Assembly: GCA_002255565.1 (NCBI GenBank)
Contig: NCBE01000020.1
Location: 1 to 36,663, forward strand
DNA: 36,663 nt
Reading direction: 5' to 3'
Origin: Actinobacteria bacterium 21-73-9
GTDB lineage: Bacteria; Actinomycetota; Acidimicrobiia; Acidimicrobiales; RAAP-2
Shown: in pieces, positions 1 through 36,663 of the stretch
How the letters are laid out: the number at the start of each line of letters is the position of its first letter
How positions within the stretch are numbered: position 1 is the stretch's first letter
Program-made: the position numbers and the translations under genes
The notes under the pieces: generated by a model
Database searches by the model: none
What the model was told of the DNA's origin: nothing
What the model saw: only the letters and a program-made list of their open reading frames with translations

Positions 1-40
1 CGGCGTCTAGAGCTGCCGCGACCAAACGCCCTGCACCTCC

Positions 41-92
41 CGCCCTACCGCCCTACCGCCCTACCGCCATACCGCCCTACCGCCCTACCGCC
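41..92. repeat. 8-bp tandem repeat (CGCCCTAC)n
   Basis: Six head-to-tail copies of CGCCCTAC are visible, the fourth reading CGCCATAC, followed by a partial CGCC. The array lies upstream of the AbiE-like operon and stops just before an AT-richer stretch. It is too short and uniform to be a CRISPR. It could be a slippage-prone microsatellite or part of a regulatory region; no function can be assigned. Confidence 0.9.
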
Positions 93-130
93 AAGAAAGA
101 CTCTCACCTAAACCTGAAATTGCCACTAAA

Positions 131-224
131 ATGAGAACCAGCAGTCATAGATGCTGTAATCATAGGGCATGTGTGCCTCTCATCGCTCATCACGCATGGT
201 AGTATAATGAGAACTATGAGAACC
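131..224 (+). promoter_or_regulatory. Promoter and possible operator of the AbiE-like operon
   Basis: A perfect TATAAT lies at 203-208, which would start transcription near 215-216, at or next to the ATG at 216, so the mRNA may be leaderless. The word ATGAGAAC occurs three times: 131-138, 207-214 and 216-223. The last two are 9 bp apart and overlap the -10 box and the start codon. AbiEi-type antitoxins are known to repress their own promoters by binding repeats, so these copies are candidate operator half-sites (inference). No convincing -35 box is seen. Confidence 0.5.
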
Positions 225-1184
225 ACCATGGCGATCGCCGAGAACATCGAAGATCCGTGGCGCACGGGCCTCGAGAGCGTCCCGACTGTCAGCCTCCTAC
301 TCCGAGCGCCGGCCTCGGCCCTGCTCGGCGAAGGTGTCGTGCAGTCCCTCGAAGTCCGACACATCACGGGCCGCGAGGCCCAGCACCTCGAAGAGTTGGC
401 TGAGCCGGCGACGAGTGCGCTGCTGCTCGTCGTGGAGGCCGTCCTCGACGACGCGAGCGCCGCGGGGCTCGAGGACCGCGGCATCGGCTACGTCGATGCC
501 GCCGGACGGGCCTGGGTGCCGGGTGCTCCGCGCTCGGCGTACGCTCGGCCGACGCGGCGGCGGGCGCGCACTTCCTCGATACGCGCCGCGCAGTTGATCG
601 CCGATCACCCGGACACGACGTGGACGGAGCCCAAGCTGGCCAAGCAGGCCCAGGTCTCCAGCGGCACGGCCCACAACCTCGTGCGTGATCTTCTGTCCTT
701 CAACCTCGTCGAGCGCACCGGAGAAGGCAGAGCGGGGGTGCACTCACGCGATACGCGGGGGCTGCGGCGCTGGCTCGTCTCTCAGGCGCGCCGCGAACAG
801 CCTCACATGGTGTCGTGCTACATCCCAGACGCTGAGGACCTGGCCGCCGAGGTTGACGGCGTCCCGCTCATCCGCAGCGGGGCCGAAGGAGCCCGACTAC
901 TGGGGGTGCCGGTGGTGTCCTCAATCCAGCGAGTACTGATCCGCGTCCCGGTCTCCTCAGGGCTGGAGGACCTTCCGGCTCGGCTCGGGGGGCTACGGAC
1001 CGCGGCGGGCGCCAACGTCGTCCTCGTGGAGGATCCGGAACGCTTCGCCGCGAACGACGCACGCCTGGTTCACAGCGTGTGGGTCGCCCCGCCGAGCCGC
1101 ATCGCGACCGATCTCACCTTGGAGCCGCGCGGCGACGCGGCGAGCTCGGTCTTCCTTGACCTGTGGGGCGAGGGAGTCCTATGA
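216..1184 (+). CDS. AbiEi-like antitoxin/transcriptional repressor of a type IV toxin-antitoxin system
   Basis: Protein of about 322 residues without membrane segments. The centre (about residues 110-185) has a winged-helix look: an Arg-rich lead, then 'EPKLAKQAQVSSGTAHNLV' and a wing. The C-terminal half is a mixed alpha/beta domain like that of long actinobacterial AbiEi-type proteins. The next gene encodes an AbiEii-like nucleotidyltransferase and overlaps it by 4 bp (ATGA), which is the usual antitoxin-toxin arrangement. In-frame ATGs lie at 207, 216 and 228; 216 is preferred because TATAAT at 203-208 puts the transcription start there. By family, the protein would repress its own operon and antagonise the toxin. 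The assignment rests on context plus the HTH, so the family call is moderately sure. Confidence 0.65.
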   Translation: MRTTMAIAENIEDPWRTGLESVPTVSLLLRAPASALLGEGVVQSLEVRHITGREAQHLEELAEPATSALLLVVEAVLDDASAAGLEDRGIGYVDAAGRAWVPGAPRSAYARPTRRRARTSSIRAAQLIADHPDTTWTEPKLAKQAQVSSGTAHNLVRDLLSFNLVERTGEGRAGVHSRDTRGLRRWLVSQARREQPHMVSCYIPDAEDLAAEVDGVPLIRSGAEGARLLGVPVVSSIQRVLIRVPVSSGLEDLPARLGGLRTAAGANVVLVEDPERFAANDARLVHSVWVAPPSRIATDLTLEPRGDAASSVFLDLWGEGVL

Positions 1185-2290
1185 CGCGCGACGAACGCCA
1201 CCCAGTCGATCCCATGGTGGAGGAGGCCGCCAGTCTCCTGTACCTGCTCGGGGGCATGGGTGCGAAGCACCTCGTACTCATCGGAGGCCTGGTGCCGCCC
1301 CTCCTCGTGGAGGAGCCCCGAGAGGCCCACGTCGGCACGTCGGATCTCGACATCTGCCTGTCGGTGGCGATCTCCCAGGGGGCGACCGCGGAGTACTACG
1401 AGTCCATCGAGGAGCTCATAGCTCCGTACTTCGAGCCGACAGTCGGAACCAGCTTCCGGTGGCGCAAGAAAGCCGGGGCTCCGGGGCTGCCGATCCTGGT
1501 CGACTTCTTCGCGCCACGCGGGGTGTCCACACCACAGGTCGACGGCACTCACGCTCTGAGTGATGACACCGCGGCCCACAACGCCGGGACCCGCCTGCGC
1601 CCGTTCGTGCTGGAGACTCAGGACCTGCTCGAGCTCGACGCGGTGGAGCGCAAGGTCGACATCCAGTTGCTCTACAAGCCCACTCCGACCCGGGCCACCG
1701 TGCGCTTTCGCCACTCGGGTCCCCTGGGCCTCCTCGTAGCGAAGGCCTTCGCACTCAACGGGCGCGATGACGACAAGGACGGGTATGACGTCGCCTGGTT
1801 CTGCCTCAACCTCAATCGTGACCCAGAGGAGGCCGTGCGCCAGATTGCTGAGCGCCCGACATTCAACCACCCGCTGGTGCCCGAGGCACTGGCGCTGTTG
1901 CGGCAGGCGTCTCGCCCCTCATCGGTTGTTCCGTATGCTTGCTTGACCTTCGACAAGCTTCGCAACCAGTGGGGCGCTCTAAATGAGTGCGGGTTCACCT
2001 CGGACCCCTGCTCCAGTGAATTCGAGACTGAGCGAGTCGGGCTCCGCAGAGATCGAGCGTGTCAGATGAATGCGTCTTCCACGCGCGCGTTTCGGAACTT
2101 CGACAATCCGAGCGTGATTGCCACGACCAGAAACCCCCCCGCAACAATCCAGAGCATGAGTCGGTACCCGATCGCGTCGCCAAGGAACCCGCCCGCCGGT
2201 GCTCCAATCACGATCATCGCTCGGTTGATCGAGCGCCTCGTTGCGTTCGTCCGGCCTTGTAGTGCGTCAGGTGTCAGCGCTTGCCAATAA
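1181..2290 (+). CDS. AbiEii-like nucleotidyltransferase toxin, C-terminus probably replaced
   Basis: The N-terminal 245 or so residues match the AbiEii/AbiGii nucleotidyltransferase family. There is a GG motif in 'LIGGLVPPLL', the metal-binding D-x-D in 'GTSDLDICL', and a later K...R...KDxYD motif around 'AKAFAL' and 'DKDGYDVAWF'. The ATG at 1181 overlaps the antitoxin stop (ATGA) and has GAGGGAG upstream, so it is preferred over a GTG at 1163. After about position 1915 the sequence no longer resembles the family, and from 2062 the frame runs antisense through the 3' end of the MFS gene to a stop at 2290. The native C-terminus therefore seems to have been lost at a junction around 1915-2060. 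Family enzymes transfer nucleotides to tRNA or another target; activity of this truncated form is uncertain. Confidence 0.6.
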   Translation: MTRDERHPVDPMVEEAASLLYLLGGMGAKHLVLIGGLVPPLLVEEPREAHVGTSDLDICLSVAISQGATAEYYESIEELIAPYFEPTVGTSFRWRKKAGAPGLPILVDFFAPRGVSTPQVDGTHALSDDTAAHNAGTRLRPFVLETQDLLELDAVERKVDIQLLYKPTPTRATVRFRHSGPLGLLVAKAFALNGRDDDKDGYDVAWFCLNLNRDPEEAVRQIAERPTFNHPLVPEALALLRQASRPSSVVPYACLTFDKLRNQWGALNECGFTSDPCSSEFETERVGLRRDRACQMNASSTRAFRNFDNPSVIATTRNPPATIQSMSRYPIASPRNPPAGAPITIIARLIERLVAFVRPCSASGVSACQ

Positions 2291-3375
2291 CCCATTTCGT
2301 TTGCGTTCTCCGCGCCCATTGACAAACCAAACAAGAGCTGCCCCGCGCCCAACACAACCCAGCCCGACAGCTGATGATGGCTGAGGGCCATTGACGCCCA
2401 CGAGGCCGCTGTCGCCACGCGGCAGGCTACGACTACTCGACCGCAACCGAAGCGCGCACCCAGTCGTGTCGCAGCGAGACTGCCCACCAGCGCGCCAACG
2501 CCACCCACCGACAGCACCACGCCATAACCAAAGGCGCTGACGCCGAGGGTCCGTAAGACGAAGAGGGGCAGAACCGTACCCGCTACCGCGTTGCAGAGGA
2601 ACCAGCCGTGGGTATTCAGAGCGAGCGGGCGAAGGGTGGCGTGCTTGTAGATCCATCGCAAGCCTTCGAGCGCCTCGCGCCGTACGCCTCGCAGAGACCC
2701 GGTTCGGCGCGGAGGTTCGGGGATCGGAATCCGCAGGATCAGCAAACCAGAAACGAGATAGCTCACCGCGTCAATCAGCACGGCCCAAGGAGCGGACAGA
2801 AGTGAAACGAGCCCACCACCGATTGCTGGACCGGACGTCTGTGCGACCGCACCACTCTGGTCAAGTCGGGCGTTGGCAGGGGTCAACTGGTTGGCTGGTA
2901 CAAGTCGCGGCAGAAAGGACTGAGAGGCGGCGTCGTTGAGAAGGGACATCGACCCGAATACCGCCATGAACAACATCAAGACCACCAGCGAAAGATGGTG
3001 AGCCACTGCGAGCACCGGCACAACGACAAGCAGAAGCCCGCGAACCAGATCCGTGACCGCCAGCAGCGGGCGACGACGAGAACGGTCGACTAGAACTCCC
3101 GCCACTAGGCCGAACAGTGGATAGGGAAGCCAGCGGGCGGCACCGACGAGCCCCACGCCGGCGGCACCTTTGTGGAGCGTGAACACGACAATGACCTGGA
3201 TGGCGATCGCGCTGACGTAAGTTCCGAAGTCCGAGACCGTGGAGGCCATCCAGAAGCGCACGAAGCCCGGACGGTTCCGCAGGCGCACCCTAGGGTCTTT
3301 CGCATCGGTCACGCCTGGGGCTCCTGTAGGTTCAGTGGACACGGTGGCCTGCACCGGGTCTTCTTTCCACCTCAT
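2062..3375 (-). CDS. MFS transporter, EntS/MFS_3-like exporter
   Basis: Membrane protein of 437 residues with about 12 hydrophobic segments. It has the MFS_3 pattern: an N-terminal 'FRNRPGFVRFWMASTVSDFG'-like start, a basic loop after TM2 containing 'VDRSRRRPLL', and a second-half loop beginning 'RLGARFG'. The family exports small molecules such as siderophores or drugs using the proton gradient; the substrate cannot be read from sequence. The first about 20 residues form a soluble leader. The gene is convergent with the toxin gene, whose reading frame overruns its last 229 bp. Its upstream side abuts a decayed IS3 element about 75 bp away, so it is probably cargo of the same accessory segment and may have lost its native promoter. 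Confidence 0.8.
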   Translation of the reverse strand: MRWKEDPVQATVSTEPTGAPGVTDAKDPRVRLRNRPGFVRFWMASTVSDFGTYVSAIAIQVIVVFTLHKGAAGVGLVGAARWLPYPLFGLVAGVLVDRSRRRPLLAVTDLVRGLLLVVVPVLAVAHHLSLVVLMLFMAVFGSMSLLNDAASQSFLPRLVPANQLTPANARLDQSGAVAQTSGPAIGGGLVSLLSAPWAVLIDAVSYLVSGLLILRIPIPEPPRRTGSLRGVRREALEGLRWIYKHATLRPLALNTHGWFLCNAVAGTVLPLFVLRTLGVSAFGYGVVLSVGGVGALVGSLAATRLGARFGCGRVVVACRVATAASWASMALSHHQLSGWVVLGAGQLLFGLSMGAENANEMGYWQALTPDALQGRTNATRRSINRAMIVIGAPAGGFLGDAIGYRLMLWIVAGGFLVVAITLGLSKFRNARVEDAFI

Positions 3376-3450
3376 CTATTGAATCCAGGCGGTCCGGCTG
3401 TTGGAGGATAACTGGAACTCGACCGGTGAGACGCAGTCGAGCGATGAGAG

Positions 3451-3810
3451 TCACCGCGAGCGAGTGTAGAAGGCTTCGATGAAGTCGGCTTTGGCGTCGG
3501 TGAGCTCGAGACGGGTGCGCCAGCTCTTGCGATCGCTCCATTCGGTCTGCGTGCTCGATAAGGAGCTCCCCATCATCGCGTTGTCGAACGCATCACTGAC
3601 CGAACTGAAAGAGGGCATGGGTGTCACCCGCGCACGCGCTCGGAGACCATGGGGTGAACCAAAGTCGGGAGTCTCCGCAGTCCGCGTCGGCGATGCCGCC
3701 GCGTCGAGCCGCGCGCTGATTGATGGCCGTGTCGAGGGCGCTCACCACGAGGTGGGACCTGGACCGAGTCGATGTCCCAGACCACGATGCGCTGGGTGAA
3801 ACGGTCCATC
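3451..3810 (-). pseudogene. IS3-family transposase (OrfB) remnant, 3' part
   Basis: Reading the minus strand, the last about 50 codons give 'VSDAFDNAMM', then 'DRKSWRTRLEL' and 'FIEAFYTRSR' before a stop at 3451-3453. This is the conserved end of IS3-family DDE transposases. Upstream pieces are in other frames: 'HLVVSALDTAINQR' and 'FTQRIVVWDID', which correspond to the RIVGW / LVxxAL region. At least two frameshifts separate these blocks. The catalytic Glu that normally follows DNAMM is Gly. The N-terminal half and OrfA are absent. This is a dead fragment, not a functional element. Confidence 0.75.
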
Positions 3811-4192
3811 GCACAACATCAGACGAGCTCGCTTTCACGGGCGAAGGGACGCTCTCCCCCTGCAGTGTGAAGGACGCCTTCTCCAACCGCATCGTCGGCT
3901 ACTGCGCGGGTTCGCGCATGCCGACGGCACTCGCCGTGAACGCCCGGGTCACGCCGTCGAGCGACGCGGACCTGGGGCAACGACGGTGCGCAGAGAGCGA
4001 GGATCCCAACGTCGAGCAGGTGGCGGCGTCGACGAGCAGCGTCGATCGGGCCTCGCGGGCTCGAAGGGCCACGTCGGCGCCGCGGACAAGGACGCGACCA
4101 TGGGGTCGTTCCACTCGCTGGGGCAGCACAACGTCCTCAGTCGTCGGCGCTGGGAATCCCGCGACGACGCGCACTTCGCCGCAGTCACCTAG
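3796..4192 (+). pseudogene. Second IS3-family transposase (OrfB) remnant, different subgroup
   Basis: The plus strand encodes 'GEGTLSPCSVKDAFSNRIVGY' (cut here at 20 or so residues) followed by 'SRMPTALAVNA', a signature of another IS3-family OrfB subgroup. After a frameshift, 'GSQRR' (from DRGSQFRS) and then 'GHVGAADKDATMGSFHSL' and 'VLSRRRWESRDD' lead to a stop at 4190-4192. The catalytic Glu of DNAAMES is Gly here too. The piece begins where the minus-strand remnant ends (about 3800), so the two broken transposases lie head to head with both N-terminal halves missing. Confidence 0.7.
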
Positions 4193-4550
4193 ATGGAGAG
4201 GACCCATCACCGCCGAAGCCGTCAGCGCGGCCGGCTCCCACCGATCAGGTGTCGGACCATCTCCACCGGTCGAGAAGGGGACCTCGAGCTGTCAACCCCT
4301 CTGGTCGACGAAACCGGGGGCCGCCCCGTCACCCGCTGAGGGCTCGACGGCACGGGACTCGTCTCCGTCGTCTCTCGCCCGCAGCGTAACGACGGGGTGG
4401 GAGCCGCGGCCCCGCTGCCCGGGTGTCTGCGCACGCCGGAAGCGTGCCTTGTGGCGGCACCCGCGCAGGGCGTCTTGGGCCGCACCGCCGCCGTTAAGGT
4501 GACCACACAGCACGGTCCGGGCCCCCGTGCAGTGGCGCTCGTGTCAGACA
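4193..4550. other. Non-coding or decayed stretch, no recognisable gene
   Basis: All frames here were considered; none shows a recognisable family, and the open frames are short and read like GC-rich noise. It separates the IS graveyard from the methyltransferase gene and may be further decayed mobile DNA. No RNA gene or clear repeat is seen. Confidence 0.5.
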
Positions 4551-4559
4551 GGGGGAGCG

Positions 4560-4610
4560 ATGACGACGGTGATCGCTCGTCGTCGACATATCGCGAGGTC
4601 CGCCTCGTGA
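4560..4610 (+). CDS. Possible 16-codon leader peptide upstream of the methyltransferase
   Basis: An ATG at 4560 preceded by a strong purine-rich site (AGGGGGAG, about 4550-4557) opens a 16-codon frame, MTTVIARRRHIARSAS. Its TGA at 4608-4610 overlaps the GTG start of the methyltransferase at 4607 (GTGA). The spacing and overlap suggest translational coupling. It could instead be the remains of a frameshifted N-terminus of the methyltransferase. No homology is claimed. Confidence 0.3.
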   Translation: MTTVIARRRHIARSAS

Positions 4611-5359
4611 GAGTGACGGCGAGGTCAACCCGGCACTACCGCGACTCGCCCAACGCGTTCGCCCGAGAGCTGTTTGCGCCCCTGCCGCCGCGATACGACG
4701 CACTCGCGACACTGTTGTCCTTCGGTCAGGACCCTCGCTGGCGAGCGGCCATGGTCGAACGCGTGGTTGCCGCCCGACCCGCCCTCATCCTCGACGTCGC
4801 CTGCGGTCCGGGTGCGGTGACCCGACGACTCGTGAGGGAGACATCGGCCCGAGTCGTCGGGCTCGACCTCAGCGAGCCGATGCTGCGCCAGGGCGCGGCC
4901 GTCATCGCGTCAGCGGGCCTCGGCGAACGCGTCGCCCTGGTCGTCGGTCGTGGTGAGCAGCTACCGTTCCCCGACGCGACGTTCGACGCGCTGACGTTCA
5001 CCTACCTCCTGCGCTACGTCGAGGATCCGGCCGCGACACTCGCGGAGCTCGCCCGCGTGGTCAAGCCGGGCGGTCCTGTCGCGAGCCTTGAGTTCGCCGT
5101 TCCCGAGCGACTCGGGTGGCGGCTCGCGTGGTGGGCCTACACCCGAGCGGCCCTTCCCACGGTCGGCTACGTCGTCGGCGGGCGAGCGTGGTGGAACGTC
5201 GGGCGATTCCTGGGCCCGAGCATCTCGGCGCACTACCGTCGCTATCCCGTTCCCTGGACCGTTCGGGCATGGCACAACGCCGGCATCATCGACGTGGAGG
5301 CTCGCCGGATGAGCCTCGGCGGCGGGCTCGTGATCTCGGGCATTCGATCGGACGACTAG
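4607..5359 (+). CDS. UbiE/MenG-like SAM-dependent C-methyltransferase
   Basis: About 250 residues. The class I methyltransferase motifs are clear: motif I 'ILDVACGPGAVTRRL', the acidic end of strand 2 'VVGLDLSEPML', 'GRGEQLPFPDATFDALTF' and 'ARVVKPGGPVASLEF'. The layout after motif I, including the 'LPTVGYVVGG' segment, resembles the UbiE/COQ5/MenG group that methylates the quinone ring in menaquinone or ubiquinone synthesis. The C-terminus ('GPSISAHYRRY', 'GGGLVISG') diverges from canonical MenG, so the substrate may be another prenylated or lipid compound. The start is taken at GTG 4607 (GAGG at 4594-4597, overlap with the small upstream frame); GTG 4613 is an alternative, and earlier in-frame starts would add about 70 non-homologous residues. 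It is coupled by a 1-bp overlap (TAGTG) to a UbiA-like membrane protein, which supports a prenyl/quinone-type pathway. Confidence 0.75.
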   Translation: MRVTARSTRHYRDSPNAFARELFAPLPPRYDALATLLSFGQDPRWRAAMVERVVAARPALILDVACGPGAVTRRLVRETSARVVGLDLSEPMLRQGAAVIASAGLGERVALVVGRGEQLPFPDATFDALTFTYLLRYVEDPAATLAELARVVKPGGPVASLEFAVPERLGWRLAWWAYTRAALPTVGYVVGGRAWWNVGRFLGPSISAHYRRYPVPWTVRAWHNAGIIDVEARRMSLGGGLVISGIRSDD

Positions 5360-6123
5360 TGGCCGCGCACACTCGCCCCATCCTCTCGACCCGAGGTCCC
5401 GCCTTCTACGCCGCGCCGAGGTTTCTGCAGTCGCGCCGGGCGCGCGAATGGTGGACGGTGCTGCACCCCCCGTACACGGCGCTGCACCTCTCTCTCGTGA
5501 CGATTGGTGCCTGCCTCAGCGCACCGACCAACGCGGTCAAGCTGGTCGCGACACTCGGCGCGTTCCTTCTCGCGGTCGGGGTGGGTGCGCACTCCCTCGA
5601 CGAGCTGAACGGGCGCCCACTCGCGACGACCATCCCCGGGTGGCAGCTCGTCGGCGCCTCGACCCTCGGCCTCGGCGGTGCCGTCGCCTTGGGCGTCGTG
5701 GGCATGATCGTGGTGAGCCCCTACCTCGCGGCCTTCATCGTGGTGGGATTCGGCGTTGCTCTCGCCTACAACCTGGAGCTGTTCGGTGGTCGTCTGCACA
5801 CCGGCACCGTCCTGGTCCTCAGCTGGGGTGCCTTCCCCGTGCTGACCGCGTACTTCGCCCAGCACGGGACCCTCAGCGCGGGCGCGGTCGGAGCCGCCAT
5901 TTTCGGTGCGCTGCTCACGCGGATCCAGCGACAGCTCTCCACCCCGGCGCGCGTGCTTCGACGCCGCACCCGGGCGCTCGACGGCACGATCGAGTACTTG
6001 GACGGGGAGTCGCGCCCCATCACGCGAGCGTCGCTGCTCGCGCCCCTCGAGGACGCGCTCCGGACCCTGTGCTGGGCCGGGCCCGTCCTGGCCCTCACCC
6101 TGGCCGCCGTGCGGTTCTCCTAG
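5359..6123 (+). CDS. UbiA-like multi-pass membrane protein (prenyltransferase superfamily, remote)
   Basis: 254 residues with about six to seven hydrophobic segments. The segment 'GAHSLDELNGRPLATTIP' resembles the first Asp-rich loop and following GRP-T-I of UbiA prenyltransferases, though the DxxxD motif is reduced to D-E. A later 'YNLELFGGRLHTGTVLVLSWGAFPVLTAYFAQ' region (abbreviated) resembles the UbiA segment ending in a P-x-x-x-x-Y helix. The second Asp-rich loop is not obvious. The GTG start at 5359 overlaps the methyltransferase stop. If it is a true UbiA homologue it would attach or accommodate a prenyl chain in the membrane, and the methyltransferase would act on the product; this is inference. 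It could also be a non-catalytic derivative of the fold. A strong GC palindrome follows the stop. Confidence 0.5.
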   Translation: MAAHTRPILSTRGPAFYAAPRFLQSRRAREWWTVLHPPYTALHLSLVTIGACLSAPTNAVKLVATLGAFLLAVGVGAHSLDELNGRPLATTIPGWQLVGASTLGLGGAVALGVVGMIVVSPYLAAFIVVGFGVALAYNLELFGGRLHTGTVLVLSWGAFPVLTAYFAQHGTLSAGAVGAAIFGALLTRIQRQLSTPARVLRRRTRALDGTIEYLDGESRPITRASLLAPLEDALRTLCWAGPVLALTLAAVRFS

Positions 6124-6127
6124 CCAC

Positions 6128-6157
6128 GGGCCCCCTGGCGCGATCGCGCCGGGCCCC
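6128..6157 (+). terminator. GC-rich hairpin after the methyltransferase/UbiA-like pair
   Basis: A perfect 14-bp palindrome, GGCGCGATCGCGCC (6137-6150), starts 14 bp after the stop codon and is flanked by GGGCC..GGGCCCC that extends the stem imperfectly. There is no T-run, so it would be a hairpin-only terminator or 3' stabiliser. The remaining 300 bp before the next gene (6158-6462) hold no recognisable gene. Confidence 0.45.
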
Positions 6158-6351
6158 ACTGCGCGGCGGGCGGCGCGGGGCCGCCGTGGTCCCGGTGGTC
6201 TCAGGTCTCCCCCGCGAGGCGGCGCCTCCCGCCTCTTCCAGCGAGCGGCCACCCGAGGAGTGCCCGAGCCGTCTCTGGCGTGCGGTGAGGTGGCGTGACG
6301 ACGCAGAGGGTCGCCGGCGGGGTCGACTCGCGTCTCAACGGGCACGCACCG

Positions 6352-6357
6352 TAGTCT
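6352..6357 (+). promoter_or_regulatory. Putative -10 box (TAGTCT) ahead of the MMPL gene
   Basis: TAGTCT matches the TAGNNT hexamer found before many genes of this window. The triplet TAG also interrupts the reading frame of the MMPL gene at this point, so the transporter frame is open only from 6355 onward. Confidence 0.35.
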
Positions 6358-6462
6358 GAGCGCGACTCTTCCCGCGGAGCCACCGCGCGCACCCCCTCAC
6401 CCGGCGGGACCCGCAGCGCCGTCGCCGTCCTCGTCCTCTTCGTCCTCGTCGTCGGTGGGGTC

Positions 6463-8391
6463 ATGTCCATGACGTCGGTCCCCCTCGCCGAGCCGAGCAC
6501 CGTGAGCGGGCTTCCGCACGCGGCCCAGTCGTGGATCGTCGACCATCGCCAGAGCCTCCTGCCGCGGGCCGCGGCCCAACCGGCGATCGTCGTCTACTAC
6601 CGGCCCGACCACCGCCCACTCGACGCCTCGGTGCTGTCTTCGGTGCGCGCCAGCATCCCACGACTGGTCGAGACCGTCTCGTCGACGCCCCCGCGCTCGG
6701 CCTCGGCGGCCCTCGGCGGCGTGGTCGTGTCGAGGAATAACGAGGTGGCCGTCGTCACCCTGGCCGTCTCGGCGGCACCCAGCTCGAACGCGGTGGCCAA
6801 CCGCGTCCTCGCCCTGCGCCGGTCGCTCGCCCACCTCCACCCCCGCGGTGTCGAGACGGCCGTCACGGGCGGGCCCGCCTTCACCGCAGACCTGGGACAG
6901 GTCTTCAACGGGGCCGACACGACGCTCCTTCTCGCGACGATCATCGTGGCGGCGGCCCTCCTCGTGCTCACCTACCGATCCCCCGTGCTCTGGCTCATCC
7001 CCCTCCTCGTGATCGGACCCGCCGACCAGGTCGCGGCCATGATCGCGGGCCACCTCGCGCCCCACCTGGGCATCCGCCTCGACGGCTCGTCGACCGGCAT
7101 CGCCGAGGTCCTGGTCTTTGGCGCCGGGACCGACTACGCGCTCTTGCTGATCGCCCGCTATCGCGACGAGCTCCATCACGAGGTCGACCGGTTCCGGGCC
7201 ATGCGCCGAGCGCTCGGGCGCACCGCCGAGTCCGTCCTGGCCTCGGCGACCACGGTCACCGTCTCACTGGCGCTCATGCTGAGCGCCTCGGTGACGTCGG
7301 TGCGCGCCCTCGGCTTCGCCTCGGGCATCGGGATCGTCGTCGCCGCGCTCTTCACCCTCTTCGTGCTGCCCGCGGCCCTCGTCGTCGCGGGACGCGGCGC
7401 GTTCTGGCCCCTCGTGCCGCGCGTCGGTGACCGACGTGACGCCGGACGGGTCTTCGCCCGCGTCGGGGCCGGCGTCGGGACGCGGACCGGACTCTCGACG
7501 ACCCAGCGCTTCACCGCGAGGCCCGAGAGCGTCGTCGGCCACGAGATCCTGGCGAGCGCCTTCCCGGCCGGCAGCTCCGAGCCCGTGATCGTCGTCGCCC
7601 CGACCGGCTCGATCGACCGGACCGAGACGATCGTGCGGGCCGTGCCGGGCGTCGTCGGGGTGTCGAGGGGACCGGCCTCAGCGACCTGGGCCGAGCTCGA
7701 CCTCACCACCGACGCGGCGCCGAGCTCGCCCGCGTCCTACACACTCATCGACGGCCTGCGTCACCGACTCGCCGCCACCGTGCCCCGGGCCGCCGTCGGC
7801 GGAGACTCGGCGACCAACCTCGACCTCGCGCACTACCTCAACCGCGACGCCCTGCGCCTCGCGCTCCTCATCTTGCTCGTGGTGGTGGTCGTCCTGCTCG
7901 TGCTGCTGCGCTCGCTGGTCGCGCCGCTCCTCCTGCTCGGGACGGTCCTCTCCTCCTACGTCGCGGCAATGGGCATCGCCTGGTTCATCTTCCGCCACAA
8001 CCTCGGCTACCCGGCTCTCGACACCGGCACCGCCTTCTACGCCTTCCTCTTCCTCGTGGCGCTCGGGGTGGACTACAACATCTTCCTGACGGCCCGGCCG
8101 AAGGAGGAGGCCGAGCGCGCCGGACCGAGCGCGGAGATGCTCGCGGTGCTGCGCTCGACCGGGGGGGTCATCACCTCGGCCGGCGTGCTCCTCGCCTCGG
8201 TCTTCTTGGTGCTGGGCGTGCTCCCCCTCATCACGCTCACCCAGGTCGGGGTCATCGTCTGCACCGGCGTCCTGCTCGACACCCTGCTCGTGCGCACCAT
8301 CCTGGTCCCCGCCCTCGCACTCGCCCTGGGGAGGTGGTTCTGGTGGCCGCACCGCTCGGCGGAGGTCCACGAAGGCGAGGCCGTCCCCTAG
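6463..8391 (+). CDS. MMPL/RND-family transporter, 5' end uncertain
   Basis: 642 residues from the first available ATG. It has the two-fold MMPL architecture: a periplasmic domain, a bundle of helices with the '[18 protein letters not shown]' proton-relay-type motif, a second extracellular domain, and a second bundle with '[18 protein letters not shown]'. Family members export lipids or hydrophobic compounds, or act as drug pumps, across the inner membrane. Codons 6421-6462, just before the ATG, encode 'AVAVLVLFVLVVGGV', an excellent first transmembrane helix, yet between the in-frame TAG at 6352 and the ATG at 6463 there is no ATG, GTG or TTG in frame. The true N-terminus was therefore lost by mutation, or an indel, or uses an unusual start. 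About 50 residues shorter than typical family members. It stands alone; the substrate is unknown. Confidence 0.75.
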
Positions 8392-8445
8392 GACCACCGC
8401 GACCCTGACGGCTCCCCGAGCGCACCCTCGGCTGACGGCGACCCC

Positions 8446-8451
8446 TAGGCT
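8446..8451 (+). promoter_or_regulatory. Putative -10 box (TAGGCT) of cysK-cysE
   Basis: TAGGCT lies 40 bp before the cysK start and fits the TAGNNT pattern of this window. A GAGGAGG ribosome-binding site follows at about 8480-8486. No clear -35 element or T-box-like structure is seen. Confidence 0.4.
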
Positions 8452-8491
8452 CGACTCGCCCCTGCGCAGCGTCCGTCCCCGAGGAGGTCCC

Positions 8492-9430
8492 ATGCCCGTC
8501 GCCCCCGACATCACGCGTCTCATCGGCCACACCCCCCTGGTACGCCTCAACCGGCTCGCCGAGGGTCTCGACGCCACCGTGCTCGTGAAGCTCGAGTACT
8601 TCAACCCCTCGGGCTCGGTCAAGGACCGCGCCGCCCTGGCCATGGTCGAGGCCGCCGAGAGGGACGGCCGTCTGGCCCCAGGTGGGCTCATCGTCGAGCC
8701 GACGAGTGGGAACACCGGGATCGCCCTGGCCATGATCGCGGCCGCCCGGGGTTACCAGTGCGTCTTCACGATGCCCGAGTCGATGAGCGTCGAGCGCCGG
8801 GCCCTCCTGCGCGCCTTCGGCGCCGAGCTCGTCCTCACCCCGGCCGCCGAGGGCATGCCCGGCGCGATCGCCGCCGCCGAGGAAATAGCCCACGAGCGAG
8901 GCGGCTTCGTTCCCCAGCAGTTCGACAACCCCGCGAACCCCGAGACCCACCGCGTCACCACGGCCGAGGAGATCTGGGCGGACACCGGGGGCGCGGTCGA
9001 CGTCGTGGTCGCGGGCGTCGGCACCGGGGGGACGATCACCGGGATCGCCCGGGGGCTCAAGCCCCGCCGACCCGGACTGCGCGTCGTCGGGGTCGAGCCC
9101 GCAGAGTCCGCCGTCCTCTCGGGCGGGCCGAAGGGCCCCCACCCGATCCAGGGCATCGGGGCCGGCTTCGTGCCGGCGAACTACGACGGCTCGCTCGTCG
9201 ACGAGGTCCTCCAGGTCGACGGTCCTCGGGCGCTCGAGACGGCCCGGGCGCTCGCCCGCAACGAGGGGCTGCTGCTCGGCATCTCCTCGGGCGCGGCCGT
9301 CGCCGCCGCCCTCGACGTCGCTCGTCGGCCCGAGTCGCGCGACCTCACGATCGTCGCCGTGGCCGCCTCCTTCGGCGAGCGCTACCTGTCGACCCCGCTC
9401 TTCGCCGGGCTCACCGACGACCCCGCGTGA
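8492..9430 (+). CDS. cysK: Cysteine synthase (O-acetylserine sulfhydrylase)
   Basis: 312 residues, the usual length for CysK. It makes cysteine from O-acetylserine and sulfide using PLP. Visible features are the PLP lysine K44 in 'NPSGSVKDR', the substrate loop 'TSGNTG' at 71-76, the phosphate-binding '[10 protein letters not shown]', and the C-terminal 'GISSGAA' that contacts the pyridine nitrogen. The ATG at 8492 follows a strong GAGGAGG. The stop (TGA 9428-9430) overlaps the cysE ATG by one base, so both enzymes of the pathway are translationally coupled and probably form the cysteine synthase complex. Cystathionine beta-synthase-like homologues are longer and carry other domains, so CysK is the better call. 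Confidence 0.95.
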
Positions 9431-9987
9431 TGCTCGAGCGACTGCTCGAGGACCTCACCGCGGCCACCGAGCGCGACCCCGCGGCGCGCTCGCGCCTCGA
9501 GGTCGCCCTCACCTACCCCGGGGTCCACGCCCTGTGGGCCCACCGGTTCGCGCACTGCCTGCACCCCCGCCACCCGCTCCTCGCCCGGGTCGTCGCCTCC
9601 GCGGCGAGGGTCCTCACCGGGGTGGACATCCACCCCGCCGCCTCCCTCGGGCGGCGGGTCTTCATCGACCACGCCGTGGGCGTCGTGATCGGTGAGACCG
9701 CCGTCGTCGGCGACGACGTCACCCTCTTCCACGGCGTCACCCTCGGCGGGCTCGGCCACACCCCGGGACGGCGCCACCCGGAGGTGGGCGACCGCGTCCT
9801 GATCGGCGCGGGCGCGACCCTGCTCGGACCGATCACCGTGGGCGACGACGCACGGGTGGGCGCCAACAGCGTCGTCTTGACCGACGTGCCCGCGGGCGCG
9901 ACCGTCGTGGGCACACCGGCCCGCGTCGTGCGCTCGGTGCCGACGCGAGCCGGCGACGGCGAGGGGACCGCGGCCTGCGACTCGTGA
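9430..9987 (+). CDS. cysE: Serine O-acetyltransferase
   Basis: 185 residues, the short CysE form typical of many Actinobacteria. It acetylates serine with acetyl-CoA to give O-acetylserine for CysK. The N-terminal helices contain 'YPGVHALWAHRFAH', then a left-handed beta-helix of hexapeptide repeats holds 'GVDIHPAASLGRRVFIDH', 'GVVIGETAVVGDDV' and 'HGVTLGG', including the catalytic His/Asp region. Near the end 'GTPARVV' matches the usual terminal part; the last about 17 residues lack the terminal Ile that anchors some CysE proteins in CysK. The start overlaps the cysK stop as TGATG. Confidence 0.95.
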   Translation: MLERLLEDLTAATERDPAARSRLEVALTYPGVHALWAHRFAHCLHPRHPLLARVVASAARVLTGVDIHPAASLGRRVFIDHAVGVVIGETAVVGDDVTLFHGVTLGGLGHTPGRRHPEVGDRVLIGAGATLLGPITVGDDARVGANSVVLTDVPAGATVVGTPARVVRSVPTRAGDGEGTAACDS

Positions 9988-10066
9988 GCCCCTCCGTCGG
10001 CCCCGCGGTCCACACCACGACGCGCGGCGCACCCGCGGGGTGGGGACGCCGATCGCGAGGCGGCGC

Positions 10067-12901
10067 CTAGCGCGGACCCGCGCCGGCCCGGCCGGCGACG
10101 AGGTCCATGACGCCCTCGAGGGACAGCTCGGCCCCGTCGCGGTGCCTGCGCTCGAAGCCGGAGGTGAGGCCCTGTCGCAGCGCGGCCACGATCTCGTCGT
10201 ACATCGCGCGCTCGCGGGGCGTCCAGACGTACCCGAAGTCGGTCCACTCGCCGAGGAGGGCGTCGACCGCGCCGATGAGGACGGCCGCCCTCTCGAGGTC
10301 GCCCCGGTGCCGGGCCGCCGCCGCGCCGGCGAGCGCCGCCGACCCGACGAGTCCGACCATGGAGTCGTGGCTCTTGATCCAGCGCACGACGGGCCTCAGG
10401 TACTCGTCGACCCGATCGGGCTGGCCGTCGAGGGCGTAGATCGTGGCGAGATTCGTCGAGACGATCGAGTAGTGCCCCTGGGCGCCGATCTCGCGGGCCA
10501 GCTCCAGGGCCTCGAGGTTGATCGCGAGGGTCGCCTCGAGAGGGCTTCCGTCCATCATGGCCGTGAGGCTGAGCTGGATGAGGACGGTGCAGACGTCGAT
10601 GAGGGACCCCGCACGCCGGAAGCACTCGATCGCCCGCTGACGACGCGCGTCGCCCTCACTCCACTCCTCGGGGGTCCCCGACCCGCTCAGGGGGAGCCGG
10701 GCCATCGCGAGGTGGGCGCTGCCGGCCACGACGTCGTCGGCCGACGTCGTGGCGAGGGACTCGATCCTCGCGATGTCAACGACGTCGACGCTCTCACTGA
10801 GCCCCCGGCGGAAGTTGACCAGCCCCTGGAGGGCTCGCAGCTCGGTCTCCTCGTCGCCCGCCTCTTGGGCCACCTCCACGACCCGCTCGAGGTCGCGCAC
10901 GACCCCGCGCAGCGTCACCTCGTCGGCGATCCGCGACGAGCGCACCATGACGTCCTCGAGCAGGATCGGCGCGCGCACCTCGTCGGGCGCCTCCTCGACG
11001 TGCTCGAGCGCGGCCGCGAGGAGGTCGCGCACGTCCACTCGCGCCGTCGACCCGATGTACATCATCAGGTTCGCGAGGAGGCGGAGCCCGTCGACGGCGC
11101 GGCCCGGCCCATCCAGGAGGAACAGCACGGCGGCCCGCAGGTTCCCCCACTCGAGGTCGAACCGGTGCATCCACTCGGCCGTGGCGCCGTGGGTGAGCGC
11201 GACGCGCCCTTCGGCCGAGCGGGCGAGGAAGTGGTCGGCGTGGCGGGCGCGCGCGTCGGTCACCTCGTCGGGGCCCTGCGCGACGAGCGCGTCCGCGCTG
11301 AACTGGCGAACCGTCTCGAGCAGCCGGTAGCGCACGGACTCGCGGTCCCGCTCCGCCCCCACGAGGCTCTTGGAGACGAGCGACCCCACGACCTCGTCGA
11401 CGTCGACGCGCTCGAGGTCACCGATGGCGCACACCGCCTCGGCGGCCGCGAGGTCGAAGCCGTCGACGAAGACGGTGAGGCGACGCAGCACGCGCCGCTC
11501 GACCTCGGTGAGCAGGTCGTAGGACCAGGCAATCGCCGCGGCCAGCGTCTGCTGACGGGGCAGGGCGTTGCGGCTCCCACCGGTGAGCAGGCGGAAGCGC
11601 TGGTCGAGCCGGTCGTGGAGGTCGGCGAGCGACATCGACGCGGTGCGCGCGGCGGCCAGCTCGATCGCGAGGGGTATGCCGTCGAGACGGCGGCAGACCG
11701 AGGCCACGAGGCGCGCGCCGTCGTCGGTGAGGGTGAAGTCGCGGTCGTGGGCCCGCGCCCGCGCGACGAAGAGGTCGATCGCGTCGTGTCCGACCACCTC
11801 GGCGACGGTCTCGGCGTCCGGGGGCGCCAGGCCCATCGAGCGCACCCGGACCACCTCCTCGCCCCCGACGCCCAGGGGCTCGCGCGACGTGGCGAGGATG
11901 CGCACGCGGGGGGCGCCGCGTCCGACGAGGTCGGCGACCTTGGCGACCTCGTCCACGACGTGCTCGCAGTTGTCGAGGATCACGAGGGCGTCCAGTCCCC
12001 GGAGGGCCCGGACCAGCGTCGCCTCGGGGGACTCGTCGGCGTCGGGCTGCACCCCAAAGACCGTGAGGACCGCGGGGATCACGTCCTGCGGGTTCGTCAG
12101 GGGCGCCAGCTCCACCAGCCACACCCCGTCGCCCGGCTCCTCGAGCAGCTCGGCGGCGGCCTGGAGGGCGAGACGGGTCTTCCCGGCGCCCCCGGCGCCC
12201 GCCAGGGTGATGAGGCGAGACCCGCGGACCCTCGCCACCACCTCGGTGACCTCCTGCGTTCGCCCGACGAACGGGCTGAGCGAGGCCGGGAGGTTGTTCG
12301 CGAGCTCGGGGTTGTCGAGGGATCGAAGCGGCGGGAACGACGCGTCGAGGTCGGGCGCCGCCACCTGGAAGATCGTCTCGGGCCGGCCGAGGTCCTTCAG
12401 GCGGTGCGGGCCGAGGTCGATCAGGCCCACCCCCTCGTCCAGGGTCGACTCGACCAGCCCGGCGGTCGCGGCACTCAGCAGGACCTGGCCCCCGTGCCCC
12501 ACGGCGGCAATCCGGGCGGCCCGGTGGACCTCGTAGCCGACGAGCCCGGTCTCGTTCTCACGGGCCTCCCCGGTGTGGACGCCGATCCTCACGCGCACCC
12601 GGACCCCGTCCGGCCAGGGGTGCGCGAGGAGGCGCCGCTCGATGTCGACGGCACAGCCCACCCCGGCGCTCGCCGACTCGAAGGTCGCGAAGAAGGCGTC
12701 GCCCTGGGTCCCCTCCTCCTCCCCGCCCCATCGGGAGAGGGCCTCGCGCACCACCCGGTGGTGGCCCGCCAGGACGTCGGCGTAGGCGGCGTCGCCGAGG
12801 CGACGCACGAGCGCCGTCGACCCCTCGAGGTCGCTGAAGAGGAAGGTCAGCGTGCGCGTGAGCGCATGGTACTGGTCCTTCGGGCGCGGGCGAGGGGACA
12901 C
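10067..12901 (-). CDS. Class III adenylate/guanylate cyclase domain fused to NB-ARC/AAA ATPase and TPR-like region
   Basis: 944 residues. Residues about 18-175 form a class III cyclase domain: metal-binding Asp in 'FSDLEGST' (D24) and a second in 'TQGDAFFATF' (D68), then 'GYEVHRAARI'. Around residue 205 'SPFVGRTQEV' opens an AfsR/LuxR-like NTPase with a Walker A 'GAGGAGKTRLAL', a Walker B-like 'ALVILDNCEHV', 'TSREPL' and 'GIPLAIELAAAR'. The C-terminal half is helical and repeat-like. No C-terminal HTH is visible, so it probably signals via cyclic nucleotide or protein contacts. The start is GTG 12901 (GAGG 7 bp upstream); a TTG at 12949 would add an Arg-rich leader and has no binding site. 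It is divergent from the aminotransferase. Many mycobacterial and acidimicrobial homologues exist; ligands are unknown. Confidence 0.85.
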   Translation of the reverse strand: MSPRPRPKDQYHALTRTLTFLFSDLEGSTALVRRLGDAAYADVLAGHHRVVREALSRWGGEEEGTQGDAFFATFESASAGVGCAVDIERRLLAHPWPDGVRVRVRIGVHTGEARENETGLVGYEVHRAARIAAVGHGGQVLLSAATAGLVESTLDEGVGLIDLGPHRLKDLGRPETIFQVAAPDLDASFPPLRSLDNPELANNLPASLSPFVGRTQEVTEVVARVRGSRLITLAGAGGAGKTRLALQAAAELLEEPGDGVWLVELAPLTNPQDVIPAVLTVFGVQPDADESPEATLVRALRGLDALVILDNCEHVVDEVAKVADLVGRGAPRVRILATSREPLGVGGEEVVRVRSMGLAPPDAETVAEVVGHDAIDLFVARARAHDRDFTLTDDGARLVASVCRRLDGIPLAIELAAARTASMSLADLHDRLDQRFRLLTGGSRNALPRQQTLAAAIAWSYDLLTEVERRVLRRLTVFVDGFDLAAAEAVCAIGDLERVDVDEVVGSLVSKSLVGAERDRESVRYRLLETVRQFSADALVAQGPDEVTDARARHADHFLARSAEGRVALTHGATAEWMHRFDLEWGNLRAAVLFLLDGPGRAVDGLRLLANLMMYIGSTARVDVRDLLAAALEHVEEAPDEVRAPILLEDVMVRSSRIADEVTLRGVVRDLERVVEVAQEAGDEETELRALQGLVNFRRGLSESVDVVDIARIESLATTSADDVVAGSAHLAMARLPLSGSGTPEEWSEGDARRQRAIECFRRAGSLIDVCTVLIQLSLTAMMDGSPLEATLAINLEALELAREIGAQGHYSIVSTNLATIYALDGQPDRVDEYLRPVVRWIKSHDSMVGLVGSAALAGAAAARHRGDLERAAVLIGAVDALLGEWTDFGYVWTPRERAMYDEIVAALRQGLTSGFERRHRDGAELSLEGVMDLVAGRAGAGPR

Positions 12902-13022
12902 CCGCGGGCCTCTGCGGTCCCTCCTGGACCGACCCGTCCGAGGGGCCAACGCGACGGTGCCGATCTCGCGGACCGGCCGGCGTGCGCGAGCGGCCCGCGA
13001 CGGCGCCTCGCTCGCGGTGGGT

Positions 13023-13028
13023 TAGCGT
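13023..13028 (+). promoter_or_regulatory. Putative -10 box (TAGCGT) of the aminotransferase gene
   Basis: TAGCGT lies 20 bp before the ATG at 13049 and 9-14 bp before a CAGGAGG ribosome-binding site (13038-13043). It is in the short divergent interval shared with the cyclase/ATPase gene. Confidence 0.4.
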
Positions 13029-13048
13029 CGAGGGGTCAGGAGGCAGCC

Positions 13049-14392
13049 ATGGCGGCGGACCGTGCATCGATGACGACCCTCGAGCGAGAGAGGGCCGCGG
13101 TCTTCCACTCCTGGTCGGCCCAGGCGTCGATCAATCCCTTCATGGTGCGTTCGGCCGAGGGCGTCTACGTCACCGGGGAGGACGGCGAGCGCTACCTCGA
13201 CCTCTCGAGCCAGCTCGTGAACACCAACGTCGGCCACCAGCACCCCCGCGTGGTCGCCGCGATCAGGGCCCAGGCCGACGTGCTCACCACCATCGCGCCC
13301 CAGCACGGCTACGAGAGCCGCTACCGCGCGGCCGAGCTGATCCTGGACCGCTCCTTTGCCGGCGCGGCCAAGGTCTTTTTCACCAACGGCGGCACCGAGG
13401 CCAACGAGCACGCGGTGCGCATGGCCCGCCTGCACACGGGCCGCAGCAAGGTCCTCGCCCAGTACCGCAGCTACCACGGCGCGACGGCGACCTCGATCAC
13501 CCTCACGGGCGACCCTCGCCGCTGGCCCAACGACAACGGCACCGCGCCGGTCGTGCACTTCTTCGGCCCCTTCTTCTACCGCAGTGCCTTCAACGCGACG
13601 ACCGAGGCCGAGGAGGGCGAGCGCGCCCTGGCGAACCTCGAGCGCACCATTGAGTTCGAGGGGCCCTCGACGATCGCCGCGATCATCCTCGAGACCATCC
13701 CCGGCACCGCCGGCATCATGGTGCCGCCGCCGGGCTTCCTCGCCGGCGTGCGCGAGCTGTGCGACCGACACGGCATCGTCTACATCGCCGACGAGGTGAT
13801 GTGCGGCTTCGGGCGCGCCGGCGAGTGGTTCGCCTACGACCGCGAAGGGATCCGTCCCGACCTCGTGACCTTCGCCAAGGGCGTGAACTCGGGCTACGTC
13901 CCCCTGGGGGGCGTCGTGATCAACGAGGCCATCGCCGCGACCTTCGCCGATCGGGTCTACCCCGGTGGGCTCACCTACTCCGGCCACCCCCTGGCCTGCG
14001 CGGCCGCCGTCGCCACCATCGAGGCCATGGCCGACGAGGGGATCGTCGAGAACGCCCGACGCATCGGCGAGGAGGTCCTGCGGCCCGGACTCGCCGCGCT
14101 GGCCGAGCGCCACGCGGTGATCGGCGAGGTGCGCGGTCTCGGCGTCTTCTTCGCCCTCGAGCTCGTCGCCGACCGGGCGACCCGTGAGCCCCTGGCCCCC
14201 TACGGCCAGAGCTCGCCGGCGATGAACGCCGTGCTCGCCGCGTGCCGCGAGGAGCGACTCCTCGTCTTCGCCAACTTCAACCGGATCCACGTCGTGCCGC
14301 CCTGCACGATCACCGAGGCCGAGGCCCGGGACGGCCTCGCGCGCCTCGACCGGGCCCTCGGCGCGGCGGCCCCCTTCTACACCGGGGCCTGA
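13049..14392 (+). CDS. Class III PLP-dependent aminotransferase (omega-amino acid:pyruvate type)
   Basis: 447 residues. Fold type I class III features are 'FFTNGGTEANEHAVRMAR', the 'YHGAT' loop, 'IADEVMCGFGRAGEWF' with the PLP-binding Asp, and the Schiff-base lysine K277 in 'TFAKGVNSGYVPLGG'. The family moves an amino group from an omega-amino acid (such as beta-alanine, 4-aminobutyrate or taurine) to pyruvate or 2-oxoglutarate. The exact donor cannot be read from sequence; similarity is to the broad 'aspartate aminotransferase family' annotated in Actinobacteria. The ATG at 13049 follows AGGAGG; the open frame extends about 3 kb upstream, but that part is only antisense to the cyclase gene. 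The neighbouring thioesterase and thiolase may point to acyl-CoA metabolism. Confidence 0.9.
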   Translation: MAADRASMTTLERERAAVFHSWSAQASINPFMVRSAEGVYVTGEDGERYLDLSSQLVNTNVGHQHPRVVAAIRAQADVLTTIAPQHGYESRYRAAELILDRSFAGAAKVFFTNGGTEANEHAVRMARLHTGRSKVLAQYRSYHGATATSITLTGDPRRWPNDNGTAPVVHFFGPFFYRSAFNATTEAEEGERALANLERTIEFEGPSTIAAIILETIPGTAGIMVPPPGFLAGVRELCDRHGIVYIADEVMCGFGRAGEWFAYDREGIRPDLVTFAKGVNSGYVPLGGVVINEAIAATFADRVYPGGLTYSGHPLACAAAVATIEAMADEGIVENARRIGEEVLRPGLAALAERHAVIGEVRGLGVFFALELVADRATREPLAPYGQSSPAMNAVLAACREERLLVFANFNRIHVVPPCTITEAEARDGLARLDRALGAAAPFYTGA

Positions 14393-14850
14393 GCCGGCCG
14401 TCGCGGGCCCTTCGGGGCGCCAGCGCCCCCACGGCCGTGGGCGAGGCGACCACGGAGGACGTCGCCCACCGCGTCGACCCCGCCCGCGTCGCTCTCGTGG
14501 GCTTCGCCGCCCCTCGCCACCTCACGCCGCTCACGCCGGCGCGTGCGGCTCACCCTCGCCGCGCGAGGGCGCAGCAGCTCGGTCGTCATCTCGATCGTCC
14601 CCTGGGTCCGGTCCCCCTCGGGCAGGGCCGCGTTGATCGCGAAGTTCATGAGGGCGTCGAGCACCACGGCGTGCACGCCCGCCTGGACCGCGCCGTGGGG
14701 GTTGGCGGCGAGCGCCGTCGGCTCGAGGCGGCCCTCGACCCACCCGAGGTCCTCCCCGTCGACGCCGTAGCGCTCCAGGGTGGCCCCGAGGCGGCCGACG
14801 AGCTCCATGCCGCCGTCGCCCAGCCACCGGTCCATGTCGCGAGAGCCCAC
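14377..14850 (-). CDS. PaaI-like hotdog thioesterase, C-terminus probably frameshifted
   Basis: Residues about 15-95 match the hotdog PaaI/4HBT family: 'WVEGRLEPTALAANPHGAVQ' then 'HAVVLDALMNFAINAAL' with the active-site Asp of the 'G..H...LDA' region, and 'TIEMTTELLRP'. After that the sequence becomes Arg/Gly-rich ('RTRRRERREVARGG'), whereas relatives continue with a final beta strand ending near residue 135-140. A neighbouring frame reads 'RGEGEPHA', which would fit the expected continuation, so one or more indels around 14560-14590 are likely. As drawn the gene overlaps the end of the convergent aminotransferase by 16 bp. Start GTG 14850 has GAGG upstream; ATG 14835 is possible. It would hydrolyse an acyl-CoA, in line with the adjacent thiolase. 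Confidence 0.6.
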   Translation of the reverse strand: MGSRDMDRWLGDGGMELVGRLGATLERYGVDGEDLGWVEGRLEPTALAANPHGAVQAGVHAVVLDALMNFAINAALPEGDRTQGTIEMTTELLRPRAARVSRTRRRERREVARGGEAHESDAGGVDAVGDVLRGRLAHGRGGAGAPKGPRRPAQAPV

Positions 14851-14874
14851 GGCCTCACGCTACCGAGGCCCGTC

Positions 14875-14880
14875 TAGTCT
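14875..14880 (+). promoter_or_regulatory. Putative -10 box (TAGTCT) of the thiolase gene
   Basis: TAGTCT lies 38 bp before the GTG at 14919, in the divergent interval with the thioesterase gene. A GGGAGGTGG ribosome-binding site follows at about 14907-14915. Confidence 0.4.
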
Positions 14881-14918
14881 CGGGGCCGTGGGCCCGGAGG
14901 GCCCGTGGGAGGTGGGCC

Positions 14919-16094
14919 GTGGCCACAGCGGTGATCGTCGACGCGGTGCGCACGCCCGGGGGCAAGCGCAACGGGGGCCTGCGGGGCTGGCACGCGGCGG
15001 ATCTCGCGAGCGAGGCGCTGCGCGCCCTCGCCGCGCGCAACGACCTCGACCCCGCCCTGGTCGAGGACGTGATCATGGGCTGCGTCTCCCAGGTCGGTGA
15101 GCAGGCCTTCAACGTCGGGCGCAACGCCGTGCTCGCCGCCGGCTGGCCCGAGTCGGTCCCGGCCACCACGGTGGACCGCCAGTGCGGTTCCTCCCAGCAG
15201 GCGCTCCACTTCGCGGCCCAGGGCGTGATCGCCGGCGCCTACGACGTCGTGGTCGCCGCGGGCGTCGAGGTCATGAGCCGCGTGGCCATGGGCTCGTCGG
15301 TCGGCCAGGGCGCCGGATTCCCCTTCGGCCCGCGGGTCCAGGCCCGCTACGAGCCCGTGGGCGGCCTGCGCAACCAGGGCCTCGGGGCCGAGATGATCGC
15401 CGAGCGCTGGGGGCTCACCCGCGAGGACCTCGACGCCTTCTCCCTCGAGAGCCACCGCCGCGCGGCCCGGGCGAGCGCCGAGGGCCGCTTCGAGCGAGAG
15501 ATCGTCCCGGTCGCCGTGCGCGACGACGAGGGCGGCGACACCGACACCGTGCTCGCCCGCGACGAGGGCGTGCGCGCCGACACCTCGATGGAGGCGCTCG
15601 CCAAGCTGAAGCCGGCCTTCAAGGAGGACGGCGTGATCACGGCCGGCAACTCCTCGCAGATCACCGACGGCGCCTCGGCGGTGCTGGTGATGAGCGAGGA
15701 GCGCTGCGAGCAGCTCGGGCTCACGCCGCGCGCGCGCTTCCACGCGTTCGCCCTGGCCGGCGTGGACCCCGTCACGATGCTGACCGGGCCGATCCCGGCC
15801 ACGGCCACGGTGCTCGAGCGCGCGAAGCTCACCCTCGAAGAGATCGACCTCGTCGAGATCAACGAGGCCTTCGCCCCGGTCGTGCTGGCCTGGCAGAAGG
15901 AGCACCACGCCGACCTCGACCGGGTGAACGTCAACGGCGGGGCCATCGCGCTCGGCCACCCGCTCGGCGCCTCGGGCGCCAAGCTCATGGCGACGCTCCT
16001 GCACGAGCTCGAGCGCACGTCGGGCCGCTGGGGGCTGCTCACCATGTGCGAGGGCGGTGGGCTCGCCAACGCGACGGTGATCGAGCGGCTCTAG
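14919..16094 (+). CDS. Acetyl-CoA acetyltransferase (thiolase)
   Basis: 391 residues, the standard thiolase length. The nucleophilic Cys is C89 in 'DRQCGSSQQA', the catalytic His is H347 in 'GHPLGASGAK', and the second Cys is C377 in 'CEGGGLANA'. 'NEAFAPV' gives the conserved Asn-Glu-Ala-Phe loop. It catalyses reversible condensation or cleavage of acyl-CoA, as in acetoacetyl-CoA formation or beta-oxidation; the biosynthetic or degradative role cannot be separated by sequence alone. The start is GTG 14919 with GGGAGG upstream. Its stop TAG and the stop of the convergent crgA gene share the four bases CTAG (16091-16094). Confidence 0.9.
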   Translation: MATAVIVDAVRTPGGKRNGGLRGWHAADLASEALRALAARNDLDPALVEDVIMGCVSQVGEQAFNVGRNAVLAAGWPESVPATTVDRQCGSSQQALHFAAQGVIAGAYDVVVAAGVEVMSRVAMGSSVGQGAGFPFGPRVQARYEPVGGLRNQGLGAEMIAERWGLTREDLDAFSLESHRRAARASAEGRFEREIVPVAVRDDEGGDTDTVLARDEGVRADTSMEALAKLKPAFKEDGVITAGNSSQITDGASAVLVMSEERCEQLGLTPRARFHAFALAGVDPVTMLTGPIPATATVLERAKLTLEEIDLVEINEAFAPVVLAWQKEHHADLDRVNVNGGAIALGHPLGASGAKLMATLLHELERTSGRWGLLTMCEGGGLANATVIERL

Positions 16095-16363
16095 CGGAAG
16101 CGGGTGGCGAGGTAGAAGCCGGCGAACATCGCCACGAGCCCCAGGGCCAGGTACCACGGCGAGGTCGCCCCGGGCAGCACCGCGAGGTAGTTGAGCGTGA
16201 TCACGATCACCCCGAAGACCAAGAGGTCGAGGATCGCCCACCCGTACCACCAGGGGCTGTGGTGGGCCGAGGTCGGGGTGCGCCGGGTGACCCGCCCCCG
16301 CGTCACCGGGTCGACGTAGCGGCCGACGGCCTTGCGGGGGTCGCGCGGGGGGGTCTTGGCCAT
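16091..16363 (-). CDS. crgA: CrgA-like cell division membrane protein
   Basis: 90 residues. A basic, Pro-rich cytoplasmic N-terminus 'MAKTPPRDPRKAVGRY' and two transmembrane helices ('WAILDLLVFGVIVITLNYL' and 'LALGLVAMFAGFYLATRF') separated by a short loop, ending in a basic residue, match CrgA. In mycobacteria and Streptomyces CrgA is a septal protein that interacts with FtsZ, FtsI and FtsQ. Location directly downstream of pknB is the usual CrgA position. The ATG at 16363 sits 7 bp after TAGCAT (a -10 box), so it probably has its own leaderless transcript besides read-through from pknB. The stop overlaps that of the thiolase gene. Confidence 0.8.
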   Translation of the reverse strand: MAKTPPRDPRKAVGRYVDPVTRGRVTRRTPTSAHHSPWWYGWAILDLLVFGVIVITLNYLAVLPGATSPWYLALGLVAMFAGFYLATRFR

Positions 16364-16370
16364 CGGGGCG

Positions 16371-16376
16371 ATGCTA
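16371..16376 (-). promoter_or_regulatory. Putative -10 box (TAGCAT) of crgA, leaderless start
   Basis: On the minus strand TAGCAT ends 7 bp before the crgA ATG at 16363, the spacing expected if transcription starts at the A of the start codon. There is no ribosome-binding site ahead of the ATG, which agrees with a leaderless mRNA. Confidence 0.5.
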
Positions 16377-16377
16377 C

Positions 16378-18315
16378 TTAACCCTGGGTGGTCGTTCCGC
16401 CGCCGCCCGGCACGGTCATCTCGCAGACCTGCAGGGCGATGGTCGCCCCGTAGGTGGCGCTGCCGCCCGCCGGGACGCTCTGGGTCGTGACCGTGGGCTC
16501 GGTCGCGCCCAGCGGGCACGGGGTGGTCGGGTCGACCGAGTAGCTCGGCTGGAGGTTCTGGGCCTGCAGCGCGCTCGTCGCCTGGCTCTCGGTCTTTCCG
16601 ACCACGCCGGGCACGACCACCTGGCAGTAGCCCGACGAGAGGATCAGCTGCACGCTCGAGCCGGCCTTCACCGGCGCCCCGGCGGCCGGCAGGGTCGCCA
16701 CCACGAGGCCCGAGTTCACCGTGTTCGAGCAGGTCCGGCCCTGCACGCCGTTGACGACGAGGCCCTGGTTGGTGAGTAGTGAGGTCGCCTGGACGACGTC
16801 TTTGCCGGTGACGTTCGCGATCGGGTAGGTCGAACCCGACGCCAGCACCGTGAGGGTCACCGTGTCGCCGGTCTGGCCCTTGGTCCCGGGCTGGGGGCTC
16901 TGGGCGAGCACGGTGTTGGGGATGACCGTGCCCGTGCCCGGAGGGGTCGAGGTGTAGTTGATCTTGAAGCCGAGCTTCGCGTGGTTGATCTGGGACTCGG
17001 CGTCGGAGAGCGCGAGGCCGACGTAGCTCTGGATGGTCACCGGCGAGGTGGTGTTGCCCTCGGAGAGCGTGAGGGTGATGGCCTGGCCCTTGACGACCTT
17101 GTGGCCGAACTTCGGGAACGAGCCGATCACCGTGTCGCGCGGCTGCTTGGACTTGGCGTAGGTGGTGTCGACGCTGAACCCGTCGGCCTTGAGGGTGGAC
17201 TTCGCCTGCTGGACGTTCTGGCCGAGCAGGTCGGGCATCGTCGAGACCCCGGTGTGGGTGTGCTGGTAGTAGGCGAAGCCGGCCGCCGCGGCGGCCACGA
17301 CGACGAGCGCCACGACGAAGCCGACCCAGCCGCCGCGCGAGGAGCGCCGCCGCGCCACGTCGGTGCGCGGCCCGGTCATGATCGGCACGGCCTGGGTCCG
17401 CTCCCCGCCCGAGACGACGGCCACGGCCCGCGTGGCGTCGGCGCCGAAGTACGTCCCCTCCCCCGAGCCGGCCCGCACGGGCTCGCCCTCGGTGTAGCGG
17501 ATGAGGTCGGCGCGCAACTCGTCAGCGCTCTGGTAGCGCTGGATCGGCGACTTGCCCAGGGACTCCATGATGATGGCCTCGAGGTCGTGGGGCACGTCGG
17601 GGTTGAAATCCGACGGGCTCGGCACGACCGAGTGGACGTGCTGGCTCGAGACCTCGACCGGGGTGTCGCCCACGAAGGGGGGCCGTCCCACCACCATCTC
17701 GAAGAGGACGACGCCGAGCGAGTAGACGTCGCTGCGCCCGTCGACGGCGATCCCCTCGGCCTGCTCGGGCGAGAAGTAGGTGGCCGTGCCCATGACCGAG
17801 CCCGCGGCCGCGAGGTGGTCCTCGCTGGCGACGGCCTGGGCGATGCCGAAGTCGGTGACCTTCACCTGGCCCTCGCGGGTGATCAGGATGTTGCCCGGCT
17901 TCACGTCGCGATGCACCATGCCGGCCCGGTGGGCGAAGCTGAGCGCCGAGGCGACCTGGGCCCCGATCTGGGCGGCCCGCGACGGCGAGACCGACCCCGT
18001 ATGGCGCAGCACCTCGGCGAGGGAGGTCCCGTCGACGAGCTCCATCACGATGAAGTAGGTGCCCTCGTCCTCGCCCCAGTCGAAGACCGGCACGATGTTG
18101 GGGTGGCTCAGGTTGGCGGCCGCCTGGGCCTCGCGGCGGAACCTCTCTACGAAGGCGGGGTCCCCGCTCAGCTCGGGGTAGAGGATCTTGAGGGCCACGG
18201 CCCGGTTCAACAAGGTGTCGTGGGCGCGGTACACCATCGCCATCCCGCCTCGCGCGATCAGGTGGGTGACCTGATAGCGGTTCGAGTAGAGCCGGGTGTC
18301 GTCAACGGTTTCCAT
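16378..18315 (-). CDS. pknB: PknB-type Ser/Thr protein kinase with four PASTA domains
   Basis: 645 residues. Kinase domain about 13-275: Gly-rich 'IARGGMAMVYRA', ATP lysine K43 in 'ALKIL', catalytic D137 in 'HRDVKPGN', 'DFG' at 155-157 and 'SPEQ'. A juxtamembrane region to 327, one helix (about 330-351), then four extracellular PASTA repeats to the end, which in PknB sense peptidoglycan or lipid II fragments. By homology it controls wall synthesis and division through FHA proteins, CrgA and others. The activation loop differs from mycobacterial PknB: the phospho-Thr pair is replaced by Ala/Gly ('HLAAAGSVMGT'), leaving Ser 173 and Thr 177. The tail is Gly/Thr-rich. A TAGGCT -10 box lies 11 bp upstream of the ATG, inside the gap after pbpA, so it has its own promoter as well as the operon. 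Confidence 0.95.
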   Translation of the reverse strand: METVDDTRLYSNRYQVTHLIARGGMAMVYRAHDTLLNRAVALKILYPELSGDPAFVERFRREAQAAANLSHPNIVPVFDWGEDEGTYFIVMELVDGTSLAEVLRHTGSVSPSRAAQIGAQVASALSFAHRAGMVHRDVKPGNILITREGQVKVTDFGIAQAVASEDHLAAAGSVMGTATYFSPEQAEGIAVDGRSDVYSLGVVLFEMVVGRPPFVGDTPVEVSSQHVHSVVPSPSDFNPDVPHDLEAIIMESLGKSPIQRYQSADELRADLIRYTEGEPVRAGSGEGTYFGADATRAVAVVSGGERTQAVPIMTGPRTDVARRRSSRGGWVGFVVALVVVAAAAAGFAYYQHTHTGVSTMPDLLGQNVQQAKSTLKADGFSVDTTYAKSKQPRDTVIGSFPKFGHKVVKGQAITLTLSEGNTTSPVTIQSYVGLALSDAESQINHAKLGFKINYTSTPPGTGTVIPNTVLAQSPQPGTKGQTGDTVTLTVLASGSTYPIANVTGKDVVQATSLLTNQGLVVNGVQGRTCSNTVNSGLVVATLPAAGAPVKAGSSVQLILSSGYCQVVVPGVVGKTESQATSALQAQNLQPSYSVDPTTPCPLGATEPTVTTQSVPAGGSATYGATIALQVCEMTVPGGGGTTTQG

Positions 18316-18325
18316 GGGTCTCCAA

Positions 18326-18331
18326 AGCCTA
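18326..18331 (-). promoter_or_regulatory. Putative -10 box (TAGGCT) of pknB
   Basis: On the minus strand TAGGCT lies 10 bp before the pknB ATG (18315), with GGAGA between them, in the 42-bp gap after the pbpA stop. It suggests an internal operon promoter for pknB. Confidence 0.4.
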
Positions 18332-18357
18332 CGCCGTTGCCCTGGTCACGCGACCCG

Positions 18358-19845
18358 TCACCCCGGGCACGCGCTCGAGGCGGCGGGGTGGCCGGCCTGC
18401 ACGGCGAGTCCCCCCTCGATCAGGCAGGCGATGATGGGACCGGCCACGCTCGCGCCCGTGGCCGAGGTCACCTGGTAGGGCACCACCACGGCCGCGGCCA
18501 CCGTCGGGTCGCTCGCCGGGGCGAAGGCGATGAGCCAGTCGTCGGTGTTCTGGGCGACCGTGCCCGTCTGGGAGGTGCCGGTCTTCGCGGCGACGTCGTC
18601 GGCCGCGGGGAAGATCCCGGCGGCCGTGCCGGACGTCGCGACGGCGACCATGAGCGGCACGATCTGGGCGGCCTGGGCGGCCGAGAGGGGCGTCTTCCAG
18701 ACACTCTTCTTGAAGCGGGTGACCACGGCCCCGTTGGGCCCGGTGATCTCCTTCATGAGGTGGGGCACCATCTCCACCCCGCCGTTCGCGACGGTGCCGG
18801 CGATCATCGCGTCCATGAGGGCCGACTCGCGGACGTTCTGCTGGCCGAGCGAGGAGTAGGCCAGCTGGGGCAGGTCGTAGGTGAAGGCCGAGGCCGGCGG
18901 GAAGTTGCTCGCCGCCACGCCGGGCAGGTCGAGGGGGGGCACCTCGTTGAAGCCGTAGGCGTCGGCGGCGGCGGACAGCGCGTTCCCGCCGAGGTCGAGC
19001 CCGACCATCGCGAAGCCGGTGTCGCACGACGGCGGGAGCATCTCGGCGATCGTGCCGCCGCAGAGCTCGTAGGCGTAGTTCGAGAGGGTCTTGTTGGAGT
19101 TGGGCAGGTGGATGAACGTCTTGGCCGGGTAGACCTTCTTCAAGAGTTGGGGCTTCGAGAGCAGCACCGCGGAGGTGGTGACGACCTTGAAGGTCGAGCC
19201 CGGCGGGAAGGTCTGCTGGGTCGCGAGCTCGCCCAGCGGCGGGAAGCCGTGGGCGTTGTTGGTCGTGTCCTTCTTCCAGGCCGCCGCGGCCACGGCGTAG
19301 TTCGACGAGGTGAACGGCACCGGGTTGTAGGTGGGGTTCGAGTACATCGCCAGGACGTCGCCGTTCCGAGGGTCGATCACGACGCCGGCCCCGTCGCGGC
19401 CGGCTAGGGCGTGCTGGATCACCCGCTCCAAGCCCACGTTGATCGTGAGCACGACGTTGTCGGACGCCTGGGTCGGGGCGAGCACCTGGGCCAGGCTCTG
19501 GGGCGGCTGGGGGTGGGGGGTCAGCTGGCGGTTGTACTGGGCCTCGAGCGCCCAGGTGCCGTAGTAGGGCGAGACGAAGCCCACGAGGCCCGCCATGAGG
19601 CTGCCCAGCGGGTAGATCCGCTTGTAGCCGCCGTTGGCCGCCGGGACCGACTGGGCGAGGATCGTGCCGTCGGCGGCCACGATCTCCCCCCGAGCCTGGT
19701 TGGCGGTGACCGTGTTGTTGCGCGGGTTGAGCGGCGAGGCGTCGAGGGCCCTCGCGCGGAAGAACTGGAGGTTGAGGCTCTGTCCCACGACCACGGCGAA
19801 GAGCACGAGGATGGCCGCGGCCAGCAGGCTGAGTCGGCGTCCCAC
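18358..19845 (-). CDS. pbpA: PbpA-type class B penicillin-binding protein (transpeptidase)
   Basis: About 496 residues. One N-terminal signal anchor ('LSLLAAAILVLFAVVVGQSL', about residues 5-26), a dimerisation region beginning 'NPRNN' and 'ARGEIVAADGTILA', then the transpeptidase domain with the active-site Ser in 'PPGSTFKVV' (SxxK) and 'AKTGTSQTG' (KTG). The second motif, SxN in relatives, reads S-C-D here ('PPSCDTGFA'). PbpA cross-links peptidoglycan during elongation or septation and is a PknB target in mycobacteria. The GTG start at 19845 lies 2 bp after the stop of the preceding frame, with purine-rich sequence upstream. rodA, which normally precedes it, is missing. The same frame is open without stops back through the phosphatase gene. 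Confidence 0.9.
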   Translation of the reverse strand: MGRRLSLLAAAILVLFAVVVGQSLNLQFFRARALDASPLNPRNNTVTANQARGEIVAADGTILAQSVPAANGGYKRIYPLGSLMAGLVGFVSPYYGTWALEAQYNRQLTPHPQPPQSLAQVLAPTQASDNVVLTINVGLERVIQHALAGRDGAGVVIDPRNGDVLAMYSNPTYNPVPFTSSNYAVAAAAWKKDTTNNAHGFPPLGELATQQTFPPGSTFKVVTTSAVLLSKPQLLKKVYPAKTFIHLPNSNKTLSNYAYELCGGTIAEMLPPSCDTGFAMVGLDLGGNALSAAADAYGFNEVPPLDLPGVAASNFPPASAFTYDLPQLAYSSLGQQNVRESALMDAMIAGTVANGGVEMVPHLMKEITGPNGAVVTRFKKSVWKTPLSAAQAAQIVPLMVAVATSGTAAGIFPAADDVAAKTGTSQTGTVAQNTDDWLIAFAPASDPTVAAAVVVPYQVTSATGASVAGPIIACLIEGGLAVQAGHPAASSACPG

Positions 19846-19847
19846 GG

Positions 19848-20264
19848 CTAGCCCCGGCCCCTCGTCGTGGTCGTCGTCGAGGTCGACGTCGGGGTCGTCG
19901 TCGTGGTCGTCGTCGAGGTGACCCCGAGCTGCCACTCGTGGAACAGGTTCCTCGCGTAGGCCCGGGCGGCGCCGAGGGTGGGCTCGGGGATCGTCGCCCG
20001 CACGGCGCGCTGGTCGAGCGGGCGAAGCTCGCTCATGGAGTAGGGCGTCGCCTCCAGGAGGATCGGCCGGTACCAGAGCATGCCCGAGGGCTGGCCCTGG
20101 TAGATGACGACGGCTCCCTGGTAGTCGGCCAGGTAGTACGAGGAGTACGCGTACCAGTGGGTGAGAGCGACCACCCCGGCCGCGATCGCGAGGAACGCGA
20201 CGACTCCGAGCAGGACCCGCAGGGTGAAGCGACGCGGGCGCGAGGGTCCGCGCGGACGGCCCAT
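19848..20264 (-). CDS. C-terminal membrane/extracellular part of a PstP-like phosphatase, separated by a frame break
   Basis: 138 residues. A basic start 'GPSRPRRFTLRVLLGVVAF', one transmembrane helix (about 15-35), a short extracellular domain with 'GAVVIYQGQPSGMLWYRP', and a Thr-rich tail. In actinobacterial PstP proteins this region follows the PP2C domain in the same chain. Here it lies in a different reading frame, directly after the point where the catalytic domain breaks off. The ATG at 20264 overlaps the end of the catalytic frame (CATGG), so it might be translated on its own by reinitiation, giving a small one-pass membrane protein. More likely it is the downstream half of a broken gene. 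Confidence 0.55.
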   Translation of the reverse strand: MGRPRGPSRPRRFTLRVLLGVVAFLAIAAGVVALTHWYAYSSYYLADYQGAVVIYQGQPSGMLWYRPILLEATPYSMSELRPLDQRAVRATIPEPTLGAARAYARNLFHEWQLGVTSTTTTTTTPTSTSTTTTTRGRG

Positions 20265-20946
20265 GGCCTCCGGCCGCCCGGGCCGCGGCCACGAGGCCCT
20301 CCACGGCGTCCTCGAGGTCGGCGGGGTCGCCGGCCAGGCGCGCCAGTTCGTCGGGGACGAGCTCGTTGGACAGCCCGTCGCTGCACAGGAGGATCCGGTC
20401 GCCGGTCAGGGCGTCGATGGACAGGACGTCGACGGCGACCTCCTCTTCCACGCCCACCCCCCGGGTCAGCTGGTGGCGGCGGGGGTGGACCGCCGCCTCT
20501 TCGGGGGTGAGACGACCCAGGCGAACCCACTCCTCGGCCACGCTGTGGTCCTGGGTGAGCTGGCGCAGCGCGCCGTCGCGCAGCTGGTAGGCGCGCGAGT
20601 CGCCCACGTGCACGAGCGTCGGCGACGAGGCGCCGGCGTAGTCGTAGGTGATCGCGACCGCGAGGAGCGTCGTGCCCATGCCGAAGCGCTCGGGGTTCTC
20701 CTTGGCGTCACGGACGATCGCCGCGTTCGCCCGCTCGACCGCCGCGACCAGTCCCTCGACCGACTCGTCCGCGTAGTAGCCCGCGCGCACCGTCTCCACG
20801 GCGATCTGGGCCGCGACCTCCCCGGCCGCGTGACCGCCCATCCCGTCGGCCACCACGGCGAGGGCCCCGTCGACGTAGACCGCGTCCTGGTTGGTTTGGC
20901 GCACCAGCCCGATGTCGGTCGCCGCGGCGCACCGCCACCGGGTCAA
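20265..20946 (-). CDS. pstP: PP2C-type Ser/Thr phosphatase (PstP-like), catalytic domain, broken at the C-terminus
   Basis: About 227 residues of PP2C core: 'VRQTNQDAVYVD', 'VVADGMGGHAAGEVA', 'HVGDSRAYQL', 'LTQDHS' and 'LLCSDGLSNELV'. It stops being family-like after 'VAAARAAGGH', exactly where relatives continue with D-N-x-T, whose Asp is a metal ligand. About one to several dozen codons are missing and the frame is shifted: the following transmembrane part is read in another frame (19848-20264). In its own frame it runs on without a stop into pbpA at 18358. A working PstP would reverse PknB phosphorylation. The start is TTG 20946, overlapping the fhaB stop as TTGA. Its activity is doubtful if the sequence is correct. 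Confidence 0.75.
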
Positions 20947-21395
20947 CGAACGACCTCGAGCAACACCCCGCCGACCTGGACGATGTCGCCCTTGGCGAGG
21001 TGGACCCGACCTCGCACGAGCTCCTGGTTCACGTAGGTGCCGTTGGTCGAGCCCAGGTCCTCGATGGACAGGTCCCCGTCGTCGTTGATGACCCGGGCGT
21101 GACGCGAGGAGATGTAGGTGTCGAGCACGCTGAGGTCGCAGTCGGGGCTCCGGCCGATGAGTACGACCTCCTCGACGTCCGTGCGCTCGCCGCTGCGCTC
21201 CTCGGGCTCGAGGATCTCGAGGGCGAGCCCCCCACGCCACCGACGGCGCCGACCACTCTGGTCCTCCGTCGGTCGAGCCTGCACCTGGGCCACGCGCAAC
21301 ACGCGCAGGAGGAACAGAACGGCCACCACCATGACCAGGACCTGCAGGGGACGGACGATCGCGGCGTAGTTCGTCGTCGCGAGGAGGTTCGTCAA
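20943..21395 (-). CDS. fhaB: FHA-domain membrane-anchored protein (FhaB/FipA-like)
   Basis: 150 residues. One N-terminal membrane helix (about 14-35, 'VRPLQVLVMVVAVLFLLRVL'), a linker, then an FHA domain at about 75-150 with 'IGRSPDCDL', 'SSRHARV' and 'DLGSTNGTYVN', which binds phosphothreonine. In mycobacteria FhaB (FipA) links PknB signalling to FtsZ/FtsQ. The start is TTG 21395, overlapping the fhaA stop as TTGA; the phosphatase starts the same way at its own 3' end, so the three genes are translationally chained. Confidence 0.9.
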   Translation of the reverse strand: MTNLLATTNYAAIVRPLQVLVMVVAVLFLLRVLRVAQVQARPTEDQSGRRRRWRGGLALEILEPEERSGERTDVEEVVLIGRSPDCDLSVLDTYISSRHARVINDDGDLSIEDLGSTNGTYVNQELVRGRVHLAKGDIVQVGGVLLEVVR

Positions 21396-22039
21396 GCCAG
21401 CTCGATCCGGAAGCGCACGGCCCCCACCACCACCTCGTCACGGGGCGACAACGACACCGCAGAGACGCGATGGCCGTTGACGTAGGTCCCGTTGGTGGAC
21501 TGGAGGTCGCGGATCGCGACCCCCTCGGCGGTCCGCCAGACCTCGGCGTGCTGGCGGCTGACGTTCGCGTCGTTCACGACGACCTCGACGTCGGGGGACC
21601 GGCCGATGACCAGTGGCAAGTCGCCGATCACGAAGGAGCGGCCGTCGCTCGCGACGAGCCGGGGCTGGCTGGCGCCGGCCTCGAACTCGCAGCGCACCTC
21701 GAGCTCGCCGAGCTTGAGGTCGTCGTCGACGTAGACCTCGACGCGCACCGGGCCGACGAAGGCGTACCCCTCCCCCATCGCGTGCTGGCGGACGGTCTCT
21801 TCGAGCTCGGAGACGAGGGCCTTTTGGAATCCCTCGAAGCGCTGGGCGTCGTCGGGGCCGAGCCAGACGGTGATCACGTTCGCCGAGATCTCCCCCTGGG
21901 TCGAGAGGCGACGGGCCAGGTCGACCTCGCGCACGATACGTGTGGCGATCTCGATCGGCTGCAGGGCGTTCTTGAAGGGTCGCGAGAACGTCTTCTCGAA
22001 GGCCCGCTCGAGGCGGTTCTCGACCTTCCGCAGGGGCAT
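21392..22039 (-). CDS. fhaA: FhaA-like protein: DUF3662 domain plus FHA domain
   Basis: 215 residues. The N-terminal about 120 residues are the DUF3662 domain ('NRLERAFEKTFSRPFKNALQ', 'YVDDDLKLGE' nearby), and residues about 125-215 an FHA domain with 'IGRSPDVEV', 'SRQHAEV' and 'DLQSTNGTYVN'. Compared with mycobacterial FhaA the long linker between the domains is much shorter. FhaA binds phosphorylated MviN and PknB targets to control peptidoglycan precursor supply. It is the first gene of the operon; a TAAAGT -10 box (22050-22055, minus) and a GGAGGG ribosome-binding site precede the ATG. Confidence 0.9.
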   Translation of the reverse strand: MPLRKVENRLERAFEKTFSRPFKNALQPIEIATRIVREVDLARRLSTQGEISANVITVWLGPDDAQRFEGFQKALVSELEETVRQHAMGEGYAFVGPVRVEVYVDDDLKLGELEVRCEFEAGASQPRLVASDGRSFVIGDLPLVIGRSPDVEVVVNDANVSRQHAEVWRTAEGVAIRDLQSTNGTYVNGHRVSAVSLSPRDEVVVGAVRFRIELA

Positions 22040-22049
22040 AGTCCCTCCG

Positions 22050-22055
22050 ACTTTA
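22050..22055 (-). promoter_or_regulatory. Putative -10 box (TAAAGT) of the fhaA operon
   Basis: On the minus strand TAAAGT lies about 10 bp before the fhaA ATG (22039), followed by GGAGGG. It faces away from the tRNA-Leu gene across an 87-bp interval. Confidence 0.35.
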
Positions 22056-22126
22056 CCGGTCCGGGGGCCGCGAACTCAGGCCAGGGGGGGCCCGTTCCGG
22101 ACGTGCACTATTGTCTCTGGGTCCAC

Positions 22127-22213
22127 GGGCGAGTGGCGAAATTGGCAGACGCGCAGGCTTCAGGTGCCTGTGTCCGAAAGGACGTGCGGGTTCAAGTCCC
22201 GCCTCGCCCACCA
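22127..22213 (+). tRNA. tRNA-Leu (anticodon CAG)
   Basis: A complete cloverleaf can be folded. Acceptor stem GGGCGAG (22127-22133) pairs with CTCGCCC (22203-22209), the anticodon arm is CAGGC-TTCAGGT-GCCTG with anticodon CAG, a long class II variable arm GTCC-GAAA-GGAC follows, the T arm is GCGGG-TTCAAGT-CCCGC, the discriminator is A, and CCA is encoded. The long variable arm and A73 are typical of tRNA-Leu. TATTGT at 22109-22114 is a possible -10 box. The 3' 22 bases overlap the end of the convergent flavin oxidoreductase gene. Confidence 0.97.
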
Positions 22214-23316
22214 CGGGGCCCGTGGACGGCCGGGCCCGGTTCCTCCGCGACGAAGCCCCGCCAACCGCGCATGTAGTCGACGAAGCGGTCACTGAGCCCC
22301 TCGGCGTGGAGGGTCTCGACACGCACCGGCAGGGCACGCATCGCGGCGTCGGGGTCGGCCTCGACCCGCCGGGGAAAGTCGTGGTTGGTGATCGCCGCGC
22401 GCCCCAAGACGACGAGGTCGAGGCCCGCGTCGAGGGCGGCGCGCAGGTCCGCACCCGCGTAGAGCTTGCCGGCCGCCCCGAGGCGGACGGTCCCGCGGTC
22501 GAGCTCGGCGAAGACATCGACGAGGCGACGTCCCTCGAAGGCCGGGTCGATCGCTTCTTTGAAGACGTCCCAGAGCGAGAGGTCGATGAGGTCCACCTCA
22601 CCGGTCGCGACCAGGCGTCGGTAGAGCTCGACGACCTCAGCGGTCGAGACCCCGAAGCGCTCCGGCGAGAGGCGCACCGCGAGGAGGAAGTCCCCCCCGC
22701 AGCGCTCGCGCACCGCCTCGACGATCTCGAGGAAGATTCTCGAGCGGTCCTCGAAAGTGCCGCCGTAGCGGTCGTCCCGGCGGTTCCTCTCGGGGTCGAG
22801 GAACTGACAGAGCAGGTAGCCGTGGGCGCCGTGGATCTCGACGCCGTCAAAGCCGGCGCGCCGGCAGCGCAGGGCCGCGACGGCGAAGGCCTCGACCACG
22901 CCCTCGACCTCGGAGGTCGTGAGGGCCCGGGCGCCCGTCTCGGCGTCGTCGAACGGGGCGACCGGGGAGTGGCCGATGAGCTCGACCGGCGAGCGCAGCC
23001 CCGCGTGGTGGAGCTGGACCAGGGCGCGCGAGCCCCGCTCGTGGATCGCCGAGGCGAGACGCGTGAGTCCCGGGAGGTGGTCGTCGGAGAAGCAGCCGAG
23101 CTGACCGGGGAAGCCCTGGCCGCGCTCGAGCACGTGCGACGCGCACGTCGTGGTGATCCCGAAGCCACCCTCGGCGCGCATCACCAGCCATCGCAGCTCC
23201 TCGTCGCTCAGCGTCCCGTCGGCGTGGCTCTGCTGGTTGGTGAGGGGCGAGAGCATCACGCGGTTCGGGGACGAGGGGCCGTGGGCGAACGAGACGGGCT
23301 CGAAGAGGTCGGGCAT
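22192..23316 (-). CDS. NADH:flavin oxidoreductase, Old Yellow Enzyme family
   Basis: 374 residues. The TIM-barrel OYE pattern is clear: 'NRVMLSPLTNQQ', 'LVQLHHAGLRS', 'FDGVEIHGAHGYLLCQFLDP', 'NRRDDRYGG', and a C-terminal phosphate-binding 'VVLGRAAITNHDFP'. The usual His/Asn pair for binding the oxidised substrate appears as H-G-A-H. Members reduce activated C=C bonds using FMN and NAD(P)H; no second NAD-binding or Fe-S domain is present, so it is the short type. The last about seven residues are read through the 3' end of tRNA-Leu, its stop falling at 22192-22194, so the natural end may originally have been earlier. The ATG at 23316 is preceded by AAGGAGAA. Confidence 0.9.
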   Translation of the reverse strand: MPDLFEPVSFAHGPSSPNRVMLSPLTNQQSHADGTLSDEELRWLVMRAEGGFGITTTCASHVLERGQGFPGQLGCFSDDHLPGLTRLASAIHERGSRALVQLHHAGLRSPVELIGHSPVAPFDDAETGARALTTSEVEGVVEAFAVAALRCRRAGFDGVEIHGAHGYLLCQFLDPERNRRDDRYGGTFEDRSRIFLEIVEAVRERCGGDFLLAVRLSPERFGVSTAEVVELYRRLVATGEVDLIDLSLWDVFKEAIDPAFEGRRLVDVFAELDRGTVRLGAAGKLYAGADLRAALDAGLDLVVLGRAAITNHDFPRRVEADPDAAMRALPVRVETLHAEGLSDRFVDYMRGWRGFVAEEPGPAVHGPRGGRGGT

Positions 23317-23451
23317 CGGTTCTCCTTGGGGGGTCGCTAGTCAGTCCTACCAGGCGACGGGCGCGAGACGATCCGACGGGCGCCGGGACGTGGGGCCGGT
23401 CGGGGCGGTCCCGAGCCATGATGTCCTCCCCACCCCCGAGGAGCGAGCGGC

Positions 23452-24255
23452 TTGTTGGACGACTGGACCAAGGGCACGTGCGCCACCGAGGACGGGGTTC
23501 TCCACTTCCGACGCGCCGGCGCCGGTCGACCGGTCGTGCTCTTGCACGGGCTCACCGGTGACGGCGCGACGTGGGGCCCGGTCGCCCGGGACCTCGCCGG
23601 CGCGGCCGACGTCGTGGCGCCCGACGCGAGGGGGCACGGCCGCTCCTCGGCCCCCGAGCGCGGCTACCGCTACGACGACCACGCCCGCGACGTCGAGGCG
23701 CTGGTCCGCGGACTCGGCCTGGACCGCCCCGTGCTCGTCGGGCACTCGATGGGGGGCGTGACCGCGGCCCTCGTGGCCCGTCGGGCGCGGGTGGCCCTGT
23801 CCGGCGTCGTCCTGATCGACCCCACCTTCCTCTCCCCGGCCCGCCAGCGCGAGGTCGACGCCGGCGACGTGGTGGCCCGCCACGCGGCGTCGCTGCGGCT
23901 CACCGACGACGAGGGGCTGGCCGACGCGCGGGCCCGGCACCCGGCGAGGGCCCCGGAGATCGCCGAGCTCCAGTGGCGCGCGCGACGCGCGACCCGGCGC
24001 GGCACCTTCGACGTCCTCGTCCCGCCCGCGCCCGACTACCGGGAGCTCGCGCGGGCCCTTACGGTGCCGTCGTTGCTCGTCGTGGGCGACGACGGGCCCG
24101 TCGTGGAGGCCGTCGTCCTCGACGAGCTCCGCCGACTCCGCCCCGAGCTGCGCGTCGAGACCGTCGCCGGGGCGGGCCACGGCGTCCCCTTCGACCAGCC
24201 CGATTCGCTCGCGGCCCTCGTGCGCGGCTTCCTCAGCTCGCTCGACGAGCCCTGA
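23452..24255 (+). CDS. Alpha/beta-hydrolase fold protein
   Basis: 267 residues. Oxyanion-hole motif 'LLHGLTGDGATW', nucleophile S99 in 'VGHSMGG', and the catalytic His in 'GAGHGVPFDQP'; the acidic member is probably the Asp of 'VVGDDGPVV'. The lid region lies between about residues 120 and 195. Such proteins include esterases, lipases and C-C hydrolases; no feature fixes the substrate. The start is TTG 23452 (or TTG 23455) with CGAGGAGCGAG upstream. It ends 9 bp before the convergent VOC gene. Confidence 0.85.
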   Translation: MLDDWTKGTCATEDGVLHFRRAGAGRPVVLLHGLTGDGATWGPVARDLAGAADVVAPDARGHGRSSAPERGYRYDDHARDVEALVRGLGLDRPVLVGHSMGGVTAALVARRARVALSGVVLIDPTFLSPARQREVDAGDVVARHAASLRLTDDEGLADARARHPARAPEIAELQWRARRATRRGTFDVLVPPAPDYRELARALTVPSLLVVGDDGPVVEAVVLDELRRLRPELRVETVAGAGHGVPFDQPDSLAALVRGFLSSLDEP

Positions 24256-24264
24256 GGTGACGGG

Positions 24265-24681
24265 TCAGTCCGAGGAGAACATCCAGCGGACCCCGAAGCG
24301 GTCCAGGCAGGTGGCCCAGTACTGGCCCCAGCCCATCACTTGGGGCGCCTGGTACTCGACCGAGCCCCCACCGAGCGCCCCGTAGAGCCGGTCGACCTCG
24401 TCGCGACTTTCGACCTCGAGGGCGATCGTGGTGGTGTTCCCCACGCGCCACTCGTGGCCCAACGAGGCGAGCATGTCGGTCGCCATCAGCACGTGGCCGG
24501 CGAGGATCTCGACCTCGGCGTGCATCACGAGCGATCGCTCCGACTCGGCGACCTCGAGCCCGGGCATGTCGGCGAAGCGCACGATCGGTCCGACGAAGCT
24601 CGTCCCGAAGAGGTCCGCGTAGAAGGTGAAGGCCTCCTCGGCCGTTCCCGGGAAGTTCAGGTAGGTGCTGACGCGGCTCAT
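24265..24681 (-). CDS. VOC-superfamily protein, PhnB-like
   Basis: 138 residues with two beta-alpha-beta-beta-beta modules. 'YLNFPGTAEEAFTFYADLFG' at the N-terminus and 'WGQYWATCLDRFGVRWMF' at the C-terminus are hallmarks of the PhnB/'3-demethylubiquinone-9 3-methyltransferase' VOC subgroup, commonly found as small stand-alone proteins. They often bind no metal or have unknown ligands, so no function is assigned. The ATG at 24681 has GAGGGGG upstream. Confidence 0.85.
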   Translation of the reverse strand: MSRVSTYLNFPGTAEEAFTFYADLFGTSFVGPIVRFADMPGLEVAESERSLVMHAEVEILAGHVLMATDMLASLGHEWRVGNTTTIALEVESRDEVDRLYGALGGGSVEYQAPQVMGWGQYWATCLDRFGVRWMFSSD

Positions 24682-24826
24682 CGGCCCCCTCGCGCTGACG
24701 GTGGTCGCATCCTGCCCGTTCGGCCCGGTCGGCGCAAGTGGTCGGGCGAGCCGTCCGGCCCGACCCGCGCCACGACGTGACCGAGACCAAGGTCCCCTTC
24801 TCCTCGACGACGCCGCGATCGCTCGC

Positions 24827-24832
24827 TAGGTT
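24827..24832 (+). promoter_or_regulatory. Putative -10 box (TAGGTT) of the DUF4232 gene
   Basis: TAGGTT lies 18 bp before the GTG at 24851, followed by GGAGGTGG as ribosome-binding site. It fits the TAGNNT pattern of the window. Confidence 0.4.
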
Positions 24833-24850
24833 CGGGCGCGGAGGTGGTTC

Positions 24851-25810
24851 GTGAGCCCTCGTGTCATCCGTCGCCCGCCGGCTCGCGTCGCGGCGACGGC
24901 CCTGGTGTCCCTCGCGCTGCTCGGCGGGCTCGCGAGCGTCCCGGCTCCGGCGACGGCCGCGGTCCCGGCGGTGCCTCCCGCGTGCCTGCCCGGGCACGTG
25001 AGAGCGGTGGCGACGCTCACGAGTCGGCCGGGCGGCACCACCGCCCGGATCGCGATCACCTCGCGCGAGATTCCCTCGTGCCGGTGGGCCGGGCCCGCGG
25101 GCTACCAGTTCCTCAGCGCCACCGGGGCGACCGTCGGGCCGATCGTCCACCCGCGCGCTCGCCCCCGCGACCCCCACGGGGTCGCCCTCCCCTACGGCTT
25201 CTCGGTCGTCGCGCGGGTGACGACGATGTCGGGGGTCCGCTGCACCACCCGACGTGCGGCCCGCGTGAGGATCACGGCGCCCGGCCGGCCGGGCCCGCTC
25301 GACGTCGCCTTGCCGCGATCGATCGAGGTCTGCGTGGGCGGCACGACGGCCTGGACGGCGGTCCTCGAGACGCGCGTCGCGGTCGCGCGCTGTGCCACCG
25401 GCCAGCTGGCCCTCTCGCTCGGGCCGCCCAACGGCGCGGCCGGCACCTCGTACTACCCGCTGCGCCTGCGCAACACGGCGCGCGTCGCCTGCGCCCTCTC
25501 GGGCATCCCGGTGGTGCGCGCGCTGCGCACGGTGGGTGGCGCGCCGGTGGGGCCCGCCGCGCGTCGCCTCCGCCTGCCCGGCTACGCCCCCACGATCGCC
25601 CTCGCTCCGGGGGCGAGTGCCTCGACGGCTCTCGGCGTGGGCGACGTCGCCAACTGGCCGACGGCGAGTTGCGCGCCGGCGGGCGCCCGCGCGCTCTCGG
25701 TCAGCCTCCCCGGGGCGCGCCGCGTGACCCGGGTGGCCCTGCGCGTCTGCACCCGGGTGGCGAGTCTCAGCGTGCGCGGCTGGGTGCCGGGGACAACCGG
25801 CCAGCCCTAG
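24851..25810 (+). CDS. Secreted protein with C-terminal DUF4232 domain
   Basis: 319 residues. A signal peptide is clear: basic start, hydrophobic core 'ATALVSLALLGGLASV' and an AxA-type site near residue 36 ('ATAAVP'). The C-terminal half (about 175-315) fits DUF4232: a Cys near 'ARCATGQLALSL', 'GAAGTSYYPLRLRNT', a second Cys, and 'PGASASTALGVGDVANWP'. The N-terminal half has similar Cys spacing and may be a diverged copy of the same beta-sandwich. Function of the family is unknown; it is common in Actinobacteria as exported proteins. The GTG at 24851 follows GGAGGTGG. Confidence 0.8.
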   Translation: MSPRVIRRPPARVAATALVSLALLGGLASVPAPATAAVPAVPPACLPGHVRAVATLTSRPGGTTARIAITSREIPSCRWAGPAGYQFLSATGATVGPIVHPRARPRDPHGVALPYGFSVVARVTTMSGVRCTTRRAARVRITAPGRPGPLDVALPRSIEVCVGGTTAWTAVLETRVAVARCATGQLALSLGPPNGAAGTSYYPLRLRNTARVACALSGIPVVRALRTVGGAPVGPAARRLRLPGYAPTIALAPGASASTALGVGDVANWPTASCAPAGARALSVSLPGARRVTRVALRVCTRVASLSVRGWVPGTTGQP

Positions 25811-25844
25811 CAGCCGCCCCGCCGGGCCGGCGCCCGCGCCTCGG

Positions 25845-25850
25845 TAGCCT
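25845..25850 (+). promoter_or_regulatory. Putative -10 box (TAGCCT) with leaderless start
   Basis: TAGCCT ends 7 bp before the GTG at 25858, giving a transcript that would begin at the start codon. It matches the crgA arrangement exactly. Confidence 0.45.
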
Positions 25851-25857
25851 CGACGCC

Positions 25858-27053
25858 GTGGCGGAGTCGGCACCGGTCGTCGTGGTCGGCGCGGGGCTCG
25901 CCGGGCTGCGCTGCGCCCAGGTGCTCGGCGAGCGCGGGGTCGACGTGGTGGTGCTCGAGCGCGCCGACCACGTCGGGGGTCGCGTGCACTCCTTCGCCGT
26001 CGACGGCTACCGGGTCGACCAGGGCTTCCAGCTCGTCAACCCCGCCTACCCCGAGCTCCTCGCCACCGGGGTCCTCGAGGGCCTCGACCTGCGGCCCCTC
26101 CCGCGCTCGGTGGAGGTGCGCCGCCGCGACCGGCGCCTCGTCCTCGCCGACCCCCTCCGGCACCCCGGCGCCGTCGCGGCGGCGGTCCGGCTCGCCCCGC
26201 CGGGCTCGTGGGCCCGGTTCGCCCTCGGGCTCGCGCGCTCGCGGTCACACCGGCGCGGCGCCTCAGCGCCGGACCCGACGTCGCCACCCGCGAGGGACTC
26301 CGCCTCGCCGGACTCGACGAGCGGATGGTGGCCGACGTCGTGCGCCCCTTCCTGCGCGAGGTCCTGCTCGAGGACGACCTGGACACCTCGTGGGCCTTCA
26401 CCCGGCTGCTCGCGAAGAGCTTCGCGCGCGGGCGCCCCAGCACTCACCCCGAGGGTGTCGGGGCGCTGACCCGGGCCCTCGCGGCCCGGACGGGCGCGAG
26501 CGTGCGCCTCGGGACCCGCGTCACCGCCGTCTCCCCGCGGAGCGTGACGACCGAGGACGGGACCGTGGCGGCGAGCGCGGTCGTCGCCGCCACCGACGCC
26601 CACGACGCGGCCGACCTGCTGGGCACGGGCGACGTCGCCTGGCACCGCCAGTTCACGTGGTGGTGGTCGACGCCCCGGGTCGACACCCCGGGTCGGCTGC
26701 GCCTCGACGGTGACGACCCGCTCACCACGAGCGCCCTCGACGTCGCCGCGGTGGCCCCCGAGCGCGCGCCCCGGGGTCGATCCCTCGTCGCCACCCCCTC
26801 GATCGAGGTCGCCGACACCGAGCGGGCCCGGGTCCGCGTGGCGCGCCTCTACGACCTCGCGACCCACGACGTCGAGCTCGTCACCGTGACCGACGTGGCG
26901 CGCGCTGCCGCGGGTGAGCCCGCCCTTTCGACCGGTACGGCGACACACGGTCGGCGACGTCGTCCTCGCGGGCGACCACCTCACCTCGTCGTCCATCCAG
27001 GGCGCCCTGGTCTCGGGCGCCGGGCCGCCGTCACCGTCCTCGCGCGCCGCTAG
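25858..27053 (+). pseudogene. FAD-dependent amine-oxidase/protoporphyrinogen-oxidase-like gene with three frame breaks
   Basis: The N-terminus is a textbook dinucleotide fold, 'PVVVVGAGLAGLRCAQVL', followed by 'ERADHVGGRVHSF' and 'VDQGFQLVNPAYPEL'. The frame changes near 26245 (next family-like text 'ARRLSAGPDVATREGLRLAG'), again near 26905 ('ALPRVSPPF' continuing to 'GDVVLAGDHLTSSSIQGALVSG', the C-terminal FAD motif), and a last time near 27018 to 'RRAAVTVLARR' and a TAG at 27051-27053. Joined across the breaks, the parts form one normal-length flavoprotein of about 395 residues. Either the gene is decayed or the sequence has three single-base indels. Substrate unknown; possibly a phytoene-desaturase-like or carotenoid-type oxidase. 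Confidence 0.75.
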
Positions 27054-27160
27054 CGCCCTCCTCGGGGCCGGGTGCGCGACCTCCGGGTGCGTGGAAATCG
27101 GGGGTCGTGCGCCGCGGAATCGGGGTGGCCGGGGCCGACCCCGCGGGTCACCATGGGGAC

Positions 27161-27349
27161 GTGCTCGTCCTCGAACTGCTCGTCGCGTTGGCGGCCACGG
27201 CCTCGTTGGTCGCCCTCGGCGGGCTCTTCCTCGCGGGGGCGGCGTCCGCCCTCGCCGTCGCCCGTCTGGCCCGCGGGGACCGGCGCCGGCGCGCCGACCT
27301 CGAGCGCGTCCTCAGCGAGGTGCTGGGCCCGGCCCGCGAGCCCGTCTAG
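27161..27349 (+). CDS. Small single-pass membrane protein
   Basis: 62 residues. One hydrophobic helix (about residues 1-30, 'LLVALAATASLVALGGLFLAG'), then a basic, coiled cytoplasmic tail 'RLARGDRRRRADLERVLSEVL'. GTG 27161 is chosen because the protein then begins at the helix; GTG 27107 is an alternative. It ends on CTAG shared with the stop of the convergent Fe-S flavoprotein gene, an arrangement also seen for the thiolase and crgA, which supports it being real. No family is recognised. Confidence 0.45.
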   Translation: MLVLELLVALAATASLVALGGLFLAGAASALAVARLARGDRRRRADLERVLSEVLGPAREPV

Positions 27350-29547
27350 CCGACGACCGCGCGCGCCCTTGGCGCGAAGACCTGCGCGGCCACGCGGTGG
27401 GCGAACGCCTCGGGCTTGGTCGGGCGGATGCGCGCGTCCTCGGCGCGATCGCCCGCCCCGAAGGCCGTGCTCGCCACCACCGTGCCACCGCGGGCCTCGA
27501 CCTGGTGAGCCAGTTCGGCCGGGGCCGTCCGGGGGTTGACCCCGTAGGTGCAGAAGAGGGCGACGGGTCGGCCCCCGAGCCACGGCAGCCCGTCGACGAA
27601 GTCGCGCATGGCGCGCGCCGCGCGCACGCGGGCGACGACGAGCCCCTCCACCCAGCTCCCGAGCACCAGGGCGTCGGCCTGGGCCAGGGCGAGGGCGTCG
27701 ACCCGCTCGACCGGCAACACCGACACCGTCGCGCCGGCGCGGCGCAGTTCGTCGCCGACGACCTCGGCCAGGCGGGCCGTCGTGCCGCTGGCGCTGGCGT
27801 AGGCGACGAGCACGCGCGGCGCCGGCGCCTCGGCGTCGCGCCCGCGCCCCTCGCGCGAGGGACGCGCGTCGAGGATGGCGCGGGCCGCCCGGCGGCCCTG
27901 GGCCATCGCCTCGACGACCGTCGAGGGTCCGGTGAGCGCGTCGCCGGCCGCCCAGAGCCGCTCACGCCGGGGCATCGCCGCCTCCCAGAGGCCGACCTCG
28001 CGGTCGAGCGCGAGCGCGCCGACGGGCTGGGCGAAACAGACCGGGCTCGCCGGGTTGGCGAGGATCCCGCTGGCGCTCCAGCGGCCCGGGGCGAAGCCCC
28101 GGTGGCGCTTGACGATGGGCGTCTGGGGGACGCGGGCGCGCAGCCCCTCCTCGACGCGGTAGCCCATGGCCATCACCACGAGGTCGACGGCGAGGACGTC
28201 GAGGCCGTCGGGTGACACCACCGGCGTGCTCGCCCGGTCCCGCTGGGTCGTGTGGGACAAGAGAGCGCGCACGACCCGGCCGTCGAAGCCCTCGAGGCTG
28301 GTGAGGGTCCGCGAGAAGCGCACGTCGACCCCCTCGGAGCGGGCCTCGGCCAGCTCGTCGGGCCGGGCGAGGGCGAAGCGCTCGTCGAGCCAGTCGACGC
28401 AGGTCGCCTCGAGGCCGAGGCGCCGGGCGAGGCGGGCGACGTCCATCGCGGTGTTGCCGGCGCCGAGCACGAGGACCCGACGGCCCCGCCCCGGGGCGAC
28501 GCCGAGCGACGCGCAAAACGCCGCGGGGTCCCCGCCTGGATCCAGGGCGGCCTTGGCCCCCTGGAGGAACGCCGTCGCCGTGCCCACGCCGTCGAGGTCC
28601 GCGCCGGGCACCGTGAGGCGCAGGGCCTGGCCGGCCCCGTGGGCCATCACCAGGGCGTCGTGGGCCTCGAGCAGCTGGTCGAGGTCGCCGGGCTCGACCG
28701 AGGTCGCGAGCCGCAGGTCGACGCCGGCCGCGACCAAGTCGTCCCACGGCCGACGGGCAACCTGGTCGGGCAGGGTGAAGTCCGGGATCCCCCACACGAG
28801 GAGGCCGCCGGGCCGGTCGTCGCGCTCGTAGACGGTGACCCGCGCCCCGCCGGCGAGCAGCTCGTAGGCGGCGCCGATGGCGGCCGGGCCCGATCCGACG
28901 ACGCCGACCGACAGGGCCGTCGTCGACTCGGCCACGACGGGCGCCGGGATGACGGCCTGGTCGGCGATGAAGCGCTCGAGGCGACCGATGGCGACCGGCT
29001 CGCCGCCGGCGAGCGACCACGTGCACGAGCCCTCGCACTGGGCGGCCTGATTGCAGACCCGCGAGCACACGTCGGGCAGGACCGTCGTGCGCCGCAAGAT
29101 GGCGTGGGCGGTCTCGAGGTCGTGGTCCCGCACGGCCGCCACGAAGGCGGGGATGTCGTTGTGGGCCGGGCAGCCCCGCACGCAGGTCGGGTCGGGACAG
29201 GCCAGGCACCGGTTGGCCTCGGCGATCGCCTCCTCCCACGTGGCGTAGCCCTGACGGGTCTCGGTCACGTTCGCGTGGAGCTCGACCGGGTGGCGCACCG
29301 GGGGGTCGACCCGGGTGGCGACCGCGAGCGGGCCCTCGACGACGATCGCGCTGAAAGGGCAGGTGCGAACGCACTGGCGGCACCCCACGCACAGGGCGTC
29401 GTCGACCCGGGCCGTCCAGCTCGCGGGCTCCATGGAGAGCGCCCCGGCCGGGCAGCGGATCACGCACTCCTGGCACCCCGCACAGCGGTCGACGAGGACG
29501 GTGACGTGGCGGCCGGTTCCGACGCGCTCGGTCTCGGTGATGGTCAT
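27346..29547 (-). CDS. Multidomain Fe-S flavoprotein: ferredoxin + GltD-like oxidoreductase + flavodoxin
   Basis: 733 residues in one chain. Residues 20-65: two [4Fe-4S] ferredoxin motifs (C22-C25-C28-C32 and C53-C56-C59-C63). Residues about 105-200: the GltD-type N-terminal Fe-S domain with C114/C117/C122/C126 and C161/C165/C171/C175. Residues about 210-560: FAD/NAD(P)-binding part with 'GVVGSGPAAIGAAYEL', 'ERDDRPGGLLVWGIP', 'GAGNTAMDVARLARRL' and 'WAAGDALTGPSTVVEAMAQG'. Residues about 577-733: a flavodoxin domain starting 'VLVAYASASGTTARLAE'. GltD-like proteins move electrons between NAD(P)H and a partner; no glutamate synthase large subunit is nearby, so the partner is probably the adjacent membrane polyferredoxin. 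The ATG 29547 lies 8 bp after that gene's stop, with AGGAG overlapping the stop. The combination in one chain is unusual in my knowledge. Confidence 0.85.
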   Translation of the reverse strand: MTITETERVGTGRHVTVLVDRCAGCQECVIRCPAGALSMEPASWTARVDDALCVGCRQCVRTCPFSAIVVEGPLAVATRVDPPVRHPVELHANVTETRQGYATWEEAIAEANRCLACPDPTCVRGCPAHNDIPAFVAAVRDHDLETAHAILRRTTVLPDVCSRVCNQAAQCEGSCTWSLAGGEPVAIGRLERFIADQAVIPAPVVAESTTALSVGVVGSGPAAIGAAYELLAGGARVTVYERDDRPGGLLVWGIPDFTLPDQVARRPWDDLVAAGVDLRLATSVEPGDLDQLLEAHDALVMAHGAGQALRLTVPGADLDGVGTATAFLQGAKAALDPGGDPAAFCASLGVAPGRGRRVLVLGAGNTAMDVARLARRLGLEATCVDWLDERFALARPDELAEARSEGVDVRFSRTLTSLEGFDGRVVRALLSHTTQRDRASTPVVSPDGLDVLAVDLVVMAMGYRVEEGLRARVPQTPIVKRHRGFAPGRWSASGILANPASPVCFAQPVGALALDREVGLWEAAMPRRERLWAAGDALTGPSTVVEAMAQGRRAARAILDARPSREGRGRDAEAPAPRVLVAYASASGTTARLAEVVGDELRRAGATVSVLPVERVDALALAQADALVLGSWVEGLVVARVRAARAMRDFVDGLPWLGGRPVALFCTYGVNPRTAPAELAHQVEARGGTVVASTAFGAGDRAEDARIRPTKPEAFAHRVAAQVFAPRARAVVG

Positions 29548-29555
29548 CTCGGCTC

Positions 29556-31133
29556 CTAGTTCGCGGCGTTCATCCACACGTACAGCACGGCGACCACGAC
29601 GCCCAACGCGCCCGCGAGCGTCGTCGCGGCGATGCGCGCGGCGAGGGGCCGGCGGCTCAGCGGGGCGAGGTCGCGCCCGGCGATCCGCCAGCTCGCCCAC
29701 ATCGCCGCCGCCGTGCCGAGCGCGATCACCAGGTCCTGGACGGCGATGATCCCGGCGTTCGAGGCGATGAGCGACGCGTGGTAGAGGCGCGACGAGGTCG
29801 AGCCGAACCCGAAGAGGTGGCCGATGGAGACCGGCACGCGCGGGACGTAGCGCAGGAACTTCGGCAGCTGACGCGCGAAGTAGTCGGCGCCCACGACCGG
29901 GATGATCCCGTACATGAGGGGCACGAAGTAGCCCCGGAACTTGCTGGTGCGCTCGACGAAGGACGTGCCCCCGGGGGCGAGGACGAGGTCGCGCCGGGCG
30001 AAGGTCGCGCTGAAGAGCCGCCCGATCGCCGCCAGCGCCACGGCCACCGCGGCGATGATCCCGACGTAGTCGACGGGGTTGGGGTACTGGGGGAAGTGGA
30101 GGTGCACGTTGAGCCAGTTGTCCAGGCTCACGAAGGCCCCGAGCGCGTTCACCTGCTGGTAGAGCACCAGGCCGAAGAGCAGCGCCACCGACCAGGCCAC
30201 GTCGGCCCGGCGCCTAGAGGGCGCGACGACCGAGGTGAGGGGGGGCTGGAGGTAGAGGCCGATGTTGTCCGAGGGGCAGGCCTTGTAGCACTCGGTGCAC
30301 AGCCCGCAGGCGGCGTTGGAGTCGGCGCTGCCCGGCCAGGTGTACCACGGGCAGCCGAACCCCTCGGCGTCGCCGCGCATGCAGTCCTTGGTCTCACAGC
30401 TGAGACAGACCGCGCGGTCCCGGGTGCGGAACCCCGCCACCGAGCCCATCGCGCCGACGGTGCCGATGAGCGCCGAGAGCGGGCAGACGTAGCGGCAGAA
30501 GGTGCGCCGCTCGAAGGTGAGGAAGAAGACGAGCGCCGTGCCCACGATGCCGAGCACCATGAAGCTCGTGGCCATCGGGTTGCCCGGCCCGGCGATGTTG
30601 AAGAACTCCTCGATCCAGGTCAGGACCAAGAACGCCCCGACCGAGAGCAAGAAGCCGTACTGGGCGACCCGCTCGGGCATCTTGAGCCCGAGGCCGAGGC
30701 TCTTGGTGGTGCGCTTGAAGAAGGTGCGCCGCTGGACCCACTCGCCGAAGCCGCCGAAGGGGCACATGGCGCACCAGGCCCGCCCGACCACCACCATCAT
30801 CACGAAGACGAGGCAGAACCACAGGTACCAGGTGATGGCGGTGGCGAAGTTGAGGCCCGGCACCACCGTGCCGACGATCCCGATCGCGATGACGAGCCAG
30901 AAGATGATCTGGTTGGGCAGGATGAGGAAGAACTGCAGGCGACGGTCGCGCAGGATCCCGCCGACGCGCTTCAGGCGTGCCACGTCGAGGCCTCGGGGCG
31001 GGTCGGTGGCCGCGAATCGGCCCACCGCCTCGGGGTCCAACGGCGGCCGGGTCCGGATGGCCACGGGGATCGGGTCGACCTGGTGGCTGCGCGGGAAGCC
31101 CGCCGCGGAGTGGTCCTCGGTGAGAAGTGCCAT
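29556..31133 (-). CDS. Membrane-bound polyferredoxin (NapH/NosR/CcoG-like 4Fe-4S protein)
   Basis: 525 residues. After a soluble leader there are about five helices, with Cys motifs typical of the NapH/NosR/RdxA group at 'GRAWCAMCPFGGFGEW' and 'RTFCRYVCPLSALIG'. A cytoplasmic part follows, with 'VCLSCETKDCMRG' and a ferredoxin-type 'CGLCTECYKACPSDN'. The C-terminal half adds about six more helices, a longer tail than NapH. Such proteins pass electrons between quinol and Fe-S or periplasmic partners. It starts at ATG 31133, 106 bp downstream of a DosR-type palindrome, and is followed after 8 bp by the Fe-S flavoprotein gene, so the two should form one electron-transfer system between the membrane and NAD(P)H or flavodoxin. 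Direction and substrates are unknown. Confidence 0.8.
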   Translation of the reverse strand: MALLTEDHSAAGFPRSHQVDPIPVAIRTRPPLDPEAVGRFAATDPPRGLDVARLKRVGGILRDRRLQFFLILPNQIIFWLVIAIGIVGTVVPGLNFATAITWYLWFCLVFVMMVVVGRAWCAMCPFGGFGEWVQRRTFFKRTTKSLGLGLKMPERVAQYGFLLSVGAFLVLTWIEEFFNIAGPGNPMATSFMVLGIVGTALVFFLTFERRTFCRYVCPLSALIGTVGAMGSVAGFRTRDRAVCLSCETKDCMRGDAEGFGCPWYTWPGSADSNAACGLCTECYKACPSDNIGLYLQPPLTSVVAPSRRRADVAWSVALLFGLVLYQQVNALGAFVSLDNWLNVHLHFPQYPNPVDYVGIIAAVAVALAAIGRLFSATFARRDLVLAPGGTSFVERTSKFRGYFVPLMYGIIPVVGADYFARQLPKFLRYVPRVPVSIGHLFGFGSTSSRLYHASLIASNAGIIAVQDLVIALGTAAAMWASWRIAGRDLAPLSRRPLAARIAATTLAGALGVVVAVLYVWMNAAN

Positions 31134-31183
31134 CGCGCCCCTTCCAACGGGTGGTCACGTCCGTATCTACGTGGTTCCACTTG

Positions 31184-31197
31184 ACTATGTACGTAGT
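31184..31197 (-). promoter_or_regulatory. Near-palindrome containing ACTACGTACA, upstream of the Fe-S operon
   Basis: ACTATGTACGTAGT is palindromic at 12 of 14 positions. Its minus-strand form begins ACTACGTACA, the same ten bases found at 31338-31347 before the divergent response-regulator gene. It lies 51-64 bp upstream of the polyferredoxin ATG. A further CTACGTGG occurs at 31168-31175. Confidence 0.5.
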
Positions 31198-31238
31198 ATC
31201 ACTGAATCAAGGCCGGGTCCAATCATCCGGGGCAGAAA

Positions 31239-31252
31239 GGGACTAAAGTCCC
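31239..31252. promoter_or_regulatory. DosR/DevR-type operator core
   Basis: GGGACTAAAGTCCC is a perfect inverted repeat (6 bp, AA spacer, 6 bp). It equals the core of the mycobacterial DosR dormancy-regulon consensus (GGGACTWWAGTCCC) at all 14 positions. The flanking bases of the 20-bp consensus (TTS and SAA) are not conserved (AAA and ATC). It is midway in the 250-bp interval between the Fe-S operon and the two-component genes, 105 bp upstream of the former and 131 bp upstream of the latter. No T-run follows, so it is not a terminator. Confidence 0.7.
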
Positions 31253-31337
31253 ATCCACCCCGAATCGCAACGAAATCGCCGACCTCCCGGCCGGCCGCGG
31301 CGCCCCGAGCGGGCCCGCGATGACGGAATACCGTAGA

Positions 31338-31357
31338 ACTACGTACACGTACCCGTA
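31338..31357 (+). promoter_or_regulatory. Second ACTACGTACA site, upstream of the response-regulator gene
   Basis: ACTACGTACA (31338-31347) is followed by CGTACCCGTA and preceded by CCGTAGA, giving several CGTA words in 25 bp. The same ten bases occur in opposite orientation at 31188-31197 before the Fe-S operon. It ends 37 bp before the chosen start at 31384, so it could overlap the promoter and mediate autoregulation. Confidence 0.45.
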
Positions 31358-31383
31358 GGGTGTGCCACAGTGGGGAGGTGAGC

Positions 31384-32076
31384 GTGGACGCCGCCGAGGT
31401 CGAGACGGACCGGCCGGGGCCCGACCCCATCCGGATCCTCATCGTGGACGACCACGCCCTGGTGCGCGAAGGGACGCGCGAGCTCCTCTCCCAGGACGAC
31501 ACCCTCGTCGTGGTCGGCATGGCCGGCTCGGGCGAGGAGGCCCTCGAGGCGGTGGCCGCCCTCTCGCCCGACGTGGCCCTCGTCGACGTGAACCTGCCCT
31601 CGATGAGCGGGCTCGAGCTCTCCCGCGCCCTGCTCGCCCAGTTCCCCTCCACCAAGGTCCTCGTGCTCAGCGCCTACGACGACTACGCCTACGTGGCCGA
31701 GGCCCTCGAGGTGGGCGTCGCCGGGTACCTGCTCAAGACCGCCACCGCGAAGGAGCTCGTCGACGCCGTGCGCGCCGTCCACGACGGGGTCTTCGTCCTC
31801 GACCGCCAGGTCTCCCAGCGTCTCGTGCGGCGCCGCGAGACGGCCCCGACCTCGGTGGGGGGCCTCACGCCGCGTGAGACGAGCGTCCTGCAGCTCCTCG
31901 CCCAGGGGCGCTCCAACAAACAGATCGCCATCGAGATGGCCCTGGGGACCCGCACGGTCGAGGGCTACGTCTCGAACATCCTCGCCAAGCTGGGCGTCGC
32001 CTCGCGCACCGAGGCGGTCGCCCACGCCATCCGCCATCGCCTCGTGAGCCCCTCGGGCCATGACCGCACCGACTGA
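31384..32076 (+). CDS. NarL/DosR-family response regulator
   Basis: 230 residues. Receiver domain about 16-130 with acidic pocket 'IVDDHALVREG', phosphoacceptor D68 in 'VALVDVNLPSMSG', the Ser of 'VLSAY' and Lys of 'LLKTA'. C-terminal LuxR/GerE HTH about 158-222: 'LTPRETSVLQLLAQGRSNKQ' and 'RTVEGYVSNILAKLGV'. It is most similar in layout to NarL/DosR proteins. The recognition helix differs from mycobacterial DosR: the three base-contacting residues K179, K182 and N183 would be Arg, Glu and Gly here. GTG 31384 has GGGGAGG 5 bp upstream; GTGs at 31378 and 31360 are alternatives. The stop overlaps the kinase ATG by 17 bp. Confidence 0.9.
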   Translation: MDAAEVETDRPGPDPIRILIVDDHALVREGTRELLSQDDTLVVVGMAGSGEEALEAVAALSPDVALVDVNLPSMSGLELSRALLAQFPSTKVLVLSAYDDYAYVAEALEVGVAGYLLKTATAKELVDAVRAVHDGVFVLDRQVSQRLVRRRETAPTSVGGLTPRETSVLQLLAQGRSNKQIAIEMALGTRTVEGYVSNILAKLGVASRTEAVAHAIRHRLVSPSGHDRTD

Positions 32077-33493
32077 CCCCTCCGACGCGCCCCGGCCGCG
32101 CGGGCTCGTCGACCGACTCGTCCGCCCGCCCCTGGCCGACGGGCCGTTCTGGATCATCCAGGGGACGGTCCTGGTCATCGTCGCCCTGCACTACTTCCTC
32201 GACGTGCACCCCGACGTGGCGAGCGGCGTGCTCCCGTCGGGGCTGCCGGTCGCGGTCCTGGTCGTGCCGATCGGCTACGCCGCCTTGCGCTACGGGCTGC
32301 CCGGCTCGCTCGGCACCACGGCCTGGACGCTGGTGCTGTGGCTGCCGGACCTCCTGCTCCCCCACAACGAGGGCCACCCGGGCGACGACCTGCTCAACTT
32401 CGCCGTCATCGTGGTGGTCGCCGTCGTCTTTGGTCGACGGGTCGAGACCGAGCGCACGACCCAGGCCCGGATCGACTCGGCCAACGCGCGCGCCCTCGCG
32501 GTCGAGGCCGGGTACCACCGGCTCTTCGAGTCGACCCGCTCGCCCATCGTCGTGCTCGACGAGGACGTGCGCGTGAGCGACGCCAACCCGGCCGCGACGG
32601 CCCTCTTCGGCCCGGTCACGGGCCAGCCGCTGGCGCGCGTCCTCGGACCCGACGTGGACCTCGCGAGCCTGTCGGGACGGGTCCTCACGCTCGAGAACGG
32701 CCACGACTACCGCCTGGACCTCGTGGACATGCCCTTCGACAGCGACGAGCGTCGCCAGCAGCTCAGCTTCGAGGACGTGACCGAGGAGCGCAGCGAGGAG
32801 CGTCGCGCGCGGCTCTTCGCCCGCCAGATCGTCGACCTCGAGGAGGACCAGCGCCGTCGCCTCGCGCGCGAGCTCCACGACGAGCCGCTCCAGCTGTTCT
32901 TGCACCTCGCCCGGCGCCTCGAGCTGCTCGCCCACCACGAGGGGGTCACCGAGAAGATGGCCGCCGAGCTCGAGCGCACGCGCAACCAGGCCCTCGAGGC
33001 GGCGACCCGGCTGCGCTCCTTGGCGCGCGACCTGCGCCCGCCCGCGCTCGACCAGCTCGGCCTCGTGCCGGCCCTCTCGAGCCTCGTGGCCGAGATCGAC
33101 GACCAGGGCGAGGCCACGATCAGCCTCGCGGTCCACGGCGGCCCGACCCGGCTCGCCCCCGAGGTCGAGCTCGGCGCGTTCCGGATCGTCCAGGAGTCGC
33201 TGCGCAACGCCCAGCGCCACGCCGACGCCCACCACGTGGACGTCGTCCTCGACTTCGCCGACGAGGGCCTCCACCTGCGGGTGGTGGACGACGGCCGGGG
33301 CTTCGACCCGCACGCCGCGCCCGTGACGGGCAGCGCGTCGCTCGGCCTGGTCGGGATGCGCGAGCGCGCGCGACTGCTCGGGGGGATCGTCGTCCTGCGC
33401 TCCACCCCCGGGATCGGCACGGTCGTCGAGGCGACGCTCCCCACGGGCGCGCGCGAGAGCCACCCCGCCCCGGCGCCGGCGCCGGGCCCCTGA
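32060..33493 (+). CDS. Sensor histidine kinase (HisKA_3) with membrane and PAS domains
   Basis: 477 residues. Four hydrophobic segments (about 30-125), a PAS-like domain (about 150-240), a HisKA_3 dimerisation helix with phospho-His H273 in 'RRRLARELHDEPLQLF', and a HATPase_c domain with 'FRIVQESLRNAQRHA' (N box), 'VVDDGRGFD' (G1) and 'LGLVGMRERA' (G2). It should phosphorylate the response regulator whose gene it overlaps. DosS/DosT of mycobacteria sense O2 by GAF-bound heme; no GAF domain is visible here, so the sensing domain would be the membrane part or PAS. The C-terminus is a Pro/Ala tail. The ligand is unknown; membrane sensing of quinone redox state would suit the neighbours. Confidence 0.9.
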   Translation: MTAPTDPSDAPRPRGLVDRLVRPPLADGPFWIIQGTVLVIVALHYFLDVHPDVASGVLPSGLPVAVLVVPIGYAALRYGLPGSLGTTAWTLVLWLPDLLLPHNEGHPGDDLLNFAVIVVVAVVFGRRVETERTTQARIDSANARALAVEAGYHRLFESTRSPIVVLDEDVRVSDANPAATALFGPVTGQPLARVLGPDVDLASLSGRVLTLENGHDYRLDLVDMPFDSDERRQQLSFEDVTEERSEERRARLFARQIVDLEEDQRRRLARELHDEPLQLFLHLARRLELLAHHEGVTEKMAAELERTRNQALEAATRLRSLARDLRPPALDQLGLVPALSSLVAEIDDQGEATISLAVHGGPTRLAPEVELGAFRIVQESLRNAQRHADAHHVDVVLDFADEGLHLRVVDDGRGFDPHAAPVTGSASLGLVGMRERARLLGGIVVLRSTPGIGTVVEATLPTGARESHPAPAPAPGP

Positions 33494-33496
33494 GCC

Positions 33497-34648
33497 TCAG
33501 CGTCGGCGCGCGAGGGCGCCGACCATCCGCTCGATCGCCTCGGTGAGGATCGCCGGGGAGGTCGCGAAGTTGAGGCGCACGGCCGCCGACCCGCCGGTGC
33601 CGAAGTCCGAGCCCGGGCTGAGCGCCACGCGGGCCCGCTCGAGGAAGAAGCCGCCGGGGTCCGCGAGCCCGAGCGCCGCGCAGTCGAGCCACGCGAGGTA
33701 GGTGCCCTCGGGGGCGAGGTAGCCGACCCCGGGGAGGCGCTCGGCCACGAGCTCGCCGAGCAAACGGCGGTTCTGCTCGAGCGCGACGAGCAGCTCGTCG
33801 AGCCAGGGCCCGCCGGCCGCGAAGGCCGCCCCGTGGGCGATGGCGGCCAGGTGGCCGGCCCCGTGGGCCACGCTCTCGGGCAGCCGGGCCAGGCCGGCGG
33901 CGGCGGCCGGACCGGCGAGCAGGAGGGCCGCCTTCAGCCCCGCGAGGTTCCAGCCCTTGGACGCCGAGGCGACGGCCAGGGCGTCCTCGGTGCCCTCGAG
34001 CGAGAGGTAGGGGGTGAAACGCGCCCCGGACAGGACGAGCGGGGAGTGGATCTCGTCAGAGACGACGGTGACCCCGTGGGCGCGCGCCAGGGCCGCGACC
34101 CGGGCGAGCTCGGCCCGGCTCGGGACGGTGCCGGTGGGGTTGTGGGGGTTCGACAGGAGCAGGACGGCCCGCGGGCTCGTCGCGGCGGCCCGGGCGAGGG
34201 CCGCCTCCAGGGTGGCGGGGTCGATCCGCCCCCGGGGGTCGAGGGGCGCCTCGAGGACCGGCCGTTGGGCGCGCGCGGCCGTCGCGAAGAAGGGGGGGTA
34301 GACGGGCGGGGTGACCACGACCGGGTCCCCGGGGCCGCCGAGCAGGGCCAGTGCCTCGCCGACGCCGTGCATGACGTCGGGCACGATCGCCACCGAGGCG
34401 AGTCCCGGGCCGGCCCAGCCCCAGCGCTCGCGCGCGAACCCCCGGTACGCCTCGGCGTAGCCGGTGCCCCAGGGGTAACCCGTGTCACCGCGCGCCAGCG
34501 CGCCCTCGAGGGCCTCGCGCACGGCCGGGGCCAGGCGCGCGTCCATCTCGGCCACCCACAGGGGCAGGACCTCCTCGCCGTAGCGGCGCCACTTCGCGCT
34601 CGTACGCGTACGCAACTCCGCGAGGCTCGCCCACTCGAACGCGCTCAC
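33497..34648 (-). CDS. PatB/MalY-type PLP-dependent C-S lyase/aminotransferase
   Basis: 383 residues, fold type I. 'LPLWVAEMDARLAPAV' near the N-terminus is the MalY/PatB signature, followed by 'GDTGYPWGTG', 'VVVTPPVYPPFF', 'LLSNPHNPTG', 'VVSDEIHSPLVL', the PLP lysine in 'ASASKGWNLAG', and 'NFATSPAILTEAIERM' at the end. Family members cleave cystathionine to homocysteine, or act in transamination. In this genome it may serve cystathionine beta-lysis or thiol breakdown. It starts with GTG 34648; the ribosome-binding sequence GAGG lies unusually close, so the start could be slightly further in. It converges with the kinase gene, 3 bp apart. Confidence 0.85.
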   Translation of the reverse strand: MSAFEWASLAELRTRTSAKWRRYGEEVLPLWVAEMDARLAPAVREALEGALARGDTGYPWGTGYAEAYRGFARERWGWAGPGLASVAIVPDVMHGVGEALALLGGPGDPVVVTPPVYPPFFATAARAQRPVLEAPLDPRGRIDPATLEAALARAAATSPRAVLLLSNPHNPTGTVPSRAELARVAALARAHGVTVVSDEIHSPLVLSGARFTPYLSLEGTEDALAVASASKGWNLAGLKAALLLAGPAAAAGLARLPESVAHGAGHLAAIAHGAAFAAGGPWLDELLVALEQNRRLLGELVAERLPGVGYLAPEGTYLAWLDCAALGLADPGGFFLERARVALSPGSDFGTGGSAAVRLNFATSPAILTEAIERMVGALARRR

Positions 34649-34705
34649 CCCTCGATGCTCCCACCCGGGACGGCCGGCGGCGCTCCCGCCGCCGGCCCCG
34701 GTGGT

Positions 34706-35155
34706 TCACCCGCGACGGATCGCGATCTTCTTCGTCGCGCCGGCCACCTCGTGGATCTCGGGCATCGGCGTGCGGACCTCGAGGACACCGTCTTTGTAGG
34801 TCGCCTCGATCTTCGAGGCGTCGACGCCCTCGGGGAGGACGACGCTGCGCGTCAGCATGCCGTAGCGGAACTCGCTGCGGTGGACGTGACGCTCGGTCGT
34901 CTCCTCGTGGTGGCGCTTCTCGGCGGTGATGACCAAGTCGCCGTCCACGATCTCGACCGAGACGTCCTTGTCCGGGTCGATGCCGGGGAGCTCGGCGCGC
35001 ACCACCATCTGGCCGCCCTCCTGGTACTCCTCGACGCGGAACGGCGGACGCCAGTCGACGTCACGGAACACGTCGTCGAACCACCGCCACGACGGCCAGT
35101 TCAGGCTGAAATCGGGCAGACGCTTCTCGCTCTTCATGGTCTTTAGGTCACCCAT
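34706..35155 (-). CDS. Hsp20/alpha-crystallin small heat-shock protein
   Basis: 149 residues. The alpha-crystallin domain (about 40-140) includes 'FRVEEYQEGGQMVVRAELPG', 'VSVEIVDGDLVITAEK', 'FRYGMLTRSVVLPEGVD' and 'YKDGVLEVRTPM'. It forms ATP-independent holdase oligomers. The ATG at 35155 lies 7 bp after GAGAGAGG, preferred over GTG 35161. Possible -10 TACCGT about 55 bp upstream; no CIRCE or HAIR inverted repeat is seen in the 225-bp divergent interval shared with the helicase gene. Confidence 0.9.
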   Translation of the reverse strand: MGDLKTMKSEKRLPDFSLNWPSWRWFDDVFRDVDWRPPFRVEEYQEGGQMVVRAELPGIDPDKDVSVEIVDGDLVITAEKRHHEETTERHVHRSEFRYGMLTRSVVLPEGVDASKIEATYKDGVLEVRTPMPEIHEVAGATKKIAIRRG

Positions 35156-35293
35156 GGGCACCTCTCTCTCACGCGGCGTCGCGCCGTCTGGCGCGCGCCG
35201 CCACTCCTCACGGTATGGAGCTGCCCCCCACTCCCTTAGGGGACAACGTCACAACCCCTCGGCGGGCCCGGCTCCTCCCGGCCGCACGCCTGG

Positions 35294-35299
35294 TAGGGT
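35294..35299 (+). promoter_or_regulatory. Putative -10 box (TAGGGT) of the DEAD-box helicase gene
   Basis: TAGGGT lies 82 bp before the ATG at 35381. It fits the TAGNNT pattern and implies a 5' leader of roughly 70-75 nt, which contains the hairpins noted next. Confidence 0.4.
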
Positions 35300-35345
35300 G
35301 GCAACACTCATCTCGCCGCGACCGCGGCGGAGACCGATTCGGATC

Positions 35346-35374
35346 CCTCGGGTTGGTTTCACGCAACCCTGAGG
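35346..35374 (+). promoter_or_regulatory. Leader hairpin that pairs the helicase ribosome-binding site
   Basis: CCTCGGGTTG (35346-35355) can pair with CAACCC-T-GAGG (35364-35374): ten base pairs, one bulged T, an 8-base loop. The GAGG of the 3' arm is the start of GAGGAG, the ribosome-binding site for the ATG at 35381. The stem would hide it. A second, GC-rich stem (CGCCGC..CGCGGCG, about 35313-35328) precedes it. Closing and opening by temperature or by the helicase itself is a possible control; this is inference. Confidence 0.45.
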
Positions 35375-35380
35375 AGAACC

Positions 35381-36663
35381 ATGCCCCCCACCTTCGCCGA
35401 CCTTGGCGTGCCCGCCGAGCTCACGTCGCGCCTCGCCTCGCGCGGCCTCGTCGACGCCTTCCCCATCCAGGAGGCCGCGCTGCCCGACGCCCTCGCCGGG
35501 CGCGACGTGGTCGGCCAGGCCGTCACGGGCTCGGGCAAGACGCTCGCGTTCGGCCTCGCTCTGCTCGCGCGGCTCACCCCGGCCCGCCCCCGACGGCCGC
35601 GCGCACTGGTGCTCACCCCCACCCGCGAGCTCGCGGCCCAGGTCCAGCGCGAGCTCGCCGCCCTGGTGCGCGACCCGCGCCGGGTGCTCAGCGTCTACGG
35701 CGGCACCCCCTACGCCGCGGCCCGCAAAGCCCTCGCCCACGGCGTGGACGTGGTGGTGGCCTGCCCCGGACGGCTCGAGGATCTCCTCGCCCAGGGCACC
35801 CTCTCGCTCGGCGAGGTCGAAACCGTCGTCGTCGACGAGGCCGACCGCATGGCCGACATGGGCTTCCTTCCCGCGGTGCGCCGGATCCTCGGCCAGGTCG
35901 CCTCGACGCACCAGACGATGCTCTTCTCGGCGACCATGGGCCCCGACGTCGCCTCCCTCATCTCGACGTTCACCCGCGACCCCGCGCGCCACGACGTCGT
36001 CGGGCCCGTCACGGAGGTCCCCGTCGACCACCACTTCGTGAAGGTCGCCCACACCGAGCGGGTGGACGCCACGGCCCGACTCCTCGACGAGCACGAGCGG
36101 GCCATCGTCTTTACCCGCACCAAGCACGGCGCCGACCGGCTCGCGCGCCAGCTCAACGACCGCGGCGTGAGCGCCGTGGCGCTGCACGGCGGTCGCAGCC
36201 AGGGCCAGCGCGACCGCGCGCTGAAGGACATGTCCGCCGGACGGGTCCGCGCCCTCGTGGCCACCGACGTCGCCGCCCGCGGCATCCACGTCGAGGCCCT
36301 CCCCGCGGTCGTCCACTTCGACCCACCCACCCAGAGCGCGGACTACGTGCACCGCTCCGGTCGCACCGGCCGGGCCGGGGCACCGGGCGTGGTGGTCTCG
36401 CTCGTGACGCCCGAGACCTCGGCGCACGTGCGCCAGATCCAGCGCTCCCTCGGCCTCGAGCCCGGCGCGACGTCCCCGACGACGCCCCAGGGGACGACCC
36501 CCGCGTCGACCGAGGCACCGCGCGCGCCCTACGCGCCACGCTCGAGCGCCGGGCGTCGCGAGACGTCCCCGCGTCCCCCTCGCGCGCGCGAGCCGCGCCG
36601 AGCGAACGGCTCGAGCGAGGCGACGACCGGCACCCGCGAGGCGACGACGGGCACCCGCGAGGC
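35381..36663 (+). CDS. DEAD-box ATP-dependent RNA helicase, truncated by the window end
   Basis: At least 427 codons, running off the end. Motifs in order: Q motif around 'DAFPIQEAAL', motif I 'AVTGSGKT', Ia 'TPTRELAAQV', Ib 'CPGRLEDLL', II 'DEAD', III 'SAT', IV region 'AIVFTRTKHGADRL', V 'ALVATDVAARGIHVEAL' and VI 'HRSGRTGRAG'. In motif II the core is 'VVVDEADRMADMGF', as in RhlE-type proteins. It remodels RNA duplexes in ribosome assembly or decay. After the helicase core the tail is Pro/Arg/Thr-rich, unstructured, and ends in 7-residue repeats. ATG 35381 follows GAGGAG. It has no in-window stop and is easily missed for that reason. Confidence 0.92.
   Translation, partial: MPPTFADLGVPAELTSRLASRGLVDAFPIQEAALPDALAGRDVVGQAVTGSGKTLAFGLALLARLTPARPRRPRALVLTPTRELAAQVQRELAALVRDPRRVLSVYGGTPYAAARKALAHGVDVVVACPGRLEDLLAQGTLSLGEVETVVVDEADRMADMGFLPAVRRILGQVASTHQTMLFSATMGPDVASLISTFTRDPARHDVVGPVTEVPVDHHFVKVAHTERVDATARLLDEHERAIVFTRTKHGADRLARQLNDRGVSAVALHGGRSQGQRDRALKDMSAGRVRALVATDVAARGIHVEALPAVVHFDPPTQSADYVHRSGRTGRAGAPGVVVSLVTPETSAHVRQIQRSLGLEPGATSPTTPQGTTPASTEAPRAPYAPRSSAGRRETSPRPPRAREPRRANGSSEATTGTREATTGTRE
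36617..36663 (+). repeat. 21-bp tandem repeats encoding EATTGTR
   Basis: Two full units, 36617-36637 and 36638-36658, differ at one base (ACC/ACG), and a third begins at 36659. Each encodes Glu-Ala-Thr-Thr-Gly-Thr-Arg in the helicase tail. The array continues past the window edge, so its copy number is unknown. Confidence 0.85.

Follow-up and report, generated by a model that had tools for sequence, protein, structure and literature searches.

Sequence analysis indicates that a two-gene unit, composed of a NapH-like membrane protein and a ferredoxin/flavodoxin fusion, is carried by acid-loving actinobacteria, among them the cultured iron oxidiser Acidimicrobium ferrooxidans. We interpret this unit, with a probability of roughly one half, as an NAD(H):flavodoxin/ferredoxin oxidoreductase anchored in the membrane, where the NapH-like subunit would tie it to the quinone pool or to the proton gradient. 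The unit was analysed in a stretch of 36,663 nucleotides (hereafter the window) from a 1.95-Mb high-GC actinobacterial MAG. A preliminary description of this DNA had proposed an electron-transfer module at positions 27346-31133; the ORF check found these coordinates to be correct, and comparison with homologous loci supports the view that the module is real and conserved. It consists of two genes:

29556..31133, minus strand: membrane protein gene (525 aa), directly upstream of the fusion gene
27346..29547, minus strand: fusion gene (733 aa), as delimited by start and domain calls

The fusion ORF is open over 27346-29700 (minus strand), but the ATG at 29547 is its likely start, because it is directly preceded by an AGGAG ribosome site, which the TAG stop of the upstream gene overlaps. 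The two genes are separated by 8 nt.

Pfam searches and the AlphaFold2 model (mean pLDDT 83) bear out the preliminary account of the fusion as a single 733-residue chain with two ferredoxin clusters, Fe-S and FAD/NAD(P) domains and a C-terminal flavodoxin, arranged in the following order:

Residues 19-68: dicluster ferredoxin (Pfam Fer4)
Residues 93-198: Fer4_20 two-cluster domain (Pfam E-value 4.5e-34)
About residues 212-565: FAD/NAD core (Pyr_redox_2 at 214-467, E-value 2.2e-19)
Residues 578-726: flavodoxin domain (Pfam Flavodoxin_5/Flavodoxin_1 at 580-693)

The flavodoxin domain scores barely above the Pfam cut-offs (Flavodoxin_5: 28.4 vs 27; Flavodoxin_1: 26.6 vs 25), and its model superimposes on the free-standing flavodoxin 5wid with a Z-score of 20.2 and an rmsd of 1.8 A over 138 residues. 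The FMN P-loop S585/G588/T590 (S-x-x-G-x-T) is kept in all 75 aligned rows that possess the domain, and the dN/dS ratios (0.03-0.33 over 14 pairs, mostly 0.03-0.23) argue that it is under purifying selection.

The core of the fusion resembles NfnB/NfnL in its two-cluster and FAD/nucleotide parts (about 34% identity; model vs NfnB structure 5jfc: Z-score 36.7, 433 residues, 2.7 A). The 16 cluster-type cysteines counted in the preliminary description are all present and invariant (83/83 homologues), and so is Glu191, a ligand of the NfnB-type proximal cluster, whose counterpart in NfnL is E126 (PMC9503767). The sites of the flavin and the nucleotide differ, however. All Nfn homologues are reported to conserve the Arg residue hydrogen-bonded to flavin N5 (in GIPEFRLP; PMC6405883), whereas the corresponding position in the fusion, assigned to residue 258 from the literature and residue counting, is Thr in 77/83 homologues and Val, Ser or Glu in the rest. 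The YRR motif that holds the phosphate of NADP (PMC7596348) is replaced by D385-W386, with Asp/Glu-Trp in the family (Trp in 80/83 homologues). Because YRR is absent, and because in the DsrL family loss of YRR has been found by experiment to accompany the use of NAD(H) (PMC7596348), the fusion is predicted to use NAD(H), not NADP(H). Arg-Arg does occur at the nucleotide site of L117 and L120 (genomes G334 and G118), each a second, divergent pair without flavodoxin; these second copies may represent an NADP-type paralogue. Further differences from NfnB/NfnL are the added ferredoxin and flavodoxin domains and the obligate membrane partner, which in the neighbour tables of the loci stands in the place of an adjacent gene for NfnA (FAD/NAD, 2Fe-2S), none being found there.

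The 525-aa partner comprises a NapH-like four-helix module, an eight-Cys ferredoxin domain (243-286) with two 4Fe-4S motifs, and then about five extra helices. The NapH/NosR-like character and the additional C-terminal bundle had been recognised in the preliminary description, which counted about six helices in the bundle where we read about five. Two cysteine motifs mark the module:

Residues 121-124: CX2CP motif
Residues 213-217: CX3CP motif

The CX3CP motif is found in 83/83 membrane proteins and the CX2CP motif in all 79 rows that cover it; likewise, ten of the 12 cysteines, including the eight of the ferredoxin domain, are invariant in 83/83 sequences, and the first pair in 79/79 rows covering its position. 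Family-averaged hydropathy and loop charges predict about nine helices with the N-terminus inside, and according to the positive-inside rule both Cys motifs and the ferredoxin domain face the cytoplasm, which is the side on which the fusion must be located as well. With the NapH/NosR/RdhC module the protein has in common the four helices and the paired Cys motifs, and with NapH and NosR an eight-Cys ferredoxin domain (PMC5928378), but it is distinguished by the five extra helices, the lack of a covalent-FMN domain and the cytoplasmic NAD-enzyme partner. The module has two CX3CP motifs, whereas the first motif here is CX2CP, so that the protein falls outside a definition based on two CX3CP motifs; its NapH score is 28.8 vs a cut-off of 213.

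No Pfam family was assigned to the five C-terminal helices, and heme binding in them was rejected on the grounds that they contain no invariant His (H439 in 69/83, H346 in 31/83). The invariant residues Glu175, Glu176, Asn179 and Asp417 of the membrane protein are candidate quinone or proton sites. As the model is of moderate confidence (pLDDT 69), with no PDB structure matched by Foldseek under an E-value of 0.001 and only helical matches (Z-score about 5) in another PDB comparison, coupling to quinones or protons is without structural support. By analogy with NapH, for whose membrane segments quinol oxidation has been proposed (PMC5928378), the protein may nonetheless link to the quinone pool.

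Among the fusion homologues with at least 1 kb of upstream sequence (n=83), the membrane protein is encoded directly upstream on the same strand in every case (83/83; median gap 26 nt). A scan of one genome per species, in a systematic homologue search that covered Actinomycetota, yielded 77 loci, most of which bear the label of an Acidimicrobiaceae or Actinomycetes MAG. The fusion, either full or cut by a contig end, is present in 17/37 genomes of the source genus, and a close match to the membrane protein in 31/395 sampled genomes of the class. The label of one locus (L076) is Chloroflexi and that of some records Acidobacteria, possibly through errors in binning or naming. The preliminary description had proposed a domain-architecture check and had allowed that the flavodoxin could be a separate gene in all relatives, or the fusion an assembly artefact. 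Both are refuted: the flavodoxin is in frame in about 70 loci from different genomes, one of them closed, which excludes an artefact as the source of the fusion. The closed genome has 2,158,157 bp and was taken as that of A. ferrooxidans, whose published genome is of the same length (PMC3035218).

The flavodoxin domain is missing from 10 complete rows, and since these are scattered over the core tree, it was probably gained or lost several times; parsimony gives six changes, an exact number made unsure by long branches. Two of the flavodoxin-less loci (L128 and L138) encode a small ferredoxin within the same gene run as the pair, while most flavodoxin-less relatives checked have neither a flavodoxin nor a small ferredoxin gene among the neighbouring ORFs.

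The membrane protein has distant relatives, unaccompanied by the fusion, in other actinobacteria and, on plasmids, in further phyla; in the plasmid records no single place covers 80% of either protein of the pair. Relatives reaching into the C-terminal part, without the NAD enzyme, occur in L139 and L140 next to small lipoprotein-like and BlaI/BlaR-like genes. In L121, L126 and L141, more distant relatives of the NapH-like part have cupredoxin, YHS-domain and cytochrome-like genes nearby, which hints at a connection with metal handling. A distant relative of the NapH-like membrane module also forms part of two cyanobacterial plasmid proteins (L146, 2495-5188; L147, 2540-5254) that adjoin cysteine synthase and carry the annotation cyclic nucleotide-binding or nitrogen regulator.

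Analysis of the region upstream of the pair revealed a conserved promoter-operator and the divergent genes of a dedicated two-component system (neighbour counts, here and below, are from a heuristic gene caller):

31160-31342: conserved promoter-operator upstream of the pair, with TTGACA, then GATAGTAC, GTAGTTCTACGGTA and TAAGTA repeats; about 60 loci
31160..31199, minus strand: conserved TACTAC/ACGTAG repeat region of the promoter-operator, just upstream of the membrane protein gene
31329..31342, minus strand: candidate operator GTAGTTCTACGGTA, single copy in the source genome; it lies about 200 nt ahead of the membrane protein gene and immediately precedes the response-regulator start
31360..32076, plus strand: divergent LuxR-type response regulator; neighbour in 45 loci
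32060..33493, plus strand: PAS-domain HisKA_3 sensor kinase; neighbour in 52 loci

TACTAC occurs at 3.5 per kb upstream of the homologues vs 0.10 per kb elsewhere, and TAAGTA at 3.4 per kb upstream of the membrane protein gene vs 0.03 per kb elsewhere. The exact 14-mer GTAGTTCTACGGTA is present once each in genomes G000, G258 and G394, always upstream of the pair, which suggests a dedicated regulatory circuit. In 57 loci the pair also neighbours a gene for an Rrf2 regulator, although none lies beside it in the source window; in the one Rrf2 protein inspected the cysteines follow a CX6CX5CX2H-like pattern, which is typical of Fe-S sensing. In about eight loci (among them L052, L060, L069, L080, L093 and L128) the pair adjoins a small operon, or part of it, in which an R2-like diiron protein is encoded together with an uncharacterised 158-aa protein and a dicluster ferredoxin.

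Each domain of the pair belongs to a known family. The GltD assignment made in the preliminary description holds for the two-cluster/FAD core as a type and fails as an identity: NfnB is a closer relative of the core than GltD proper, and the scores lie below the NCBIfam cut-offs for GltD (256.6 vs 471.75 and 222.1 vs 482.95). A role in glutamate synthase is rejected on these scores and on the absence of GltB among the window ORFs scanned, in agreement with the earlier remark that no large subunit is nearby; a 1450-aa window ORF of similar size is an aminotransferase, the N-terminal part of which has no matches and overlaps an opposite-strand cyclase/AAA gene. Another long ORF of the window (18358-21441, minus strand) combines in a single open frame a PP2C phosphatase domain (175-393) and a penicillin-binding transpeptidase (684-1006), and is likely a frameshift or two overlapping genes and not a true fusion, because the stretch between the domains looks out of frame. 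AegA/YgfT share with the fusion the N-terminal ferredoxin and the GltD-type core (28% identity, residues 11-560) but have no flavodoxin (scores: 193.5 and 179.8 vs cut-offs of 1003 and 1154). DsrL, likewise an NAD(P)H:acceptor oxidoreductase of the GltD/Nfn type, also has an extra ferredoxin domain, and its NAD-type variants lack YRR; however, its ferredoxin domain is C-terminal and that of the fusion N-terminal, its partner is DsrAB, and it has no flavodoxin. FixABCX and Rnf may share a role in connecting NAD(H), the membrane and low-potential carriers, but judging from the Pfam domains of both proteins the pair contains no subunits homologous to theirs. What is apparently undescribed, as the preliminary description had supposed of the pair, is the combination of this domain order with an obligate partner, changed flavin and nucleotide sites and additional helices: no open-access paper was found to report them jointly, although absence there is no proof.

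We propose that the 733-aa protein would exchange hydride with NAD(H) at the FAD in the cytoplasm, and that the two clusters of its NfnB/GltD-type domain would relay single electrons both to the dicluster ferredoxin at the N-terminus and to the tethered flavodoxin, the latter serving as a built-in one-electron carrier. The small ferredoxin encoded in the two flavodoxin-less gene runs, as if in replacement, fits this role. The 525-aa protein would dock on the cytoplasmic face via its own two 4Fe-4S clusters and tie the system to the membrane, that is to the quinone pool (by analogy with NapH) or to the proton gradient (through the extra helices), and such coupling could let low-potential electrons be made or disposed of. 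The direction that we favour is from NADH to flavodoxin/ferredoxin.

Flow in the opposite direction, with reduced ferredoxin/flavodoxin or quinol reducing NAD+ for disposal or reverse electron flow, appears to us rather improbable. It would suit iron-oxidising acidophiles such as A. ferrooxidans, which carry the pair and need reverse electron flow, and the related DsrL-1A favours NAD+ reduction (PMC7596348); but no RuBisCO was found in 34 genomes of the source genus, whether the pair is present or not, so that a RuBisCO link is rejected, and five genomes of another family that bear the pair, A. ferrooxidans among them, have no member of the 2-oxoacid:ferredoxin oxidoreductase family (POR_N). 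That enzyme therefore cannot be the general source of ferredoxin for re-oxidation by the pair. In the source genus, 16/17 pair-bearing vs 8/17 pair-lacking genomes have the stronger POR_N class (Fisher p 0.007, relatedness ignored). A NuoH-family subunit in 33/33 genomes tested indicates that the pair is not a needed replacement for complex I, and hydrogenases revealed no clear pattern across the genomes; altogether, no dependence of the pair on RuBisCO, 2-oxoacid oxidoreductase, hydrogenase or complex I was found.

The preliminary description had suggested bifurcation as in Nfn-type enzymes. In a scheme analogous to FixABCX but made of NfnB and NapH-like parts, the electrons of NADH would part at the FAD, with one passing down to quinone via the membrane protein and the other up to the ferredoxin/flavodoxin arm. 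The NfnB fold, the conserved Glu191 and the two separate exits (membrane subunit and flavodoxin) speak for it; with the N5 Arg replaced, the NADP motif lost and no NfnA gene adjacent, the proposal is weakened to the point that Nfn-like bifurcation is unlikely, and we would give little credence to bifurcation of the general kind, even though bifurcation might in principle also arise in a different flavin environment. Anchor or maturation roles have been proposed for parts of NosR and CcoG, and the membrane protein could be just that if the fusion were a dedicated reductase of an oxygenase or other enzyme, a reading favoured by the R2-like diiron operon but very improbable given that this operon is missing from most loci.

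The supply and disposal of low-potential electrons in aerobic acid-living actinobacteria have been little studied, and the redox module described here, a proposed NAD(H):flavodoxin/ferredoxin oxidoreductase, is conserved and under separate regulation; its presence in a cultured type strain makes it directly testable. As an NfnB-type enzyme that has lost the bifurcation Arg and the NADP motif and acquired a membrane partner and a fused flavodoxin, it is a natural case for comparison when asking what enables a flavin to bifurcate. We speculate further, as an unlikely but consequential possibility, that it could be a new membrane-coupled generator of low-potential electrons in aerobic acidophiles, in which a NapH-like subunit with five additional helices would let quinone reduction or the very large proton gradient drive an NADH-oxidising NfnB-like enzyme with a tethered flavodoxin; if true, such a generator would be a functional parallel to Fix and Rnf, unrelated to both.
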